NCBI RefSeq assembly: GCF_900184265.1
Contig: NZ_FXXA01000002.1
Location: 762,734-826,733, forward strand
DNA length: 64,000 nt
Direction of reading: 5' to 3'
DNA from: Eggerthella timonensis
GTDB taxonomy: Bacteria > Actinomycetota > Coriobacteriia > Coriobacteriales > Eggerthellaceae
Of the stretch, positions 1-64,000 are shown piece by piece. Under the pieces are notes generated by a model. It had not been told where the DNA came from and did no database searches. It saw nothing but the letters and a program-made list of their open reading frames with translations. The stretch's first letter is position 1. Each line of letters begins with the position of its first letter. The position numbers and the translations under genes were made by a program.

Positions 1-1
1 A

Positions 2-937
2 GGGCTTGCCATCATGTTGCCGTTCGCCATCGCTGCGCTGGCGGAAGCGGGGGAGCGCGGCCCGCGCACCCGCGTCGAAGACGACGAATGGGTGCCCGCG
101 CTCGGAGCGACGAATTCGTATCGCTATGTGGTTCCGCAGATCCTCGTAGCCGCGCTGGCGGTTGCCACCACGCGCGTTCTGACCCCGCTTGGCTTCTTCG
201 GCGACCCGCTCAACCAGTTCACGGGAACGATGCCGTCCGTCGTCGGAACGTTGAGCGTGGCTGCCGTGCTCGTGGGCCTGTCGTACGCCGTGTTAGTCAA
301 GCGCGCGAAAACCCACCTCAATCGCAGGTTCATGCCCGCGTTTCTCGTGGTGCTTATCGCATTTTTCGTATCGGCCCTTGCACCCTCGTCTCAGGGCGTC
401 GTGTCGGCTGCCGCTGAGGTGTTCATCACCGCGGTGGAGGCGCTCGCCCATGCGCTGTTTTGGACGCTGGCCGTCACGGCGATCCGCCTTAAAGGCGCAT
501 CGCCGTTCCGCGTCGTCGGGCTGGCGGCAGGGTTTTACGACGTGGTGTCTATCGTGTGGGTGGCAGGCTTCTTCAGTTTGGGCGTGGTGAACAATGCGAT
601 CATCCTGCTGGTCGCGCTCGTGCTGGTCGCGCTTGTCATCTGGTTGGTTGATCGCAGTGGGGGAGAGGATCGTCCCGCAACGCCTCCTGAGTTGGTCGTC
701 GACCGTCGCAGCGAGATAGCCGAACGTGCCGGATTGTCTCCGCGTGAGACCGAGGTGTTCATGATGCTGGCCCAGGGTCGATCGCGCGCGTTCATCAGCG
801 AAGAATTGGTGTTGTCGGAGGGCACGGTGAAAACCCACATCTCGCATATATATACTAAGTTGAACGTGCACGGCCGTCAGGAGATGTTCGACCTCCTGCT
901 GGCCGAAGACTCCGAAGCCGGCGAGCGTTCTCGATAA
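2..937 (+). CDS. Membrane-spanning LuxR-type transcriptional regulator (5' end outside window)
   Basis: The frame is open from the first bases of the window, so the true start lies upstream and the N-terminal half is missing. The visible part has about six hydrophobic segments. A LuxR/GerE helix-turn-helix follows at the C terminus, from about AERAGLSPRETEVF through SEGTVKTHISHIY to the usual YTKLNVHGRQE end. The architecture (integral membrane sensor plus LuxR HTH without a receiver domain) matches the large LuxR family expanded in Eggerthellaceae. The ligand and target are not visible. It could control the amidinotransferase gene about 490 bp downstream, but that is inference only. Confidence 0.85.
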   Translation, partial: GLAIMLPFAIAALAEAGERGPRTRVEDDEWVPALGATNSYRYVVPQILVAALAVATTRVLTPLGFFGDPLNQFTGTMPSVVGTLSVAAVLVGLSYAVLVKRAKTHLNRRFMPAFLVVLIAFFVSALAPSSQGVVSAAAEVFITAVEALAHALFWTLAVTAIRLKGASPFRVVGLAAGFYDVVSIVWVAGFFSLGVVNNAIILLVALVLVALVIWLVDRSGGEDRPATPPELVVDRRSEIAERAGLSPRETEVFMMLAQGRSRAFISEELVLSEGTVKTHISHIYTKLNVHGRQEMFDLLLAEDSEAGERSR

Positions 938-1260
938 GGCGCGTTTGCGCGGGGCCTTGTATGCCGCATCCGCCAATTGTCAGGTTTCGGTGTCGGGCTG
1001 TTGCGGAAAAATTTCCTTTTGGAAAAATTATGCGGTTGGTTGTGCACGCCTTATGTTTGGCAACGCACTCATGTTCGATGCGTCCCGTGCATGACTTTTC
1101 CGTTTGTTTCCATCGCTATACAGAACGAGGGAATCAATTGCGGATAATATCCAATATCGGGCCGAAAACTGCATAAAGTAGAAAACCTCGCCGCTCAACA
1201 TTTTTGTGCATTTGAACAATTTACTTATTCGTTTTGCTCAAATGTCCACGTAATTTCATG
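938..1260. other. Gene-free AT-rich intergenic stretch
   Basis: There is no credible coding frame here. Base composition is clearly more AT-rich than the surrounding genes, as expected for a control region. A weak hairpin (AAGGCGCG / CGCGGGGCCTT) sits just after the LuxR stop near 936-958 and may help termination. The rest shows nothing I can name. Confidence 0.5.
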
Positions 1261-1289
1261 TTGCAGATGAACAAAAAAGATGGTATAAC
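1261..1289 (+). promoter_or_regulatory. Sigma-70-like promoter of the amidinotransferase gene
   Basis: TTGCAG at 1261-1266 and TATAAC at 1284-1289 are separated by exactly 17 bp. Transcription would start near 1296, giving a leader of about 130 nt before the ATG at 1425. Confidence 0.6.
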
Positions 1290-1295
1290 TGGCTC

Positions 1296-1424
1296 ATCGG
1301 CAAATCTGGAAAGACTTGCCACGGCGGGCTCAAAGCCGCGGCGCTCTATCCAGCAAAGCTGCAGTTTGTAGTTGTGCCATCCAATAGGCAACGCCGGAAG
1401 CGCTGCCGGAGAAAGGAGACTGTC
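1296..1424 (+). promoter_or_regulatory. Structured 5' leader of the amidinotransferase mRNA, possible riboswitch
   Basis: The 130-nt leader holds a GGCAAA element, a short hairpin with a GGAAA loop, a CGGCGG..AAAGCCGCGG hairpin and a final hairpin just before the GAAAGGAG ribosome-binding site. The order GGCAAA, GGAAA loop, CAAAGCC, GG faintly recalls class I c-di-GMP (GEMM) riboswitches. The linker between the elements is longer than the consensus, so I do not assign a class. The window does encode c-di-GMP synthesis and degradation proteins. Confidence 0.3.
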
Positions 1425-2573
1425 ATGGCGAAGATAGTCAGCTCTTGGAACGACTGGGACCCGCTGAAGCGCGTGATCGTGGGCCGCTGCGACTACTCGA
1501 TGATCCCGCCCGAGGAGCCCGCGACCTCTGAGAAGGTGCCCGTCGACTCCGAGATGCGCGGCATGTGGGGCCCGCGCCCCACGGCCACCGTCGAGCGCGG
1601 CAACGAGTGCCTCGACAACCTCGTCAAGATCCTCGAGGACCGCGGCGTGGTCGTCGACCGCCCGACGCCCTTGCAGTGGAACCAGGCCATCGGCACGCCC
1701 GACTTCCGCAACGACTCCATGATGACCTGCATGCCGCCCCGCGACATCCTGCTCACCGTCGGCAACGAGATCATGGCGTCCGCGAACTCCTTCCGCTGCC
1801 GCTACTTCGAGTACCTGGCCTACTGGCCGCTCATGAAGCAGTACTTCGACGAGGACCCCGAGTTCAAGTGGACCCAGGCCCCCCGCCCCCGCTTGACGGA
1901 CGCCTCCTACAAGCACAACTACTACGACGAGAAGATCACCCTCGAGGAGCGCCTCGTGCGCACGGCCAACAAGGACTTCGTCACGACCGAGGTCGAGCCG
2001 ATGTGGGACGCCGCTGACGTGATGCGCATGGGCAAGGACCTGTTCATCCAGCACGGCCTGACCACCAACCGCACCGCCATGGAGTGGTTCCAGCGCTACT
2101 ACCCCGAGCTGCGCGTCCACGCCGTGAACTTCCCCGGCGACCCCTACCCGATCCACATCGACGCGACCTTCGTGCCGCTGCGCCCGGGCCTGATCATCAA
2201 CAACCCGCACCGCCACCTGCCCGACGAGCAGCGCGCGATCTTCGAGGCCAACGACTGGCAGATCGTCGACGCCGCCCAGCCGGCCCACGACGAGCCGCCG
2301 GCGCTGTGCTACAGCTCGGTGTGGCTGTCCATGAACTGCCTGGTCCTCGACCCGAAGACCGTCATCGTGGAGGCCTCCGAGGTCTACCAGCAGGAGCAGA
2401 TGGACAAGCTCGGCATGAACGTCATCCCCTGCGACCTGCGCGACGCCTACCCGTTCGGCGGCGGCCTGCACTGCTCCACGGCGGACGTGTTCCGCGAGGG
2501 CGAGTGCCTCGACTACTTCCCGAACCGCGTCGCCGACCCGACCCTCATCCATCCCGAGATGTGGAACGACTAA
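1425..2573 (+). CDS. Amidinotransferase related to arginine:glycine amidinotransferase
   Basis: This 382-residue protein matches the animal/cyanobacterial AGAT fold along its whole length. Recognisable family stretches are PPRDILLTVGNEI, EVEPMWDAAD, YPIHIDAT and GGGLHCSTADV. The catalytic triad of the family maps to Asp195, His244 and Cys350. AGAT moves the amidino group of arginine to an amine acceptor (glycine in animals), releasing ornithine through a Cys-amidino intermediate. The acceptor here cannot be read from sequence. The ATG at 1425 follows GAAAGGAG at good spacing; upstream in-frame codons have no ribosome-binding site. The gene is monocistronic, with its own promoter and a terminator after it, and is followed by a DMT exporter that may move the product. 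Confidence 0.85.
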   Translation: MAKIVSSWNDWDPLKRVIVGRCDYSMIPPEEPATSEKVPVDSEMRGMWGPRPTATVERGNECLDNLVKILEDRGVVVDRPTPLQWNQAIGTPDFRNDSMMTCMPPRDILLTVGNEIMASANSFRCRYFEYLAYWPLMKQYFDEDPEFKWTQAPRPRLTDASYKHNYYDEKITLEERLVRTANKDFVTTEVEPMWDAADVMRMGKDLFIQHGLTTNRTAMEWFQRYYPELRVHAVNFPGDPYPIHIDATFVPLRPGLIINNPHRHLPDEQRAIFEANDWQIVDAAQPAHDEPPALCYSSVWLSMNCLVLDPKTVIVEASEVYQQEQMDKLGMNVIPCDLRDAYPFGGGLHCSTADVFREGECLDYFPNRVADPTLIHPEMWND

Positions 2574-2624
2574 GCGCGTAGCTTGACCTACTTGTCACCG
2601 ACAGGCATCGTCACTTCGTAAAAA

Positions 2625-2667
2625 GAAAGGGGATTCGGTTTGCAAAGCATTCCGGGTCCCCTTTTTC
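2625..2667 (+). terminator. Rho-independent terminator after the amidinotransferase gene
   Basis: The stem AAAGGGGA / TCCCCTTT (2626-2633 with 2657-2664) runs into a T tract. It separates the amidinotransferase gene from the transporter gene downstream. Confidence 0.75.
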
Positions 2668-2834
2668 ATTCTCAAACTCGACAATCACGCACAACAGAGT
2701 TCGGTCATGTAGGATCAAAGGTAAGACGCAAGGGTCCGTATCCGAGTTTCGCATTCGATCTTGCATGACAAAGGTCCCCTCACCAGGGGGCTTAGGTGGG
2801 GCATATCTTTTTGCTACTGGTTTAAGGAGGACCA

Positions 2835-3980
2835 ATGGCAGACAACAACAACAAGCAATTGGGCAATGGCAAGGACGGGTCCGACGGCTACGAGATGCGT
2901 CTCGGCTTCGGCACCATCGCCATGCTCATCTCGGCGACGGGCATGGGCCTCGTGCCCCTGTTCAGCCGCTGGGCTACGCGCACCGACATGTTCGACGGCG
3001 CAGCCGGATTCAACGCAGGCGACAGCATCGGCGCCCTGATGGCCGTCGGCCGCATGGGCATGGGCGTGCTGTTCTTCCTCATCTTGATGGTGGCCACGCA
3101 CAAGGTGCACGTGTTCAAGAAGCTCAAGCTGACCCCGGCCATCGCGCTGGGCGGCCTGATGATCGGCATGTCGCTGGCGTGCTACGTGACGTCCACGCTG
3201 CTGACCACGATCTCGAACGCGGTTCTGTTCATCTACATCGGCCCTGTCATCTGCGTATTGATGGCGCGTATCTTCCGCAAGGAACCGATGTCGAAACTGC
3301 AGTGGATCTGCCTGGGCGCGGTGTTCATCGGCATGCTCTTCGGCGAAGGCCTGCTGGGCTTCGGCGTGGGCGGCTCGGTGTTCGGCTTCGACTTCAACCT
3401 GGCTCCGTCTACGGCTGAGTTCCCGATGAAGGGTATCGGCGACGCGTTCGGCCTCGCTTCCGGTGTGTTCTACGGCGCTTCGATGTTCTTCAACGGCTAC
3501 CGCAAGGACGCCGACACCACGGCTCGTGGCGTGTGGAACTTCATCTTCGCCGTGCTGGGCGCGGGCGTCATCACCATCATCCTCAACTCCCTCGGCGCCA
3601 ACCCGGGCATGGAGAACTGGGCCCTCAACGTGCACTTCACCACGTTCAACTGGATCGGTGCCGTGCTGCTGTGGATCATCTGCGGTCCTATCGCTCTGGG
3701 CTTCTTGCTGGTGGCTGGCCGCAACCTGCCGGCCGCCGACTACGGCACCATCGCGTACTGGGAGGTCCCCGTGGCGCTGTTCTGCGGCCTGGTGATCTTC
3801 GGTGAGCCGTTCACCATCAACACGGCGCTCGGTGCCATCCTCATCATCGGCGGCGGCGCGATCCCGTCCATCAAGGGCATGGTCGCCGGTCGCAAGCAGA
3901 AGCAGCAAGAGGAGATCAGCGAGAACCTGTCCGCTCGCCTGCAGGCTGAGGCGGAAAAGGAAGACCTCGATCTGCCGTAA
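2835..3980 (+). CDS. EamA/DMT-superfamily transporter
   Basis: This 381-residue membrane protein has about ten hydrophobic helices and the two-repeat layout of the drug/metabolite transporter superfamily. A hydrophilic N-terminal tail rich in Asn and Lys and a charged C-terminal tail flank the membrane core. Near the second repeat, ADYGTIAYWEVPVALF resembles the conserved EamA region. The start is clear: AAGGAGGACCA precedes the ATG. It lies between the amidinotransferase gene and an unknown gene, so export or uptake of an amine or guanidino compound is plausible, but no substrate motif is visible. Confidence 0.8.
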   Translation: MADNNNKQLGNGKDGSDGYEMRLGFGTIAMLISATGMGLVPLFSRWATRTDMFDGAAGFNAGDSIGALMAVGRMGMGVLFFLILMVATHKVHVFKKLKLTPAIALGGLMIGMSLACYVTSTLLTTISNAVLFIYIGPVICVLMARIFRKEPMSKLQWICLGAVFIGMLFGEGLLGFGVGGSVFGFDFNLAPSTAEFPMKGIGDAFGLASGVFYGASMFFNGYRKDADTTARGVWNFIFAVLGAGVITIILNSLGANPGMENWALNVHFTTFNWIGAVLLWIICGPIALGFLLVAGRNLPAADYGTIAYWEVPVALFCGLVIFGEPFTINTALGAILIIGGGAIPSIKGMVAGRKQKQQEEISENLSARLQAEAEKEDLDLP

Positions 3981-4011
3981 GGCCTACGGCTTGCGCTGAA
4001 GCGTAAGGAAT

Positions 4012-4046
4012 GGGTGGCCGATGAGGCGAAACGTCCTCGGCCACCC
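4012..4046 (+). terminator. Hairpin between transporter and unknown gene
   Basis: GGGTGGCCGA (4012-4021) pairs perfectly with TCGGCCACCC (4037-4046). There is no strong T tract, so it may be an attenuator or processing stem rather than a full terminator. The downstream ribosome-binding site is outside the stem. Confidence 0.5.
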
Positions 4047-4071
4047 CACTCTTGAGAGGAAGGTGTGGCAC

Positions 4072-4632
4072 ATGAAGATTACGAGCAATCTGACCCACAT
4101 TGCGACAGAGGTCGAATTCGAAGCCGCGAAGAGCGAGGAGGAGCTGCAGGCAGCGTTCGCCGCGCAGGGCGTGCAGGGCTTCGCAGCCGAGCTCGACATC
4201 GCCGAGCGCACCGAGGACCACGTGCAGATGGTGTCCCTCGAGTCGATGCTGCAGTTCGCGAAGGCGTCGGGCGTCAACGCGGTCACCTACGACGTGACGT
4301 ACTTCCCGCACGCCGACGAGGCCGAGGTCGACTACCAGCTGCGCCAGCTGTCGCGCGACCTGGAGATCAGCCCCGAGGTCATCCGCGACGTGTGCGCGGC
4401 CGAGATCCAGGAGTACCTGGCCCTCGACGCGAAGCGCGACGCGGGCCTGCCCGTGCACAGCATCGTGGAGGCCTACGTCGGCGGCACGGCCGTGGCCTGG
4501 TACGGCATGAACGACTACCCGCGCCTGAAGCGCGTCATCCTGCGCAAGCTGGCGCAGGGCGGCCAGAAGGCCAAGCACAACTTCATCATGCGCGCGAGCA
4601 AGGCGCAGGTGGACCTGCTCGAAGACTACTGA
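4072..4632 (+). CDS. Unrecognised 186-residue cytoplasmic protein
   Basis: I do not recognise a family. The protein starts at the ATG at 4072, preceded by GAGAGGAAGG. It has an acidic N-terminal half rich in Glu and Ala, a central stretch HADEAEVDYQLRQLSRDLEI, and a basic C-terminal part. There is no signal peptide or membrane helix. Predicted helical content is high. It sits between a DMT transporter and an MHS transporter and ends in a strong terminator, so it may be co-transcribed with the DMT gene. A regulatory or small-molecule-binding role would be a guess. Confidence 0.7.
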   Translation: MKITSNLTHIATEVEFEAAKSEEELQAAFAAQGVQGFAAELDIAERTEDHVQMVSLESMLQFAKASGVNAVTYDVTYFPHADEAEVDYQLRQLSRDLEISPEVIRDVCAAEIQEYLALDAKRDAGLPVHSIVEAYVGGTAVAWYGMNDYPRLKRVILRKLAQGGQKAKHNFIMRASKAQVDLLEDY

Positions 4633-4726
4633 TCGCATTCGCGTGTGACTGGAACCTTCGGGTTGCCTGACAGCCTGTCGACGAGAACGCAGTAAGCAAA
4701 ACTATGCGTTTCACGAGGCGTTTTAG

Positions 4727-4765
4727 GTGGAGCCCGTTTGCTGCAAAACGGGCTCCACGCCTTTT
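4727..4765 (+). terminator. Strong Rho-independent terminator
   Basis: GTGGAGCCCGTTT (4727-4739) pairs perfectly with AAACGGGCTCCAC (4746-4758), followed by GCCTTTT. Confidence 0.85.
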
Positions 4766-4800
4766 GACAGGTGTGGCGCCTGCCGGTTCAAACATGAATG

Positions 4801-4821
4801 AAAGGTAACAGGTTTACCTTT
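4801..4821. promoter_or_regulatory. Palindromic operator candidate upstream of the MHS transporter gene
   Basis: AAAGGTAAC and TTTACCTTT form a dyad (8 of 9 paired) about 18 bp upstream of a TATGAT -10-like box at 4839-4844. Its position suits repression, and the TetR-type gene at 6374 is the nearest candidate regulator. Confidence 0.4.
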
Positions 4822-4957
4822 TATTGCTTGGTATGCGGTATGATTACCTCAGGTTAAGGCGTTTCCCGACTATTGAAGGGGGCTTCTTTGGAGCACCAAA
4901 TACGCCGACAGCTTGCGTGTACTTTTAACGAAGCTGCTAATTTCTTAGGGGATTACC

Positions 4958-6253
4958 ATGGGATCTAACGACCAACGTTCCACTATCAGAAAAGTAGCCG
5001 TTTCATCGTTCCTTGGAAACTTCATCGAATGGTTCGACTACGCGACCTATTCGTATTTCGCGATCGTCATCGCCAACGTGTTCTTCCCGGGCGACGACCC
5101 CGCGCTGGCGCTCATGCAGACGTTCGCAGTGTTCGCGCTGTCGTTCCTGCTGCGCCCGATCGGCGCCATCTTCTGGGGCAGCATGGGCGACAAGAAGGGC
5201 CGCAAGTGGGCCCTGTCCACGTCCATCTTCCTCATGACGGGCGCGACGTTCTGCATCGGCCTGCTGCCGGGCTACCTGGCCATCGGCCTGGCCGCCCCCA
5301 TCCTGCTGCTGCTGCTCCGCATGATCCAGGGCTTCTCGGCCTCCGGCGAGTACGCCGGCGCCGCCACCTTCCTGGCGGAGTACGCGCCCTCCGACAAGCG
5401 CGGCGTGTACTGCTCGCTCGTGCCGGCCTCGACGGCCGTGGGCCTGCTGGTGGGCTCGACGTTCGCCACCGTCATGTACACGATCCTGCCCGACGCGGCC
5501 GTGAACGAGTGGGGCTGGCGCATCCCGTTCCTGCTGGCCGGCCCGCTGGGCCTCATCGCCCACTACATCCGGACCAAGCTCGAGGATTCGCCGACCTACC
5601 AGGAGATGCAGGCGGCCATCACGAAAACCGATGATTCCAACCATCCGATTCGCGACCTGTTCCGTCACCACACGAGGGAGCTCATCATCTCCTTCGGCGC
5701 AGCCATGCTGAACGCGGTGGGCTTCTACGTGGTGCTCACGTACCTGCCGGTGTACCTCGAGACGGTGGTCATGATGCCGGCGAACGAGTCGTCGCTGATC
5801 ACCACCATCTGCCTGGTGGCGTACGTGGCGTTCATCTTCGGGATGGGGCACCTGTCCGACAAGTTCGGGCGCAAGAAGATGCTCATCATCGCCTGCGTGT
5901 CGTTCATCGTGCTCACGGTGCCGGCGTTCATGTTGCTGAACACGGCGCAGTTCTTCACCGTGTTGGCGGTCGAGCTCGTTATGTGCCTGGTGCTGACCAT
6001 CAATGACGGCACGCTGTCCAGCTACTTGACCGAGACGTTCCCCACGGCGGTGCGCTACACCGGTTTCGCCCTGTCGTTCAACCTGGCGAACGCGCTGTTC
6101 GGCGGTTCGGCCTCGTTCATCTCGACGGCTCTGATTGCCGCTACCGGCTCTAATCTCGCGCCTGCCTGGTACATGGTCGGCGTGTCTTGTATCGCGCTGG
6201 TGGCGATGATACTATCACATGAGCATACGGGGAAGGATCTGGCCGACGTGTAA
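4958..6253 (+). CDS. MFS transporter, metabolite:H+ symporter (MHS) type
   Basis: This 431-residue protein has twelve predicted membrane helices. The N terminus has SSFLGNFIEWFDY, the hallmark of the MHS/ProP/KgtP branch of the major facilitator superfamily. The loop motif GSMGDKKGRKWAL between helices 2 and 3 and GHLSDKFGRKKML in the second half are the expected repeats. Members usually import organic acids or zwitterions with protons. An AGGGGA ribosome-binding site precedes the ATG. A palindrome in the promoter and the TetR gene immediately downstream suggest local repression. The substrate is not known. Confidence 0.85.
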   Translation: MGSNDQRSTIRKVAVSSFLGNFIEWFDYATYSYFAIVIANVFFPGDDPALALMQTFAVFALSFLLRPIGAIFWGSMGDKKGRKWALSTSIFLMTGATFCIGLLPGYLAIGLAAPILLLLLRMIQGFSASGEYAGAATFLAEYAPSDKRGVYCSLVPASTAVGLLVGSTFATVMYTILPDAAVNEWGWRIPFLLAGPLGLIAHYIRTKLEDSPTYQEMQAAITKTDDSNHPIRDLFRHHTRELIISFGAAMLNAVGFYVVLTYLPVYLETVVMMPANESSLITTICLVAYVAFIFGMGHLSDKFGRKKMLIIACVSFIVLTVPAFMLLNTAQFFTVLAVELVMCLVLTINDGTLSSYLTETFPTAVRYTGFALSFNLANALFGGSASFISTALIAATGSNLAPAWYMVGVSCIALVAMILSHEHTGKDLADV

Positions 6254-6291
6254 GGCCCTACGGCCTGCAACGACGGTATTGCGGATACAAA

Positions 6292-6329
6292 CGAACGCCG
6301 TCCAGACCTGCTGGTTTGGGCGGCGTTCG
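6292..6329 (+). terminator. Hairpin after the MHS transporter gene
   Basis: CGAACGCCGTCC (6292-6303) pairs with GGGCGGCGTTCG (6318-6329) with one G-T pair. There is no T tract, so it may be only partly effective. Confidence 0.5.
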
Positions 6330-6373
6330 CTCATGAGACGGCGCATTCGCGCCGCCCGTACGATGGAGGACGC

Positions 6374-6967
6374 ATGGCCGAAACATCGCAGACGCCCAAG
6401 TCTTTGAAAGCTCAGATCACGCGCACGTCGCTCGTGCTTGCTGCGGCGGCATTGCTGCGCGAGCAGGGGCCGAAGGCCGTGACGTACCGCAAGGTTGCGA
6501 AGTGGGCTGGCGCGGCTTCGTCGTCGGTCGGGTACTATTTCGACTCGGTGACGCAGTTGCTGCACGAGGCCGGTCGCTACAACATCCAGCTGTGGGCGGA
6601 ACGCGCGGAGAAAGCCGCCTCCGCTGCCGAGGGGCTTGATCCGGAGGAATGCCGCCGTCACGTGGTCGACCTGCTCATTCGAGCCTGCCTGCCCGACGAA
6701 TCGGTGGTGCCGTCGGCGCATTACGCGCAGCTGATCGCCGCGGCCGAGTCTGACGTGGTGACCGAGGCCTATCAGAAAGGCCGCGTCTCGCTCGACGCCG
6801 CCATCGAGCGCATCCTCGCGCGAGCGGAAATCAACATGCCGCCGCGCATGGTGGGCACCGTGGTGGACGGGGCGGCGGTGGCCGCCATCTCGGAGGGTTA
6901 TGACGTGCGCAAATTCGCGTCCGATATCCTGCAAGACGCCGTGGATACGTACATCAAAGCGTCCTGA
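6374..6967 (+). CDS. TetR-family transcriptional regulator
   Basis: This protein has 197 residues. The N-terminal helix-turn-helix spans roughly residues 12-60, with TSLVLAAAALLREQGPKAVTYRKVAKWAGAASSSVGYYF-like spacing typical of TetR. The C-terminal ligand-binding domain is all-helical and unspecific in sequence. It lies 120 bp after the MHS transporter gene on the same strand and is followed by a strong terminator. It probably controls that transporter; the dyad at 4801-4821 is the best candidate operator. Confidence 0.8.
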   Translation: MAETSQTPKSLKAQITRTSLVLAAAALLREQGPKAVTYRKVAKWAGAASSSVGYYFDSVTQLLHEAGRYNIQLWAERAEKAASAAEGLDPEECRRHVVDLLIRACLPDESVVPSAHYAQLIAAAESDVVTEAYQKGRVSLDAAIERILARAEINMPPRMVGTVVDGAAVAAISEGYDVRKFASDILQDAVDTYIKAS

Positions 6968-7012
6968 GCGAAAACCTGAGCGCACAGCCCAGTAATCTAG
7001 CAACTCACGTTT

Positions 7013-7046
7013 CGGCGACGGGAGGGTGAACGCCCTCCCGTCGCCG
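7013..7046 (+). terminator. Terminator after the tetR-like gene
   Basis: A perfect 14-bp stem, CGGCGACGGGAGGG with CCCTCCCGTCGCCG, has a 6-nt loop and ends in TTCTCCTTT. Confidence 0.8.
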
Positions 7047-7092
7047 TTCTCCTTTCCAACCTGTCTGGTAGAACGTATTCAAACGTTCGAGT

Positions 7093-7133
7093 GCGACGTC
7101 GCGCCGCTGCTGTAGAGAGCGGCGCGACGTCGC
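7093..7133 (+). promoter_or_regulatory. Perfect 16-bp hairpin in the leader of the gadC-like gene
   Basis: GCGACGTCGCGCCGCT (7093-7108) pairs exactly with the complementary arm at 7118-7133. It ends about 15 nt before the AAAGGAG ribosome-binding site of the antiporter gene, so it could stabilise the mRNA, attenuate transcription or affect translation. Confidence 0.5.
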
Positions 7134-7163
7134 TTCATAAGGTGAGGAAAGGAGTTGAGGCAC

Positions 7164-9431
7164 ATGAGCGATACTCGCGGTACTGTCGAGACGACCTCGG
7201 CCGATGCGGGCCCGATCGGCAAGGTAAGCCGGCCGTCGTTCAAACGAACCCTGACGTTCTTCGGGTTCTTCGCCATCACGGCTTCCATGGTGATGACGGT
7301 GTACGAGTACCCGTCGTTTGCGTCTTCGGGGTTCCAGCTGGTGTTCTTCCTGATCATCGGCGGTATCCTGTGGTTCCTGCCGGTTGCGCTGTGCGCGGCC
7401 GAGATGGCCACGGTAAAAGGATGGGAATCGGGTGGCATCTTCGCCTGGGTGGGCAACACGCTGGGAAGGCGATGGGGCTTCGCCGCGCTGTTCTTCCAGT
7501 GGTTCCAGATCACCGTGGGGTTTGTCACCATGGCGTTCTTCATCCTGGCGGCGCTGGCCTACGTGTTCAGGTGGGACGCGCTCTACAACAACCCGCTCGT
7601 GATGTTCTTCGGCGTGGCCGCCATCGTGTGGTTGCTGACGCTCACGCAGCTCGGCGGCACGAAATACACGGCGCGCATCTCGAAGGTGGGCTTCGTGGGA
7701 GGCATCATCGTGCCGGTGCTCGTGCTGCTGGCCGGCCTGATCTACTACTTCGCCACGGGTGGGGCGTCGCAGATCACCATGGACGTTGCCACGTTCGTGC
7801 CCGACTTCGGCAAGGTGGACACACTCGTGATCTTCGCGTCGTTCATTCTTGCGTACATGGGCGTCGAGGCGTCCGCGTCGCACGTGAACGAGTTGAAGAA
7901 CCCGAACCGCAACTACCCGCTGGCCATGATCGTGCTGGCCATCCTCACCATCGCGCTCGACGCGCTGGGCGGTTTGGCTGTTGCTACCACGCTTCCGGCA
8001 TCGGTGCTGGACGGCAACCTGTCGTTCGGCGTGATCGAGGCGTTCCGTGCCATCTTCGTGCAGCACATCGGGCCGTCCATGAGTTGGGTCGTGTTCGTGG
8101 TGGCGCTGCTGCTGGCGCTGGGCGTGCTGGCCGAGATTTCCGCTTGGATCGTGGGCCCGTCGCGCGCGCTGCTCGACACCGCGCATGACGGCATTCTGCC
8201 GCCGTCGTTCAAGAAGGTGAACAAGCACGGCGTGTCCGTGAAGACCGTCGTCATCCAGGCCGTCATCGTGACGGTGTGGGACGCGGTGCTGTGCGGATCC
8301 ATCGCGCTGTCCGGCGGGTCCAGCTCGTCGGTGGGCTACCTGACGGCCATCGGCCTGACGGTGGTCATCTACCTCGTGGGCTACGTGCTGTTCTTCCTCG
8401 GATACTTCTATCTGATCTTCAAGAAGAAGAACCTGCAGCGTTCGTTCCAGCTACCCGGCGGTACGCCGTTCAAGGCTATCGTGGCAGGCGTGGGCCTGAT
8501 CATGACCGTGGCAACGCTGATCATCTCGTTCTTCCCGTCGTCGAACCTCGATGCGCAGTCGAACATGGTGTACCAGGCGACGCTCGGCGTGGCGTTCGTG
8601 ATATCGGTGGCAATTCCGTTCATCATCTACGGATTGCGGCATCGCTGGGCGCCGAAGGGCGGCACGCCCGTTGCCGCCGCCGTGACGGCCCCTGCGGCAG
8701 CGACGGCGACGACGGCGTCCGGTATGCCGGTGCGCCCGGCGGCTCCCAAGCAGGGTGCGCACGCCGCACCGACGCGCATGACCGCCCCGCCGTCCGATCC
8801 GACGTCGGCCGATCCGCGCGTCGGCGCTTCACCGGCCGCCACGTCCAGTACGCAGGGCAGCGGCAAGCTGAACAAGCGCACGAAGGCGCGCGACACGATG
8901 GGCGGGCCGCGCGACGCTGCGGGAACCCCGCGGTCGGCCGGCGCGAGCGGCGCGGTTGCCGGCGGCGGCCTGAGCGAGCGCGTAGCGAACGGCATCTCGG
9001 CCGTGGTGGTTGGCGTGACCAGCAGGCCCGCCGGCCCCATCCCGGTGGATGCCAAGGAGCCGCAGGCCTCCGCCGATCCGCTGCGCACTCCGAGTGTGGA
9101 AGCCACGCCGGAAGCGCGCCATGCGCAGGATGAGCAGCCGCCGGCCTGCGGCGTCGCAACGCCGCAGAACCCCATGCCGTACCCGTGCGACATCCCCGAC
9201 GAGGACGCGACGATGCGCGATGCGGCAACCGGCGCATCGCGCGGAGACAGTCCCGTAGCCGATGCGGCCGACGTGCGCGACGACCTGCTCGATCGCGCGG
9301 CACAGGGCGATCCTTCCCTGCGCAAGAGCGTGACGGAAGGCGTGGTCGGGCAAGGCGTTCCCCAGGCCGATCCCGATACGCCCGATCCGGAGCGCGAGAC
9401 GGGCATCGACACCGACAAACCTGCCCGCTAG
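7164..9431 (+). CDS. gadC: GadC-like glutamate:GABA antiporter with a long C-terminal tail
   Basis: This protein has 755 residues. About twelve membrane helices fill residues 25-490 with the APC-superfamily pattern, including FGFFAITASMVMTVYEYPSF at the start and a conserved AYMGVEASASHVNEL loop. It is next to a glutamate decarboxylase gene, so exchange of glutamate for GABA is the likely role; the pair consumes a cytoplasmic proton per cycle. The C-terminal 260 or so residues are Ala/Pro/Thr/Asp-rich and look disordered. E. coli GadC has only a short C-plug of about 40 residues, so this tail is unusual. The ATG at 7164 follows AAAGGAG; the TTG nine bases upstream is less likely. Confidence 0.85.
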   Translation: MSDTRGTVETTSADAGPIGKVSRPSFKRTLTFFGFFAITASMVMTVYEYPSFASSGFQLVFFLIIGGILWFLPVALCAAEMATVKGWESGGIFAWVGNTLGRRWGFAALFFQWFQITVGFVTMAFFILAALAYVFRWDALYNNPLVMFFGVAAIVWLLTLTQLGGTKYTARISKVGFVGGIIVPVLVLLAGLIYYFATGGASQITMDVATFVPDFGKVDTLVIFASFILAYMGVEASASHVNELKNPNRNYPLAMIVLAILTIALDALGGLAVATTLPASVLDGNLSFGVIEAFRAIFVQHIGPSMSWVVFVVALLLALGVLAEISAWIVGPSRALLDTAHDGILPPSFKKVNKHGVSVKTVVIQAVIVTVWDAVLCGSIALSGGSSSSVGYLTAIGLTVVIYLVGYVLFFLGYFYLIFKKKNLQRSFQLPGGTPFKAIVAGVGLIMTVATLIISFFPSSNLDAQSNMVYQATLGVAFVISVAIPFIIYGLRHRWAPKGGTPVAAAVTAPAAATATTASGMPVRPAAPKQGAHAAPTRMTAPPSDPTSADPRVGASPAATSSTQGSGKLNKRTKARDTMGGPRDAAGTPRSAGASGAVAGGGLSERVANGISAVVVGVTSRPAGPIPVDAKEPQASADPLRTPSVEATPEARHAQDEQPPACGVATPQNPMPYPCDIPDEDATMRDAATGASRGDSPVADAADVRDDLLDRAAQGDPSLRKSVTEGVVGQGVPQADPDTPDPERETGIDTDKPAR

Positions 9432-9477
9432 CGCGCGGCGAACAATCAGGTATCAAACTTCGAAACAGGAGGTTTTC

Positions 9478-10968
9478 ATGAAAGAGCAGACATCTACCAG
9501 CAAGATCCTCGACAGCATGGACGAGGGCACCAAGTACTCTACGCCGATCTTCGGCTCCGAGGCGTCCGACGTTGCCATGCCGCGCCTCAAGATGAACGAC
9601 CAGCCGGTCGAGCCGCGCATCACGTACGAGATGATCAAGGAGTACCTGTCCATCGAGGGCAACGCCACGCAGAACCTCACCACGTTCTGCCAGACGTACA
9701 TGGAGCCCATGGCCACGAAGATCATGGCCGAGACGATGGAGAAGAACGCCATCGACAAGGACGAGTACCCGATGACGGCCGACCTCGAGAACCGCTGCGT
9801 CGCCATGATCGGCGACCTGTGGCACGCGAACCCCGATGAGGAGCCCATGGGCACGTCCACCGTCGGCTCGTCCGAGGCGTGCATGCTGGGCGGCCTCGGC
9901 ATGCTGTTCCGCTGGAAGAAGCTGGCGAAGGACGCGGGCATCGACATCTACACCTCGCAGCGTCCGAACCTGGTGATTTCCGCAGGCTACCAGGTGTGCT
10001 GGGAGAAGTTCTGCCGCTACTGGGACATCGAGATGCGTCTCGTGCCGCTTGAGAAGGACCATCTGTCGCTGAACATGGACACGGTCATGGACTACGTGGA
10101 CGACCACACCATCGGCATCACGGCCATCCTCGGCATCACGTACACCGGCAAGTTCGACGACGTGCAGAAGCTCGACGAGCTGGTGGAGGCGTACAACCAG
10201 GAGCATCCGAAGCTGCCGATCCGCATCCACGTGGACGGCGCGTCGGGCGGCATGTTCGCCCCGTTCGTGGAGCCCGACCTGGTGTGGGACTTCCAGTTGA
10301 AGAACGTGTGGTCCATCAACTGCTCCGGCCACAAGTACGGTCTCGTGTACCCCGGCATCGGCTGGGTGGTGTGGCGCAGCAAGGAGGCGCTGCCCGAGGA
10401 CCTGATCTTCTGGGTGAGCTACCTGGGCGGCGAGGAAGCAACGATGGCCATCAACTTCTCGCGCAGCGCGTCGCAGATCGTGGGCCAGTACTACGTGCTG
10501 ATGCGCAACGGCTTCGAGGGCTTCAAGGAGATCCAGGAGCGCACGCTCGACGTGGCGCGCTACCTGGCCGCCGAGCTCAAGGAGATGGGCATCTTCGAAA
10601 TCTATGAGGACGCGTCGCAGATCCCCATCGTGTGCTGGGGGCTGAAGGACGACGCCGACGTGGAGTGGTCGCTGTACGATCTGTCCGACCGCCTGCGCAT
10701 GAGCGGCTGGCTGGTGCCGGCGTACCCGATGCCCGCCGACATGCAAGACACCACCGTCCAGCGCGTCGTGGCGCGTGCCGACTTCTCGATGCAGCTGTGC
10801 ATCAAGCTGGTCGAGGACATGAAGAAGGAGATGGACACGCTGAACAAGGCGAAGTTCGTCACCGGCAACACTCAGGGCGTCATCCAAACCGGCTTCAACC
10901 ATGGTGGCCGTGCGGCCGTCGACAAGGGCGAAAAGGTGCAGACGAAGGCCCCGACGACCCAGAAGTAA
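9478..10968 (+). CDS. gadB: Glutamate decarboxylase
   Basis: This 496-residue PLP enzyme belongs to group II decarboxylases. It contains TSTVGSSEACMLGGL, HVDGASGGMFAPF and the PLP-lysine motif SGHKYGLVYPG with Lys286. It converts glutamate to GABA and CO2 in the cytoplasm. The length and the N-terminal extension are similar to E. coli GadB, and the C-terminal tail is Lys-rich. It starts 46 bp after the antiporter stop, behind CAGGAGG, so the two genes form an acid-resistance operon in the order gadC-gadB. A terminator follows. Confidence 0.93.
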   Translation: MKEQTSTSKILDSMDEGTKYSTPIFGSEASDVAMPRLKMNDQPVEPRITYEMIKEYLSIEGNATQNLTTFCQTYMEPMATKIMAETMEKNAIDKDEYPMTADLENRCVAMIGDLWHANPDEEPMGTSTVGSSEACMLGGLGMLFRWKKLAKDAGIDIYTSQRPNLVISAGYQVCWEKFCRYWDIEMRLVPLEKDHLSLNMDTVMDYVDDHTIGITAILGITYTGKFDDVQKLDELVEAYNQEHPKLPIRIHVDGASGGMFAPFVEPDLVWDFQLKNVWSINCSGHKYGLVYPGIGWVVWRSKEALPEDLIFWVSYLGGEEATMAINFSRSASQIVGQYYVLMRNGFEGFKEIQERTLDVARYLAAELKEMGIFEIYEDASQIPIVCWGLKDDADVEWSLYDLSDRLRMSGWLVPAYPMPADMQDTTVQRVVARADFSMQLCIKLVEDMKKEMDTLNKAKFVTGNTQGVIQTGFNHGGRAAVDKGEKVQTKAPTTQK

Positions 10969-10983
10969 CCGACCGATAGCGCT

Positions 10984-11016
10984 CGTGCCGCGTCTCCGTT
11001 GCGGGGGCGCGGCACG
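10984..11016 (+). terminator. GC-rich hairpin after gadB, partly duplicated
   Basis: CGTGCCGCG (10984-10992) pairs with CGCGGCACG (11008-11016). There is no T tract. The right-hand part of the hairpin lies in the 42-bp unit that is repeated in tandem immediately downstream. Confidence 0.5.
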
Positions 11017-11072
11017 TCCCTGTCCGACTGCGCGTCTCCGTTGCGGGGGCGCGGCACGTCCCTGTCCGACTG
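10989..11072. repeat. Exact tandem duplication of 42 bp followed by an 11-G tract
   Basis: Positions 10989-11030 and 11031-11072 are identical. The unit begins CGCGTCTCCGTTGCGGGG and ends GTCCGACTG. A run of eleven G follows at 11075-11085. The pattern suggests slippage or a recent duplication in non-coding DNA. Confidence 0.85.
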
Positions 11073-11143
11073 GTGGGGGGGGGGGCGATGAGCGCGCCCC
11101 ATCCGAGTACGGAGAGGTGCGGCGTGGCCCGCCGGTCGTTTGT

Positions 11144-11293
11144 GGGCGCAAAATGGCACCCATGACAATTTTGCTAGTTGATCTCGTTCCGAATCTTCGG
11201 CCGGAGCAGGGAAAGGCCAGGTGGCGTATCCCTGCTCCGGCCGAAAGGGTAGGTCGGGGGCTGTGATTTTGTCATGGGTGCCGTTTTGCGCCC
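11144..11293. repeat. Nested palindromic element, about 150 bp
   Basis: The outer arms 11144-11168 and 11269-11293 are 25 bp each with one mismatch (arm begins GGGCGCAAAATGGCACCC). Inside lies a second perfect inverted repeat of 17 bp at 11196-11212 and 11229-11245 (TTCGGCCGGAGCAGGGA). No reading frame fits it. It resembles a small non-autonomous element or a large REP-like unit. Confidence 0.75.
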
Positions 11294-11542
11294 AGAATCG
11301 AAAATTCGAAGTGCGGATTGCGCCCGTCGCGGCTCTGTCCGGTCGTCGCGGCCCGCCCGTTGCGTCGCGGCCCGGCGTGGCCCGTCCGCCTCGGCACGGC
11401 TCGCGTTGCGTCCCGGCGCAGCCCTCGGCGCCGCCCGCGTTGCGTCCCGGCGCAGCCAGCTCGTCTCGGATCGCCGGGTGCGGCGCAGCCTTCCGTTCCG
11501 GCGCAGCCTGTCCGCACCGGCGCGTCCCGCCCGTTGCGTCCC

Positions 11543-11578
11543 GGCGCCGAATCCCCGCCGAAAGCGGGATTCGGCGCC
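11543..11578. repeat. Perfect 13-bp hairpin
   Basis: GGCGCCGAATCCC (11543-11555) pairs with GGGATTCGGCGCC (11566-11578). It abuts the left arm of the next inverted repeat and follows several copies of a CGTTGCGTCCCGGCGCAG-like motif between about 11370 and 11545. Confidence 0.7.
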
Positions 11579-11751
11579 CCTTCTGCAACTTTTTCGACTT
11601 TGTGGCAAGCGCGTTTCCGAAGGCAACATCCTCATCAGGCGTTTTGCGTTTGCAGGGAAGCGCAGCAGCGGGAGGCTGCAGCAGCGTCGGAAGAAGCCCC
11701 TGGTCAGGTTCCACCCCGTTTGCCACAAAGTCGAAAAAGTTGCAGAAGGGG
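11577..11751. repeat. Perfect 32-bp inverted repeat around a 111-bp core
   Basis: The arms 11577-11608 and 11720-11751 are exact reverse complements over 32 bp (left arm begins CCCCTTCTGCAACTTTTTCG). The core has no gene. The size and arms fit a miniature inverted-repeat element; no target-site duplication is obvious. Confidence 0.75.
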
Positions 11752-11885
11752 TTGCATTCCCTGCTTCGCGGCTCCTGCAACAGAAAGCGGGCGGCGACCT
11801 CATCCCCCTGCCGTGCTCTCGCGCGAAACGGCAGGGGAGCGTCGGTCACGGCTTCGCGGGGTTGCAGGAACCGCTCGCGATGGGT

Positions 11886-12479
11886 TTACCCGAAGATGCC
11901 GAACATGTACCCGAAGTAGCCGGCCAGGGCGCCGACGACGGCGGCGGCCAGCGTGAGCACGACGCCCCTGAGGATGCGGTGCTGACGGGCGCGTCGGCTG
12001 CGCGGGTTGTTGCGGTCGATGGGCTCGCCCTTCGAGTACGCAACGAGCTCGCGGTAGGTAACCACGTCGTTCTGTTTCTTGATGCGCTCCACCTTCATGA
12101 GCATCGCCATGCCGATGCCCCATACCAAAAGGCCGATGATGGCGGACGGCACGACGCCCCAATCCCATCGGGTTATGCCGGCGATGGCAGCTACGGCCCC
12201 TACGATCGCAATGGCCAAACCTCCCCAGCTGAGGGCGACCATCTTCTTGTAGTCGTTCGCGATTGCTTCTTTCATGGCTTCCACGTCTCCTTTGATCAGT
12301 TCGTCGACTGTTACGTCGAAGAGGACGCTGAGCAGCAGCAGGCTTTCCACGTCGGGGTAGGTCTTGTCGTTCTCCCAACTTGAGACGGTCTGGCGCGAGA
12401 CGTATATCTTCGTGGCAAGATCGTCTTGTGAGAGTCCTCGTTCCGTCCGATGCCGTTTGATCTGACTGCCGAGCTCCAT
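11886..12479 (-). CDS. XRE-family regulator with a membrane domain
   Basis: This protein has 197 residues. The N-terminal helix-turn-helix (about residues 5-60) contains RTERGLSQDDLATKIYVSRQ and VSSWENDKTYPDVESLL, typical of the XRE/HTH_3 family with a Cro-like fold. Three hydrophobic segments follow, around residues 80-130 and near the C terminus, separated by a basic loop. Such HTH-plus-membrane proteins are common in Firmicutes and Coriobacteriia, and their signals are mostly unknown. The start at 12479 follows GAAGGG; a longer frame exists upstream but has no ribosome-binding site and covers the operator-like dyad. Confidence 0.8.
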   Translation of the reverse strand: MELGSQIKRHRTERGLSQDDLATKIYVSRQTVSSWENDKTYPDVESLLLLSVLFDVTVDELIKGDVEAMKEAIANDYKKMVALSWGGLAIAIVGAVAAIAGITRWDWGVVPSAIIGLLVWGIGMAMLMKVERIKKQNDVVTYRELVAYSKGEPIDRNNPRSRRARQHRILRGVVLTLAAAVVGALAGYFGYMFGIFG

Positions 12480-12525
12480 GCGTTTCCCTTCGCTGATCGC
12501 AGGTTGCCATGATGCGGCAAAGTGT

Positions 12526-12538
12526 ACCATCAAATGGT
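12526..12538. promoter_or_regulatory. Short palindrome upstream of the XRE gene
   Basis: ACCATCAAATGGT has perfect 5-bp arms and lies about 47 bp before the chosen start, in an AT-richer patch. It could be an autoregulatory operator. Confidence 0.35.
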
Positions 12539-12712
12539 CTTGACGAAGGGCCTTTCACCCTCGCCCCACCCTGTCAAAAGTGCTTTACATCGCAGCTGAT
12601 CTGCGACGCAACGAATTCCCTTCGAATCGCTTACGGATGACGATGAGCGTGATCGATGAGACGGGTGCACCGTATGATCGATGGCAGTGACGGCGTCGAG
12701 GAGGAGCGTGCG

Positions 12713-13408
12713 ATGAAAAAGAAGATCCTGATTGCCCTGACCAACACCCCTACGTATGGGGAGAAGGTCGCTGCGACCGGGCTGTGGCTGGGCGAGGCCG
12801 CCGAGTTCGTGGACGAGGTGAGCCAGCGCGGTTTCGAAGTGGACTACGTCAGCCCAAAAGGAGGCTTCGTGCCCCTCGACCCGCGCAGCATGAAACCTGC
12901 GTACATCGACCATGCCACGTTCGTGCTGTATCGCACGCGCGACTTCCAGGAACGCGCGCTCGCCCACTCGATGCATCCCGACGACGTGGACGCAGGGGAG
13001 TACGCTGCACTGTACTATACGGGCGGACATGGCGTGATGTGGGATTTTCCCAGCAGCACGGGGCTGGCGCGGCTGTGCCTCGAGGTGTACGGCAACGGAG
13101 GCTACCTCGCCTCGGTGTGCCATGGCATCGCAGGGCTGCTGTTCGTGCAGGACCGCGGCACGTACCTCGTCGAGGGGAAGAACATCACGGGGTTCACCAC
13201 TATGGAGGAGTACCTGAGCGGCAAGAGCGCGGCCATCCCGTTCTGGAACGAGCGGGTGGCGAAGGCGCACGGCGCCGTGTTCCGCAAAAAGCGTCCGTTC
13301 GCCTCGTTCGCCATCCAGGACGGCCGCATCATCACGGGCCAGAACCCCGAATCTCCTCGCGCGGTAGCCCGCTTGCTGCTCGAGAATATGGAACGCCCCC
13401 TGCGCTGA
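12713..13408 (+). CDS. DJ-1/PfpI superfamily protein
   Basis: This 231-residue protein has the class-I glutamine-amidotransferase-like fold. The nucleophile elbow SVCHG carries Cys136, and YYTGGHGVMWDFP supplies the conserved Gly-rich and acidic region. The size and the Gly-His-Gly region are closer to the Hsp31/glyoxalase III-like branch than to small PfpI proteases. A deglycase, glyoxalase or hydrolase role is possible, but the sequence does not decide. The ATG at 12713 follows GAGGAGGAG. The stop codon lies inside the left arm of a long terminator hairpin. Confidence 0.8.
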   Translation: MKKKILIALTNTPTYGEKVAATGLWLGEAAEFVDEVSQRGFEVDYVSPKGGFVPLDPRSMKPAYIDHATFVLYRTRDFQERALAHSMHPDDVDAGEYAALYYTGGHGVMWDFPSSTGLARLCLEVYGNGGYLASVCHGIAGLLFVQDRGTYLVEGKNITGFTTMEEYLSGKSAAIPFWNERVAKAHGAVFRKKRPFASFAIQDGRIITGQNPESPRAVARLLLENMERPLR

Positions 13409-13455
13409 ACCCGGTTCTCGTTCGCCATTTGGGACCGGATTCAGCGCAGGGGGCG
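13394..13455. terminator. Long hairpin overlapping the DJ-1 gene stop codon
   Basis: The perfect 16-bp arms at 13394-13409 and 13440-13455 (CGCCCCCTGCGCTGAA and complement) extend inward through CCGGT/ACCGG. The element lies between convergent genes and could act in both directions. Confidence 0.65.
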
Positions 13456-13527
13456 CCTGGGGAAGGTGGTGGTCACGCGGAGCACATCACGCGCGACCAC
13501 CGATGGTAGCGGAGAAGACGCTGCAGT

Positions 13528-14745
13528 TTAGTCTTCGCGCTCGATGGGCATGCTCATGCAACGCGGGCCGCCACGGCCGCGGGACAGCTCGGCGGACGGG
13601 ACCACGATCAGCTTCAGGCCCTTGCCTTCGAGCACGGCGTTCGTCACGTCGTTGCGCTCGTACACCACGATGGTGCCCGGGGCGATGCACAGCGTGTTCG
13701 AGCCGTCGTTCCACTGCTCGCGCTCGGCCGCGATGCGGTCGCCGCCGCCGCAGGGGATGAGCTCCACGGGATGACCCATGTAGGTCTCCAGGATGCTCTC
13801 CAGCGTGCCGTTCACTTCCTTGACCTTGATGCCCTCGCCTTCGGCGGTGATCTCGAACACGGTCAGCGGGCCCATGATGCCCGGGTGAATGGTGAACTTG
13901 TCGACGTCGATCTGGGTGAACACGGTGTCGAGGTGCATGAAGGCGCGGGAGTTCGGGATGTTGAACGCCAGGATGGTCTCGATGGGGCTCGTCGGATCGT
14001 TGAAGATGTTCTTCGCGATGGCGTCGATGGCATCGGGCTCGGTGCGCTGGGAAATGCCGATGGCCAGCACCTTGTCGTTGATGTTGAGGATGTCGCCGCC
14101 CTCGATGTGGAACGTGTTGTAGCGGCTGTAGTACTCAGGGGTGCCCTTGAGCATGGGATGGTGCGCGAAGATGTACTCGCCGTAGATGGTCTCGCGGTTG
14201 CGGGTCTCGGAGTACATGCGGTTGATGGACACGCCGTTGCCGATCATCGCGAACGGGTCGCGGGTAAAGTACAGGTTCGGCATCGGCTTGATGACCATCT
14301 TGGAGGACTCGGAAACCAGGTCCACCAGCGAGTTGGACTTGTCGGTGTGGAGCTCGGTGAGGTTGATGCCCTCCATCGTCTTCAGCACGAAGTCCTTGGC
14401 GTCGGGGTAGTTCTCCTGCATGTAGTCGAAGATGATCTTCTGGTAGCGATCCGTGCGGATGCCGGCCTCTTCGATCCACTGCTTGAGGAACTGCTCGCGC
14501 AGCTCGGGGTTGGCCTCGAGAACCTCAGCCATGAGGTCTTCCAGGTAAAACACTTCGACGCCGTTGTCGCGCAGAGCCTGCGCGAATGCGTCATGCTCCT
14601 CCTGGGCGACCTTCAAGAACGGGATGTCGTCGAACAGCAGCTCTTCGAGCGTGTTCGGCGTCAAGTTCAGAAGCTCTTTGCCCGGGCGGTGCAGCAGGAC
14701 TTTCTTCAAGGGCTTGATCTCGCTCTTGACGTTCACTCCTGACAT
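13528..14745 (-). CDS. arcA: Arginine deiminase
   Basis: This 405-residue protein hydrolyses arginine to citrulline and ammonia. Family marks are PNLYFTRDPFAMIGNG, FHIEGGDILN, HLDTVFTQID and the C-terminal GGPRCMSMP, whose Cys396 is the catalytic nucleophile. The length equals that of standard ArcA. The ATG at 14745 has GGAGGG six bases upstream; a TTG six bases further out is rejected. No ornithine carbamoyltransferase, carbamate kinase or ArcD gene is adjacent, so the rest of the pathway must lie elsewhere. The gene is convergent with the DJ-1 gene and divergent from a LuxR regulator gene. Confidence 0.93.
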   Translation of the reverse strand: MSGVNVKSEIKPLKKVLLHRPGKELLNLTPNTLEELLFDDIPFLKVAQEEHDAFAQALRDNGVEVFYLEDLMAEVLEANPELREQFLKQWIEEAGIRTDRYQKIIFDYMQENYPDAKDFVLKTMEGINLTELHTDKSNSLVDLVSESSKMVIKPMPNLYFTRDPFAMIGNGVSINRMYSETRNRETIYGEYIFAHHPMLKGTPEYYSRYNTFHIEGGDILNINDKVLAIGISQRTEPDAIDAIAKNIFNDPTSPIETILAFNIPNSRAFMHLDTVFTQIDVDKFTIHPGIMGPLTVFEITAEGEGIKVKEVNGTLESILETYMGHPVELIPCGGGDRIAAEREQWNDGSNTLCIAPGTIVVYERNDVTNAVLEGKGLKLIVVPSAELSRGRGGPRCMSMPIERED

Positions 14746-15065
14746 GTGCAACCCTCCTTCTTCCTTTACGTCGGTTCCTCTGGGGAACCAATCTTCGCCA
14801 AGTCGCCGTGCGGTCCTTTATGCCGTTCGGCGCGTTGAGTCCACCATGCACCCGGCGGGGCAGGATGGGAAGATGTAAAGCGGGTTTACCGGCATCGAAA
14901 GAAAGTTTAGCGTTGCCGATTGCGCTCTACACCTTGATTAAACGCCTGATAGAATACGCGAAGGGGTTCCGGCGGCGAAGACGCTGCGTCGACGGTTGAG
15001 AGAATGTATCCGGGACGATGCCGTTTCGTGTATTATGGATCAATGGTTCCGACGGCCGCTTGCGC
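14746..15065. other. Control region between arcA and a divergent LuxR gene
   Basis: This 320-bp stretch has no gene. It has AT-richer patches around 14870-14960, including TAAAGCGGGTTTA near 14876 and a TAGAAT box near 14950, which may belong to divergent promoters. I cannot assign -35 boxes with confidence. Confidence 0.45.
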
Positions 15066-16043
15066 ATGACAGAGAGGTGCTTGTTCGTGGGTTTCGTGCT
15101 CTTCCACTACACGCTGTTCGTGCTGCTTGCTTCTATTCTGGCTTCGGCCGCCTGCCTGTCTGCGTACCTCGTCTCGCGGAAGCGAACCATGCTGTTCGCC
15201 TTCTTCGGCTTCCTGTTCTACTTCTTCGACGTGGCGTGGGTGTTTCAGGACGACTTCTTCACCGGTGCAGATGCGGGCGTTGGGGCTGCGTACGCCCTGA
15301 TCATGTCGCTGATGCTGGTGATCACCGGCGGCGGATGCCTCACGTCGTTCTGGCTGCTGGTGTGCGATTACCTGGGCGAGACCCGCAAGGCGCTCAAGGT
15401 GATTCCCCCGGTGGTGTTCGTGGTGGCTAGCGTGTCCGTGCTGGCGGTGATGCCCGAGAACGACGTGCGCAGCTTCGCGTTCTACTTCCCGCGTGCGTTC
15501 TACCTGTTTTGGATGCTGGCCTTCGCGGGTGCATGGTATTTCAGGACGAAGGATGCGGCCGAACGCGGCCGTCTTCGACGCCATCGATGGCTGTACGCTG
15601 CGCTGTGGTTCCTGGGGATTTCCATCGTGGTGGAGGACGCCCTCGTCTTCCTGTTGCCCGATCCTATCTTGATCGGGCCGCGCGCGTACGCTCCCGAGCG
15701 CAACTTTGCCGAGAACGCGCTCATGCTATGCTGCGTGTTCTTCGCGTGCCGCGATGCGTTCCGCGCGCTGTCGCTGCGTTTCGACCGGCCGCCCATGCGC
15801 GGCGGCGGGCGCCAAGAGGAGCTCATCGACGACAACCTCATGATGTACGGCAAGCGCCATCAGCTGTCCGAGCGTGAGTGCGAGGTGCTGCGTTACGTGC
15901 TGCTGGGCAACGACAACCAGAACATCGCATCGTCCATGCACCTGGCGCTGAGCACTGTGAAAGTGCACGTGCACAACATCCTGCAGAAGACCGGTCAGGC
16001 GAACCGTCAAGCCCTCGTCCAGGATTTCTGGAAGATGTCGTAG
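15066..16043 (+). CDS. LuxR-type regulator with a multi-pass membrane domain
   Basis: The N-terminal two-thirds of this protein (about 325 residues) has roughly seven hydrophobic helices. The C-terminal LuxR helix-turn-helix includes QLSERECEVLRYVLLGNDNQ and LSTVKVHVHNILQKTGQANR. There is no receiver domain, so sensing is likely through the membrane part. I placed the start at the ATG at 15066; a GTG at 15087 behind AGAGAGG is an alternative. It is divergent from arcA, which makes arcA a possible target, and convergent with a Crp-family gene across a long palindrome. Confidence 0.8.
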   Translation: MTERCLFVGFVLFHYTLFVLLASILASAACLSAYLVSRKRTMLFAFFGFLFYFFDVAWVFQDDFFTGADAGVGAAYALIMSLMLVITGGGCLTSFWLLVCDYLGETRKALKVIPPVVFVVASVSVLAVMPENDVRSFAFYFPRAFYLFWMLAFAGAWYFRTKDAAERGRLRRHRWLYAALWFLGISIVVEDALVFLLPDPILIGPRAYAPERNFAENALMLCCVFFACRDAFRALSLRFDRPPMRGGGRQEELIDDNLMMYGKRHQLSERECEVLRYVLLGNDNQNIASSMHLALSTVKVHVHNILQKTGQANRQALVQDFWKMS

Positions 16044-16080
16044 CGACGGAGCGGGGCAGGGGGACGGGCAGCGGGGCAGA

Positions 16081-16170
16081 GGGACGGGGTGAGACAGAGG
16101 GACGGGGTAATTGTCTCATTTTGCGGGCAAAATGAGACAATTACCCCGTCCCTCTGTCTCACCCCGTCCC
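16081..16170. repeat. REP-like palindrome, perfect 44-bp stem (copy 1)
   Basis: The arms 16081-16124 and 16127-16170 are perfect complements with a 2-nt centre, extendable to 16075-16176 with one mismatch. The core reads GAGACAGAGGGACGGGGTAA and TTGTCTCATTTTGC then its complement. A near-identical copy is at 24450-24577. It lies between convergent genes and may also act as a terminator. Confidence 0.9.
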
Positions 16171-16185
16171 CCTGCCTCACCTCTG

Positions 16186-16887
16186 TCAGTTCTCCACGAT
16201 GAGGTTCTCGGCGATGCTTTTGAGCTTCTTGAAATCGGTGATGACCAGCGCGCCGCGCTGACGCTCGGCGCAATCGGCGTTGCGCAACGCCACGACGGAG
16301 TTCGTGATGGAGTTCACGTGCACGCCCAGCATCTCGGCCAGCTCCTCGTTGCTGAACGGGATGATGGCCGGCGCCTGCGCCGAGTTGAACTCGCGCGCAA
16401 GCGTGAGCAACAGCGCGGAGAACCGTTGCAACACGGGGTAGATGGAAGCGTTCACCGCTTCGCGCGTTTGCAGCGACATCATCTCGAACAGGTACTGCGC
16501 CATGGCATAGCACACGTCGCCGTGCGCCTTGAGGTACGCTCCGAAGCGCTCGGCGTCGATGGCGAAGGCTTCGACCTTCGTGGTGGCCTTCGCGTTGAGG
16601 ATGGACGGTTTGCGGTCGATTTCGGGACGAAACCCCTGGAAGCCGATGAGCGTGCCCGCCTTGTGGAAGAACACCGTTTTGGTGTATCCGTCGGGCGTGC
16701 CGCTGTACAGCCGCATTAGCCCTCTCGTCAGGTAAAACGTTTCGCGCATGTCGTCGCCTTCGCGAAACAGGTGGTCGCCCGGGCTCAGCTCGAGCGAGCG
16801 GGCTTTGAGGGTGCCGTCGGCAACGATGCGCTCGATGGTTTCGCTCAGCAGCGGTTTCGGCTGCACGAACAGGCTGATTGCTTCCAT
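16186..16887 (-). CDS. Crp/Fnr-family transcriptional regulator
   Basis: This protein has 233 residues. The N-terminal cyclic-nucleotide-binding beta-barrel includes LELSPGDHLFREGDDMRETF and TYLTRG-like segments. The C-terminal winged helix includes FSNEELAEMLGVHVNSITNS. It lacks the N-terminal Cys cluster of FNR, so it is not an oxygen-sensing iron-sulfur type by that route. It lies 9 bp after an MFS gene on the same strand and so is probably translated from the same mRNA. Both genes are divergent from the DMSO-reductase-like operon, which is a natural target. Confidence 0.85.
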   Translation of the reverse strand: MEAISLFVQPKPLLSETIERIVADGTLKARSLELSPGDHLFREGDDMRETFYLTRGLMRLYSGTPDGYTKTVFFHKAGTLIGFQGFRPEIDRKPSILNAKATTKVEAFAIDAERFGAYLKAHGDVCYAMAQYLFEMMSLQTREAVNASIYPVLQRFSALLLTLAREFNSAQAPAIIPFSNEELAEMLGVHVNSITNSVVALRNADCAERQRGALVITDFKKLKSIAENLIVEN

Positions 16888-16896
16888 GCGTTCTCC

Positions 16897-18159
16897 CTAG
16901 CGCTTCGATTGTTCCTTGGTGCTCGGATACATCATACCCCACGCGAGAAGGCACGCCCCTGCGGCGAGCGAGGTGGTCAGATAGGTCGCGGACACCGGCA
17001 AGCCGCTTTGCATCATAGCTCCGGCCAGCAGTCCTCCCGCGATCATCCCCACGTCAAGGGCGCTTTGCTGTCGCGCCAAAAACGTGCTGGCGCTGCCGCT
17101 TGGGGATGCGCCCGCGGCAGCGACGAGCGTGGCGGTGGCGCCGAAGTATCCCGCTCCGCACAGGAACGCTCCCGCGAGGACGGGCTCGGGAGCGCAGCCG
17201 ATCGCCATGAGCAGCAATCCGATGCCGTTTGCGGCGATGGTGCAGCCCACTGATCGTTTCGCGCCGAACCGGTCGGTCGCCCATCCGGCGACGAGGCTGC
17301 CGACGAGCCCTCCTGTGCTCAAGAACGCAAACAGCGTGCCGTCGGCGCAGGACGAGAGCGTTTCGTCGGCGAGCGTCTGGCCGAAATTCATGACCACGCT
17401 GTAGCCCGAGGCGAGCAGGAGGGGGCCGGCGAGGAGGAGCGCCCGCTGTCGCAGGGGAACGGAGGCGGGAAGGGAGGCGCGCGAGGTCGGGGAGGGAGCC
17501 GGAGACGCGGTCGCGGCTTCCGCGTTCGCTGATGGTGCGCGCGACGATTCGCCGGTGCGCGCACGGTCGCGCGGCAGTGCGAGCGCGACGGCCGTGCCGC
17601 AGGTCCCCGCGAGCGCGAGCGCGAAGAAGAACGCCCCGTATCCCTGCGCGTCGATGAGTGGGAAGATGGTCACCGGCCCCACCATGAGCGAAGCGGTGGT
17701 TGCGAACCGGACGATCCCCAGGCGCCTCCCCAGCTTGGAGGCGGGCGTGGTGGCTGCGAGGTACTGCGCCACGCTGGGCTGGAACAACGCCAGACCGAAC
17801 GCTTGCGCCAAGCGCAGGGCGACAACCTGCCACAGCTCGGTGCAACCTGAGAGCAGCAGGCATGGCACGGTGTATCCCAACGCGCCTGCGATCATGGCGA
17901 AGCGGCTTCCCCGCTGTTCCACGACACGCTCCAAGGGAATGCGCACGAGTACGGCGATGAGCACGAACAGGCTGTTCTGCAGACCGGCGACGAAGGGTCC
18001 GGCGCCGAGAGACATGACGTAGGTGGGAAGCGCGGTGGTCTCGGTATTGTTGAGCCCGAACAACAGGAAGGCGGTGACGGCGACGAGCGCCGTGACGACG
18101 GCAGACGACCTTGTTGATCTTGTACGGCTCATGCCGTTTTGCTCCCCGCGGGTTCCCAT
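16897..18159 (-). CDS. MFS transporter, 12-helix type
   Basis: This 420-residue membrane protein begins MGTRGEQNGMSRTRS, has an NTETTALPTYVM loop in helix 1-2, and a hydrophilic central loop of about 45 residues rich in Ala, Ser and Pro. The motif VAGWATDRFGAKRSVG in the second half is the MFS helix 8-9 loop. I chose the ATG at 18159, preceded by GGGGAGGGG; an internal ATG at 18132 is possible. It forms an operon with the Crp-type regulator. The open frame continues far upstream, but only as the antisense of the reductase gene. Confidence 0.85.
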   Translation of the reverse strand: MGTRGEQNGMSRTRSTRSSAVVTALVAVTAFLLFGLNNTETTALPTYVMSLGAGPFVAGLQNSLFVLIAVLVRIPLERVVEQRGSRFAMIAGALGYTVPCLLLSGCTELWQVVALRLAQAFGLALFQPSVAQYLAATTPASKLGRRLGIVRFATTASLMVGPVTIFPLIDAQGYGAFFFALALAGTCGTAVALALPRDRARTGESSRAPSANAEAATASPAPSPTSRASLPASVPLRQRALLLAGPLLLASGYSVVMNFGQTLADETLSSCADGTLFAFLSTGGLVGSLVAGWATDRFGAKRSVGCTIAANGIGLLLMAIGCAPEPVLAGAFLCGAGYFGATATLVAAAGASPSGSASTFLARQQSALDVGMIAGGLLAGAMMQSGLPVSATYLTTSLAAGACLLAWGMMYPSTKEQSKR

Positions 18160-18225
18160 GGTTTCCCCTCCCCTCGCGCAGGAGATGATACGGCTTCGCG
18201 TCCTCCTCGTCCAACCAGCCCTGTG

Positions 18226-18382
18226 CAGCCCCCACAACATTGTGGGGCTGGCCTGTGTTTGGGTGGGCGGCCCAACCGTGTGCCCACCACACTGCCGTGT
18301 GTGGAGCGCGCGCCGCGGCCGGCGTATCGTCCAGCTTGTCCGCAAGAATGGCCCCAAAGGTGCCTGTCCCCTTTGGGGCCAT
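18226..18382 (+). promoter_or_regulatory. Series of hairpins upstream of the DMSO-reductase-like operon
   Basis: Stems are visible at 18226-18250 (CAGCCCCCACAA with TTGTGGGGCTG, one bulge), 18262-18288 (GGTGGGC with GCCCACC) and 18348-18382 (ATGGCCCCAAAGG with CCTTTGGGGCCAT, perfect 13 bp). The last lies just before the AGGAGGG ribosome-binding site at about 18400. This is a structured leader or a cluster of REP-like units. Confidence 0.55.
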
Positions 18383-18411
18383 CGGAGAAGACGAGGAAAG
18401 AGGAGGGTGAG

Positions 18412-20967
18412 ATGGAGACGACCGAGACGCATGCTGGCGCATGCGAACCCGAGTACTTCATGCGCGACGGCAAGCTGACCCGTCGCACGTTCATCAAGGG
18501 CGTCGGGGCGATAACCGTCGCATCGGCGCTGGGCTTCGGGGCGCAGGGCGTCGGCGCGCCCGAGGCGCTGGCCGATGAGGTCCCGGCAGCTGCCGGCGAG
18601 AAGGCCGTGCATGCGGTGTGCACGGTGAACTGCACGTCGCGCTGTCATCTGCGCGGCACGGTGCGCGACGGCAAGCTCGTGCGCGTGGAGCCGGGCGACA
18701 TGCCGGGACGGCCGGGGTACGCCAACGCGTGCCTGCGCTCGATGAGCTACATTCAGCGCTTGCAGGACGAGAACGCGCGCGTGATGTACCCCATGCGGCG
18801 CACGGGCGAACGCGGGTCGGGCGAGTTCGAGCGCATCAGCTGGGACGAGGCCATCGACGAGATCGCCGAGAAGCTCAACGCCGTGCTGGCCAAAGACCCG
18901 CAGGCCGCTTCGTTCTACTCGTTCACGGGCGACTTGGGCAAGCTGTCGTGGGAGGCGCCTACCCGCTACGCCGCCACCGTAGGAGCCACCACCTGGGACA
19001 TCGAGGGCATCATGGGCGATCACGGCGCGTCCATGGGCATGACCATGGTGTTCGGCACGCATCGCGGCGCGCACGACTCGCGCGACTACCTGAACTCCAA
19101 GCTGCTCATCGTGTGGGGCCGCAACGTGGCCGACACGCACACGTCCGAGCTGCGCGATTACGTGGCCGCGCGCAAGAACGGCGCGAAGGTCATCGTCATC
19201 GACCCGCGCCAGTGCTCCACGGCGGCCATGGCCGACGAGTGGATCCCCATCAAGCCGCAAACCGATCCGGCGCTGGCGCTGGGCATGATGAACTGGATCA
19301 TCGGCAACGACCTGCATGCCAAGGACAAGCTGGTGGAGGAATCGGTCGCCCCCTACCTCATCCGCGAGGACGACGGCGCGTACCTGCGCATGGTGGACGG
19401 CGCGGTGGTGGCCACGGCGACGGGGGCCTCGAAGGCCGACGAAGGCTCCATCGGCACCGCCCCGGCCGCGCAGGGAGAAGCGGGCGCGGACGCCGGCACG
19501 TTCGTGATCTGGGACGAGCTGACGGGCGCGGCGGTTCCTGCTCCCGATGCGGCCACCATCAAGGGCGGAAGCGTCAAGCCCGCGCTGTCCGGCTCGTTCA
19601 CGGTGGACGGCGTGGCGTGCCGCACGGCTTTCGACCACCTCGTTGACGCATGCGCCCCGTACACGCTCGAGCGCACCGGCGAAATCTGCGGCATCGACCC
19701 GGACGTGGTCGAGCGCTTGTCCCGGGAGTACATCGAGGCGCAGCCTGCCGGCATCCGCATGGGCCAGGGGATGCAGCGCGTGTACCATTCCTACGCGCCG
19801 TTCCGCACCGTGGCCACGCTGGCGATGGTGGCCGGTTACATCGGCGTTCCCGGCGGCGGGGCGTCGCATGCGGGCGGCACCGCCACCAACAAGCCGGTCG
19901 CGGGGTACACGGGCCCGGTGTACGGCTTCGCCGATTGGTCGGACACGGGCAAGAAGGCGAACCTCGTGCCGTCCTCCAAAGTGTATTCGGCGGCGGTGAG
20001 CCACGACCCGGTGCCCATCGACTTCTTGTGGATCGCCAACTCGAACTTCATCAACATGAGCCCCGACTCCAACCGCATCATCAACGAGGTGATCCCGGCC
20101 ATCGACTTTATCGTGACGGTCGACCCGTGGTGGACGTGGACGGCGAAGCACTCCGACATCGTGCTTCCTGCCTGCACGTATTGGGAGCATTGGGACCTCG
20201 TCGACCGCAGCCCGTGGGCCATGTTCAACCAGCCTGCCATCGAGCCGATGGGCGAGAGCAAGTCCGACGTCGAGATCATGTCGCTGCTGGCGAAGAAGAC
20301 CGGCGTCGAGCAGTACTGGAACAAGACCGACGAAGAGTGGATTCGCCAGTTCGTGGGCACCGACCACCCGGCGTGGGACGACTTCGACTGGGATCGCGAC
20401 GTGGTCGAGCAGGGCATCTACGGCCGCTCCGACGCGCTGTACGACTCTGCCATCGTCTACGCCGACGGCACCGGATACAAGACCGATACCGGCAAGTTCG
20501 AGTTCTACACCGAGTCCATGGTGGCGTTCGACGAGGAAGTCCCCACGTGGCAGCCGCCGTGCGAGGACCCGCGCGAGGGCGAGCTGGCCGCGAAGTACCC
20601 GCTCGTGTACATCCAGTACCATGACCGCCTGAACGTGCACACCCAGCACATCCTGAACCCGGCGCTCGAGGTGGTGCAGGACGAGCCCCTGCTGCAGATG
20701 AACCCCGTCGACGCCGAGGCGCGCGGCATTGCGCACGGCGACGTGGTGCGCGTGCTCAACGATCGTGGCGACATGAAGATCCGCGCGTTCCTCACCGAGG
20801 GCATCATCCCGGGCACGGTGGCCACGCAGAGCGGGTGGACGCCCGATTACTTCATCGAGGGCTGCTACCAAAATCTGACCCATCACACCATCTGTGACGC
20901 CGAAGAAGCCTACAGCATGACGAACAGCGCCTTCTATGACGTGCTCGTCGAAGTCGAGAAGGCGTAA
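18412..20967 (+). CDS. Molybdopterin oxidoreductase catalytic subunit, DMSO reductase family, Tat-exported
   Basis: The N terminus of this 851-residue protein holds a Tat signal with TRRTFIKG (Arg24-Arg25) and a hydrophobic stretch ending near ALADE. A [4Fe-4S] site follows, with Cys70-x3-Cys74-x3-Cys78-x28-Cys107. Bis-MGD-binding regions include WGRNVADTHTSEL and VIDPRQCSTAA, and the C-terminal MGD domain includes PLLQMNPVDAEARGI. The family reduces S-oxides, N-oxides, oxyanions or other acceptors, or hydroxylates or dehydroxylates organic substrates. The substrate and the Mo-ligand residue cannot be assigned with confidence. The ATG at 18412 follows GAGGAGGG. It is the first gene of a three-gene operon with the iron-sulfur and membrane subunits. 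Confidence 0.9.
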   Translation: METTETHAGACEPEYFMRDGKLTRRTFIKGVGAITVASALGFGAQGVGAPEALADEVPAAAGEKAVHAVCTVNCTSRCHLRGTVRDGKLVRVEPGDMPGRPGYANACLRSMSYIQRLQDENARVMYPMRRTGERGSGEFERISWDEAIDEIAEKLNAVLAKDPQAASFYSFTGDLGKLSWEAPTRYAATVGATTWDIEGIMGDHGASMGMTMVFGTHRGAHDSRDYLNSKLLIVWGRNVADTHTSELRDYVAARKNGAKVIVIDPRQCSTAAMADEWIPIKPQTDPALALGMMNWIIGNDLHAKDKLVEESVAPYLIREDDGAYLRMVDGAVVATATGASKADEGSIGTAPAAQGEAGADAGTFVIWDELTGAAVPAPDAATIKGGSVKPALSGSFTVDGVACRTAFDHLVDACAPYTLERTGEICGIDPDVVERLSREYIEAQPAGIRMGQGMQRVYHSYAPFRTVATLAMVAGYIGVPGGGASHAGGTATNKPVAGYTGPVYGFADWSDTGKKANLVPSSKVYSAAVSHDPVPIDFLWIANSNFINMSPDSNRIINEVIPAIDFIVTVDPWWTWTAKHSDIVLPACTYWEHWDLVDRSPWAMFNQPAIEPMGESKSDVEIMSLLAKKTGVEQYWNKTDEEWIRQFVGTDHPAWDDFDWDRDVVEQGIYGRSDALYDSAIVYADGTGYKTDTGKFEFYTESMVAFDEEVPTWQPPCEDPREGELAAKYPLVYIQYHDRLNVHTQHILNPALEVVQDEPLLQMNPVDAEARGIAHGDVVRVLNDRGDMKIRAFLTEGIIPGTVATQSGWTPDYFIEGCYQNLTHHTICDAEEAYSMTNSAFYDVLVEVEKA

Positions 20968-20978
20968 AGGAGGAGATC

Positions 20979-21545
20979 ATGACCGAGAAACGATACGGCA
21001 TGGTGATTGACACGCAGCATTGCGTGGGCTGCCAGACCTGCACGGTCAGCTGCAAGATATCGAACGAGGTTCCCGGCAGCGCGCACTGGAACCATTTGGA
21101 AAGCCTGGACGGCGAGGTGCTGTACCAGTCGACGGGCACGTTCCCGCGCACCACGCTGGCCTTCCGGCCGCTGTTGTGCAACCACTGCGAGGACCCGGCG
21201 TGCGTGAACAACTGCCCGTCGGGGGCCATGCACAAAGACCCTGCCACCGGCATCGTGTCGGTGAATCAGGACGTGTGCATCGCATGCGGCTACTGCAGCT
21301 GGGTGTGCCCGTACGGCGCGCCGTCGATGAACGACGTCGACCACGTGATGAGCAAGTGCACCTTCTGCGCCGAGCGCGTGGCAGAGGGCATCGAGCCGTA
21401 CTGCGTGGCCTCGTGCCCCGCGAACGCGCGCGTGTTCGGCGATCTGAACGATCCGGAGAGCGCCCCGAGCAAGCTCATGCAACAGCAGCACGCGCAGCCG
21501 TACCTTCCGGAGGCCGGCACGCATCCGTCGGTCTACTATATATAG
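20979..21545 (+). CDS. Four-cluster ferredoxin-like electron-transfer subunit (DmsB-like)
   Basis: This protein has 188 residues with four Cys clusters of the DmsB/NrfC type: HCVGCQTCTVSC, CNHCEDPACVNNC, CIACGYCSWVC and CTFCAERV...CVASC. They should bind four [4Fe-4S] centres and carry electrons between the membrane anchor and the molybdenum subunit. There is no own signal; it would be co-exported with the Tat substrate. It starts 11 bp after the catalytic gene behind AAAGGAGGAG. Confidence 0.93.
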   Translation: MTEKRYGMVIDTQHCVGCQTCTVSCKISNEVPGSAHWNHLESLDGEVLYQSTGTFPRTTLAFRPLLCNHCEDPACVNNCPSGAMHKDPATGIVSVNQDVCIACGYCSWVCPYGAPSMNDVDHVMSKCTFCAERVAEGIEPYCVASCPANARVFGDLNDPESAPSKLMQQQHAQPYLPEAGTHPSVYYI

Positions 21546-21562
21546 GAAAGAGGGGATGAACG

Positions 21563-22348
21563 ATGTTAGCTGAAATGCTTCCCTTGCTCGTGTTCACCAC
21601 ATTCGCCGGCTTGGCTGCCGGAGCGTATGCCATCGATGCTCTGTGCGGGAATGGGCGCACGGGCTCATGCGCTGCGGAGTCTGCGCGCCCGTGGCTGTTC
21701 CCGCTCGTGTGCCTGGCGCTGCTGGGGTTGGGCCTGTGCGGCACGTTGCTGCACCTGGGACAGCCCTTACGATTCGTGAACGGCATGGCGAACCCCGGCT
21801 CCATGATCGCGCAGGAGGCGTACTGGTCCATTGCGTTCGGCCTGGTCATTGTCGCCGACCTCGCCTTGGCGAAGGTGAAAGGGGCCTCGGTGCGCCCGGT
21901 TCGCTGGGTTGGCGGGCTGGTTGCCGTAGGGCTCATGGTGGTCACGGGCCTGGCGTACTACCAGAGCTTGGGCCTGCCGGCTTGGAGCGGCGCTGCAACC
22001 GTTCCGCTGTTCCTGGTGGGCGACCTCGCGTTGGGCGCGGGCCTGTGCGCGCTGCTCGATCGGTCGGCGTTGGCGAATGGCATCCTGGCTGCGGCCAACG
22101 TGGCCGCCGGCGTCGCGTTCGCCGCGGTGCTGTGCGCGTTCGGGCTGTACGTGGCGCGCGTCGGCCACGATGCGACGGGGCTGCTCGTCGCCGCCGGCAT
22201 CGTGGGGCCGCTCGCCGCAAGCGCTGCGGCCGTCGCGACCCGTGCAGGGAAGCTTCCCGCGCAGGCCGGCGCCGTGGCCGTGTGCGTCCTCGCAACCGCA
22301 GGCGTCGTGATCGCCCGCTACGCGTTCTTCGCCGCTGGCATGATGTAA
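21563..22348 (+). CDS. DmsC-like membrane anchor subunit
   Basis: This 261-residue protein has about eight hydrophobic helices. The stretch LHLGQPLRFVNGMANPGSM is the DmsC family signature after helix 2. It would oxidise menaquinol and pass electrons to the DmsB-like subunit on the outer face. It starts 17 bp after the iron-sulfur gene and ends the operon. A hairpin and a strong terminator follow. Confidence 0.88.
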   Translation: MLAEMLPLLVFTTFAGLAAGAYAIDALCGNGRTGSCAAESARPWLFPLVCLALLGLGLCGTLLHLGQPLRFVNGMANPGSMIAQEAYWSIAFGLVIVADLALAKVKGASVRPVRWVGGLVAVGLMVVTGLAYYQSLGLPAWSGAATVPLFLVGDLALGAGLCALLDRSALANGILAAANVAAGVAFAAVLCAFGLYVARVGHDATGLLVAAGIVGPLAASAAAVATRAGKLPAQAGAVAVCVLATAGVVIARYAFFAAGMM

Positions 22349-22351
22349 GAA

Positions 22352-22384
22352 TGTCCCAAATGGGGACTGTCACCATTTGGGACA
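22352..22384. repeat. Hairpin at the end of the DmsC-like gene
   Basis: TGTCCCAAATGG (22352-22363) pairs perfectly with CCATTTGGGACA (22373-22384); a further partial copy GTTTGGGACA follows. The style is like the GGCCCCAAAGG palindrome before the same operon. Confidence 0.7.
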
Positions 22385-22403
22385 CCCGTTTGGGACAGGT
22401 GAG

Positions 22404-22441
22404 GAAGGGCCCCTCTCGCGCTTTGGCGAGAGGGGCCCTTC
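22404..22441. terminator. Bidirectional terminator between convergent genes
   Basis: A perfect 16-bp stem runs from 22404-22419 to 22426-22441 (GAAGGGCCCCTCTCGC and complement). It lies between the DmsABC-like operon and the convergent reductase gene. Confidence 0.75.
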
Positions 22442-22504
22442 GCATCGGAGGCGGCGGGTCAGAGGGGGAGGGAGCCGCCTCTCTGGAGGGATGTCCTCGG
22501 AGCC

Positions 22505-24250
22505 TTACACGCTGGCGGCGGCGTTCTTGCCGGCCAGGCGGCCGAAGCTCAGCGCGGTGGCCAGGCTGATGCCGGCCACGACCACGGGGTAGTCCACCTG
22601 GAGGCGGCGACCCATCGTGTTGCCGGCCACGTACAGGCCGGGGATCGGGTCGTTCGTGCCGTCCTTGGTCACCTGCAGGTCGTGGTTGCACTCGAGGCCG
22701 CCGAACATGACCAGCATGCCCGCGTTGCCGAACTTGCATGCGTAGTACGGCGGGTTCTCGACGGGGAACATGCGCTTCGACATCTTGCCGAAGTCCTCGT
22801 CGAGGCCGTTGTGGCACAGCTCGTTGTAACGGTCGATCTCGGCCTTCATCGTGTCGTAGGGCAGGCCCGTCTTCTCGGCCAGCTCTTCCAGCGTGTCGCA
22901 TTTGACGTCGGCCGCTTCGTCCACCATGGCCTGCGTCGTGTAGCCCAGGCCGAAGCCGGACAGCACGGTCTCGTACTCGGCGATCTTGTCATCGGGAACG
23001 AAGTACGTGGTGTAGCCATGGCCGTCGGGCATGTGGATGATCTGCTCGGGCCACTTGCTGTCGAAGATCTGCCACGCTTTCACGCCCGCCTTGGCAAGCT
23101 CGGGATCCTTGGCGACAGGCTGGCGCGTGTGCTCGTCGGCGATGTTCTGGCCGGGCACGTCCTCGTTCATGAAGCGCTTGCCCTCCATGTTGAGCTGCAG
23201 GAAGCTGTCCACGCCCAGGGCGCCGCCCATGTGGTGCGTCATCGGCGCGTGGGGACCCAGCTCCATCCAGCCGCCGGCCCAGATGCCCATGAGCTGGCCG
23301 CGGCCATCGTCGACGCCGCCCATGAACTCCTCGGTCCACGGCGCGTAGTAGTGGCGCATCTCGGGATTCGCGCCGTAGTCGCCGCAGCACAGCACCGTGG
23401 CCTTGGCGTTCACCTTGAGGTAGCCGTCCTTCGTTTTGGCGTAGGCGCCCACCACCTTGTCGCCTTCCTTGATGAGCTGCTCGCCCTCGGCTTCGTAGAT
23501 GAGCTCGGCGCCTGCGGCCATGGCGGCGTTGAAGGCGGCCTCGCACGCCCACTGCATGTTGGGATTCGTGGTGATGGTGCCGTGGAAGTAGGGGTACACT
23601 TCTTCCTTGTAGTCGTACGTGTCCAGCTTGGGGAAGCACTTCGGGCGGATGAAGTTCGGCTTGTCGGTTTCGCGGTTGGCGGCCGTGGACTTGAGCACCT
23701 CGTAGTCGGCGCCCTCGATGAACCAGTCGAAGTCCTCACCGGAATGATCGTACCAGTAGCTCATCATCCACGTGTCGCAGCGACCGCCGGTCTCCTTGAC
23801 GTATTCGTTCATGATGTCGGCCTTGGGTGCCCACTCGATGCCCAGGTCCTTCTGGATCTGCGATCCCACCACGCCGAAGTCGCCGGCCATGGAGATGACC
23901 GAGTAGCTGTCCTCGGGCTGCTTCTCCAGCACGATGACCTTCTTGCCGGCCTCGGCGGCTTCCTTCGCGGCGGCGGTGCCGGCCAAGCCCATGCCGATGA
24001 CGAGGACGTCGCAGTCCTTCTCTTCCTTGATGTCGGTGGGAACCTCCGGCGGCGTGAGGAAGTCGGGGGTATAGCTGGTGGGGGAGACGCCCGATGCCGC
24101 GGCCCCGTTCGATCCGCCGTTGCCCTCGGCCGATGCGGTGCTGGCGCTTTGCTGCGGTGCGCAGCCGGCCAGGCCTGCTGCTCCGGCGGCGACGGCCGCG
24201 GTGGCTCCGAGGCCCAGGAATGCACGGCGACTCAGTTTGGCTTCTTTCAT
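22505..24250 (-). CDS. Tat-exported FAD-dependent reductase, fumarate-reductase-flavoprotein family
   Basis: The signal of this 581-residue protein contains SRRAFLGLG and ends in the lipobox LAGC, so it looks like a Tat lipoprotein. A Gly/Ser/Ala linker follows. The FAD site begins at DVLVIGMGLAGTAAA, and the C-terminal FAD segment is PGLYVAGNTMGRRLQVDYP. This is the FAD_binding_2 fold of fumarate, urocanate and related extracellular reductases. No haem or FMN domain is present, so an external electron donor is needed. Such paralogues are numerous in Eggerthella and use varied acceptors; this substrate is unknown. The start at 24250 follows GAAAGGAGAGAGG. It is divergent from a membrane LuxR gene. 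Confidence 0.88.
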   Translation of the reverse strand: MKEAKLSRRAFLGLGATAAVAAGAAGLAGCAPQQSASTASAEGNGGSNGAAASGVSPTSYTPDFLTPPEVPTDIKEEKDCDVLVIGMGLAGTAAAKEAAEAGKKVIVLEKQPEDSYSVISMAGDFGVVGSQIQKDLGIEWAPKADIMNEYVKETGGRCDTWMMSYWYDHSGEDFDWFIEGADYEVLKSTAANRETDKPNFIRPKCFPKLDTYDYKEEVYPYFHGTITTNPNMQWACEAAFNAAMAAGAELIYEAEGEQLIKEGDKVVGAYAKTKDGYLKVNAKATVLCCGDYGANPEMRHYYAPWTEEFMGGVDDGRGQLMGIWAGGWMELGPHAPMTHHMGGALGVDSFLQLNMEGKRFMNEDVPGQNIADEHTRQPVAKDPELAKAGVKAWQIFDSKWPEQIIHMPDGHGYTTYFVPDDKIAEYETVLSGFGLGYTTQAMVDEAADVKCDTLEELAEKTGLPYDTMKAEIDRYNELCHNGLDEDFGKMSKRMFPVENPPYYACKFGNAGMLVMFGGLECNHDLQVTKDGTNDPIPGLYVAGNTMGRRLQVDYPVVVAGISLATALSFGRLAGKNAAASV

Positions 24251-24661
24251 GTCCCTCTCTCCTTTCGATGAGAAGCGCGACGGCCCCTCGCCGTCCGCTT
24301 CATCGTGAGGATTTCCCTTGCGGAATCCTTCCCTGCGCCGCTTACCATACGTGCCTGCGCACCTCCCTGCCACACCTTCGCGCGGGTAGTTTTCGAGTTT
24401 TGCCCGATGAAATCCCTACCTGATACGGGTGGGTAGCCGAGATGAGATAGGCCGGTGCGAGACGGGGAGTGAGACAGGGGGACAGGGTGAGACAGAGGGA
24501 CGGGGTAATTGTCTCATTTTGCTCGCAAAATGAGACAATTACCCCGTCCCTCTGTCTCACCCTGTCACGCACCGGCCCGGCCCGACGTCAAACCATGAGC
24601 AAGGGACGAATTGATGGGGATGGGATATACTGGCAGGGAAACAGACGGAGGGTAGGGGCCG
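24251..24661. promoter_or_regulatory. Shared control region of reductase and divergent LuxR gene
   Basis: This 411-bp stretch has no gene. Repeated GGGTAG words (near 24384 and 24430) and an opposed CCCTACC near 24414 may form operator sites for the LuxR regulator. The right half is occupied by the REP-like palindrome at 24450-24577. Confidence 0.45.
24450..24577. repeat. REP-like palindrome (copy 2)
   Basis: The core arms 24481-24522 and 24525-24566 are perfect complements (42 bp). The sequence is almost identical to the palindrome at 16081-16170. An outer stem, GGCCGGTGCG (24450-24459) with CGCACCGGCC (24568-24577), encloses it, with a 21-nt bulge on the left that repeats part of the core (GAGTGAGACAGGGG). 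Confidence 0.88.
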
Positions 24662-26116
24662 ATGAGCTGTTTGAAGGATCTGTTTACAGGCATGCGGGCG
24701 CGCGACGTCGTGTTCATGAGCGGGTATGCGCTGTACCTGACGTTCGGCTACATGTCGTTCGAGTCGCCGACGGTGCTCACCTCGCTGGGCGAGTCGGGCG
24801 CCCTCGTGCAGTCGCTGTTCCTCGTGGCGGTGATTGCGGCGCGGATGGCGGTGTACGCGGCGATGATCGCGCTGGCGCGGCGCGCGGGCCGCGGGTTCTC
24901 GCCCGCCGTGATCCTCGTATGCGCGGGCGTTGCGGCCACGGGCTTCATCGTCACGCGCATGGCGTTCCAGTTCGCCGGGTTCGTGCCGCTCGAAGAGCTG
25001 GTAGGGTGGCTGGTTGCCGGCGGTTTGTTCTTCGGCGCGGGCGACGCGTTGATCAACCTGTTGTGGGCGCGCTTCTCGGGCACGTTCGACTTGCGGCGCG
25101 TGTATCTGTTCGTGCTGATGAGCAGCGGGCTGAGTCTCGTCGTGTACCTTGTGGTAACGCTGCTGCCTTCGGCCATCATGCTGCCGGTGGGCGCGCTGCT
25201 GTTCTTCGCGTCCGTGGTGTTCTGCCGTCAGTGCCTCGCTGCGCGCGAGCCCATCGCCGAGGAGTACTCGGCGCCGGTGTTCAAGGGTGCGCTGTCCGCG
25301 CTGTGGCGGCCCGTGCTGGGCACGGCCATCCTCTCGTTCATGAGCGGCCTCATGCTGCAGCTGTCGTTGTCGCAGGCAATCCCGCTGGGGACGTTCCAAT
25401 CCACGTCGCTCATCACGCAGGCCGTCGTCATCGTGGCGCTGCTGCTGCCGGCGCTGCTGGTGAAGAGCCAGCCCAGCTTGGGGTCGGTGTACCGCATGGC
25501 GCTGCCGCTGTCGGCGGCGGGCTTCCTGCTGCTGCCGCTCATCTGGAACGGCGTGGGCGGCTTGGCGAACGCGTGCGCCCAGCTGGGAACGCTCGTGGCG
25601 GGCATCATCCTATGGTGCATGGTGGCGCATACCGTGCACGATACGAAGCTGCCGGCGGCGCTGCTGTTCTCGTGCTCGCTCCTCTGCACGAACGCGGCGC
25701 AGATGGCGGGGACGCTGGTGGGCATGCTGAACGCGCACACGCTGGGGCAGGGCGACATCGCCCTGACGGCGGTGGCGCTCGTGGCAATCTATCTGCTGGC
25801 GATGGTGTCGATGTTCCTGTTCAAGGACAAGAACCTGCGCGGCATCGACGTCGTTCCCGAGGGCGGGGCGCCCACGGCCGAGCAGCAGGGTGACGCGCTC
25901 GAGGCCCGGTGCGCCCACGTGGCCGAAGCTCATGGGTTCACGCCGCGCGAGTCGGAGATCCTCGTGCACCTGGGACAGGGCCGCACGGCGCGCGCGATCT
26001 CCGAGAAGCTCGTGGTGTCGGAGAACACGGTGAAGTACCACATCAAGTCCATTTACCAGAAGCTCGACGTGCATTCGCGCGACGAGGTGATCGACCTGAT
26101 CGAACGGTCGGAGTAG
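24662..26116 (+). CDS. 12-TM-type LuxR transcriptional regulator
   Basis: This protein has 484 residues. About twelve hydrophobic helices cover residues 15-385, then a short linker, then a LuxR helix-turn-helix with GFTPRESEILVHLGQGRTAR and SENTVKYHIKSIYQKLDVHS. There is no receiver domain. The ATG at 24662 follows GGAGGGTAGGGG. It is divergent from the Tat reductase at 22505-24250. The same arrangement recurs twice in this window, so it probably senses the substrate of, or redox state linked to, that reductase and controls it. Confidence 0.87.
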   Translation: MSCLKDLFTGMRARDVVFMSGYALYLTFGYMSFESPTVLTSLGESGALVQSLFLVAVIAARMAVYAAMIALARRAGRGFSPAVILVCAGVAATGFIVTRMAFQFAGFVPLEELVGWLVAGGLFFGAGDALINLLWARFSGTFDLRRVYLFVLMSSGLSLVVYLVVTLLPSAIMLPVGALLFFASVVFCRQCLAAREPIAEEYSAPVFKGALSALWRPVLGTAILSFMSGLMLQLSLSQAIPLGTFQSTSLITQAVVIVALLLPALLVKSQPSLGSVYRMALPLSAAGFLLLPLIWNGVGGLANACAQLGTLVAGIILWCMVAHTVHDTKLPAALLFSCSLLCTNAAQMAGTLVGMLNAHTLGQGDIALTAVALVAIYLLAMVSMFLFKDKNLRGIDVVPEGGAPTAEQQGDALEARCAHVAEAHGFTPRESEILVHLGQGRTARAISEKLVVSENTVKYHIKSIYQKLDVHSRDEVIDLIERSE

Positions 26117-26152
26117 GCCCGCGTTGCCTCTTTCCCCCTGCGCTTCGGAGAG

Positions 26153-26158
26153 TATAAT
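26153..26158 (+). promoter_or_regulatory. TATAAT -10 box upstream of the diguanylate cyclase gene
   Basis: A consensus TATAAT sits 34 bp before the proposed TTG start. There is no convincing -35 box at 16-18 bp, so it may depend on an activator. Confidence 0.4.
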
Positions 26159-26191
26159 GAGCCTCAACCAAAAGGGGAAGCAGGCAGGGGA

Positions 26192-28762
26192 TTGGGGCAG
26201 GAAGACGAACAACGAACCGGCGGCGGCCCTTGCGGGGTCGTCCGCGTCGCGCTTGCGCTCGCATGCTCGTTGATGTTGGCGATTCCCGCCTTGCCGGTCG
26301 TCTCGGTCATGCCGAACTCGCTCGCATTCGCCGACGAGATCCCTCCCGATCCCTCCCGCGTCGTCCGCGTCGCGTACGTGCAGCAGGAGCCCATGCTGCA
26401 GGTGAGCGAGACGGGGGCGGTCACGGGCTACGCCTACGAGTACCTTGAGCGCATGGCTCAGTACACGGAATGGACCTACGAATTCCTCCCCGTGGAAGGC
26501 GCCGGCCCGGAAGCTTACCGAAACCTGCGCGAATTGCTGGACGCCGATAAGGCCGATCTCGCCGTCGGCTTGATGGCGACGGATGCGAACAAGGAGTCGT
26601 TCTCTTTCACGCTTGACAGCTTCGCCACGTTGGGCGTGGTGCTGCGAGCCTCCGCCAAGGCCGAGGCCGATCCGCTCGACGGCGTCAGCGCCGACCGTCC
26701 TTTGCGCGTGGCGGCGACATCCGGTTCGCCCCTGGTAGCCGACCTTGAAGCGTTTTGCGCGCAGAGCGGGATTTCCTATGAGGTGGCAGGGTGCGCCGAC
26801 GCCGACGAGGCCCGCGATGCGGTGCTCGCCGACCGCGCCGATGTGGAGCTTGCAGCCGACATGACCGATGCGACGGGCTTGCGCACCGTGGTCCATGTGA
26901 CGTCGCACCCGCTGTACTTCGCCGCCGCGCGCGGCAACCAAACGTTGGTCGACGAGCTCGACGATGCGCTCGACCGCGTCGATCAGATGGATCCTCTGTT
27001 CCGATCGCGGCTGCATGACAGCTATTTCTCGGTGGCATCGTCCTCGTTTGCGCTTACGGACGCCGAGGAGGAGTACGTTGGGAGCGCCGCACCGGTACGG
27101 GTGGGCGTGCTGAGCGACCAGCCGCCGTACCAGTACGAAGAGGATGGCCAGATCAAAGGCATCTCGGTTGACCTGCTTAAAACCGTTGCGGAGAAAACGG
27201 GGTTGCGATTCGAGTACGTCGCCGCCGAGACGGCGGACGATCTGGACGCCTTGCAGGCGGCGGGGTCCATCGACATGGTGGCAGGCATCGACTACAACTA
27301 CGCTGTCGCTCGCGAGCGAGACCTCGCGTTGACGCAGCCGTATGTGAGCGCGTCGTACGTGCTGGTGGCGAACAAGGGCGTTGCCGACGGTGCCATCGCC
27401 GGCAAGCGGCTCGCCATCAGCGCTTCGAGTCGCTACGACGGCGATTTCGTGGGCAACGTGAACCGATTCTCCTCGATTGCGGCGTGCATGCGCGCGGTAT
27501 TCAAGGGAGACGCGGACTACACGTACGTGGACGAGTACGTGATGCAGTACTTTCTGAACACGCCGGAATTTCGCGAGGTGCGCATCGCTCCGCAAACCTA
27601 CGAGCCGCGACGCGTGAGCTTCGGCGTGGTGCGTTCGGACGACACGATGCTGCTGGGTATCGTGGATCGCGCGGTCGGCTCGCTCACCGACGTCGAGCGC
27701 CAGGCGGTCATCAACGGCAACGTGCTGCGCGAGCGGCCTTTCGACCTGGGCGAGTTCATCCGCGCCAACCCGGCCGTCGCGGTCGCGGTCGCATCGGCGG
27801 TGTGCCTGCTCGTAGTGCTGTTCGTGCTGGTCCTGTTGGGCTTGCGCGCGCGAAACAACGCGAAGACGGCGTTCGACCTCAAGAAGCGCTTGCGGCTGTA
27901 CGCTCTCTGCGACGACAGTTTCTTCGAATACGATCGCCGCACGAAGAAGCTGATCATCTCGGTGCCGGGCAACAGTCACCAAGGGCTGAGCGAGCCGTTC
28001 ACCTTCGAGTGCGACGGGCCGGCCGTGTTCGATGAGGATCGCAAGCGCGCCTTCGTCGAGCTGCTCGGCGGGAAGGACCATCGCGTCGAGGAGGTGCGGA
28101 TGCCCGACACCGACGGCATCGAGCATTGGCTGCGCGTGACGGTGGATCCGGTGGAGGACGCGTCGGGGCGCGTGGCGCACACGGTGGGCAAGATCGAGGT
28201 TATCGACGAGGAGCGGCGCGAGAAGGACCAGCTGGTCGCGCGCGCCGAGCGCGACAGCCTCACCGGGTTGCTGAATTCCGAAACCACGCGCCTGCGCACC
28301 GCCCAGCAGCTGAGAACGCTCGAAGATGGCGAGCAGGGAGCGCTGCTGATCGTGGACATCGACTGCTTCAAGGGAGTGAACGACACGTACGGCCACCTCG
28401 TGGGCGACCGCGTGCTCACCGATATCGCCCGCATCCTGCGCGAGAGCTTCCGCATGGGCGACGTGGTGGGACGCTTGGGAGGCGACGAGTTCATGGTGTT
28501 CCTCGACCGCGTCAGCTCGCCGGATGCGGTGCTGGAGAAATGCGATCGCCTGCGACGCGCCATCGAGCATCACGTCTATCCCGGAACCGATTGTCGCGCC
28601 ACGATCAGCGTCGGCATGGCGCTGGCGCATGCGGGCGATTCGTTCGACGACCTCTACTGCCGCGCCGACGAGGCGCTGTACGCCGCCAAGCGCGACGGTC
28701 GCAACCGCTGCGACTTCGAAGACGCGGCCTCGCCGTCGCCGAAAGGGTCGTCCGCTCTGTAG
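26192..28762 (+). CDS. Membrane diguanylate cyclase with two periplasmic-type solute-binding domains
   Basis: This protein has about 856 residues. A signal or anchor helix is near residues 18-45. Two family-3 solute-binding domains follow (about 55-270 and 290-525; the second starts PVRVGVLSDQPPYQYEEDG). A strong membrane helix lies at about 530-555, then a PAS-like region, then GGDEF with an intact LGGDEF motif (residues 763-767) preceded by LIVDIDCFKGVNDTYGH. It should make c-di-GMP in response to an extracellular small molecule such as an amino acid. The start is uncertain: the TTG at 26192 has poorly spaced purine-rich sequence before it, and an in-frame ATG near 26272 would still leave an export signal. 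Confidence 0.85.
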   Translation: MGQEDEQRTGGGPCGVVRVALALACSLMLAIPALPVVSVMPNSLAFADEIPPDPSRVVRVAYVQQEPMLQVSETGAVTGYAYEYLERMAQYTEWTYEFLPVEGAGPEAYRNLRELLDADKADLAVGLMATDANKESFSFTLDSFATLGVVLRASAKAEADPLDGVSADRPLRVAATSGSPLVADLEAFCAQSGISYEVAGCADADEARDAVLADRADVELAADMTDATGLRTVVHVTSHPLYFAAARGNQTLVDELDDALDRVDQMDPLFRSRLHDSYFSVASSSFALTDAEEEYVGSAAPVRVGVLSDQPPYQYEEDGQIKGISVDLLKTVAEKTGLRFEYVAAETADDLDALQAAGSIDMVAGIDYNYAVARERDLALTQPYVSASYVLVANKGVADGAIAGKRLAISASSRYDGDFVGNVNRFSSIAACMRAVFKGDADYTYVDEYVMQYFLNTPEFREVRIAPQTYEPRRVSFGVVRSDDTMLLGIVDRAVGSLTDVERQAVINGNVLRERPFDLGEFIRANPAVAVAVASAVCLLVVLFVLVLLGLRARNNAKTAFDLKKRLRLYALCDDSFFEYDRRTKKLIISVPGNSHQGLSEPFTFECDGPAVFDEDRKRAFVELLGGKDHRVEEVRMPDTDGIEHWLRVTVDPVEDASGRVAHTVGKIEVIDEERREKDQLVARAERDSLTGLLNSETTRLRTAQQLRTLEDGEQGALLIVDIDCFKGVNDTYGHLVGDRVLTDIARILRESFRMGDVVGRLGGDEFMVFLDRVSSPDAVLEKCDRLRRAIEHHVYPGTDCRATISVGMALAHAGDSFDDLYCRADEALYAAKRDGRNRCDFEDAASPSPKGSSAL

Positions 28763-28866
28763 GCTCGGCGTATACGCGGGGCCTTTATTCTGCTAAAGTA
28801 CAGGCATCGTAATGGGGAAACGCGGGCGCAAGGGCGCCTGCTCGAGAGCATTGGGAAAGGAGAGGT

Positions 28867-30117
28867 ATGAGCAGTTCCATCGTTCAGAAGTTCAAGAACG
28901 TCGGTCCGGGCGCGCTCGTCGCCGCAGGCTTCATCGGCCCCGGCACCGTTACCACGTGCACGGTTTCGGGCGCGAGCTACGGCTACACCATGCTGTGGGC
29001 GCTGCTGTTCGCCACGGTGGCCACCATCATCTTCCAGGAGATGGCGTCGCGCGTGGGCATCGTTTCGGGTAAGGGTCTGGGTGAAAACATCCGCGATCGT
29101 ATTCCTAATAAGACGCTTATGTGGATTGCGATCGTGATTGTTATCATCGCCATCTTCGTGGGCAACATCGCGTACGAGACGGGCAATATCACGGGCGGCA
29201 TCTTGGGCATCCAAGCCGTCACGCCCGACATCCCGATGATCCCCATCGTCGTGGTGCTGGGCATCTTGGCGTTCATCGCCATGTGGATCGGCTCGTACAA
29301 GGTGGTCGAGGTCATCCTCACGGCCATCGTCGTGTTCATGGGCGTGGTGTTCTTCGTCACCGCCATCGCGTCGTCCCCCGACTGGGGCGCTATCGCCACG
29401 GGCCTGTTCGTGCCGACGCTGCCGGAAGAGGGCTCGAAGGGCATCCTGACCGCCGTGGGCCTCATCGGCACCACCATCGTGCCGTACAACCTGTTCCTGC
29501 ACGCGTCCGGCGCCTCCGAGCGCTTCAAGGATCCCGAGCAGGTGTCCGATGCCCGCTTCGACACGGTCCTGAGCATCGGCTTGGGCGGCATCATCTCCAT
29601 GGCCATCCTCGTGTGCGCCGCTGCGAACATCTACGGCACCGAGACCGTGGTGACGAACGGCAAAGACATGGCGTTGGCGCTGCAGCCGCTGCTGGGCTCG
29701 TGGGCCACGTGGATGATCGGCCTCGGCCTGCTGTGCGCCGGCTTCTCGAGCGCCATCACGGCGTCGTTCTCGGCCGCCTACGCGGTGAACGGCGTGCTGG
29801 GCTGGAAGAAGACGACCAAGGATCTGCGCTTCAAGCTTATCTGGATCATCGTGCTGGTGGCCGGTTGCGTGATGGCCGTCGTGCTGGGCAAGAGCCCGAC
29901 CGAGCTCATCCTGGTGGCGCAGGCGGCGAACGCCATCCTGCTGCCCATCATGGCGTTCTTCGTGCTGTACTGCGCGAACGGCAAGGACTTGGGCAAGTGG
30001 AAGAATCACATCTTCGCGAACTGCGCGGGCGTGGTGATCATCGTGATCACGTTGTTCATGTGCTGGCGCAACATGTCGAGCTTTATCACGTCGCTGCAAG
30101 CGCTGATCGGCGCGTAA
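28867..30117 (+). CDS. Divergent Nramp/SLC11-family transporter
   Basis: This 416-residue protein has about eleven membrane helices. The overall pattern is SLC11, but the metal-site motifs are changed. Helix 1 has GPGT (residues 24-27) where Mn/Fe transporters have DPGN. Helix 6 has GTTIVPYN (201-208) where they have the Ala-x-x-Met-Pro-His-Asn pattern. Loss of the Asp, Asn and Met ligands argues against ordinary Mn2+ or Fe2+ uptake. A Mg2+-type SLC11 clade (NRMT) is known, with a member studied from Eggerthella lenta. Whether this protein belongs there cannot be settled by eye. The start follows AAAGGAGAGG, and a terminator follows. Confidence 0.8.
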   Translation: MSSSIVQKFKNVGPGALVAAGFIGPGTVTTCTVSGASYGYTMLWALLFATVATIIFQEMASRVGIVSGKGLGENIRDRIPNKTLMWIAIVIVIIAIFVGNIAYETGNITGGILGIQAVTPDIPMIPIVVVLGILAFIAMWIGSYKVVEVILTAIVVFMGVVFFVTAIASSPDWGAIATGLFVPTLPEEGSKGILTAVGLIGTTIVPYNLFLHASGASERFKDPEQVSDARFDTVLSIGLGGIISMAILVCAAANIYGTETVVTNGKDMALALQPLLGSWATWMIGLGLLCAGFSSAITASFSAAYAVNGVLGWKKTTKDLRFKLIWIIVLVAGCVMAVVLGKSPTELILVAQAANAILLPIMAFFVLYCANGKDLGKWKNHIFANCAGVVIIVITLFMCWRNMSSFITSLQALIGA

Positions 30118-30137
30118 GCGCTCGAGCGGCACTTCAT

Positions 30138-30161
30138 GCGCCCGCCGGTTTCGGCGGGCGC
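30138..30161 (+). terminator. Terminator after the Nramp-like gene
   Basis: GCGCCCGCCG, loop GTTT, CGGCGGGCGC, then TTCGTTTTC. Confidence 0.85.
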
Positions 30162-30243
30162 TTCGTTTTCGGGAGCATCTTCGCTCCGAGCGGGATGATG
30201 TCGGAGCAGCGTGCGGGAAGCAGGCTGCGGAGGGAGGCGCGGT

Positions 30244-31044
30244 ATGGACGAGATCGACGTGCACGAGGCGCTGGGACGGCTCGTGGCGTTTCTAGCCGCC
30301 GAGCGCGAGGAGCTTGCGGGGCTTGCGGTGCCCGACGACCCTGAGGAGCGCTGGACGCTCGCGCGTTCGCTCATGAACATGCGGCTTCCGCATCCCGTGC
30401 CTGCCGCGGTGCTGGAGGCGCAGGACGCCGTGTTGCGCTCGCGCATCGCGCGGGCGGGCGTGACGGATGCGGGCACGCTGTCGTCCGTGGGCGACGGCGG
30501 GGTCGACGGGCGGCTGGCGCTGTGGCGCGGCGACATCACGACGCTTGCGGCGGACGCCATCGTGAACGCCGCGAACAGCAAGCTGCTGGGCTGTTTCATT
30601 CCCGGGCACCACTGCATCGACAACGCCATCCATACGTTCGCGGGCATGCAGCTGCGCTTGGCATGCAGCGAGCTCATGCGCGCGCAGGGCCACGACGAGC
30701 CGGTGGGGAACGCGCAGGTGACGCCCGCGTTCAACCTGCCTTCGCGCTTCGTGGTGCACACGGTGGGGCCGCAGGTCCCCACCGGAGCGCCGAGCGCCGC
30801 GCAGGATGAGCAGCTGGCGTCGTGCTACCGCGCGAGCCTCGACGCCGCGGCCGCTGCGGGCTGCGCGTCCCTTGCGTTCTGCTGCATCTCGACGGGCGAG
30901 TTCCGCTTCCCGCGCGAACGCGCTGCCCGCATCGCGGTGGGGGAGGTGCGGGCGTGGCTCGCGCGCGACGAGCGCATCGAGCGCGTGGTGTTCAACGTGT
31001 TCGGAGACGAGGACGAGCGCGTGTACCGCGAGCTGTTGGGGTAG
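30244..31044 (+). CDS. Zinc-type macrodomain protein (ADP-ribosyl hydrolase)
   Basis: This 266-residue protein has an N-terminal helical extension of about 90 residues, followed by a macrodomain that starts near LALWRGDITTLAADAIVNAAN. The stretch LLGCFIPGHHCIDNAIH is the signature of Zn-dependent macrodomains, whose Cys-His-Cys ligands sit next to the active site. FCCISTGEFRFP is the distal phosphate loop. In other bacteria these enzymes remove ADP-ribose put on by a SirTM sirtuin, within lipoate/GcvH-like operons. No such partners are adjacent here. The ATG at 30244 follows GGAGGGAGG. Confidence 0.85.
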   Translation: MDEIDVHEALGRLVAFLAAEREELAGLAVPDDPEERWTLARSLMNMRLPHPVPAAVLEAQDAVLRSRIARAGVTDAGTLSSVGDGGVDGRLALWRGDITTLAADAIVNAANSKLLGCFIPGHHCIDNAIHTFAGMQLRLACSELMRAQGHDEPVGNAQVTPAFNLPSRFVVHTVGPQVPTGAPSAAQDEQLASCYRASLDAAAAAGCASLAFCCISTGEFRFPRERAARIAVGEVRAWLARDERIERVVFNVFGDEDERVYRELLG

Positions 31045-31183
31045 ATGCGTGGGCGGGCGGGTCGAGCTTTCCGCTGCTTTCTCGACCCGTGCGCCCCCGC
31101 TCTGCGTCGGCCATTCCCGCTCCGCGCATCCTCCGTCTCCTCTATCCTCCGCTTTCTCCTTCCTTCTCTCGTTCTTCCTCCGG

Positions 31184-31302
31184 CAGCACAAAATCGTAGT
31201 TATGCACGATTATTTCGGAGCACTAAATTTCCGACCTGGCCTTTTTCTCTGGAACAAAGAAAAGCAGCGGCGAAAATCATGCATAACTACGATTTTGTGC
31301 TG
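31184..31302. repeat. Inverted repeat with perfect 23-bp arms
   Basis: The arms 31184-31206 and 31280-31302 are exact reverse complements (left arm begins CAGCACAAAATCGTAGTTAT). Pairing continues imperfectly inward to TTTCG/CGAAA, giving arms of about 36 bp. It fills much of the 301-bp gap 31045-31345, which otherwise holds only a C/T-rich stretch on the + strand. No gene is visible in it. Confidence 0.8.
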
Positions 31303-31345
31303 AACTGCGTTGCGGCGTGCTGCGCGGAGGGACTATCATGAGTAA

Positions 31346-32281
31346 ATGGATCCAGTTCTCAGCCACATATCGGCTCTCGAATACTGGCGGTCGGTGCGCA
31401 TCGGCTCAAGGAGCTTTCGCGCTCTCGAAGATACGAGTGCTCTGCTCGACGAGGCGCCCAACAAAGGCGCGCTCGCCGAGCCTGGTCCCTGGTGGCTTCA
31501 TCGACCCCTGCATGTGCTGGTGGGGAAGCCTTCTGCGCGTCGGTCGTCGAGCGAGGTGATCGCCCATGTGCAGAGCGGTCCGCTTCCCGCTGGGTCGGTG
31601 CTCGATACGTGCAACGGATTCTGCGTGTGCTCGCCCGAGCTGTGCTTCCTGCAGATGGCGACCGGTATGACGCTGCCCAAACTCATCGAACTGGGGTTCG
31701 AGCTGTGCGGCACGTACGACGTTTCCAACGGCGAAATGCGGCCATGCATGCCGCTCACTACGGTCGAAAAGCTTGCGGCGTTCGCAGAGCGGGCGGAACG
31801 AATTCGCGGGAGGGCGAACGCTCTACGCGCGCTGAGCTACGTCGCGAGCGGATCGGCTTCGCCGCGCGAAACGATTTTGACGATGCTGCTCAACCTGCCT
31901 TATGCCCTCGGAGGCTACGGTATCGCAATGCCGGTATTGAACCATCGCATCGATCTAGGGAAGCGCGAGCGGCGAATCGCAGGGCGCGCCTATCTTGTGT
32001 GCGATCTGTACTGGCCGGCCGCGAAGCTCGATGTCGAATACGATGGCGGGCTGCACGTTGAAGCCGATCGGGTGTCGAAGGACTCGATGCGCCGAGACGC
32101 GCTGGTTTCGATGGGGATCACCGTGCTGACGGTTACGAACTGGCAGCTCAACGATGGGGGCGAGATGAATGGAATCGCGCACGTGATCGCTGGGCGCGTC
32201 GGCAAGCAGCTCCGCTACAAGGACCCGAAGTTCACGCAGACGAATAGAGCCCTTCGAAAGGAGCTGCTGGGGAATCCGTGA
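31346..32281 (+). CDS. DUF559/Vsr-like domain protein with unknown N-terminal part
   Basis: This protein has 311 residues. The C-terminal third contains VCDLYWPAAKLDVEYDGG, a following HVEAD, SMRRDALVSMGITVLTVT and WQLND. This pattern fits the PD-(D/E)xK nuclease-like DUF559 family related to very-short-patch repair endonucleases. The N-terminal 200 residues recall antitoxin/AbiEi-like proteins but are not clear. Codon use is less GC-biased than neighbours. Proteins of this build are frequent in Coriobacteriia, often as singletons. The start at 31346 is the first ATG in frame, with GGAGG about 14 bases upstream; the weak spacing leaves some doubt. Confidence 0.6.
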   Translation: MDPVLSHISALEYWRSVRIGSRSFRALEDTSALLDEAPNKGALAEPGPWWLHRPLHVLVGKPSARRSSSEVIAHVQSGPLPAGSVLDTCNGFCVCSPELCFLQMATGMTLPKLIELGFELCGTYDVSNGEMRPCMPLTTVEKLAAFAERAERIRGRANALRALSYVASGSASPRETILTMLLNLPYALGGYGIAMPVLNHRIDLGKRERRIAGRAYLVCDLYWPAAKLDVEYDGGLHVEADRVSKDSMRRDALVSMGITVLTVTNWQLNDGGEMNGIAHVIAGRVGKQLRYKDPKFTQTNRALRKELLGNP

Positions 32282-32322
32282 GCGCGATTGTCTTCGGCCA
32301 TGTGTTTCTTTTTTGGTAACAG

Positions 32323-32353
32323 TTGACTTTGAGTCGGCTCCAGGGGTTAGTAT
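32323..32353 (+). promoter_or_regulatory. MerR-type promoter with 19-bp spacer
   Basis: TTGACT (32323-32328) and TAGTAT (32348-32353) are 19 bp apart, the hallmark of MerR-controlled promoters. The spacer holds a rough dyad, CTTTGAGTC facing GGCTCCAGG. It lies 37 bp before the carboxymuconolactone-decarboxylase-type gene. No merR gene is nearby. Confidence 0.6.
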
Positions 32354-32389
32354 GACCTCAATACAACACGCACGTGAGAAGGAGCAAGC

Positions 32390-33169
32390 ATGACCGAGAT
32401 CAACGAGCAAGCGAGGGCTTACCGCAAGCGGCTCTTCCCCGGGTTCGATTCGCCGCTGGCGTGCACCGACCCCGAATTCGTCGAGCGCCTCGACCGCTTC
32501 GCCTTCGGCGAAGTGCCTGCCAGCGACGACCTGGACGACCGTACGCGTATGATGGCGATTCTGGCATCGCTCATCGGGGCGCAGGCGATCGACCTGTTCA
32601 AAGCCATGGCGAAGGGCGCATTCAACGTGGGCCTCACGCCGGTGGAAGTGAAGGAGATCGTCTACCAGGCCACACCGTACGTCGGGATGGGGCGCATGCT
32701 GCCGTTTTTGTACGCGGTGAACGAGCTGCTGGAGCACCGCCTCGTATCGTTGCCGCTCGAGGGGCAGGCCACCACGACCGAGGACACGCGCCTCGAGGCC
32801 GGCGTGCAGAAGCAGGTGGATCTCTTCGGGCCGCAGATGGCCGACTTCTACCGGTCGGGCCCCGAGGAAACGCGCCACATCAACCGCTGGCTAGCCGAGA
32901 ACTGCTTCGGCGACTACTACACGCGCACCGGGCTCAACGACGTTCAGCGCGAGATGATCACGCTGTGCTTCCTGGCCGCTCAAGGCGGGTGCGAACCGCA
33001 GCTGGTCAGCCATGCGAAAGCGAACATCCGCCTGGGCAACGACCGGGCGTTCCTCATCAAGGTGGTGTCCCAGTGCGTGCCCTACATCGGCTACCCGCGC
33101 AGCCTCAACGCGCTGCGCTGCATCGACGAGGCCGCTGCGGCGCTGGAGGACGACGGCGCCGGCGAGTAG
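32390..33169 (+). CDS. Carboxymuconolactone decarboxylase family protein, tandem domains
   Basis: This 259-residue protein has two CMD-like helical units, about residues 45-115 (GLTPVEVKEIVYQATPYVGM) and 160-250 (GLNDVQREMITLCFLAAQGG and ending SQCVPYIGYPRSLNAL). The second unit has Cys and His seven residues apart rather than the CxxC of AhpD, so peroxidase-type redox chemistry is unlikely. Such proteins often appear in MerR-controlled stress or detoxification units with reductases. Here it is alone behind a MerR-type promoter. The start ATG at 32390 follows GAAGGAG. Confidence 0.8.
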   Translation: MTEINEQARAYRKRLFPGFDSPLACTDPEFVERLDRFAFGEVPASDDLDDRTRMMAILASLIGAQAIDLFKAMAKGAFNVGLTPVEVKEIVYQATPYVGMGRMLPFLYAVNELLEHRLVSLPLEGQATTTEDTRLEAGVQKQVDLFGPQMADFYRSGPEETRHINRWLAENCFGDYYTRTGLNDVQREMITLCFLAAQGGCEPQLVSHAKANIRLGNDRAFLIKVVSQCVPYIGYPRSLNALRCIDEAAAALEDDGAGE

Positions 33170-33182
33170 CCGCGCAGTGGGC

Positions 33183-33210
33183 GGCCCCGGCTCTTGCGCG
33201 AGCCGGGGTC
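33183..33210. terminator. Terminator hairpin after the CMD-family gene
   Basis: GGCCCCGGCTC pairs with GAGCCGGGGTC with one G-T pair. It is GC-rich and lacks a T tract. Confidence 0.6.
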
Positions 33211-33224
33211 GCCGTCGGTCGCAA

Positions 33225-33286
33225 CGCCCATTCGCCCGAAACACACGCTTCAGCGCTCTCAAACGTGTGTTTCGGGCGAATGGGCG
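33225..33286. repeat. Perfect 23-bp inverted repeat
   Basis: The arms 33225-33247 and 33264-33286 match exactly (left arm CGCCCATTCGCCCGAAACAC plus ACG). It lies between convergent genes, 22 bp from the LuxR stop, and may double as its terminator. Confidence 0.8.
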
Positions 33287-33308
33287 CGCGCGTCCGCGTC
33301 GTCGCTCG

Positions 33309-34763
33309 CTAAGCCTGACGCTCCACCAGGTCGATCAGCTCCTGGTGCGAATGCACGTCGAGCTTCGCGTAGATGTGGCTGACGTGGGTTTTCACCGTGT
33401 TGTACGACACGGTGAGCTCGTCTTGGATGAAGCGGACGTTGCGGCCGCGCGCCAGGTACTCGAAAATCTCCTGCTCGCGATCGGTGAGCCCGGCGGCCTC
33501 GCCGATGGCCGCGCACCGGTCGGCGACGGGGGACAACGGGCCGTCGCCTGCGGTGCCCGTCGCCGACACGAGCGGCGCAAGCGGCTGGATTCCCTGGATG
33601 GTGTGCGAAAAGCTGAACGATTTCTGCACGAGCACCACGTACGCGACGATTCCGGACACGAGGCAGGCCGAGATGATGGACGTCGTGGTGGCGTCGGCCG
33701 TCATCTCGTTCGTGAACCGCCCGAAGTTGGCGCCCAGCAGCGTGCCCCATGACGCCATGGCATTGCCCCAGGCCAGCATCGGCAGCGCGCTCACCGTGTT
33801 CTTCGCCCCCAGCGCGATGAGCACGAAGTACATGAGAATCTCGAAGAACCCGGTGCCGCACGACAAGAGCGTGCTGATCAGCGTGCCGTTCACCGTGGCG
33901 ATGGACAGCACGAGGAATCCGGCCACCGAGCACAGGATGGACAGCTGGAAGAACGCGTCGGGCGAGAAATCCTTGCGGCTGAGCACGACGTATCCCAGCA
34001 CCAGCACGAACGGGACCAACGCGCCGAGCGCCAGCAGCGGCACGCGCCCCACCTCGCCGAACGTGAGCGTGTAGCCGTAGATGAAGCGGAACAGCAGCAG
34101 CGTGACGAACAGCTGGTGGCCGAACGGCAGAAACGACGACGGCGCCGTGACCGCGGCTTGTGCGGGCGAGCCCTCCGCGTACACCTGGTTGAGCAGCGGG
34201 CGCGCGTACGGCGCGATGATGAGCACGGCGACGAGCGGAATGATGCAGAACAGCGCCAGGTTCACGCCCCACGGAAGCAGCGCGAAGACGCTGCGCAGCG
34301 CGTAGGCCAGCACGTACGCCAGCGTCACGCTGATGCCGAGGCGGCGCGCGTCCAGCCCGATGCACCCGATGCCCACGATGATGTTCGACAGCCCCGTCCC
34401 CACGGTGACCAGCGCCGCGCCGCATACGAGCACGGCTGGCAGCGCCCCGAAGATACCCAGAGCCATGACGAGCGATCCGACGACCATCGTTGATGCCGCG
34501 GCTGCGAAAAAGCGTCGGCTCGTGAACAGGCGCGGATACCAGTACGAGGCGAACGCGAGCGCGGTGAGCGTGAGGCCGCCTGCGACGGCGCTGGCTTCGC
34601 GCGTCCACAGGAACACGGGATCGAACAAGGGGAAGGCGCTGTAGTTCAGCAGCCAGTAGCCGATGAACGAACCCATGAGAGCAACGGTGCACACGAGAAA
34701 GCGCAGCGGATGCGCTGCCGCCGACGCCGGCGCGGGCGCGGTATGAGGGAACGCGGCAGCCAT
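33309..34763 (-). CDS. 12-TM-type LuxR transcriptional regulator
   Basis: This protein has 484 residues. About twelve hydrophobic helices are followed by a LuxR helix-turn-helix with AGLTDREQEIFEYLARGRNV and SYNTVKTHVSHIYAKLDVHS. It is built like the regulator at 24662-26116. The start at 34763 has GGGGAGGGG eight bases upstream; an earlier in-frame ATG at 34790 lacks one. It is divergent from a Tat reductase gene with a symmetrical motif in the gap, so a dedicated sensor-regulator role is likely. Confidence 0.87.
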   Translation of the reverse strand: MAAAFPHTAPAPASAAAHPLRFLVCTVALMGSFIGYWLLNYSAFPLFDPVFLWTREASAVAGGLTLTALAFASYWYPRLFTSRRFFAAAASTMVVGSLVMALGIFGALPAVLVCGAALVTVGTGLSNIIVGIGCIGLDARRLGISVTLAYVLAYALRSVFALLPWGVNLALFCIIPLVAVLIIAPYARPLLNQVYAEGSPAQAAVTAPSSFLPFGHQLFVTLLLFRFIYGYTLTFGEVGRVPLLALGALVPFVLVLGYVVLSRKDFSPDAFFQLSILCSVAGFLVLSIATVNGTLISTLLSCGTGFFEILMYFVLIALGAKNTVSALPMLAWGNAMASWGTLLGANFGRFTNEMTADATTTSIISACLVSGIVAYVVLVQKSFSFSHTIQGIQPLAPLVSATGTAGDGPLSPVADRCAAIGEAAGLTDREQEIFEYLARGRNVRFIQDELTVSYNTVKTHVSHIYAKLDVHSHQELIDLVERQA

Positions 34764-34855
34764 GCGTGCATCCCCTCCCCGGATAGGCATCGTGCAGTGT
34801 TTCCGGGGGCTATTTTATCAGGAGCCGCTGGCGCGCAAGGGGACGGAAGGCAAAA

Positions 34856-34891
34856 TCACCCGACCCGTATGAGACGCCTCACTCGGGTGAC
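34856..34891. promoter_or_regulatory. Inverted TCACCCGA / TCGGGTGA operator candidate
   Basis: TCACCCGA at 34856-34863 faces TCGGGTGA at 34883-34890 (followed by C) in the gap between LuxR and reductase genes. The word CGGGTGAC recurs twice in the analogous gap at 54888-54926. Confidence 0.5.
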
Positions 34892-34988
34892 GTGACGCAT
34901 TTCGGTCGGGCGAGCCGTAGAGTTGAAAGCGTTCCAATCGAGGCGCTTCGACGCTTCGATGATACGTACAAGAAGGAAGGGGAGCGTC

Positions 34989-36671
34989 ATGAAGGATGCG
35001 AACAAGGGATTGAGCCGGCGCGCGTTTCTGGGCTTGGGAGCCACAGCCGCCGCGTTGGCAGGCGCCGGTTTGGCGGGATGCTCGCCGAGCGCCGCGCCCT
35101 CGAAAGAGGAGGCTGCTGCCGAAGCGGTGAACGACTGGCTGGGCGCGGAGCCCGAGATTCCCGAGGACAAGATCGTCGAAACCATCGACACCGAGGTGCT
35201 CGTGTGCGGCGCCGGCACGTCCGGGTTGTTCGCCGCCTGCTCAGCTGCCGAGGAGGGCGCGAAGGTCGTCTGTCTCGAGAAGGCCGGCATTGGCGGTGGC
35301 GTGCGCGACAACCTGGGGTCGCTCAACAGCCGTCTGCAGAAGGAGGCCGGCTGCGAGATCGACGAGAACGAGATCTGCAACGACCTCATGCGTTACGCCG
35401 ACGGCTACTGCAACCCGCGTCTCTACCATATCTGGGCGCAGAATTCCGGCGAGGCGATCGACTGGTATCAAGATCGTCTAGAAGAGGCCGGCTTCGAACT
35501 GTTCTTCGAGGCGGCGAACGACGCCAAGCCGTCCATCTACAAGCACTGGGCCACGGGCCACATCCCCAGCTGGCCGGCTGATGCCGAGTTCGCGGGGCTC
35601 AAGGACGTGACGAACGGCAAGATCGTGCTGGGCGACTACGCCAAGAAGGTGGGCGTGGACTTCCGTTTCACCACGCCGCTCGTGAAGCTCGTGCATGAGA
35701 ACGGGAAGGTGACCGGCGCCATCGCCAAGGGCTCCGACGGTTACATCAAGATCAACGCCAGCAAGGGCACCGTCGTGTGCACGGGCGGCTACGCGCGCAA
35801 CGAGGACATGCTCAAGGCGCTGCAGCCGCAGACGCTGAACAAGTACTCGCTGTCCATCGCCATCGACGGCACCACGGGCGACGGCATCAAGTCGTGTTTG
35901 TGGGCGGGTGCGCGCATGGACGAGGTGCATACGGCCATGGTGTTCGACCGCGTTGCCGTGAAGCCCGACGAGTTCGGCGGCGCGCAGACCACGGGATCGC
36001 TGTTCTGGATGGGGTCGAACCCGTGGCTCAAGGTGAACCTCAACGGTGAGCGCTTCGCCAACGAGTCCGGCCCGTACGACTACATCCTGAACGCCGCGCT
36101 CACGCAGCCGAACCACACCGTGGTGGACATTTGGGATTCGGATTACGAGACCTACCTCGAGCAGTTCGACATCCATGGCTGCGCGCGCGTGTACCCCTTC
36201 GAGAACGGTGCGCCCACGAACATGACGCTCGAGACGGTGAAGGGCATCAACGAGGGTCTGCTGGCCGACGGCTACATCGTGAAAGCCGACACCATCGAGG
36301 AGCTGGCGAAGGGCTTGGGGATCCCGGCCGAGAACCTCAAGAAGACGGTTGAGCGCCAGAACGAGAACTACGACAACCAGGTCGACCCCGACTTCGGCAA
36401 AGAGGCCTTCCGCCTGTCGCCCGTGCGCAAGGCGCCGTTCTACGGCGTGCGCACCTCGGGCTACATGCTGTGCACGCTCGACGGCATCACCATCAACGAG
36501 AACTTCCAGGCCGTGAACGAGGCGGGCGAGGCTATCGAGGGCCTGTACGTGACCGGCGTCGACTCGGGTTCGTACTACGCGCACACGTACCCGAACATGT
36601 CCACCGGCAACTGCTGCGGCCGCTCGGTGACGTTCGCCCGCATGATCGGCAAGGCGCTGGCCGCCAAGTAG
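34989..36671 (+). CDS. Tat-exported FAD-dependent reductase
   Basis: The signal of this 560-residue protein contains SRRAFLGLG and ends in the lipobox LAGC, suggesting a Tat lipoprotein. The FAD site is EVLVCGAGTSGLFAA and the C-terminal FAD segment is EGLYVTGVDSGSYYAHTYP. It belongs to the FAD_binding_2 fumarate-reductase-like group but differs from the other two reductases here in the central catalytic region. There is no haem or FMN domain. The start at 34989 follows AAGGGGAGCG; an upstream in-frame start would bury the Tat motif. It is probably controlled by the divergent LuxR protein. Confidence 0.87.
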   Translation: MKDANKGLSRRAFLGLGATAAALAGAGLAGCSPSAAPSKEEAAAEAVNDWLGAEPEIPEDKIVETIDTEVLVCGAGTSGLFAACSAAEEGAKVVCLEKAGIGGGVRDNLGSLNSRLQKEAGCEIDENEICNDLMRYADGYCNPRLYHIWAQNSGEAIDWYQDRLEEAGFELFFEAANDAKPSIYKHWATGHIPSWPADAEFAGLKDVTNGKIVLGDYAKKVGVDFRFTTPLVKLVHENGKVTGAIAKGSDGYIKINASKGTVVCTGGYARNEDMLKALQPQTLNKYSLSIAIDGTTGDGIKSCLWAGARMDEVHTAMVFDRVAVKPDEFGGAQTTGSLFWMGSNPWLKVNLNGERFANESGPYDYILNAALTQPNHTVVDIWDSDYETYLEQFDIHGCARVYPFENGAPTNMTLETVKGINEGLLADGYIVKADTIEELAKGLGIPAENLKKTVERQNENYDNQVDPDFGKEAFRLSPVRKAPFYGVRTSGYMLCTLDGITINENFQAVNEAGEAIEGLYVTGVDSGSYYAHTYPNMSTGNCCGRSVTFARMIGKALAAK

Positions 36672-36820
36672 CACCTGGAGCGCGGCATCGCGTCGATGCA
36701 CGCGTTGGCACGAAACCGCCGCAATCGCTCATCCCGGGGCCGCCGCCGTATGGCGCGGCCCCTCCTCAACCGGCCCCGCGCGACGCTCCCTCCCGTCGTG
36801 CGGGGCCACTCCATCAGCAC

Positions 36821-36872
36821 TGTCGCCCGATTCGTACGGTTTTTCGCGCAAAACCGTACGAATCGGGCGACA
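36821..36872. repeat. Palindromic repeat, TGTCGCCCGATTCGTACGG family (copy 1, intergenic)
   Basis: The perfect 23-bp arms 36821-36843 and 36850-36872 enclose a 6-nt loop. The outer 19 bp of each arm are identical to those of the copy at 53216-53269. It lies between convergent genes and could terminate both. Confidence 0.88.
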
Positions 36873-36910
36873 AAGTTCGTGGCGTTGTCGACTTCGGCTG
36901 CGTCGAGAGC

Positions 36911-37675
36911 CTACTCCGCGCCCACCGCTTTGATGGCGATGTCGTCTTGCTCGAGCTCCTGACGGATGCGGCTGACGAAGGCGAGCGCGGTGGGGGAGTC
37001 GCCGTGCACGCACAGCGTGTCGGGGTGAAGATCCACCAGCTTGCCCGTGACGGACAGCACAGCTCCTTCGCGGATGGCGTTCTTCACGCGCTCGATGGCG
37101 TGCTCTTCGTCGCGGATGAGCGCGGCGGGGTCGTTGCGGCTAACCAGGCGCCCTTCGTCGGTGTAGTTGCGGTCCGCGAAGAACTCCTCGGCCGTGATCA
37201 GGCCCAGCTTGCGGCCTTCGTCCACCAGCGCGCTGTTTGCAAGGCCCACCAGCACGAGTTGCGGGTCCACGTCGCGGACGGCCTGTGCCAGCGCGGCCGC
37301 TAGCTCAGGGTCGACGGCCGCATGGTTGTACAACTGGCCGTGCGGCTTCACGTGCGCGAGCTGCACGCCCTGCGCCGAGCAGAACGCTTGCAGCGCACCG
37401 ATCTGGTACAGCATGTAGGAGTACGCCTCGTCCGGCGATAGGTGCATATCGCGTCGACCGAACCCTTGCAGGTCGGGGTAGCCCGGATGCGCGCCGATGG
37501 CGATGCCCGCGTCCTTCGCCATGCCCACCGTCTTGCGCATCACGACGGGGTCGCCCGCATGCTGCCCGCACGCGATGTTCGCGCTTGAGACGAGCGGGAT
37601 GATCTGGTCGTCGAGGCCCAGCGTATAGCGCCCGAAGCTCTCGCCCAGATCGCTGTTCAAGTCGATGCGATACAT
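36911..37675 (-). CDS. pxpA: LamB/YcsF family protein, 5-oxoprolinase subunit A
   Basis: This 254-residue protein has the signature YRIDLNSDLGESFGRY at the N terminus, then SSANIACGQHAGDP, IGAHPGYPDLQGFGRR and VKPHGQLYN. These are the PxpA/LamB-YcsF motifs of a TIM-barrel that works with PxpB and PxpC to open 5-oxoproline with ATP. The partner subunits are encoded 11-12 kb away at 47.8-49.7 kb, also on the minus strand. The upstream neighbour is a D-glutamate-cyclase-like gene. The start follows GAAAGAAGGG. Confidence 0.9.
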   Translation of the reverse strand: MYRIDLNSDLGESFGRYTLGLDDQIIPLVSSANIACGQHAGDPVVMRKTVGMAKDAGIAIGAHPGYPDLQGFGRRDMHLSPDEAYSYMLYQIGALQAFCSAQGVQLAHVKPHGQLYNHAAVDPELAAALAQAVRDVDPQLVLVGLANSALVDEGRKLGLITAEEFFADRNYTDEGRLVSRNDPAALIRDEEHAIERVKNAIREGAVLSVTGKLVDLHPDTLCVHGDSPTALAFVSRIRQELEQDDIAIKAVGAE

Positions 37676-37831
37676 AACACCCTTCTTTCCTGCGTGGTTT
37701 GACCCCTATTGTAGAGCAACGGCCGACACGCCGCGAATACTTCACGTGCTTTCGCTGTGTCCTCGATGGCACGTTGGTCGTCATGCGTCAGGTCAGTCTG
37801 TCAGACAGCGTCCATTGTATTGGGTTGCGTG

Positions 37832-37855
37832 CGAGTGTTTCACGTGAAACACTCG
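37832..37855. promoter_or_regulatory. parS chromosome-partition site
   Basis: TGTTTCACGTGAAACA at 37836-37851 is the 16-bp consensus for ParB/Spo0J binding with no mismatch. The palindrome extends to 24 bp (37832-37855). It lies in the gap between pxpA and the cyclase-like gene. In most bacteria parS sites cluster near the replication origin, so the window may be origin-proximal. Confidence 0.88.
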
Positions 37856-37871
37856 TTCGAATTTTCGTGAT

Positions 37872-37911
37872 CGCGATGCTGGTTGGAACGCGTGTTCCAA
37901 CCAGCATCGCG
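37872..37911. terminator. Perfect 18-bp hairpin next to parS
   Basis: The arms 37872-37889 and 37894-37911 (CGCGATGCTGGTTGGAAC and complement) have a 4-nt loop. It lies just downstream of the cyclase-like gene on the minus strand. There is no T tract, but the stability is high. Confidence 0.6.
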
Positions 37912-37924
37912 TCCAGGTGCGACC

Positions 37925-38764
37925 TTATTCCTTCAGGTCCACGTTCTTCGTATCCGTGATGAGCATGCAGCCCGGGGCGTGGGTGATGGCGAAGGGGGGC
38001 TTGCTGTTCATGACGATGGACTGGGGCGTCACGCCGCAGGCCCAGAACACGGGCACCTCGCCGTCGCGGATGTCCACGGGGTCGCCGAACTCGGGATGCG
38101 CGATGTCGTGCACGCCGATGGCCGCGGGGTCGCCGATGTGGATGGGCGCGCCGTGCACCTTTGGGATGGCGCCGGAGATCCGCACCGCCTTTACCACCTG
38201 GTCGTAGGGGATGGGGCGCATCGACATGACCATGTTGCCGGACATGCTGCCGGCGGGCGTGCATGGCACGCCGGTGAGGTACATGGGCACGTTGCAGCCC
38301 ATGGTGTTGTGGCGGATCTCGATGCCGGCCTCGATGAGCTCGCTCTCGAACGAGAACGAGCAGCCGATGACGAACGACACCAGGTCGTCGCGCCAGTAGT
38401 CCTCGACGTTCTCCACCTCGGCCACTAGCTGGCCGTGCTCGTAGATGCGATAGCGTGGGAAGTCGGTGGCGATGTCGCAATCGATGGCGCAGATGGTGGC
38501 CTCGCGCGCGCCCACCTCGGTCACTTCAAGCAGCGGGCAGGGCTTGGGGTTGCGCTGCGCGAACAGCAGGAAGTCGTAGGCCTGCTCGCGGGGCAGCACG
38601 ATGAGGTTCGCCTGCGCGTAGCCGGGACACAGGCCGCTCGTCGGCGCCGTGAACGCGCCCGAGCGGATCAGCCGACGCGCCTCCACCGGCGACGCGGCAA
38701 GCATCTGGGCCCAAACCTCGTCGGCAACGCCTTCGGGCTTGGCGGGAACAACGTCGTTCGTCAT
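37925..38764 (-). CDS. DUF1445 family protein, putative hydro-lyase / D-glutamate cyclase-like
   Basis: This protein has 279 residues. Motifs include [37 protein letters not shown] and [12 protein letters not shown], all typical of the family. The mammalian mitochondrial homologue forms 5-oxo-D-proline from D-glutamate. Nearby PxpA fits this chemistry, since PxpABC consumes 5-oxoproline. Bacterial members are usually annotated only as hydro-lyases, so the exact activity is inferred. The start at 38764 follows GGAAAGGAG. Confidence 0.82.
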
Positions 38765-38876
38765 ACGATCTCCTTTCCGTCACGTGCTGACATTATCGCA
38801 CGCTCTGCGCGTACGTGTGCTTCTTGCAGGATCTTTTTCCGCAAGCGCATTTTCCCGTGCAGGTGCACAAAAGCAA

Positions 38877-38989
38877 TTTGGGATACCAAAAAAACCACCA
38901 TTGACAAAGGAAGCTCCTATAATGACGGCATATTTGGGATACCAAAACTTGAAATATGACCTTGATAATCAAGTAGTTGGCATACCGAA
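38877..38989. promoter_or_regulatory. Three GntR-like operator palindromes before the MFS-fdrA operon
   Basis: TTTGGGATACCAAA occurs at 38877-38890 and again at 38933-38946. A related TTGGCATACCGAA is at 38977-38989. A TATAAT at 38918-38923 lies between the first two. The palindrome type fits FadR/GntR regulators, and the GntR gene at 45090-45776 ends one base from this operon. The rest of the 318-bp gap 38765-39082 shows no gene. Confidence 0.65.
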
Positions 38990-39082
38990 TGCGTTGGGGA
39001 TGCAGCAAAAAACCAAGCGCGGAAAGGATGGTGGTGGTCGAAGCGCATGTTCATACCTGTATCGGTATTTAAGGAGGTATTC

Positions 39083-40504
39083 ATGTCCATGCAGAACGCG
39101 ACACCGTCGAAGGGGAAGTACCGCACCGTTGGCGATGCCCTCGATGGCATCGGGCTTACCAAAGCCCATTGGACCATTCTCGGTCTGGTTTTGGCAGGTG
39201 GCTTTTTCGACGTGTTCGAACAGAATGCGGCGTCGATCACGGGTCCTTCGCTGCAGCTGGTGTGGGGGCTCAGCGATAGCCAGGTGGGTTTGGTTGCCAC
39301 CGTCACATTCCTCTCGATGGTAATCGGCGGCTTGGCAACCGGTGCGCTGGCAGACCGCTACGGTCGCAAGACGATGTTCAATTATAACTTGGCGATTTAC
39401 ACGTTAGGTGGCCTGATCTGCGCCTTTGCTCCTGGCTACGAGGTGCTGCTTGCAGGTCGAATGATCGTGGGCCTCGGCCTCGGCGGCGAGCTGACCATCG
39501 CTTTGCCGTTGTTGTCCGAGTTGACGCCTACCTCGTGGCGCGGGCGCGCAGTGTCCCTGTTCAACTTCGGAGCGGGCGGCTTGGGTAACGTGCTCGCCTT
39601 CCTGTTCGGCTCGCTGATCATGGGCACGCTCGCTCCGCTGCTGGGCGGCGATGCGATGGCATGGCGCTGGTACTACGGCTTGCTCGCTATTCCGGCGCTG
39701 CTCGTATTCGTGATTCGTCGGTACATCCCCGAAACCCCGCGTTATTACGTGTCGAAAGGCGACATCAAGTCGGCCAACCATTCGCTTTCCCGTATCGCCT
39801 CCGGCCATCTCATGCATGATTGTCCGGTGACGGAATACCTTTCGGAAGACGTCGTCGACGCCGAGCGACCGCAGAAAAAAGGCAGCATGCTTAAAGAATT
39901 CGCTGCTGTCTTTTCCGGAACGTACCTGCGCAATACGCTCACCGTGGGTTTGGGTTCGTTTCTCAGCTTCGGCGGTCAGGTTGGCATTCTTACGCTGATG
40001 CCCATCATCCTTGTGTCGCGCGGATACGACATCGCCGGAAGCCTGGGTTTCACGGCCGTTATGCAAGGTGGTGCCGTTCTTGGCACGGTGCTGGCGTCGT
40101 ACATTAACTCGCACGTGCCTCGCCGCATCGTCATGTCGGTGTGCGGCGTGCTCGCCGGTTTGTCCGGGTTGGGTTTCGCGCTGTTCGGCACATCGCTCGT
40201 GGGCATCCTGGTATTCGGTTTCCTGTTCAACTTCTTCGTTCTCACCTGCAATACCACCGTATGGGCATGGGCACCTGAACTCTATCCCACCAAGATACGC
40301 GGTACGGGTACTGGCGTTATCGTGAACAGCGGCATGCTGGGCCAGGCGGTTATGCCCATTGTGGCGACGAGCATCTATGCGGCCTTTGGTCTGCCGGTGC
40401 TGTTCGGCGTGGTGTTCGCGATGTACGTGCTGTTGGCGGTGCTCGCCTTGTTCGCGCCCGAAACGTTTGGAAAGAATCTCGAAGAATTGCACGAAGAGGC
40501 GTAG
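39083..40504 (+). CDS. MFS transporter, sugar/organic-acid type
   Basis: This 473-residue protein has twelve helices. The loop motif GALADRYGRKTMFNYN follows helix 2, and PETPRYYVSKGD follows helix 6, as in the sugar-porter/aromatic-acid:H+ symporter group. The C terminus carries APELYPTKIRGTGTGV. The ATG at 39083 follows AAGGAGGT at ideal spacing. It leads a six-gene operon with fdrA, DUF1116 and DUF2877 genes, so it probably imports the compound they degrade. Confidence 0.88.
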   Translation: MSMQNATPSKGKYRTVGDALDGIGLTKAHWTILGLVLAGGFFDVFEQNAASITGPSLQLVWGLSDSQVGLVATVTFLSMVIGGLATGALADRYGRKTMFNYNLAIYTLGGLICAFAPGYEVLLAGRMIVGLGLGGELTIALPLLSELTPTSWRGRAVSLFNFGAGGLGNVLAFLFGSLIMGTLAPLLGGDAMAWRWYYGLLAIPALLVFVIRRYIPETPRYYVSKGDIKSANHSLSRIASGHLMHDCPVTEYLSEDVVDAERPQKKGSMLKEFAAVFSGTYLRNTLTVGLGSFLSFGGQVGILTLMPIILVSRGYDIAGSLGFTAVMQGGAVLGTVLASYINSHVPRRIVMSVCGVLAGLSGLGFALFGTSLVGILVFGFLFNFFVLTCNTTVWAWAPELYPTKIRGTGTGVIVNSGMLGQAVMPIVATSIYAAFGLPVLFGVVFAMYVLLAVLALFAPETFGKNLEELHEEA

Positions 40505-40542
40505 CAGCAGCGTCGTCCGTCTCGATACTCAGGAGGAATAAC

Positions 40543-42066
40543 GTGGTCAAGAAAGTTGAACTTCGAAAGGGCTTGTACTACGACTCGGTGAAGCTCATGT
40601 TGGTTTCAAAGGCTATAGCGGACGTTGAAGGCGTGAGCAAGGCGTCGGTGGTCATGGGAACCGAACTGAACAAAGAAAACCTGTCTCGTCAGGGAATGGA
40701 TAGCGAGGAGAGTCGTCAGGCAGGAGCTTCGGATTTGATCATCTCCCTTGAGGCCGAGACGGACGAAGCGCTTGAGCGGGCCGTGGAAGAAATGGAGCGG
40801 CAGTTGGCGCACAACGCCGAATCGCAGGAGGGGGCATGTTACCGACCTCGTACCTTCGAATCGGCCTTGAAGCTGCAACCCGGCACGAACATAGCCATCG
40901 TATCGGTACCGGGCGCGCACGCCGTGCCAGTGGCTCGCGACGCATTGGCGGCAGGGTTGCATCTTATGCTATTCAGCGACAACGTCTCGCTTGAGGACGA
41001 GCGCGCCCTCAAGGAGGAGGCAGCTGAGCGAGGCTTGCTCGTGATGGGCCCCGACTGCGGAACCGCGGTGATCAATGGCGTTCCCCTGTGCTTTGCGAAC
41101 GTCGTTTCCGAAGGATCGGTGGGCATGGTGTCGGCTTCTGGTACGGGTTCTCAGGAAGTGATGGCACTTCTCGATGCGTACGGGGTGGGCATCACCCAGA
41201 ATATCGGTACGGGTGGACGAGATTTGAAGGAAGCGGTGGGCGGCCTGACCTTTCTACAGGCTCTCGCAACCCTGAACGAAGACGATGACACGAAGGCGAT
41301 CGTGCTGATCTCGAAACCGCCGTCGGAAGCGATCACCGACAAGATTCTCGCGTACGTGCGAGAACGCGTGACCAAGCCGGTAGTGCTCAACCTAATTGGT
41401 GCGGAGCCGAGCGAGGGTATGGGCGAGCACGTGCATTTTGCTCGCTCGCTCGAAGAGTGCGCCCTCGTTGCCGCTGGGTTGGCGAAGGGGGAAGCGGTTG
41501 TGCCGTTTTGGGGTGCCGCAACGCTTGAGGACAAGGCGCAGGGACTTGCCAGAGCTATCGGGAGGCCCGATGGATTCGTTCGCGCGTATTACTCGGGTGG
41601 AACGTTGGCGTACGAGGCGGAGTTGCTTTTCAAGCAGCACGGAGGAGCGGTGGTCACGAATTTGTCCGGAGTTCGTGGGGTCGATCCCGTCGATCAAGCT
41701 GCACAGGTGGTCATCGATTTCGGCGAAGACGAGTACACGGAAGGACGTGCGCATCCGATGATCGACTCCACCTTGCGCGCGGAGGCGTTCGAACGTGCGT
41801 TGAACGACGAGAAGACGTCCATCGTGCTGCTCGATTTCGTATTGGGATACGGTGCTAGTGCTCGTCCCCACGAGGATTTCATCAAGCTGCTGCACTCATC
41901 TGACGGCCGCGTGCCCGTAGTGGCAAACGTCATCGGCACTGAAGCCGATCCGCAGTGCCTCAGCTCGGTGATCGCCGAGCTCGAAGAGGCGGGAATTTTG
42001 GTTGCGCCCAGCAACAAGATGGCAATCGATGTGGTGTGCCGCGCCATGGAAATCAAGGAGCGATAA
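40543..42066 (+). CDS. fdrA: FdrA family acyl-CoA-synthetase-like protein
   Basis: This 507-residue protein has the FdrA order: N-terminal domain (VELRKGLYYDSVKLML), a CoA-binding Rossmann region (GLLVMGPDCGTAVINGVPL, VSASGTGSQEVMALLD) and a ligase-like C-terminal half with RAYYSGGTLAYEAELLF. In E. coli the fdrA-ylbE-ylbF (allFGH) products make an oxamate carbamoyltransferase that ends anaerobic allantoin breakdown. The neighbours here are the same families. It starts 38 bp after the MFS gene behind AGGAGG. Confidence 0.87.
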   Translation: MVKKVELRKGLYYDSVKLMLVSKAIADVEGVSKASVVMGTELNKENLSRQGMDSEESRQAGASDLIISLEAETDEALERAVEEMERQLAHNAESQEGACYRPRTFESALKLQPGTNIAIVSVPGAHAVPVARDALAAGLHLMLFSDNVSLEDERALKEEAAERGLLVMGPDCGTAVINGVPLCFANVVSEGSVGMVSASGTGSQEVMALLDAYGVGITQNIGTGGRDLKEAVGGLTFLQALATLNEDDDTKAIVLISKPPSEAITDKILAYVRERVTKPVVLNLIGAEPSEGMGEHVHFARSLEECALVAAGLAKGEAVVPFWGAATLEDKAQGLARAIGRPDGFVRAYYSGGTLAYEAELLFKQHGGAVVTNLSGVRGVDPVDQAAQVVIDFGEDEYTEGRAHPMIDSTLRAEAFERALNDEKTSIVLLDFVLGYGASARPHEDFIKLLHSSDGRVPVVANVIGTEADPQCLSSVIAELEEAGILVAPSNKMAIDVVCRAMEIKER

Positions 42067-42068
42067 GG

Positions 42069-42254
42069 ATGAAGAAGGTGCAGGGCCTGTTCGGCCAACC
42101 AACGAAGGTGGTCAACATCGGAATCGAAGCGTTTTACGACGACTTGAAAGCGCAGAACATTCCGGTGATTCAGATGAGCTGGAGCGCTCCCAGCGAGGAA
42201 GACAAACGTAATCAAGATCTGGCCAACAAGTTGGCCGCATTGTTGGGAAGGTAG
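42069..42254 (+). CDS. Small FdrA-associated protein
   Basis: This 61-residue protein (MKKVQGLFGQPTKVVNIGIE at the start) is of the type annotated as FdrA-domain protein between fdrA and DUF1116 genes in Clostridia and relatives. The segment IPVIQMSWSAPSEED is typical. It begins two bases after the fdrA stop and ends six bases before the DUF1116 start, so translation is likely coupled. It may be a subunit or cap of the carbamoyltransferase complex. There is no catalytic motif. Confidence 0.75.
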   Translation: MKKVQGLFGQPTKVVNIGIEAFYDDLKAQNIPVIQMSWSAPSEEDKRNQDLANKLAALLGR

Positions 42255-42260
42255 GTAGCC

Positions 42261-43490
42261 ATGACGATCGAGGCGGCAAACGAAAAAGTGCTCGAGGTGT
42301 TTCAGCGCTCCGATGTGCGACTGGTGGGAATGGCGTTGGCGAAAGACGTGATCCCCGGTATGCACGCTACGTTGGTTACCCATGCGGGCCCGCCCATCGA
42401 GTGGGAACGCATGTGCGGCCCCATGAAAGGCGCGGTTATCGGTGCTCTCATCTACGAGGGGCTCGCCACCGATACGGAAAGCGCAGTGACGCTCATCGAG
42501 TCCGGTGCTATCGAATTCTCGCCCAATCACGAGCACCAGGCCGTCGGGCCTATGGCGGGCGTCATCACGTCTCACATGCCGGTGTTCATCATGGAGAACG
42601 TGACGTACGACACGACGGCGTATTCGAACGTATGCGAAGGTCAGGGGAAATGCCTGCGTTTCGGTGCGTACGACGAAGCCGTCATCGCGCGCATGAACTG
42701 GCTGCGTGACGTGTTCTACCCCATCCTCGATGAAGCCATCAGGCAAGCAGGTGGCATCGATTATCGTGGCATCACGGCGCAGGCTGTTCAGATGGGCGAC
42801 GATAACCATAATCGCAACAAGGCTTCCACGGCTCTGCTTATTCGGGCACTTGCGAAGCACTTTGTCCAGGTGGACGCTCCAGCGAACGATGTGTACCGCG
42901 TCATCGAGCACCTTGAGAACACGGAGATGTTCAACGTTAACCTGACCATGGCCATGGCAAAAACGATGTCCCTTGCCGCATCGGGAGTAGAAGGCTCCAC
43001 TATTGTCACGGTTATGGCTCGCAACGGCGTGGACTTCGGCATCAAGGTGTCCGGCCTTGGCGATCGATGGTTCGTCGCCGAAGCGAACTATCCTGAGGGC
43101 CTGTATTTCCCGGGGTATTCGCAGGAGGATGCCGCGCGCGATATCGGCGACTCGTCCATCACCGAAACGTTCGGTATGGGAGGATTCTCCCTTGCAGCGG
43201 CTCCGGCAATCGTGCAGTTGGTTGGCGGCACGGTAGCCGATGGTATCACCACGACAAACGAGATGTACGAGATCACCGACGCGGAAAACGACTTGCTCAA
43301 GCTTCCGACGCTCGACTTCCGCGGGTCGCCAACGGGCATCGACGTCCTGAAAGTGCTCAAAACGGGCATCGAGCCCACCATCACCACGGGTATGGCGCAT
43401 AAAGATCCCGGCATCGGCCAGGTAGGAGCCGGTCTTGTGAAAGCGCCCATCGCCTGCTTCGTGAAAGCGGCAGAGGCGTTCTTACAGTAA
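42261..43490 (+). CDS. DUF1116 (YlbE/AllG-like) protein
   Basis: This 409-residue protein has the conserved N-terminal LVGMALAKDVIPGMHATLVT, then PMAGVITSHMPVFIMEN and QMGDDNHNRNKAS, and near the C terminus AHKDPGIGQVGAG. This matches the DUF1116 family, one of the three proteins linked to oxamate carbamoyltransferase activity in E. coli. It sits in the middle of the operon behind a GGTAGGTAG-type ribosome-binding site. Substrate specificity is not readable. Confidence 0.87.
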   Translation: MTIEAANEKVLEVFQRSDVRLVGMALAKDVIPGMHATLVTHAGPPIEWERMCGPMKGAVIGALIYEGLATDTESAVTLIESGAIEFSPNHEHQAVGPMAGVITSHMPVFIMENVTYDTTAYSNVCEGQGKCLRFGAYDEAVIARMNWLRDVFYPILDEAIRQAGGIDYRGITAQAVQMGDDNHNRNKASTALLIRALAKHFVQVDAPANDVYRVIEHLENTEMFNVNLTMAMAKTMSLAASGVEGSTIVTVMARNGVDFGIKVSGLGDRWFVAEANYPEGLYFPGYSQEDAARDIGDSSITETFGMGGFSLAAAPAIVQLVGGTVADGITTTNEMYEITDAENDLLKLPTLDFRGSPTGIDVLKVLKTGIEPTITTGMAHKDPGIGQVGAGLVKAPIACFVKAAEAFLQ

Positions 43491-43528
43491 GCGTGACCAG
43501 AGGATTCGGATTGAAAGGGGGAGGGCAT

Positions 43529-44239
43529 ATGCGTGTCATGCGAGCGAGCGATGACCTTGTCCTCCCCATGGCGCTAACGGTAACCGCCCGGTTTCGCCAT
43601 GCGGTTATGGCCGAAGGCACAGATGGGGTGCTGATCAGCGTGCTTGCAGAAGGCAGGCTTGCCGGGCCCAACAGCATCGTGGTGGATCGGCTTCCGCAAG
43701 ACGATCGTTTCTTCGCGGGCGAGTGCGTTGAGAGGTTCGACGTGTCGCTGCCGCGCGGTGGCGAGCGCTTCTTGGGCGAGGCTTGTGCAATGATGGGTCG
43801 TTTCCTCGCCTTGTTCTCTCCGTGCGAATCCCTCTACCGAGCGGCAGCATGCGACCCCGCCGTGGCTGCGTTACTCAAGCGGCATGCCCGCTCGATCAAG
43901 GGCGAAGGCGATCCTTTCGTCGACGTATCAGGTTTTGGATGTGGGCTCACGCCGAGCACTGACGATTATCTTCTGGGGGCGCTCGCCTGTTGCGCGGCGT
44001 GCGGGCTGCCTGCAGAAGCTCGTATGAGAGCCAACATCGAGCGATCTCTCGATGGCATGGCTCCGCTCAGTCGCGCGATGCTCTCTCATGCGCTTGATGG
44101 GCGGTATCCGGAAGTCGTTCTTGATTTCATGCGGTACCGCGATGCTCGCCACTTGCTTGCATTTGTTCGACATGGTTCGACGTCGGGCTACGATATGGTA
44201 TTCGGCTTGTGTGCTGCCGCGCAGGGAGTGTTCGGCTGA
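43529..44239 (+). CDS. DUF2877 (YlbF/AllH-like) protein
   Basis: This 236-residue protein has the family motif FGCGLTPSTDDYLLGAL. It is the third member of the AllFGH-type set. I chose the ATG at 43529, preceded by GGGGGAGGG; a GTG at 43493 would add twelve residues but overlaps nothing useful. Carbamate kinase, which usually completes this pathway, is not encoded in the operon or elsewhere in the window. Confidence 0.83.
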   Translation: MRVMRASDDLVLPMALTVTARFRHAVMAEGTDGVLISVLAEGRLAGPNSIVVDRLPQDDRFFAGECVERFDVSLPRGGERFLGEACAMMGRFLALFSPCESLYRAAACDPAVAALLKRHARSIKGEGDPFVDVSGFGCGLTPSTDDYLLGALACCAACGLPAEARMRANIERSLDGMAPLSRAMLSHALDGRYPEVVLDFMRYRDARHLLAFVRHGSTSGYDMVFGLCAAAQGVFG

Positions 44240-44242
44240 GAA

Positions 44243-44252
44243 GGGGGGGGGG
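44243..44252 (+). repeat. Ten-G tract forming the ribosome-binding site of the hydrolase gene
   Basis: A run of ten G starts three bases after the DUF2877 stop and ends five bases before the GTG at 44258. Slippage would change Shine-Dalgarno strength and spacing. Confidence 0.7.
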
Positions 44253-44257
44253 AAGGC

Positions 44258-45088
44258 GTGGAGGGTGCGAGTGCAACGGCTGCAGGAATTCCCTACGTGA
44301 TGAGGGCCGCTCTGAGTTCCGATCGCCGAGGCACCGTTGTGTATGTGCACGGCGGAGGCATGGTGTACGGAAGTATGCGAGATTACCCCGAGTGCTCGGT
44401 TCGCCGGTTTCTCAACGAGGGGTTCGATATCCTTTCCATCGGCTATCCTCTGGCACCGGAAACCGGCCTTGCTGCCATTGTCGAATCGACGGCCGCCTGT
44501 CTCATCGAGCTCATGGACGAAGGAGTGATTGACGGCGAGGCGTATTACGCGTTCGGGCGTTCGGCGGGGACGTTCCTGTGGGTGGCGCTTATCGATCGAC
44601 TCAAGCAGGCGCAACGAAGCCTCCCTCGCGCGTTCCTTGCATTTTATGGCTATGCGAGCTTGCGGCATCTCCGCTTGTTCGAGCCGGACCAATGCTATCG
44701 AGCTGACCATCCCATTGCGCAAGATGTGGCTTTCGGTCTTATTCGCACCAAACCGGTGTTCGACGATCTTGCTATGGAGCGCCTGCTGCTATACGTGTTC
44801 GCACGCCAGCAAGGTATTATGGGGACGTTGCTCGATGTGTCGCCGGACGAGCTGGATGCCTACGATTTTGAACATGGTTCCGAGCGGGAGCTTCCGCCGA
44901 CGTTTGCCACGTGGTGTGCGCTTGACGACGAAGTCGACCCTGCGGCATCGCGCGCGCTGTGCGCACTGTCTCCCGATTGCACGACGTGGGTTGTCGATGC
45001 GCGCGGACACGACTACGACCAGATGGTCGATACGCCGGCGTACGAAGAATTAATGCGTCGCCTGCTCGCCTGGTTGAAGGAACGATGA
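44258..45088 (+). CDS. Alpha/beta-hydrolase, HSL-like
   Basis: This 276-residue protein has the oxyanion motif VYVHGGGMVYGS and the nucleophile elbow YAFGRSAGTF with Ser102. A C-terminal DARGHDYDQMVDTPAYEEL probably supplies the catalytic His. This is the hormone-sensitive-lipase branch of esterases and amidases. It starts with GTG behind a poly-G tract and is the last gene of the MFS-fdrA operon, so it may hydrolyse an ester or amide before the carbamoyl step. The function is inferred from context only. Confidence 0.8.
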   Translation: MEGASATAAGIPYVMRAALSSDRRGTVVYVHGGGMVYGSMRDYPECSVRRFLNEGFDILSIGYPLAPETGLAAIVESTAACLIELMDEGVIDGEAYYAFGRSAGTFLWVALIDRLKQAQRSLPRAFLAFYGYASLRHLRLFEPDQCYRADHPIAQDVAFGLIRTKPVFDDLAMERLLLYVFARQQGIMGTLLDVSPDELDAYDFEHGSERELPPTFATWCALDDEVDPAASRALCALSPDCTTWVVDARGHDYDQMVDTPAYEELMRRLLAWLKER

Positions 45089-45089
45089 G

Positions 45090-45776
45090 TTATGAGGCGG
45101 TTGCGTCCTCGTCACTTTCGGAAAGCTTCTTCCTGGTGCGGTCTTTGTACGACGACGTGTGATTGCGCGCCGACATGTCGGCTATCTTGAGATCGCCGGA
45201 TGTGATGGCCTCGTACAGGTCCACGTGCTCGGCATGCACGGTGGACAAGTCCAGTTTGTCGCCGGACAGTCGATGCATGCGCATGAGGATGGGGTTCAGG
45301 ATGTCGGTGAGCATCTTGTTGTCGGCGAGGGCGAGCACTTCTTCGTGAAACTCTGCATTGGTTCGGAAGGCCGTTTCGTTGTCGCGTGCCAAGATGGCTC
45401 GCTTGTTCTCATCAAGCAAGCGCTTGAGCCTGGTCGGGTCGGCACCGTTCGCCACGTTTTGGCACGCCAAACGAGCAGCCAGGGCCTCCAAGCTCTCTCG
45501 TACTACGAATAAGTCGTTGAGCTCTTTGGGACGCAGGCTTGCCACTGCCACACCGCGGGTGGGAAGTTGGCTGATCAGCCCGTGCCGCATGAGCAGTTTC
45601 AATGCGTCGCGCACAGGCTGTCGCGACACGTTGAAGTCTTGTGCGAGTTGGCGCTCCACAAGGCGATCGCCCGGTTTTAGCTTTCCCGAGAATATTTGAG
45701 CTTCAAGCTCGTTGGCAATGTCTTCGCTAATGGGGTGGTTGGCGTCTGCAAAGGCATGGTCGAGTTGTTCGGGCAT
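45090..45776 (-). CDS. GntR-family (FadR-type) transcriptional regulator
   Basis: This protein has 228 residues. The winged helix (about residues 15-80) reads DRLVERQLAQDFNVSRQPVRDALKLL and the wing includes LISQLPTRGVAVA. The C-terminal all-helical FCD ligand-binding domain contains RTNAEFHEEVLALADNKML. The gene is convergent with the operon ending at 45088, one base away. Three GntR-like palindromes upstream of that operon (38877-38989) are its likely targets. Its start follows GATCATC-rich sequence without a strong ribosome-binding site. Confidence 0.87.
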   Translation of the reverse strand: MPEQLDHAFADANHPISEDIANELEAQIFSGKLKPGDRLVERQLAQDFNVSRQPVRDALKLLMRHGLISQLPTRGVAVASLRPKELNDLFVVRESLEALAARLACQNVANGADPTRLKRLLDENKRAILARDNETAFRTNAEFHEEVLALADNKMLTDILNPILMRMHRLSGDKLDLSTVHAEHVDLYEAITSGDLKIADMSARNHTSSYKDRTRKKLSESDEDATAS

Positions 45777-45885
45777 GATGATCCTCGGGTTCGTTTCAGA
45801 AACATTTGCGTGGTGCTAATCATATCGCGTTTTCGGGTCGCATGGCGCAACTACCACGTGTGCATGAGGATATCGATGATGTTGA

Positions 45886-45932
45886 GGGCGCAAAACGAGA
45901 TCGGAAATTGCCATAAGTTTCGTTTTGCGCCC
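45886..45932. terminator. 13-bp hairpin after accC
   Basis: GGGCGCAAAACGA (45886-45898) pairs perfectly with TCGTTTTGCGCCC (45920-45932). The outer GGGCGCAAAA is shared with the palindrome at 11144-11293. It lies between accC and gntR on the minus strand. Confidence 0.6.
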
Positions 45933-45943
45933 CGCTCCCGCTT

Positions 45944-47293
45944 TTACACCTCGCCCTTCAAGAACTTCTCGATGAAGCTGGTGTCGGCGGTTCCGGCGGC
46001 GAACGTCTCGTTCTCCATGATGGCGTACTGGAAATCGAGGTTCGTCTTCACGCCTACCACCACCATCTCCTCCAGCGCGGTGCGCATCTTCGCGATGGCC
46101 TCGGTGCGGTCGCGGCCGTGCACGATCACCTTGGCGATCATGGAGTCGTAGTACGGCGTGATCTCGTAGCCGTCGTAGGCCGCGGTGTCCACGCGCACGC
46201 CGTTTCCGCCGGGCAGGTGCATCTGCGAGATGGTGCCGGGCGACGGGAGGAACCCGCGCTCGGGCTGCTCGGCGTTCACGCGGCATTCGATGGCGTGGCC
46301 GCGATAGGTGATGTCGTCCTGCGTGAACGTGAGCGGGTCGCCCGCCGCCACGCGGATCATCTCCTCCACGAGGTCGGTGCCCGTGACCATCTCGGTGACG
46401 GGGTGCTCTACCTGGATGCGCGTGTTCATTTCCATGAAGTAGTAGTTCAGCTGGTCGTCCAGCAAAAACTCGATGGTGCCCGCCGACGTGTAGCCCACGG
46501 CCTGTGCCGCGCGCACGGCCGCCTCCAGCATCTCGTCGCGCACGCGTTCCGTGAGCACGGGCGAGGGGCTTTCCTCGATCATCTTCTGGTGGTTGCGCTG
46601 CACCGAGCAGTCGCGCTCGCCGAGGGCCACCACGGTGCCGTACGTGTCGGCGATGATCTGCACCTCCACGTGGCGCGGGTTGAGCACGCAGCGCTCCAGG
46701 TACATGGTGTTGTCGCCGAACGCGCCCACGCTCTCGCGCTGCGCGATGGAGAACTGTTCGGAGAAATCGCGCTCGTCGTAGCTGACGCGCATGCCCTTGC
46801 CGCCGCCGCCCGACGACGCCTTGATCATGATGGGCCAGCCGATCTCACGCGCCAGCGCCAGCGCCTCGTCGGGATGGTGCACGGGCTCCTTCGTGCCCGG
46901 AACTACGGGCACGCCGGCTTCCATCATGGTCTTGCGGGCCTGGCTCTTGTTGCCCATGCGGTCGAGCACGTCGGGCGCGGGGCCGATGAACACGATGTCG
47001 TTCTCGCGGCACAGCTTCGCGAACGTGGAGTTCTCGGACAGGAAGCCGTAGCCGGGATGGATGGCCTGCGCGCCGGTGCCCTTCGCCGCGGCGAGGATGG
47101 CGGCGATGTTCAGGTACGAATCGCGCGCGGCCGGCGGTCCGATGCACACGCTCTCGTCGGCCAGGTACACGTGGAGCGAATGCTTATCGGCTGTGGAGTA
47201 CACGGCCACCGTCTTGATGTCCATCGCGCGGCAGGCGCGGATGATGCGGACGGCGATCTCGCCGCGGTTGGCGATGAGTATCTTGTCGAACAT
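45944..47293 (-). CDS. accC: Biotin carboxylase subunit
   Basis: This 449-residue protein is a full-length ATP-grasp biotin carboxylase. It has FDKILIANRGEIAVRIIRAC, the GYGFLSEN loop, KASSGGGGKGMRV for ATP and MEMNTRIQVEHPVTE for catalysis. It charges biotin on the carrier protein with bicarbonate and ATP. It is the last gene of a pxpB-pxpC-accB-accC run and starts ten bases after accB. No AccA/AccD carboxyltransferase is present. PxpB/PxpC are homologous to the carboxyltransferase half of urea carboxylase, so the four genes could form one amide carboxylase. Alternatively it serves acetyl-CoA carboxylase with AccAD encoded elsewhere. Confidence 0.92.
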   Translation of the reverse strand: MFDKILIANRGEIAVRIIRACRAMDIKTVAVYSTADKHSLHVYLADESVCIGPPAARDSYLNIAAILAAAKGTGAQAIHPGYGFLSENSTFAKLCRENDIVFIGPAPDVLDRMGNKSQARKTMMEAGVPVVPGTKEPVHHPDEALALAREIGWPIMIKASSGGGGKGMRVSYDERDFSEQFSIAQRESVGAFGDNTMYLERCVLNPRHVEVQIIADTYGTVVALGERDCSVQRNHQKMIEESPSPVLTERVRDEMLEAAVRAAQAVGYTSAGTIEFLLDDQLNYYFMEMNTRIQVEHPVTEMVTGTDLVEEMIRVAAGDPLTFTQDDITYRGHAIECRVNAEQPERGFLPSPGTISQMHLPGGNGVRVDTAAYDGYEITPYYDSMIAKVIVHGRDRTEAIAKMRTALEEMVVVGVKTNLDFQYAIMENETFAAGTADTSFIEKFLKGEV

Positions 47294-47303
47294 GGCGCGC
47301 GCC

Positions 47304-47777
47304 CTAGTGCGTTTCGCCGGCGGCGGTGGCCACGCGGAACAGCGGCTGGTCGTACTCGACCTGCGTGCCGTTGGCGGCGAGCACCTCCACCACGATACCG
47401 GGGGCGGGCGTGGTGATCTCGTTCATCATCTTCATAGCCTCGACGATGGCCAGCGTCTGGCCGGACAGCACTTCCTGGCCCACCTTGACGAACGGGTCCT
47501 CGTCCGGGCTCGGCGAGATGTAGAACATGCCCACCATGGGGCTGCGCACGAGAATGGAGCTTTCGTCGGCGTCTTCCACTGCGGCCGCCTCGTGGCTTTC
47601 GGTCTTGCCGGCCAAAAGCGCGCTCACGCGGTCGGCCATGAGCGGCAGCGCGGTTGATGAGAGCGGGCCGTGGTTGCGCTCCAGCTCGATTTTCGTGTCG
47701 CCGTCGTCCACGCGCAAGGCCGTGAGCTCGGCCTTGTCCATGATGGCGATCAACTCTTCGATGGCTTTCGTATCCAT
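47304..47777 (-). CDS. accB: Biotin carboxyl carrier protein
   Basis: The N-terminal helical part of this 157-residue protein (AIEELIAIMDKAELTALRVD) is typical of AccB. A linker follows, and the biotinyl domain carries VEAMKMMNE with the biotin-accepting Lys116. It has the size of a normal AccB. It is 66 bp after pxpC and directly before accC on the minus strand, which supports a single transcript. Confidence 0.92.
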   Translation of the reverse strand: MDTKAIEELIAIMDKAELTALRVDDGDTKIELERNHGPLSSTALPLMADRVSALLAGKTESHEAAAVEDADESSILVRSPMVGMFYISPSPDEDPFVKVGQEVLSGQTLAIVEAMKMMNEITTPAPGIVVEVLAANGTQVEYDQPLFRVATAAGETH

Positions 47778-47843
47778 GGCAATCTCCCTACGTTTGCGAC
47801 GGGGTTCTGTGGCGGTGCTGAACCCCGTCTACTATCTTCTCGT

Positions 47844-49013
47844 CTACGTCGTCGTGTGTTCGGTGGTGTCGGTTGCGTCCGATGGTCGGTGGTGCTTCGG
47901 GATGCTTCCCAGGGCGTTGCGGTTGCCGATGCGCTCCGATCGGTCGGCGCGATCGATCCACAGCATGTCGGCTTGCGACTTGCGCGCCTGCTCTTCCAGG
48001 ATGGGAGTCAAGCGGCGCGCCGTGCGTCGGGGCGAGATGCCGTCGGCGCTGGGGCGCCGCACCTTCAGGGCCAGCATCTCGAACAGGCGCGCTTCCTGGC
48101 GCAGCAGCGTCTGAGCCTCTTGCACGCCGATGGACTCGAAGCGCACCTTGCTGCCCGGAGGGCGCTGCACGAGCTTCGGTATGTCCACGCTGGCGATGGT
48201 GCCGATTTTCGCATAGCCGCCCGTTGTTTGGCGGTCGGCCAGCATGATGATGGGCCGCCCGTGGGACGGCACCTGCACGGCGCCGAACGCGATGCCGTCG
48301 GAAATGATGTCGGAACCGTGTTTCGTGGCGATTTCCGGGCCGTCCAGCCGGTAGCCCATGCGGTCGCACTTTGTGGTGGTGGCGTACGCTTGGCCGTAGA
48401 ACGTGGCCAGCCCTTCGTCGGTGAACATGTCCTGCTGCGGGCCGGGCACCACGCGCACGGTCACCTCGTCGCGGTCGAAGCCGTAGAACTCGCCGTCGCC
48501 GTCGATGCGGTGCGATCCCAGGTTGGGGAGGAAGTCCACGCTCTTCGTGGAGAACGGCAGGTAGTCGCCGATGATAAGCGCGCGTCCCTTCCAGCCGCCG
48601 AACTCGCACTTGAGGTTCGTCGAGCGGCTTCCCATCACCTCGGGCACGCGCACGCTGTTGCCCGCGATGGCCAGGTAGCCGTAGCATCCGGTGCGCGACG
48701 CCTTAAAGCGCAGGATGGAGCCGCGACGCACCATGATGGCGGCGTACGAGGGAACGGGCTCGCCGTCGAGCGTGGGCGCGAAATCGCCGCCCGTGATGGC
48801 GATGCACGTGTTCGTGGTGAAACGCACCGTGGGTCCGGCAAGGGCGAACTCGAGCACGGGAGCGTTCGGATCGTTCTCCACCAGCAGGTTCGCAATGGCG
48901 AAGGCGCGATGATCCATCACGCCGTTCGTGGAAAAGCCGCTTCCCTGGTAGCCGAAGCGGCCGGTGTCCTGGATGGTGGTGATCACCCCGGGTTTCTTTA
49001 CGACCAGGCCCAT
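47844..49013 (-). CDS. pxpC: Biotin-dependent carboxyltransferase-family protein, 5-oxoprolinase subunit C
   Basis: This 389-residue protein has the AHS2/KipA signature: VKKPGVITTIQDTGRFGYQG at the start, GVMDHRAFAIANLLVEN, and near the C terminus GRPIIMLADRQTTGGYAKIG. PxpC works with PxpB and PxpA in ATP-dependent 5-oxoproline hydrolysis; the same fold forms part of urea carboxylase. The C-terminal 80 residues beyond the usual end are charged and Arg-rich, longer than typical. It starts one base after the pxpB stop. Confidence 0.88.
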   Translation of the reverse strand: MGLVVKKPGVITTIQDTGRFGYQGSGFSTNGVMDHRAFAIANLLVENDPNAPVLEFALAGPTVRFTTNTCIAITGGDFAPTLDGEPVPSYAAIMVRRGSILRFKASRTGCYGYLAIAGNSVRVPEVMGSRSTNLKCEFGGWKGRALIIGDYLPFSTKSVDFLPNLGSHRIDGDGEFYGFDRDEVTVRVVPGPQQDMFTDEGLATFYGQAYATTTKCDRMGYRLDGPEIATKHGSDIISDGIAFGAVQVPSHGRPIIMLADRQTTGGYAKIGTIASVDIPKLVQRPPGSKVRFESIGVQEAQTLLRQEARLFEMLALKVRRPSADGISPRRTARRLTPILEEQARKSQADMLWIDRADRSERIGNRNALGSIPKHHRPSDATDTTEHTTT

Positions 49014-49014
49014 G

Positions 49015-49743
49015 CTACTCGCCCTCCACGAAGATGCCGTACGAATAGGTTCCCGCGGCCAGCTGCGCTTCGATGGCGGTGTACTCGTCGGGCGTGATGG
49101 GCACGAAGCGCAGGTACTCGCCCGCCGCGTACAGGATGGGCTCCTCGCGATCGGGGTCGTAGGGCTTGAGCGGCGTGCGGCCGATAATCTGCCAGCCTCC
49201 TGGGGAGGCCAGCGGGTAGATGCCCGTCTGCGCGCCGCCTATTCCGACGCTGCCCGGCTCGATGCGCGTGCGTGGCACGCTGAGGCGCGGCGTGTGCAGG
49301 CGCTCGTCGAGGCCGCCCAGGTAGGCGAAGCCGGGCAGGAAGCCCAGCATGTCGATAAGGTAGTCGCGATCGGTATGGATGGCGATGACCTCGTCCTCGG
49401 TGAGGCCTGCTTGCGCTGCCACGTTCGCCAAGTCGGGTCCGAACTCGCCCCCGTAGCACACGGGGATGGGCACGATCTTGCGGATGCTCAGATCGGCCTC
49501 GCCCACGTCGCGCAGCTTGGAGCGCAGCTTCGTGGACAGCTCGTCGAACGTGATGACGAGGGGGTTGTAGTACACCATGAGCGAGCAGAACGTCGGGACG
49601 AGCTCGGTGACCCCGTGCACGGGGTCTGCGGTAAGGTTCTCTGCGGCCATGCGGATTTTGGCGCTCGTTTCCGCGGATATCGCGTGGGCGAATTCCAGGT
49701 TGAGCGCCGAGTCCCCCGCGATGGTGATGGTGAATCCCGCCAT
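49015..49743 (-). CDS. pxpB: 5-oxoprolinase subunit B (KipI/AHS1 family)
   Basis: This 242-residue protein has the family motifs VTELVPTFCSLMVYYNPL, IPVCYGGEFGPDL, LGFLPGFAYLGGLDERL and SPGGWQIIGRT. It is the allophanate-hydrolase-subunit-1 fold. It is the first gene of the pxpBC-accBC run and is divergent from a TauE/SafE permease gene across 72 bp. Confidence 0.9.
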   Translation of the reverse strand: MAGFTITIAGDSALNLEFAHAISAETSAKIRMAAENLTADPVHGVTELVPTFCSLMVYYNPLVITFDELSTKLRSKLRDVGEADLSIRKIVPIPVCYGGEFGPDLANVAAQAGLTEDEVIAIHTDRDYLIDMLGFLPGFAYLGGLDERLHTPRLSVPRTRIEPGSVGIGGAQTGIYPLASPGGWQIIGRTPLKPYDPDREEPILYAAGEYLRFVPITPDEYTAIEAQLAAGTYSYGIFVEGE

Positions 49744-49771
49744 GCAATTCCGTCCTCTGGCGTGTATGCCG

Positions 49772-49812
49772 TGCTACACTTGTACGCTGGTCATATAGAT
49801 AGGATTGTAGCA
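49772..49812. promoter_or_regulatory. Dyad between pxpB and the divergent permease gene
   Basis: TGCTACA (49772-49778) and TGTAGCA (49806-49812) are perfect inverted 7-mers 27 bp apart in a 72-bp divergent promoter region. They could bind one regulator controlling both genes. Confidence 0.4.
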
Positions 49813-49815
49813 TAT

Positions 49816-50529
49816 ATGGAAAAAGCGCTTTTCCTGGCCGCGTTCTTTTTCGCCTACACGGTCCAGGCCATCACGGGGTTCGCGGGCAACATCTTCGCCA
49901 TGCCGGTGGGCACGACGCTGCTGGGCTTGGAATCAACGGTGTCCATCCTCAACGCAATGGGCTTTTTCGCCTGCGGCCTGCTGACCGTGCTCAACATCAA
50001 ACACGTGAACTGGCGCGAGTTGGGCAAGATCCTCGGCGTCATGGTGGTGTTCATGTTCGTGGGCATCTGGCTGGACACGCTCGTGCCGCTGCATATCCTG
50101 TTGAAGATCTACGGCGCCGTCATCGTGATCATCGGCATCAAGAACCTGGCGATGCCGCAGCAGAAGTTCATGCCGGAGTGGGCGCTGTGGATCATCCTCG
50201 CCCTGGCCGGCCTCATCCAGGGCATGTTCGTGTCGGGCGGCGCGCTGCTGGTTATCTACGCGGTGCAGAAGCTGCGCGACCAGCAGCAGTTCCGCATCAC
50301 GCTGTCGGCCACGTGGACCGCGCTTAACCTCATGTACGCGCTCATCGCGTTCCAACAGGGCCACTTCACGGGCGATGTCATCCAGATCATCGTCTTCTGC
50401 ATCCCTTTGGCCGTGCTGGCCACGTTCCTGGGCAGCAAGCTGCAAAAGAAGATCAGCCAGGAGAAGTTTCTCAAGCTCACGTACGTGCTGCTGCTGTGCG
50501 TGGGCGTTATCCTGCTGATTACGTCCTAG
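49816..50529 (+). CDS. TauE/SafE family permease
   Basis: This protein has 237 residues, about eight hydrophobic helices, and the two-repeat TauE/SafE pattern (TGFAGNIFAMPVGTTLLGL in the first half, GLIQGMFVSGGALLVIYAVQ in the second). Family members export or import sulfonates, sulfite or organic acids. Its position beside pxpBC-accBC suggests transport of a compound linked to that pathway. The ATG at 49816 has no strong ribosome-binding site (GATTGTAG), so the start is somewhat uncertain. Confidence 0.8.
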   Translation: MEKALFLAAFFFAYTVQAITGFAGNIFAMPVGTTLLGLESTVSILNAMGFFACGLLTVLNIKHVNWRELGKILGVMVVFMFVGIWLDTLVPLHILLKIYGAVIVIIGIKNLAMPQQKFMPEWALWIILALAGLIQGMFVSGGALLVIYAVQKLRDQQQFRITLSATWTALNLMYALIAFQQGHFTGDVIQIIVFCIPLAVLATFLGSKLQKKISQEKFLKLTYVLLLCVGVILLITS

Positions 50530-50599
50530 CGTCCGGGGCTCGTTCTCGGACGGCTTGGGGTACAATGAGGCCAGGATGCAAGCGAGGAAAGGAACGATC

Positions 50600-51040
50600 A
50601 TGGCGCAGGAATACGCTCGAATCTTCGCCGCGCTCGACGGCGCGTCGACGCAGGAAGCGGTCGCGCAGCGCGCGGTCACGCTCGCGGCGGACAACCATGC
50701 CAAGCTCATGTTCGGCCATGTGATCGACTCGGTACCCTACGAGGCTTCGGGCGTGGACTTCGAAGCGCTGTGCGCCGAGGGCCAGAAGCGCCTCGAAACC
50801 GAGTTGGCCGACGTGCTGGCCGAGGCGCGCCAGAACCCCGACATCCCCTCGGTCGAGATCGCCGTGCGCGCGGGCCGCATTGCCGACACGCTGGAGCACG
50901 AGCTGATCGAGCCGTTCGAGCCGAACCTCGTGGTATGCGGCGAGCGCGGGCTGTCGAACATCAAGTACGTGTTCGTGGGCAGCGTGTCCACGTTCCTTAT
51001 CAGGAACCTCCGCTGCGACGTGCTGGTGGTCAAGCAGTAA
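50600..51040 (+). CDS. Universal stress protein, UspA family
   Basis: This 146-residue protein has the single-domain UspA fold. The N-terminal YARIFAALDGASTQEAVAQR is the first strand and helix, and VVCGERGLSNIKYVFVGSVSTFLIRNLRCDVLVVK carries the Gly-x2-Gly-x9-Gly-Ser/Thr-type nucleotide loop, with some changes, so ATP binding is probable but not certain. The ATG at 50600 follows GAGGAAAGGA. A terminator follows. Confidence 0.88.
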   Translation: MAQEYARIFAALDGASTQEAVAQRAVTLAADNHAKLMFGHVIDSVPYEASGVDFEALCAEGQKRLETELADVLAEARQNPDIPSVEIAVRAGRIADTLEHELIEPFEPNLVVCGERGLSNIKYVFVGSVSTFLIRNLRCDVLVVKQ

Positions 51041-51051
51041 GATAATGGGGC

Positions 51052-51079
51052 GGAGGCGGTGGTTTTCTTCGCCGCCTCC
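51052..51079 (+). terminator. Terminator after the usp gene
   Basis: GGAGGCGG (51052-51059) pairs with CCGCCTCC (51072-51079), loop rich in T. Confidence 0.6.
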
Positions 51080-51109
51080 TTCCAAATCGCTGGTAAAGGC
51101 GTAAAATTG

Positions 51110-51132
51110 CCTCTCGCCTACGGGCGGAGAGG
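51110..51132 (+). promoter_or_regulatory. Hairpin covering the ribosome-binding site of the EAL gene
   Basis: CCTCTCGCC (51110-51118) pairs with GGCGGAGAGG (51123-51132), which includes the GAGAGGAG Shine-Dalgarno region. It would lower translation if transcribed in full; a TAAAAT -10-like box at 51102 makes the transcript start uncertain. Confidence 0.4.
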
Positions 51133-51139
51133 AGCAGCG

Positions 51140-52897
51140 ATGAGCGATATCCGAAAACTCTCTCGAAACGGCGGGAGCGAATCCACGCCGCAGGATGAGT
51201 ACGGCGTGCTTATGGACACGCTGCGCATCAGCGTCAGCAAGCATAAGATCGATGACGGCTTCACCTTGGTATGGGCCAACTCCTACTTCTACGAGATGTT
51301 GGGCACCACGCCGGAGGAATATGCCACGGTGTACCACAACTCGCCCGTATGCTTCTACGAGGACGACCCGTCGTTCCTTGCCGTCTTGAACGAGTGCGTC
51401 GTGGACGCTTTGGAGAACGACCGCGGCGGCTATACCTGCACGACGGGCGTGCACACCACGGCGGGCGACCTCAAGTGGATCAAGCTTGCCAGCACGTTCA
51501 TCGACGAATACGTGGACGGCTACCAGCTTTCCTACACCACCATGACCGACGTCACCGACCTTGTGGAGGCGCGCAACGCGCTGGAGCGGGCCAACGCGGA
51601 CCTGGAGCGCATGGCATTCGTCGATCCGGTGACCGAAGGGTTCAACCAGACGCGGTTCGACCTCACCGCGCGCACCGCCATCGATGAGGCGCCGCGCGGT
51701 ACGTATGCGCTTGTGGCGCTCGACCTCAAAAAGTTCAAGCTGCTGAACGAGATCCAGGGCACGAAGAGCGGCGACATGGTGCTGCGCTACGTGTACGAGT
51801 GCCTTGGCGAGCATCTGAGCGGCGAAGAGTGCGTCGGCCGCATCAGCGCCGACGCGTTCAACCTGCTCATGCGCCTTGAGCGCTTCGACGTCATGCTCGA
51901 TCGCATCGACGGCATGGTGCAGGACGTCAACAAATTCAACGTTGATGCGGAACGTCCGTATTTCCTGTCGTTCACCGTGGGCGTGTACCCCATCGAAGAA
52001 CCGGGGCTGCCCATGACCATCATGCGCGATCGTGCGAACTTCGCGCGAAACGCCGGCAAGAATGCTCCCAATGCTCGGCATTTCACGTGCATGTTCTACG
52101 ACGACATCGATCACCAGAACCTGCTTTCGGAGCAGGATATGGAGAACCGCATGCATGGCGCGCTGGAGCGGGGCGAGTTCGTTGCCTATTTCCAGCCCAA
52201 GCAGCTGCTCGAGGAAGGCGTCATCGGCGGCGCCGAGGCGCTCGTGCGGTGGATCGACCCGGTGCGCGGTCTCGTGCCGCCCGACGAGTTCGTGCCTTTC
52301 TTCGAGCGCAACGGGTTTATCATCGAGGTGGATCTGTGCGTGTTCGAGCAGGTGTGCGCTTTGCTTGCGTCGTGGATCGAACAGGGCAGGACGCCGGTTC
52401 CGATCTCGGTAAACATGTCGCGTGCGCACTTGCGCGACCAGGAGTTTCTCGCACCATACGAGCGGATTCGCGAGAGGTACGGCGTGCCGGCCTCGCTCAT
52501 CGAGTTCGAGCTGACCGAGACGCTCGTGTTCGGGGACCCCGAGACGTTCATGGGCGTGATCGACCTGCTGCACGCGCGCGGGTACCGCTGCTCGCTCGAC
52601 GATTTCGGCAGCGGCTACTCGTCGCTCAACGTGCTGAAGGACGTGGATGTGGACACGATGAAGCTCGACCGCGCGTTCTTCTCGGCGGGCGACGCCGTCG
52701 GCGAGCGCGAATGGGACGTGGTGGAGTCGGTGGTGGGCTTGGCGAAGAAGCTCGACATGGAGACCGTGGCCGAAGGCGTTGAGGAGCCCGGCCAAGCCAG
52801 CCGCCTGCGCGCCATGCAATGCGACATGCTGCAGGGCTACGTATTCTCGCGCCCCGTTCCCGTCGACGAGTTCGAGAAGCTGCTGTTCGGGGAATAG
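51140..52897 (+). CDS. PAS-GGDEF-EAL protein, probable c-di-GMP phosphodiesterase
   Basis: This protein has 585 residues. A PAS-like region (about 30-150) is followed by a GGDEF domain whose active motif is degenerate (SADAF at 236-240), so it should not make c-di-GMP. The EAL domain is intact: EALVRW at 366, then PISVNMSRAHL, FELTET and CSLDDFGSGYSSL with KLDRAFF. It is soluble, with no signal peptide. It would hydrolyse c-di-GMP, with the dead GGDEF perhaps acting as a GTP sensor, and could oppose the cyclase encoded at 26192. The ATG at 51140 follows GAGAGGAG. The gene lies alone between terminators. Confidence 0.9.
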   Translation: MSDIRKLSRNGGSESTPQDEYGVLMDTLRISVSKHKIDDGFTLVWANSYFYEMLGTTPEEYATVYHNSPVCFYEDDPSFLAVLNECVVDALENDRGGYTCTTGVHTTAGDLKWIKLASTFIDEYVDGYQLSYTTMTDVTDLVEARNALERANADLERMAFVDPVTEGFNQTRFDLTARTAIDEAPRGTYALVALDLKKFKLLNEIQGTKSGDMVLRYVYECLGEHLSGEECVGRISADAFNLLMRLERFDVMLDRIDGMVQDVNKFNVDAERPYFLSFTVGVYPIEEPGLPMTIMRDRANFARNAGKNAPNARHFTCMFYDDIDHQNLLSEQDMENRMHGALERGEFVAYFQPKQLLEEGVIGGAEALVRWIDPVRGLVPPDEFVPFFERNGFIIEVDLCVFEQVCALLASWIEQGRTPVPISVNMSRAHLRDQEFLAPYERIRERYGVPASLIEFELTETLVFGDPETFMGVIDLLHARGYRCSLDDFGSGYSSLNVLKDVDVDTMKLDRAFFSAGDAVGEREWDVVESVVGLAKKLDMETVAEGVEEPGQASRLRAMQCDMLQGYVFSRPVPVDEFEKLLFGE

Positions 52898-52916
52898 GGC
52901 GGAAGACCGCAACGAC

Positions 52917-52947
52917 GAGGGGCTCCCGGCTCGACCGGGAGCTCCTC
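52917..52947. terminator. Bidirectional terminator between convergent genes
   Basis: GAGGGGCTCCCGG pairs with CCGGGAGCTCCTC with one mismatch, between the EAL gene and the convergent LuxR gene. Confidence 0.75.
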
Positions 52948-52960
52948 GCATCTTCCGGCT

Positions 52961-54778
52961 TCACCCCTCGCGGCAGAGGTCGATGATGTCCTGCTTGGAG
53001 TGAACGTCGAGCTTCTTGTACACGCGCTTCGCGTACGTCTTCACGGTGTTCTCGGATACGTCAAGCGCCCTCGCGATAGCGGCGACCGTCTCGCCGAGCG
53101 CGAGCAACTCGAGCGTTTGGCGCTCGCGGTCGGTGAGGCCGTGCTGGGCGGCCAGGCGGGCGCAGGGGTTCGCGCGCGAGGCGGCGAGGGGCTGCATCGG
53201 GTTCTCGGCGGCGGATTGTCGCCCGATTCGTACGGTTTCGGTACGATTTCCGTACGAATCGGGCGACAAGGCACTCGCGCCCGCGTCCATGGGGGCGGCG
53301 GGGGCAGCGGCGGCGTCGGCCAGGCGCGGCTGGCGCATGAGGGCCGACAGCTCCGCGCGCGTGTGCACGTCGCAGGCGCGGTAGATTTTCTGCGCGTGGT
53401 ATTTCACGGCGCTCGGCGAAAGGTACAGGTCCTGTGCGATGCGGGCGATGGTGCGACCCTCCAGCAGTTGCTTGAAGATGGTGGTCTCCTGCTCGCTCAG
53501 TCCGTACGCGGCGGCGATGCGGTCGAGCTCGGACGCGCCCGCATTTCCGGGCGTCGCCGCGTCGCCGCGCGCGGCTGTCGGCGCGACGGCTTGGGCGCTG
53601 CGAGCCTCGGATGCTGCCGCGCCCTGCTTCGCGGGCGGCGCGCCGTCGGCATCGATGCCGCGCGGGATGCGCTCGCGCCCCAGCAGCCACGACGCCCCCA
53701 GCATCACGAGGTACAGCGTGCCCAGCCCGATGAGCGCGTACCCGGCGTTCGTGCCCGGCAGGTACACGCGGCTCAGCATGCCCGCTTCCGACCCCGCCAG
53801 CAGGCACAGCAGCGACACCGTGTCGCTGGCGGCGAACAGCGGCATGACGGGCACGCGCGCCGCTTTCCCCACCTCGGCGATGGTGCAGGCCAGCACGATG
53901 CCGCACATCATGTAGCCCGTGGTGGCTAGCGTGCCGGCGATGGCGGGCGGGATGGCGTCCACGAGGCCCGGCATCACGAGCAGCCCCAGCGCCGACAACG
54001 GCAGCGCCACGCGGTAGCTGCCTTCCAGCTTGAACGGCTGACGGTACAGCAGCGCGGGCACCGACATGATCACCAGCACGCAGGCGGAGATGCCCAGCAC
54101 GAGGTACTGCATGTGCGTGGGGTCGACGTCGGTTTGCCCCGACAGGCTGGTGACGAACCCGCTGAGCAGCGCGAACAGCCCCACGGCCAGCACGCCCTTG
54201 CCCACGAGCGGCGCGATGTCGGCGATCTGCCCGGAGAACGTGCGCTCGAGCGGCCGCTCGACGCGCAGCTGGGTGGCGCATGCGCACGCCACCAGGAACG
54301 ACGCCACGGTGATGGGGATGTACCACTCCTGCGGGCACAGCAGCACGAGCGCGCACAGCGCGGTGGCGCCCGCGTGGCTTCCCAGTAGGAACAGGTAGCT
54401 GGTGCGGTAGGAGAACGACGGCAGCGCCGACAGCCACAGCAGGCTGAGCAGCGCTTGCCCCACGCCGATGAGCGCCGCGCCCGCCACGAACGCGGCCTGC
54501 GCGCCCATCGGGCACCCGCCCAGCACCAACGCGAATCCCGCGCACAGCGCCACGGCGGCGACGACGGCCGCCCGCGGCCCCAGCGGTTCGCGCACGGCGT
54601 TGCGGGAGCGCAGGACGACCGCGACGAACACGACGACGTGGACCGTGCTGAGCACCGTGCTGTAGGCGTCGCCGTCGAAGGCGGGCACGCTGGCGAATGC
54701 GGTGGTCGCATGGTAGCTGAGAATATTGGCAAGCAGGAGAAACGCATACCCTGCGAAGCATGCTGCGCGCGTCGCCAT
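52961..54778 (-). CDS. Membrane LuxR regulator with two tandem helix-turn-helix domains
   Basis: This protein has 605 residues. About twelve hydrophobic helices fill residues 1-375, as in the other two paired regulators. The C-terminal part has two complete LuxR DNA-binding domains. The first (about 420-482) has YGLSEQETTIFKQLLEGRTI and SPSAVKYHAQKIYRACDVHT. The second (about 541-605) has HGLTDRERQTLELLALGETV and SENTVKTYAKRVYKKLDVHS. The linker contains an 18-codon palindromic repeat (residues 504-521). The second domain looks more canonical. It is divergent from a Tat reductase gene, so control of that gene is likely. A duplicated LuxR HTH in one chain is unusual. Confidence 0.87.
   Translation of the reverse strand: MATRAACFAGYAFLLLANILSYHATTAFASVPAFDGDAYSTVLSTVHVVVFVAVVLRSRNAVREPLGPRAAVVAAVALCAGFALVLGGCPMGAQAAFVAGAALIGVGQALLSLLWLSALPSFSYRTSYLFLLGSHAGATALCALVLLCPQEWYIPITVASFLVACACATQLRVERPLERTFSGQIADIAPLVGKGVLAVGLFALLSGFVTSLSGQTDVDPTHMQYLVLGISACVLVIMSVPALLYRQPFKLEGSYRVALPLSALGLLVMPGLVDAIPPAIAGTLATTGYMMCGIVLACTIAEVGKAARVPVMPLFAASDTVSLLCLLAGSEAGMLSRVYLPGTNAGYALIGLGTLYLVMLGASWLLGRERIPRGIDADGAPPAKQGAAASEARSAQAVAPTAARGDAATPGNAGASELDRIAAAYGLSEQETTIFKQLLEGRTIARIAQDLYLSPSAVKYHAQKIYRACDVHTRAELSALMRQPRLADAAAAPAAPMDAGASALSPDSYGNRTETVRIGRQSAAENPMQPLAASRANPCARLAAQHGLTDRERQTLELLALGETVAAIARALDVSENTVKTYAKRVYKKLDVHSKQDIIDLCREG
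53216..53269. repeat. Palindromic repeat inside the LuxR coding sequence (copy 2)
   Basis: The perfect 20-bp arms 53216-53235 and 53250-53269 (TTGTCGCCCGATTCGTACGG and complement) surround a 14-nt centre. The arms share 19 bp with the intergenic copy at 36821-36872. The element is 54 bp, starts exactly on codon 504 and encodes LSPDSYGNRTETVRIGRQ in frame. Confidence 0.9.
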
Positions 54779-54887
54779 GTTCGATCTTCCCTCCGTGTCT
54801 CGAACGATTCCGCCTCCCGTGCGGATGCTGCGCCTTGCCGTACATGATACCTGCTAGGAGACGTTGCGCCGACCATTTTGGCCGTTT

Positions 54888-54926
54888 CGGGTGACAGAAA
54901 ACCCAGCCTTGGCAGCTCCGGGTGAC
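54888..54926. promoter_or_regulatory. Direct repeat of CGGGTGAC between LuxR and reductase genes
   Basis: CGGGTGAC occurs at 54888-54895 and 54919-54926, 31 bp apart or about three helical turns. The same word occurs at 34884-34891 in the gap of another LuxR/reductase pair. Confidence 0.5.
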
Positions 54927-54994
54927 GCACGTTTTGCGCATGCTCCCTATGCTGGGAGACGTTGTTGATCGATAGAAGAGGGAAGGGGATCATC

Positions 54995-56764
54995 ATGAAG
55001 GAACAGAAGCTTACCCGTCGTTCGTTTCTCGGCCTGGGGGCCACGGCTGCGGTAGCCGGGGCTGCGGGCCTTGCGGGATGCGCGCCGGCAGCGAAGAGCG
55101 ACGCGGGTGCCGACGCGGGCGCGGCCGACGGCGGAAGCGCGACGGGCGCAGGCGCGAGTGCGTCGGGCGGCAAGCCCACCGAGTTCGTGCCGTCGTTCTT
55201 GAACGCGCCGGAGCCCATCGACGAGTCCAAGGTGACCGAGACCGTCGACGTGGACGTGTGCGTAGTGGGCCTCGGCCTGGCGGGCGTGTGCGCGCTGCGC
55301 GAGGCCGCCGAGTCGGGCGCCAAGGTGTTCGGCTTCGACAAGGGCCCCGATGTGGGCTACCGATCGGGCGAGTTCGGCACGTTCGGCAGCGAGATCCACA
55401 AGCAGCTGGGCATCGAGCAGCCCGAGACGCAGGAAGTGGTCAACGAGCTGATGCGGGTCATGGGCAACCGCCCCAACGCGCAGCTGCTGAACTACTGGAT
55501 CGGCAACTCGGGACAAGACCTGGACTGGTACATCGGTACCGCCGAGCACGAGCTGCTGACCAGCGACCACGACACCCCCACCGATCCCGAGAAGCCCTAC
55601 GTGTTCCCCGAGCGCTGCCCGGCGAACGAGAACTACAACTGGCGCGAAGAGAACTATCCCTGCTTTCCCGGCATGGTGCACCTGCTGCCCGACCACGGTT
55701 GGGCCATGCACGGCACGCTCGAGGCCGCGCAGAAAGCCGGCGCCGAGGCGCGCTTCAACCTGAAGGGCGAGCAGCTCATCAAGGATGGCGACAAGGTGGT
55801 GGGCGTGTACGCGTCCGACGAGGACGGCAATATCGTGCGCGTCAATGCGAAGAACGGCGTGGTGCTGTCGTGCGGCGACATGTCGAGCGACACCGAGATG
55901 CTGACGTACTATGCGCCCCAGGCCACGAAGTACGGCGTGTTCTTCAGCAGCATGGATAAGAGCGGCAAGCCGGTGAACACGGGCGACGGTCATAAGATGG
56001 CCCTGTGGGCCGGCGCGGTCATGGAGGACGGCCCGTACGCGCCGATGACGCACAGCCTGGGCACGAACTCCATTGGCATCGACCCGTACCTCATGGTGAA
56101 CCAGGACGGCAAGCGCTTCGCCAACGAGGACGTGGGAGCGCAGGAGCTGCAGAACGCCATCAAGCGCCAGAAGGGCGGCGTGTCGTACCAGATCTTCGAC
56201 AGCAAGTGGAAAGAACAGCTGTCGGTGATGCCCCAGTGCTTCGGTGGCGTGACTCATTACATCCCGCCCGAGCAGGAGGCCGAGTACGAGCATGCCATCA
56301 ACCACTTCGCTGCGGGCTATGCGTCCGACACGTACTTCGCGAGCGAGATCGAGGCGGGCTCCATCATCCAGGCCGACACCATCGAGGAGCTGGCCAAGGC
56401 CGTGAACATCCCGGCCGACGCGCTGACCGAGACCATCGAGCGTTACAACGAGCTGGCGCATGCGGGCAAAGACACGGACTTCTCGAAGGTGTCCACGCGC
56501 CTGTTCCCCATCGAGAACCCGCCGTACTACGTGGCTCCGTTCGGCGATTCGGGCATGCTCGTGCTGATCGGCGGCATCGACTGCGACGTCGACTGCCATG
56601 CGCTCGATGCCGAGAAGAACCCGGTGCCCGGCCTGTTCGTGGCGGGCAACACGATGGGCGGGCGCTTCCTGGTGGACTACCCCGTGACGGTCGCCGGCGC
56701 GAGCCACTCCATGGCCATGTCGTTCGGCCGCCTCGCCGGCCGCAACGCCGCCGCCGGCAAGTAG
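54995..56764 (+). CDS. Tat-exported FAD-dependent reductase
   Basis: The signal of this 589-residue protein contains TRRSFLGLG and ends in the lipobox LAGC, so a Tat lipoprotein is likely. A Gly/Ala/Ser/Asp linker follows. The FAD site is DVCVVGLGLAGVCAL and the C-terminal segment is PGLFVAGNTMGGRFLVDYP. The sequence is closer to the reductase at 22505-24250 (shared NPPYYVAPFGDSGML-like region and TIEELAKA) than to the one at 34989. It lacks haem or FMN domains. Substrate unknown. The start at 54995 follows GGGAAGGGG. Confidence 0.88.
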   Translation: MKEQKLTRRSFLGLGATAAVAGAAGLAGCAPAAKSDAGADAGAADGGSATGAGASASGGKPTEFVPSFLNAPEPIDESKVTETVDVDVCVVGLGLAGVCALREAAESGAKVFGFDKGPDVGYRSGEFGTFGSEIHKQLGIEQPETQEVVNELMRVMGNRPNAQLLNYWIGNSGQDLDWYIGTAEHELLTSDHDTPTDPEKPYVFPERCPANENYNWREENYPCFPGMVHLLPDHGWAMHGTLEAAQKAGAEARFNLKGEQLIKDGDKVVGVYASDEDGNIVRVNAKNGVVLSCGDMSSDTEMLTYYAPQATKYGVFFSSMDKSGKPVNTGDGHKMALWAGAVMEDGPYAPMTHSLGTNSIGIDPYLMVNQDGKRFANEDVGAQELQNAIKRQKGGVSYQIFDSKWKEQLSVMPQCFGGVTHYIPPEQEAEYEHAINHFAAGYASDTYFASEIEAGSIIQADTIEELAKAVNIPADALTETIERYNELAHAGKDTDFSKVSTRLFPIENPPYYVAPFGDSGMLVLIGGIDCDVDCHALDAEKNPVPGLFVAGNTMGGRFLVDYPVTVAGASHSMAMSFGRLAGRNAAAGK

Positions 56765-57022
56765 CCGACATCCTGCGGCGCGCGCGATGCGCGCCGCAGG
56801 ATGCCGGGCGGCTGCGGCGCGCGAGGCCGCAACCTGCCGTACCGCCCGAGGCCGCTCGCCCCTCCCCGAGCGGCCTCGGTGTATTTTGGCCGCCCGCCGG
56901 ATCCTCGGGCCGGGGTTCCGGCGGGTGCCTCTCTTGCTTCGATCGGCCTCGCGTTCGCCGCGGTTCGGTTCGGGCGTCGCTTGAAGCTGTCGGAGGGGTC
57001 GCAGAGCGCTCTGTTTCTCGAA

Positions 57023-57230
57023 TACGGTAATAGAATCGGAGAAAATTTTCGATATTTTACCGTATCAGGCAATCAGGGCTCCAAAACTCCCTTCGAAGGC
57101 GGAGAAACCGTCCGAAAACCGCCTCGCGCGGTGGGAAAAGCCGGATTCGGAGCGGCTGAAGGCGCGCTCCGGGCGCGAGGCCCCGAGCTTCGGTAAAATA
57201 TCGAAGAAAAATTTCGAATCCATTACCGTA
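57023..57230. repeat. Imperfect 40-bp inverted repeat with AT-rich arms
   Basis: The arms 57023-57062 and 57191-57230 both have TACGGTAAT at the outer end and GATATTTTACCG at the inner end, with about ten mismatches between. The 128-bp core is GC-rich. It resembles a degenerate miniature element. Confidence 0.7.
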
Positions 57231-57267
57231 GCAGCCCTGCAGCGAACATCTGTCGCAGGGCTGCTAC
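57228..57267. terminator. Perfect 13-bp hairpin
   Basis: GTAGCAGCCCTGC (57228-57240) pairs with GCAGGGCTGCTAC (57255-57267). It lies downstream of the DUF2871 gene on the minus strand and overlaps the end of the 40-bp inverted repeat. Confidence 0.6.
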
Positions 57268-57351
57268 GCCGGCCGCTCGGGATGGCCGAGGGGTATGCGG
57301 GGCTTGGTCCAAGGCGTGCGAGCAGGCTTCGCGCTGAGAGGGAAGGGGATC

Positions 57352-57780
57352 TTACGCCCGAGCGCTCACCCTGCGATTCACCACGCGCTTGAACATGATG
57401 ACCAGCAGCACGAGGCCGACGCCGATCATGATGTGGCCGAGGCCGGCAATGCCCGAGAGCGCAGCGTCGGGCAGCACGAGCGGCGCGCCCGTGACCTCCG
57501 CCACGCCGCGCACGAACATCATGCATACGGTGACGACGAGCCCCGCGTTGTACACGATGTAGAACGGCATGAACAGCTTGTCGTGCGTGTAGTCGTCAGC
57601 CAGCGCGAACAGCGTGGCGATCAGGAACATGGCGAACCCGAGCACCAGCAGGTGCGGGTGCATGAACCCGAGCGTGGTGGTGCCGTCGAACTGCGAGAAC
57701 TTCGTGAACTCGCGGAAGAACACGCCCGCCGCCGCCCCGGCGATGAGGTAGACGAGCGCGGTGTTGATAAGTCGTTTCAT
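57352..57780 (-). CDS. DUF2871 small membrane protein
   Basis: This 142-residue protein has four predicted membrane helices. It starts MKRLINTALVYLIAGAAAGV, continues FFREFTKFSQFDG and has GFMHPHLLVLGFAMFL with a His pair in helix 2. This matches the DUF2871 family, whose function is unknown; the His residues hint at metal or haem but that is not shown. The ribosome-binding site is GGAGGCGC before the ATG. It is divergent from an aminotransferase gene. Confidence 0.8.
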   Translation of the reverse strand: MKRLINTALVYLIAGAAAGVFFREFTKFSQFDGTTTLGFMHPHLLVLGFAMFLIATLFALADDYTHDKLFMPFYIVYNAGLVVTVCMMFVRGVAEVTGAPLVLPDAALSGIAGLGHIMIGVGLVLLVIMFKRVVNRRVSARA

Positions 57781-57970
57781 GATGCGCCTCCTTGCCTATA
57801 GGTGAACAGCGTTCATTATGGAGGCTCGCCACCGAATCGAAGTATATGTCACTAAATCGTCATCGTACGCCGTTCCTCTAAGGGCGATTCTCGCACGCGA
57901 GCGGTGTGCTACCCTGTTCCTCATCGAAATCAACGATGAAACGGTGCGACAGGACGAGGACGTGGTGCAC

Positions 57971-59152
57971 ATGGTGAACGAGAGAATGTACGGGTTGGGA
58001 GCCGAGCCGAGCGCGATTCGCGAGCTGTTCGCCTACGGCATGGCGCGCAAGGCGGAAATCGGCGCCGACAACGTGTTCGACTTCAGCATCGGCAACCCCA
58101 GCGTGCCCGCGCCCGAGGCCGTGAGGCAGGCGGTCATCGAGCTCATGGACGAGGAGCCCAGCGCACTGCACGGCTACTCGCCGGCAGCCGGCGATCCGCG
58201 CGTGCGCCAGGCCGTGGCCGACCATATCCGCCGTCGCTACGACGTGCCGGCCCAGCCCGAGCAGGTGTACCTCACCGCAGGCGCCGCGGCGGGACTCGCC
58301 ATCTCCATCTCGGCCGTCACCGAGCCGGGCGACGAGGTGATCATCATCGCGCCGTACTTCCCCGAGTACAAGGTGTGGATCGATACGGCCGAATGCACCT
58401 GCGTGGAGGTGCCGGCCCACGTGCCCGACTTCCAGCTGGACATCGACGCGCTCGAGCAGGCCATTGGGCCGAAGACGAGCGCCATCATCATCAACTCGCC
58501 GAACAACCCGGTGGGCGCCGTGTACTCGCGCGAGAACCTCCGAGCGTTCGCCGCGCTGCTCGCGCGCAAGGAGGAAGAGCTCGGCCGCAAGCTGTACGTC
58601 ATCAGCGACGAGCCGTATCGCGAGATCACGTACGGCGACGAGGTTCCCTATGTGCCGTGCGTGTGGGCCCGCACCATCGTGTGCTACTCGTACTCGAAGT
58701 CGCTGTCGCTGCCGGGCGAGCGCATCGGCTACCTGTACGTGTCCGACCTCATGGACGACGCGCGCGAAGTGTCCACGGCGGTGGCCGGGGCAGGACGAGC
58801 GCTCGGGTTCATCTGTGCGCCGGTGCTGTTCCAGCGCGTCATCGAGCGCTGCATCGACGAGCCTTCCGACGTTGCGGCCTACGCGGCCAACCGCGAGCTT
58901 TTGACGGCGGGCCTCGGCGAGTTGGGCTACGAGTTCGTGGAGCCGCAGGGCGCGTTCTACCTGTGGGTGCGTGCGCTCGAGGACGACGCGCAGGCGTTCA
59001 GCGACCGCGCGAAAGCCCACGAGCTGCTGCTGGTGCCGTCCGACAGCTTCGGCGTGGGCGGCTGGGTGCGTGTGAGCTACTGCATCCCGCGCGCCACCAT
59101 CGAGCGCAGCATGCCCGCGTTCAAGGCGCTCAAAGAGTCGTACGAGCGCTGA
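57971..59152 (+). CDS. Class I/II pyridoxal-phosphate aminotransferase
   Basis: This 393-residue protein has FDFSIGNPSVPAPEAV, YLTAGAAAGLAISI, INSPNNPVGAVYS and CYSYSKSLSLPGERIGY, where Lys243 binds PLP. It is an aspartate-aminotransferase-fold enzyme. The substrate is not clear, though the N-terminal pattern resembles the AspB-like group seen in anaerobes. I chose the ATG at 57971; the frame stays open for 150 bases upstream without a better ribosome-binding site. It is followed by an APC amino-acid permease gene, so it may act on the imported amino acid. Confidence 0.87.
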   Translation: MVNERMYGLGAEPSAIRELFAYGMARKAEIGADNVFDFSIGNPSVPAPEAVRQAVIELMDEEPSALHGYSPAAGDPRVRQAVADHIRRRYDVPAQPEQVYLTAGAAAGLAISISAVTEPGDEVIIIAPYFPEYKVWIDTAECTCVEVPAHVPDFQLDIDALEQAIGPKTSAIIINSPNNPVGAVYSRENLRAFAALLARKEEELGRKLYVISDEPYREITYGDEVPYVPCVWARTIVCYSYSKSLSLPGERIGYLYVSDLMDDAREVSTAVAGAGRALGFICAPVLFQRVIERCIDEPSDVAAYAANRELLTAGLGELGYEFVEPQGAFYLWVRALEDDAQAFSDRAKAHELLLVPSDSFGVGGWVRVSYCIPRATIERSMPAFKALKESYER

Positions 59153-59335
59153 ACGAGGGCCTAGGCGCCAAACGACGCCAAAACCGCCAAATAAAAGATG
59201 GCGTTCGCGCGTGTGACGCGCGATAATACGGGCAGGCCGCTTATCTGCGCAAGTGCGCTGGCATCTCAGCGCTTTAGCGCAGCGGAGCGATGGAGAAGCG
59301 CGGCACAACCGCGCCAAGAGTAAGGGGGACCGACC

Positions 59336-60736
59336 ATGTCGGCTCAAGACGGGTCTCCGGCGAAGGTATCCGGAGAGAACATCGAGCAGTTCGGCTACAA
59401 GCAAGAGCTGCGAAGGGGTATGGGACTGTGGGACGTGGTGTTGTACGGCGTCCTGTTCATGGTGATCATCGCACCGCAGTCCATTTTCGGCACCATCCAG
59501 CAGAACAGCCACGGCATGACGCCGCTGGTGTACATCATCGGCTTCGTGGCCATCCTGTTCACGGCCATGAGCTACATGCGCATGAGCAAGCGGTTCCCCA
59601 TCGCGGGATCCGTCTACTCCTACGTGCAGCGCGGCATCAACCCGCACGTGGGCTTCATGGCGGGCTGGCTCATCCTGCTCGACTACGTGCTGGTGCCCTC
59701 CCTGCTCATCGTCATGGTGATGAACTGGGGCGTTGCGCTCGTACCGGGTAGTCCGGCGTGGCTGTGGGCCGTCGCGTTCATCGCGTTCAACACGTTCGTC
59801 AACATCCGCGGCATCCAGATGAGCCGCGGCGTCGACTGGGTCATCTTCGTCGTCGAGATCGTGGCCGTGGTCGCATTCATCGCCCTCGGCACGAACTTCG
59901 TGCTGGGCGGCGGCGGTGCAGGCGGCTTCGTGCTCGACCCGATTTACCAGCCGGGCCAGGTTGACGCGCACTTCGTGGCGGCGGGCATCTCCATCGCCGC
60001 GCTTTCGTTCCTGGGCTTCGACGGCATGTCGACGCTGGCAGAGGAGACGCGCGAGCCTGAGAAGAACATCGGCAAGGGCATCATCATCGCTTTGTCCATT
60101 ATCATCGTCGTGTTCGTCGCGCAGACCTACATCGCCGCCATCGTGCAGCCCGACTGGGCGGCCACCGATCCCGACATGGGCTTCTTTGATTCGGTGTACC
60201 TGGTGGGCGGCCCGGTGTTCTACAAGATCATGCTGCTGGTCAACATCATCGCCGTGGGCATCGCGAACATCATCAACGCTCAGATGGCATCCTCGCGCCT
60301 GCTGTACAGCATGGGCCGCGACGGCGTGATCCCGCGCGTGTTCGGCAAGGTGCATCCGAAGTTCCGCACGCCGTGGGTTGCATCCATCTTCCTGGGCGTC
60401 GTCACGCTGTGCCTGGCGCTTCCGCTGCAGGATTACATGGGCACGCTGGCGGGCTTCGTGAACTTCGGCGCGCTGTCGTCGTTCATCCTTCTGAACTTCG
60501 CCGTGTTCTGGTTCTTCTTCGTGAAGGAGAAGAAGCGCGCGTCGTTCAAGGATATCCTGATGTACCTGATCTGCCCGTTCATCGGCATCCTCATCCTCGG
60601 GTACGTGTTCACCGGCTTCGAGCTGGCCACGTATGCCGTGGGCGTCACCTGGCTCGTCATCGGCCTGATCATCGGGGCCGTGAAATCGAAGGGCTACAAG
60701 GAAGTGCCCGAAGCGTTCAAGCATTTGGACGTGTAG
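59336..60736 (+). CDS. APC-family amino acid permease
   Basis: This 466-residue protein has twelve hydrophobic helices. Family marks are VLYGVLFMVIIAPQSIFG in helix 1 and LGFDGMSTLAEETREPEKNI after helix 6. It resembles the putrescine/amino-acid importer group. The ATG at 59336 follows AGGGGG. The 183-bp gap before it holds short GC-rich hairpins but no gene. A terminator follows. Confidence 0.86.
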   Translation: MSAQDGSPAKVSGENIEQFGYKQELRRGMGLWDVVLYGVLFMVIIAPQSIFGTIQQNSHGMTPLVYIIGFVAILFTAMSYMRMSKRFPIAGSVYSYVQRGINPHVGFMAGWLILLDYVLVPSLLIVMVMNWGVALVPGSPAWLWAVAFIAFNTFVNIRGIQMSRGVDWVIFVVEIVAVVAFIALGTNFVLGGGGAGGFVLDPIYQPGQVDAHFVAAGISIAALSFLGFDGMSTLAEETREPEKNIGKGIIIALSIIIVVFVAQTYIAAIVQPDWAATDPDMGFFDSVYLVGGPVFYKIMLLVNIIAVGIANIINAQMASSRLLYSMGRDGVIPRVFGKVHPKFRTPWVASIFLGVVTLCLALPLQDYMGTLAGFVNFGALSSFILLNFAVFWFFFVKEKKRASFKDILMYLICPFIGILILGYVFTGFELATYAVGVTWLVIGLIIGAVKSKGYKEVPEAFKHLDV

Positions 60737-60770
60737 CGCCGCAATATTCAGCGGTTTAACGGTACGAGGG

Positions 60771-60798
60771 GCGGCCGCGGCGATTGCGTCGCGGCCGC
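60771..60798 (+). terminator. Terminator after the APC permease gene
   Basis: GCGGCCGCG (60771-60779) pairs with CGCGGCCGC (60790-60798), followed by TTTTG. Confidence 0.8.
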
Positions 60799-60833
60799 TT
60801 TTGCGTAGTGGCGGAAAGCTGAGAAGGAGAACG

Positions 60834-61748
60834 ATGGCGAACGAGACGAACGCCGTGCTGGCGGTTGGCGCGATCATGGTGGATATGGTGTGCCGAGTGC
60901 CGCGCTTGCCGCGGTCGGGCGAGGGCATCGTGGCCGACGAGGTGCGGGCGACCGTGGGCGGATGCGCGTTCAATGCGGCGAACGTGCTGCGGCAACTCGG
61001 TGCCCCGTGTCGGTTGTTCGCGCCTGTCGGCGACGGGGTATTCGCCGGGTTCGCCGAGCGTGAGCTGGCCGGGCGCGGCCTGGAAGCGCTGCGTGTGCCG
61101 GACGGGCGCGATAACGGCGGGTGCGTGTGTTTCGTGGAGCCTGACGGCGAGCGCACGATGCTCACGATGCCGGGCATCGACCGCTACTTCGAGCCCGCGT
61201 GGTTCGAGGACGTCGACGTCACGCGATACGGATGCGGGCTGGCCAGCGGCTACGAGGTGGAGGGCGCGGGTGGCGACGCCATCGTCGGCTTTTTCGAGCA
61301 GCATCCCGAGCTGCCGCTGTTCTTCGCGCCTGGCCCGCGCATCATGGGCGTGGGCGCGGAGAAGACGGCGCGCATCAACGCGCTGCATCCGGTGTGGCAC
61401 CTCAACGACCTGGAGGCGCGCACGTACACGGGTTTGGACGTGCTCGAAGAAGCCGGCTACGCGCTGGCGCGGGAGTGCGGCAACGCCGTGGTGGTGACGG
61501 CTGGCGCAGAGGGCGCGCACCTGTTTGAAGACGGACGACACGTGCTCGTGCCTACGGAGCCCGTCGAAGTGGTGGATACCGTCGGTGCGGGCGACGCGCA
61601 CTTGGGCGCGCTTGCCGCGGCGCGCATGGCGGGACGGACGTGGGAGGACGCCTTGGCGCTTGCGAACCGCGTCGCCGGCGCGGTGTGCGGCGTGCGTGGC
61701 GCGACGCTTTCCGACGATGTGTTCGAGCAGATGGGAATTCGGTTGTAG
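60834..61748 (+). CDS. PfkB-family carbohydrate kinase
   Basis: This 304-residue protein has the N-terminal GGCAFNAANVLRQLG and the C-terminal signature DTVGAGDAHLGALAAAR with catalytic Asp254. It is a ribokinase-like enzyme that phosphorylates a sugar or nucleoside. The substrate loop is not diagnostic. The start follows GAGAAGGAG. The RarD-like gene begins one base after its stop, so the two are co-transcribed. Confidence 0.88.
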   Translation: MANETNAVLAVGAIMVDMVCRVPRLPRSGEGIVADEVRATVGGCAFNAANVLRQLGAPCRLFAPVGDGVFAGFAERELAGRGLEALRVPDGRDNGGCVCFVEPDGERTMLTMPGIDRYFEPAWFEDVDVTRYGCGLASGYEVEGAGGDAIVGFFEQHPELPLFFAPGPRIMGVGAEKTARINALHPVWHLNDLEARTYTGLDVLEEAGYALARECGNAVVVTAGAEGAHLFEDGRHVLVPTEPVEVVDTVGAGDAHLGALAAARMAGRTWEDALALANRVAGAVCGVRGATLSDDVFEQMGIRL

Positions 61749-61749
61749 C

Positions 61750-62724
61750 ATGGAAGACATCGCGGTTCGAGACAGCCGGTCCGAGCGGATCGGCTTTTTA
61801 CAGGGCATTGGCTGCCATCTGGTGTGGGGCGTCATGCCGGTCTACTGGAAGCTGCTGTCGGCCGTTCCGGCGCTCGAGGTGCTGTCGTGGCGCATGGTGT
61901 GGTCGTGCGTGTTCGTGGTGCTGCTGTGCGCGTTCGTGAAACGCACGCGGTTCGTCCATCTGCTGCGCGACCCGCGCGCGGTGGGCACGTTCCTCGCGTC
62001 GGGGCTGATCGTCACGTGCAACTGGGGCGTGTACATCTGGGCGGCGAACAGCGGGCATCTGCTTGAGACGAGCATCGGCTACTACCTGTGCCCGCTGTGC
62101 AACATCGCGTTTGGCCTGCTCGTGTTCAAGGAGCGGCTGACGCCCATGCAGAAGGTAGCCACAATTCTGGCTGCAACGGGCGTGGCGTACTTCATGATCG
62201 TGCACGGCGGCGACGTGTGGATCGCGCTTGCCTTGGCGCTGTCGTTCAGCGCGTACGGCGCGGTGAAGAAGAAGGGCGGTTATCCGGCGCTGCCCGGCAT
62301 GGCGCTGGAGTCGCTGCTCACGGGACTGCTGGGCGGGGTGGCGTTGACGGTGGGCGCGCTCGCTCCCTGGATCTGGCAGGTTGTGCCCGCCACGCCCGAC
62401 CCCTTTGCGGTGGCATCGCCGACGCTCGACTTCGCGCTGCTCGTCGGCTGCGGCTTGCTCACCGCCATCCCGCTGCTGCTGTACTCGGCCGCCGCGAACC
62501 GCATTTCCATGACGGTGCTCGGGTTCATCCAGTACGTCAGCCCCACGATCGCGCTCGTGCTGGCCGTGGCGTTCTTCGGCGAGCAGTTCACCCCGGCGCA
62601 CGCCGTGTGCTTCGCGCTCATCTGGTGCGGCATCGCCGCCGTGGGCGTCGAAAGCTGGCTCGCGAAGCGCCGCGTGGAGCGCGCGGAGCAACAGGAGAGC
62701 GACTCGCGCGAAAGTGCGGCGTGA
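61750..62724 (+). CDS. RarD-like EamA transporter
   Basis: This 324-residue protein has ten helices. It contains QGIGCHLVWGVMPVYWKLL, VPALEVLSWRMVWS, NWGVYIWAANSGHLLETSIG and FIQYVSPTIAL, the recognisable RarD pattern. RarD proteins are exporters of uncertain substrate. It starts one base after the kinase stop. Confidence 0.88.
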   Translation: MEDIAVRDSRSERIGFLQGIGCHLVWGVMPVYWKLLSAVPALEVLSWRMVWSCVFVVLLCAFVKRTRFVHLLRDPRAVGTFLASGLIVTCNWGVYIWAANSGHLLETSIGYYLCPLCNIAFGLLVFKERLTPMQKVATILAATGVAYFMIVHGGDVWIALALALSFSAYGAVKKKGGYPALPGMALESLLTGLLGGVALTVGALAPWIWQVVPATPDPFAVASPTLDFALLVGCGLLTAIPLLLYSAAANRISMTVLGFIQYVSPTIALVLAVAFFGEQFTPAHAVCFALIWCGIAAVGVESWLAKRRVERAEQQESDSRESAA

Positions 62725-62745
62725 AACCTGGCGGTTACATTTCTC

Positions 62746-62774
62746 TTGCGGCGCGGCGATCCGTTTTGTATACT
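62746..62774 (+). promoter_or_regulatory. Promoter in the gap after the RarD-like gene
   Basis: TTGCGG (62746-62751) and TATACT (62769-62774) are exactly 17 bp apart. A transcript would begin near 62781. The next coding start is 440 bp away. Confidence 0.55.
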
Positions 62775-62780
62775 GGGGCC

Positions 62781-62889
62781 GAGCCGCAGGGAGCGGCTAA
62801 CTCCCCACGGCTCTCGGATCGCTTCGGCGGTTTGGGTTTAGTCTTGGCGCTCCTTTCCCCTGCGGGTTAGGAGCGCGCTCCTTATCATG
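62781..62889 (+). ncRNA. Candidate small RNA
   Basis: Downstream of a good promoter lies a strong nested stem (CCGAGCCG, then GGGAG / CTCCC, then CGGCTCTCGG at 62779-62817), an unpaired middle, and a second stem (GCGCTCCT 62847-62854 with AGGAGCGC 62869-62876) that could terminate it. No reading frame fits. It may also be the 5' leader of the MFS gene. I do not recognise an RNA family. Confidence 0.4.
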
Positions 62890-63068
62890 AGAACAAGCTC
62901 GATGACGCGGGTAGCGAACTCCAAGAGAGTCTTCTCGATCCAGCGCTTGTTCCACGTGTTTCCAACGTGGTTTCCATGATTCTTGCCAGCGTTCCCGATG
63001 CGGTTTCCACGCGCTCCTCACGTGGTTTGCACGCGAATCTTGCGTACGCGTTCGAGACGAAAAAACAC

Positions 63069-63097
63069 TTACGAAAACGCTTTCGTTTCGCTAGAAT
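63069..63097 (+). promoter_or_regulatory. Promoter with embedded LacI-like operator
   Basis: TTACGA (63069-63074) and TAGAAT (63092-63097) have a 17-bp spacer. The palindrome ACGAAAACGCTTTCGT (63071-63086) lies in the spacer and has the central-CG form of LacI-family operators. The rest of the gap 62890-63221 shows repeated GTTTCCA words around 62958-63006 and no gene. Confidence 0.5.
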
Positions 63098-63221
63098 CGA
63101 AGGTGCTGCGACGCGCTCTGGTGCGGATGCGGCGTGTCTCGTTTCCCCGAAAGGCGCCTTCTGCGCTGGTAGGTTCGATGGGGCCAATCAAGACAACCGA
63201 AGATGAAAGGACGTTTCCTGT

Positions 63222-64000
63222 ATGCAAGGGAAATCTCTCGTGCTGCTGTTGTCTGTTTTGTACGGCAGCGCATTCCTCGCGGGGTTCAACGAGAACCTCG
63301 TCAACATGGCGCTCGTGTCCATCATGGCGGACTACGGCGTCGACTCCGTGACAGCCCAATGGCTGGTCACCGGTTACATGATCGTTGCCACCGTCGTGGT
63401 GACGTGCATGGCGTTCCTCTACCGGCGCTTTCATGTGCGCACGCTGTTCTTCAGCGCGGCCGCGTTGAGCATCGTCGGGTCGGCCATGGGCCTCGTGGCC
63501 GGCAGCTTCGAGATGCTGCTGATCGCGCGTCTTGTGCAGGCCGTGGGCACGGGTATCTTCATCCCGCTCATGATGAACACCATCCTCGTGGTCACGCCGA
63601 AGAACAAGCTGGGAACGTACCTGTCGGTCGGCGGCTGCATGATCACGTTCGGTCCTGCGTTCGCCCCGGTGGTGTGCGGTGCGCTGGTAACCATGCTCGG
63701 CTGGCACAGCATTTTCATCGTGCCTATCGTGGCGATGGCCGTGCTGGCCGTGCTCGGCTTCTTCTATGTGAAGAACTTTGAAACGAGCGAGGCTCATCTC
63801 GACGCGGTATCAGTGGTGCTGTCCGCCGTGGTGCTGACAGCGTTGTCGTACGGCCTGACGCAGCTGACGACGAACGGCGTGATGGCTGCCGCGACGCTGG
63901 CGCTGGCGGTGGCTGCGGCGGCGGTGTTCGTCGTGCGCCAGCTGCGGTGCGCTCATCCGCTCATCGACCTTGCTCCGATGAAGAACCGCTCGTTCTGGCC
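63222..64000 (+). CDS. MFS transporter, DHA2 (EmrB/QacA) type, 3' end outside window
   Basis: The frame begins MQGKSLVLLLSVLYGSAFLA at 63222 behind GAAAGGA and is still open at the window edge after 259 codons. It includes ENLVNMALVSIMADYGVDS, QWLVTGYMIVATVVVTCMAF and ARLVQAVGTGIFIPLM, the pattern of the first helices and of motif C in 14-helix drug:H+ antiporters. A drug or metabolite efflux role is likely. It has its own promoter with a possible LacI-type operator. Confidence 0.85.
   Translation, partial: MQGKSLVLLLSVLYGSAFLAGFNENLVNMALVSIMADYGVDSVTAQWLVTGYMIVATVVVTCMAFLYRRFHVRTLFFSAAALSIVGSAMGLVAGSFEMLLIARLVQAVGTGIFIPLMMNTILVVTPKNKLGTYLSVGGCMITFGPAFAPVVCGALVTMLGWHSIFIVPIVAMAVLAVLGFFYVKNFETSEAHLDAVSVVLSAVVLTALSYGLTQLTTNGVMAAATLALAVAAAAVFVVRQLRCAHPLIDLAPMKNRSFW

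What the first reader, a model, noticed from the sequence alone, without database searches (positions are those of the whole stretch)
53216..53269. Palindromic repeat carried in frame inside a regulator gene
A 54-bp element with perfect 20-bp arms sits exactly on codon boundaries of the LuxR gene (codons 504-521) and encodes an 18-residue linker between two DNA-binding domains. Nineteen bases of each arm are identical to an intergenic palindrome at 36821-36872. A repeat that inserts into a protein without breaking it, as Rickettsia palindromic elements do, would be notable in Coriobacteriia. The alternative is gene conversion or chance use of a terminator-like sequence.
Basis: partly seen in the sequence, partly recalled or inferred. 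Interest (0 to 1): 0.85.

Follow-up and report, generated by a model that had tools for sequence, protein, structure and literature searches.

The report
Palindromic repeat family with nuclease partner
A 54-base DNA palindrome that encodes a loose linker in a regulator protein is one copy of a repeat family scattered through gut bacteria, and the same palindromes bracket a gene for a DNA-binding, nuclease-like protein that may spread or maintain them.

Summary
In detail: 53216-53269 is a perfect 20-14-20 palindrome on codons 504-521 of a LuxR-type gene, with arms matching an intergenic palindrome at 36821-36872. It belongs to a family of ~60-bp palindromes: 33 sites in this Eggerthella genome, 21 of 137 family genomes, a third window copy at 33226-33285. 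Arms covary; centres vary. Of 162 distinct sites examined only the LuxR site (three species) was found inside a gene.

At that site three species carry three different versions, each a hairpin in the same frame, 5-6 arm mismatches apart but 0-1 from a copy elsewhere in the same genome. The gene is 91.5% identical between two of them, the 60-mer 31/60.

New: such palindromes bracket a gene for an AbiEi-like protein with a predicted Vsr/homing-endonuclease-like domain (both sides in 7 of 16 homologues, 0 of 475 control genes), in this genome too. Left and right palindromes match each other, and solitary copies largely share their dialect. This parallels RAYT/REP with an unrelated partner. Mobility is inferred: five sites compared between two sister genomes were all shared. 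Rickettsia-like insertion into many genes is not supported.

The parts
53216..53269 (-). The reported element: perfect 20-bp arms, 14-nt centre, in frame as codons 504-521 of the LuxR-type gene
53213..53272 (.). Same element as the 60-position family unit (model R1, E 3.4e-15; this copy was among the 41 used to build R1)
36817..36876 (.). Intergenic copy of the same arm dialect (GATTCGTACGG) between convergent genes; orthologous copy with GATACGTACGG arms in E. sinensis
33226..33285 (.). Third window copy, other dialect (ATTCGCCCGAAACACACGC), between convergent genes; a shorter hairpin lies at this site in two sister species
52961..54778 (-). Host gene: LuxR-type regulator with a long helical (probably membrane-spanning) N-terminal part and two C-terminal GerE HTH domains, 605 aa
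53333..53530 (-). First HTH domain (residues 417-482; pLDDT of 10-residue blocks mostly 68-83)
53189..53332 (-). Inter-domain linker (residues 483-530; pLDDT below 50, no secondary structure) that contains the element
52967..53188 (-). Second HTH domain (residues 531-604; pLDDT of 10-residue blocks mostly 75-85)

Best explanation
The 54 bp is one copy of a family of ~60-bp palindromes in Coriobacteriales. Each copy has two ~22-nt arms around a variable centre of about 6 nt, and each genome has one or a few arm dialects. Shown: the copies, their covariation, their mostly intergenic positions, the in-frame LuxR copy, its version change between species, and the fact that palindromes bracket one gene. 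That gene encodes an AbiEi-like protein fused to a domain with a predicted Vsr/I-Bth0305I-like nuclease fold. Inferred: the AbiEi-like half binds the palindrome, as AbiEi antitoxins bind inverted repeats; the nuclease half cuts or nicks at palindromes; repair or transposition then copies palindromes to new intergenic sites or overwrites existing ones with the resident dialect. The LuxR copy sits in a disordered inter-domain linker, where a swap of one 60-bp copy for another costs only 20 changed residues and keeps the frame. In Eggerthella most copies now look like orphans: E. lenta and two further species lack the gene at the threshold used, and this genome keeps one gene of another dialect.
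For: Family: 33 sites in the own genome by model R1 at E<=0.1 (one further partial hit dropped); 21 of 137 family genomes, 10 of 48 genera; 20 of 296 genomes of the class. Pairing: arms of one copy differ by 1.20 of 18 positions, arms of different copies in the same genome by 4.60; 10,000 shuffles within genomes give a total of 224 or more against 79 observed (66 of 78 Eggerthella sites used). LuxR site: own 21, G052 22 and G053 20 of 23 pairs formed; own versus G052 has 7 compensated pair changes and 3 other changed pairs, and 31/60 identity in a gene 91.5% identical; the three versions are 5-6 mismatches apart but 0-1 from other copies in their own genome (for G052, four copies of the own genome are equally close). 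Partner: strong hairpins on both sides of 7 of 16 homologues and on at least one side of 13, against 0 and 35 of 475 control genes. Left and right palindromes of a locus match each other (local score 30-58, shuffles at most 18) and differ between most loci, two distant actinomycete homologues included. Prediction tested: the own gene's dialect TTCGCTCCNAAAACACGCC has 16+15 arm matches in this genome and 36+37 in G020, 0 for the reversed pattern. Solitary copies held match the local gene's bracket within 1 mismatch in G075 13/13, G076 5/7, G089 10/14, G086 1/1, but only 3/10 in G065. The gene is enriched in R1 carriers, 8 of 21 against 6 of 116 (not corrected for phylogeny). Structure: pLDDT 86.9; best structural rows are AbiEi 6y8q (Z 8.7, rmsd 6.5, 178 aligned, residues 4-199) and I-Bth0305I 3r3p (Z 8.1, rmsd 2.6, 94 aligned, residues 204-318).
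Against: No movement was seen: in about 200 kb of G075 compared with G076 the five strong sites are all shared and none is polymorphic (one weak one-strand hit in G075, L225, has no counterpart reported). The LuxR copy's own dialect has no matching gene found in this genome. E. lenta (33 R1 sites, and 14+14 arm matches of the TTCGCTCC dialect) and E. sinensis (8+8) have no gene at E<=1e-40. In G065 6 of 10 solitary copies fit the G089 bracket, only 3 its own. 9 of 16 homologues lack a strong hairpin on one side or both, two of these with a short contig flank, and 17 of 30 loci from the phylum-wide search show none. Foldseek alone gave no hit below E 0.1; Z near 8 is close to the level of unrelated folds by the tool's own note. 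Several orthologous sites are simply inherited: in 11 of 36 directed comparisons the orthologue is at least as close as any paralogue. No clean empty site with target duplication was found. Copies at gene 3' ends could be functional sites.
Confidence: 0.6

Rival explanations
1. Functional DNA sites: the palindromes are fixed binding sites of a regulator or chromosome-organising protein (perhaps the AbiEi-like protein), kept by selection on both half-sites, and not mobile. The gene-flanking copies would be its operators.
For: Arms are far more conserved than centres across genera in the 41 copies of A1, though these were picked by arm pattern; five sites are positionally stable between G075 and G076; AbiEi antitoxins autoregulate by binding inverted repeats (PMC7319586 abstract); symmetric changes suit a homodimer.
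Against: Arms of one copy agree with each other much more than with the rest of the same genome, so selection is not simply for one consensus; several dialects coexist in one genome; a copy also sits downstream of the gene; R1 site number within one genus runs 33, 10, 33, 3; the LuxR copy changed dialect inside a gene.
Confidence: 0.22
2. A REP family moved by RAYT tyrosine transposases.
For: Dispersed palindromes at convergent and tandem gene ends, as in REPs (PMC3733652 abstract); a Y1_Tnp gene exists in the own genome.
Against: Y1_Tnp is in 10 of 21 carriers and 60 of 116 non-carriers; E. lenta, G052, E. sinensis and G075 have none at E<=0.001; no clear GTAG or CGTC tag enrichment beside 68 copies; the own Y1_Tnp gene lies over 40 kb from the nearest R1 site.
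Confidence: 0.05
3. RNA-level hairpins: 3' UTR structures that stabilise, process or terminate transcripts.
For: 3' positions; in 35 tandem sites G.U (20) outnumber A.C (10) mismatches in transcript sense, two-sided p 0.099.
Against: In the 18-pair core of A1 19 cells are compensated, 1 is a G.U and 14 are unpaired, so G.U steps are rare there; no T-run at 136 stem ends; no Rfam family at gathering score in the window; does not explain the bracketing of one gene.
Confidence: 0.08
4. A one-off: the LuxR copy came by conversion from the nearby 36821 copy or arose by chance.
For: Identical arms 16.4 kb apart.
Against: Centres and outer arms differ; nine more palindromes with arms within 3 mismatches lie elsewhere in the genome; two sister species carry other dialects at the same codons.
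Confidence: 0.03

Closest known systems
REP sequences with RAYT (TnpA-REP), PMC2817692 and PMC3733652
   Same: Dispersed palindromes, mostly at convergent or tandem gene ends, with species dialects; the partner gene is bracketed by two of its own palindromes; solitary copies largely share the bracket's dialect; intragenic copies are known for REPs.
   Different: The partner is an AbiEi-like protein with a predicted Vsr/homing-endonuclease-like domain, not a Y1/HUH transposase; the unit is ~60 bp with arms of ~22 bp, not 20-40 bp; no GTAG or CGTC tag; tens of copies found, where REPs usually exceed 100.
Rickettsia palindromic elements (RPE), PMC10969869 and PMC2229807
   Same: A palindromic repeat translated in frame inside a gene whose ORF stays open.
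   Different: RPEs are about 105-150 bp and enter many unrelated genes; here one gene site among 162 distinct sites, and the encoded peptide is not conserved.
AbiEi antitoxin of type IV toxin-antitoxin systems, PMC7319586, PDB 6y8q
   Same: Predicted fold of residues 4-199 (Z 8.7); AbiEi binds inverted repeats.
   Different: A C-terminal nuclease-like domain is fused on; no second ORF was called between the two palindromes in five loci; the palindromes are dispersed over the genome.
I-Bth0305I / Vsr-like homing endonuclease, PDB 3r3p
   Same: Predicted fold of residues 204-318 (Z 8.1, rmsd 2.6).
   Different: Fused to an AbiEi-like half and bracketed by palindromes; intron or intein association was not looked for. 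Nuclease activity untested.
Coding palindromes of Nematomorpha mitochondria, PMC6649704
   Same: Perfect inverted repeats tolerated inside coding sequence.
   Different: There both arms encode conserved residues; here the residues vary and belong to a repeat family.

Membership tests
REP (GTAG/CGTC tagged) | Unpaired GTAG or CGTC tag at one end | tested here: not met
   In 30-nt stretches at each end of 68 copies GTAG 3 and 0 (about 2.7 expected), CGTC 18 and 27 (about 20 expected)
REP with RAYT | Y1 transposase gene flanked by the palindromes | tested here: not met
   10 of 21 carriers vs 60 of 116 non-carriers have any Y1_Tnp; the own Y1 gene is over 40 kb from an R1 site
REP | Extragenic palindromes at convergent or tandem gene ends | tested here: met
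   65 convergent, 78 tandem, 13 divergent, 3 inside, 4 undetermined of 163 rows, one site counted twice (home-made gene finder)
Rickettsia palindromic element | In-frame insertion into a protein gene | tested here: met
   LuxR copies in three species, same frame, ORF open
Rickettsia palindromic element | Many unrelated genes hit | tested here: not met
   One gene site only
MITE | Target-site duplication and TIRs of a known transposon | tested here: inconclusive
   Flanks too diverged for a clean empty site
Intrinsic terminator | T-run directly after the stem | tested here: not met
   0 of 136 ends with TTTTT, 4 with TTTT
AbiEi antitoxin (partner gene, N-terminal half) | AbiEi sequence or fold | tested here: met
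   PADLOC AbiEi E 6.1e-10 for the G075 protein; 6y8q top structural row, Z 8.7; but Pfam AbiEi_4 in 6 of 14 only (best 6.4e-5; own protein 16.9 bits, cut-off 25) and NCBIfam far below its cut-off
AbiE type IV toxin-antitoxin system | Adjacent AbiEii toxin gene | tested here: inconclusive
   No second ORF called between the palindromes in the 5 loci looked at; neighbours outside were not scanned for AbiEii
Vsr/EDxHD or DUF559-like nuclease (partner gene, C-terminal half) | Nuclease fold and conserved acidic/lysine residues | tested here: inconclusive
   3r3p Z 8.1, 3hrl Z 7.2; invariant E207, D241, E255, D257, K261; Foldseek best E 0.12; DUF559 E 0.19 in 1 of 14

The most novel reading that the evidence does not exclude
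A class of mobile element distinct from RAYT/REP: an AbiEi-like, inverted-repeat-binding protein fused to a homing-endonuclease-like domain recognises, cuts and overwrites its own palindromes. Its unit (palindrome-gene-palindrome) and solitary palindromes spread in intergenic gaps, genome dialects arise by this in-place conversion, and one copy rewrites a protein linker again and again. Bracketed homologues in distant actinomycete families suggest it is widespread.
Probability: 0.38. Interest if true: 0.92.

Novelty: new variant of a known kind. Interest (0 to 1): 0.8.

Why it matters
[quoted passage not shown] Here a specific gene is bracketed by the palindromes across genera, which makes their origin directly testable by binding, cleavage and knock-out. 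The LuxR site is a natural experiment: the same 20 codons carry three different palindromes in three species, so DNA-level turnover rewrites a protein linker while hairpin and frame persist.

Tried and rejected
RAYT as mobiliser: no association. Intrinsic terminator: no T-run. Rfam: nothing at gathering score in the window; a lax search of 7 loci gave 4 tRNA rows and 5 sub-threshold rows of four other families, one of which (rox1, 28.7 of 58 bits) overlaps an element and is taken as chance. A cognate gene at 12 divergent sites: neighbours unrelated except between sister genomes with the same site and a few shared general protein types. Phage or plasmid carriage: 0 IMG/VR contigs for two arm patterns, no viral relative of the partner gene confirmed, two plasmid hits at 28-33% identity. 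Empty-site alignment in the window: flanks too diverged. Presence/absence between G075 and G076: none polymorphic among five strong sites. A first 49-column pattern was miscounted by one base and found nothing. LuxR structure: poor overall (pLDDT 48.8), used for domain/linker contrast only. PDB sequences: no match for the partner profile at E<=0.1.

Limits: genes were called by a home-made finder trained on these loci. It missed the AbiEi-like genes in L043, L044, L231 and L239, so the neighbours given for the eight copies there are wrong, and an intragenic copy in an atypical gene could be missed. Model R1 came from 41 copies picked by a pattern that already required matching arms, so their covariation is partly by selection; the LuxR copies of G052 and G053 were not in the model. 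Counts by R1 are lower bounds: other dialects, such as the own gene's, escape it, and one search scored at most 40 candidates per genome. The carrier comparisons take it that searches drew the same 137 genomes. The control genes come from the window and from stretches of G052-G054, G075 and G076 only; the phylum-wide loci had no control of their own, used a laxer cut-off, and 4 of their 30 were already known. The nearest of many paralogues was compared with one orthologue, which favours paralogues.

Full report
OBSERVATION. The element at 53216-53269 is real. Its 20-nt arms are perfectly complementary around a 14-nt centre and lie exactly on codons 504-521 of the minus-strand ORF 52961-54778. 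The ORF is a regulator with two LuxR-type HTH domains. Nineteen bases of each arm recur at 36821-36872, with 0.02 matches expected by chance in the window. A third copy of another dialect lies at 33226-33285.

THE FAMILY. In the whole genome (G000, 3.9 Mb, window = C2:762734-826733) the arm pattern with up to 3 mismatches gives 11 complete palindromes of identical length. Forty-one copies from eight Eggerthellaceae genomes gave alignment A1 and covariance model R1. R1 finds 33 sites in the own genome, 33 in G053 (32 examined), 10 in G052 and 3 in G054, 21 of 137 family genomes and 20 of 296 genomes of the class, five of them in two other families of the order. The arms (consensus GCATTGTCGCCCGAAACGTACGG) are conserved and the centre varies. 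In A1 39 cells are changed on both sides of a pair against 18.2 in shuffles (0 of 500 as high); in the 18-pair core 19 cells are compensated, 1 is a G.U and 14 are unpaired. Between the arms of one copy there are 1.20 mismatches in 18, between arms of different copies in the same genome 4.60; 10,000 permutations never fall below 224 against 79 observed (12 of 78 sites with poor pairing dropped).

WHERE COPIES SIT. Of 163 rows (162 distinct sites; G089:C17:55923 occurs in both lists) 65 are convergent, 78 tandem, 13 divergent, 3 inside a gene and 4 undetermined. All three intragenic copies are the LuxR site of three species. In about 200 kb of G075 compared with G076 the five strong sites are all shared. 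In the four Eggerthella genomes nine groups of sites match on both flanks between species. No T-run follows the stems and no GTAG or CGTC tag is clearly enriched.

THE LuxR SITE. The orthologues in G052 (91% identical protein) and G053 (79%) carry a hairpin at the same codons and in the same frame, with the same centre of symmetry, but with other arms. E. sinensis and an uncultured Gordonibacter have a short linker without it; another Eggerthellaceae MAG has a long linker without a hit. Own versus G052 identity is 31/60 in the element and 91.5% over the gene; 7 pairs changed on both sides and 3 otherwise. The three versions are 5-6 mismatches from each other but 0 (own), 1 (G052; four own-genome copies are as close) and 0 (G053) from another copy in the same genome. 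Of 36 directed orthologue comparisons, 25 have a closer paralogue and 11 do not; by the number of non-orthologous copies that are closer, the LuxR site and the 19446 site stand out as replaced and the others look mostly inherited. The linker is predicted disordered (residues 483-530, pLDDT below 50) between two folded HTH domains. I infer that one family member has been swapped for another in place; the fixed length keeps the frame.

THE PARTNER GENE. In four genomes pairs of palindromes about 1.2 kb apart enclose one gene. Its product (about 350-365 aa) gave no Pfam hit for two members queried singly but matches PADLOC AbiEi models (E 6.1e-10); 6 of 14 homologues match Pfam AbiEi_4 weakly. 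Homologues at E<=1e-40 occur in 14 of 137 family genomes: 8 of 21 R1 carriers and 6 of 116 others (p 1.4e-4; phylogeny not corrected). Strong hairpins stand on both sides of 7 of 16 homologues and on at least one side of 13; of 475 ordinary genes, 0 and 35. The own gene (G000:C2:3155716-3156753) is bracketed by palindromes of a dialect that R1 does not see, and the downstream one supplies its stop codon. Predicted from this: solitary copies of that dialect in the same genome. Found: 16+15 arm matches, at least 13 paired, of which 2 bracket the gene; G020 36+37; reversed-pattern control 0. Against a strict gene-dialect link, G053 (14+14) and E. sinensis (8+8) carry this dialect too and have no gene at the threshold. 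Elsewhere solitary copies held match the local bracket in G075 13/13, G076 5/7, G089 10/14, G086 1/1, G065 3/10; 6 of the 10 G065 copies fit the G089 bracket instead. Left and right palindromes match each other at 11 loci, one of which (G109) has its left copy 1.3 kb away; they differ between most loci, two homologues about 32-33% identical in other actinomycete families included. Against this, 17 of 30 loci from the phylum-wide search (33 of 396 genomes) show no strong hairpin beside the gene. In four of five loci looked at, the whole unit lies in a convergent gap, as 65 of the 163 rows above do.

STRUCTURE. The own AbiEi-like protein models well (pLDDT 86.9). Foldseek alone gives no significant hit. 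In the second look the best rows are AbiEi of S. agalactiae (6y8q, Z 8.7, rmsd 6.5, 178 aligned) for residues 4-199, and the I-Bth0305I homing endonuclease catalytic domain (3r3p, Z 8.1, rmsd 2.6, 94 aligned) and an endonuclease-like protein (3hrl, Z 7.2) for 202-318. These are near the tool's stated noise level for Z, but the AbiEi match agrees with the independent sequence match. Invariant E207, D241, E255, D257 and K261 suit a nuclease; that reading of the motif is recalled.

MECHANISM. Shown: family, covariation, in-frame copy, version change at one site, bracketing, a largely matching dialect. Inferred: binding of the palindrome by the AbiEi-like half (AbiEi binds inverted repeats, PMC7319586, abstract read), cutting by the second half, and copying or overwriting by repair. 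The arrangement parallels RAYTs, whose genes are flanked by two REPs and apparently coevolve with them (PMC2817692, abstract read), with a different enzyme. RAYT-type genes themselves show no association. The main rival is a set of fixed protein-binding sites.

LITERATURE. Ten full-text searches of an open-access library listed no paper whose title or shown abstract start describes these palindromes or an AbiEi-nuclease gene bracketed by palindromes; most listed papers were seen only as search listings, lists were cut at 10-20 rows, and most subscription journals are not covered. Passages were read in PMC3733652 (with its abstract), PMC10969869 and PMC2229807; abstracts in PMC6649704, PMC7319586 and PMC2817692.

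Noticed in passing
window 16075-16176 and 24481-24566: Two copies of an unrelated long palindrome (41-49-nt arms, GACGGGGTAATTGTCTCATTTTGC core), not found by model R1.
   Followed up: no
window 37872-37911: Perfect 18-bp-arm hairpin CGCGATGCTGGTTGGAAC... in an intergenic gap.
   Followed up: no
L205 (G052:C1:3046183); orthologous sites of window 33226 in G052 and G053: Collapsed versions: shorter hairpins at orthologous sites that look like loss of the centre of the palindrome.
   Followed up: partly
L196 (G053:C1:797659): A G053 copy lies about 120 bp from an ORF that looks like an IS256-type transposase (name recalled).
   Followed up: no
L271/L286 (G076:C3:101762-102822): The AbiEi-like gene is split into two frames in one of two sister genomes while both flanking palindromes stay intact.
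   Followed up: no
L340 and L343 (G424, G638): Distant homologues in other actinomycete families are also bracketed by matching palindromes of their own.
   Followed up: partly
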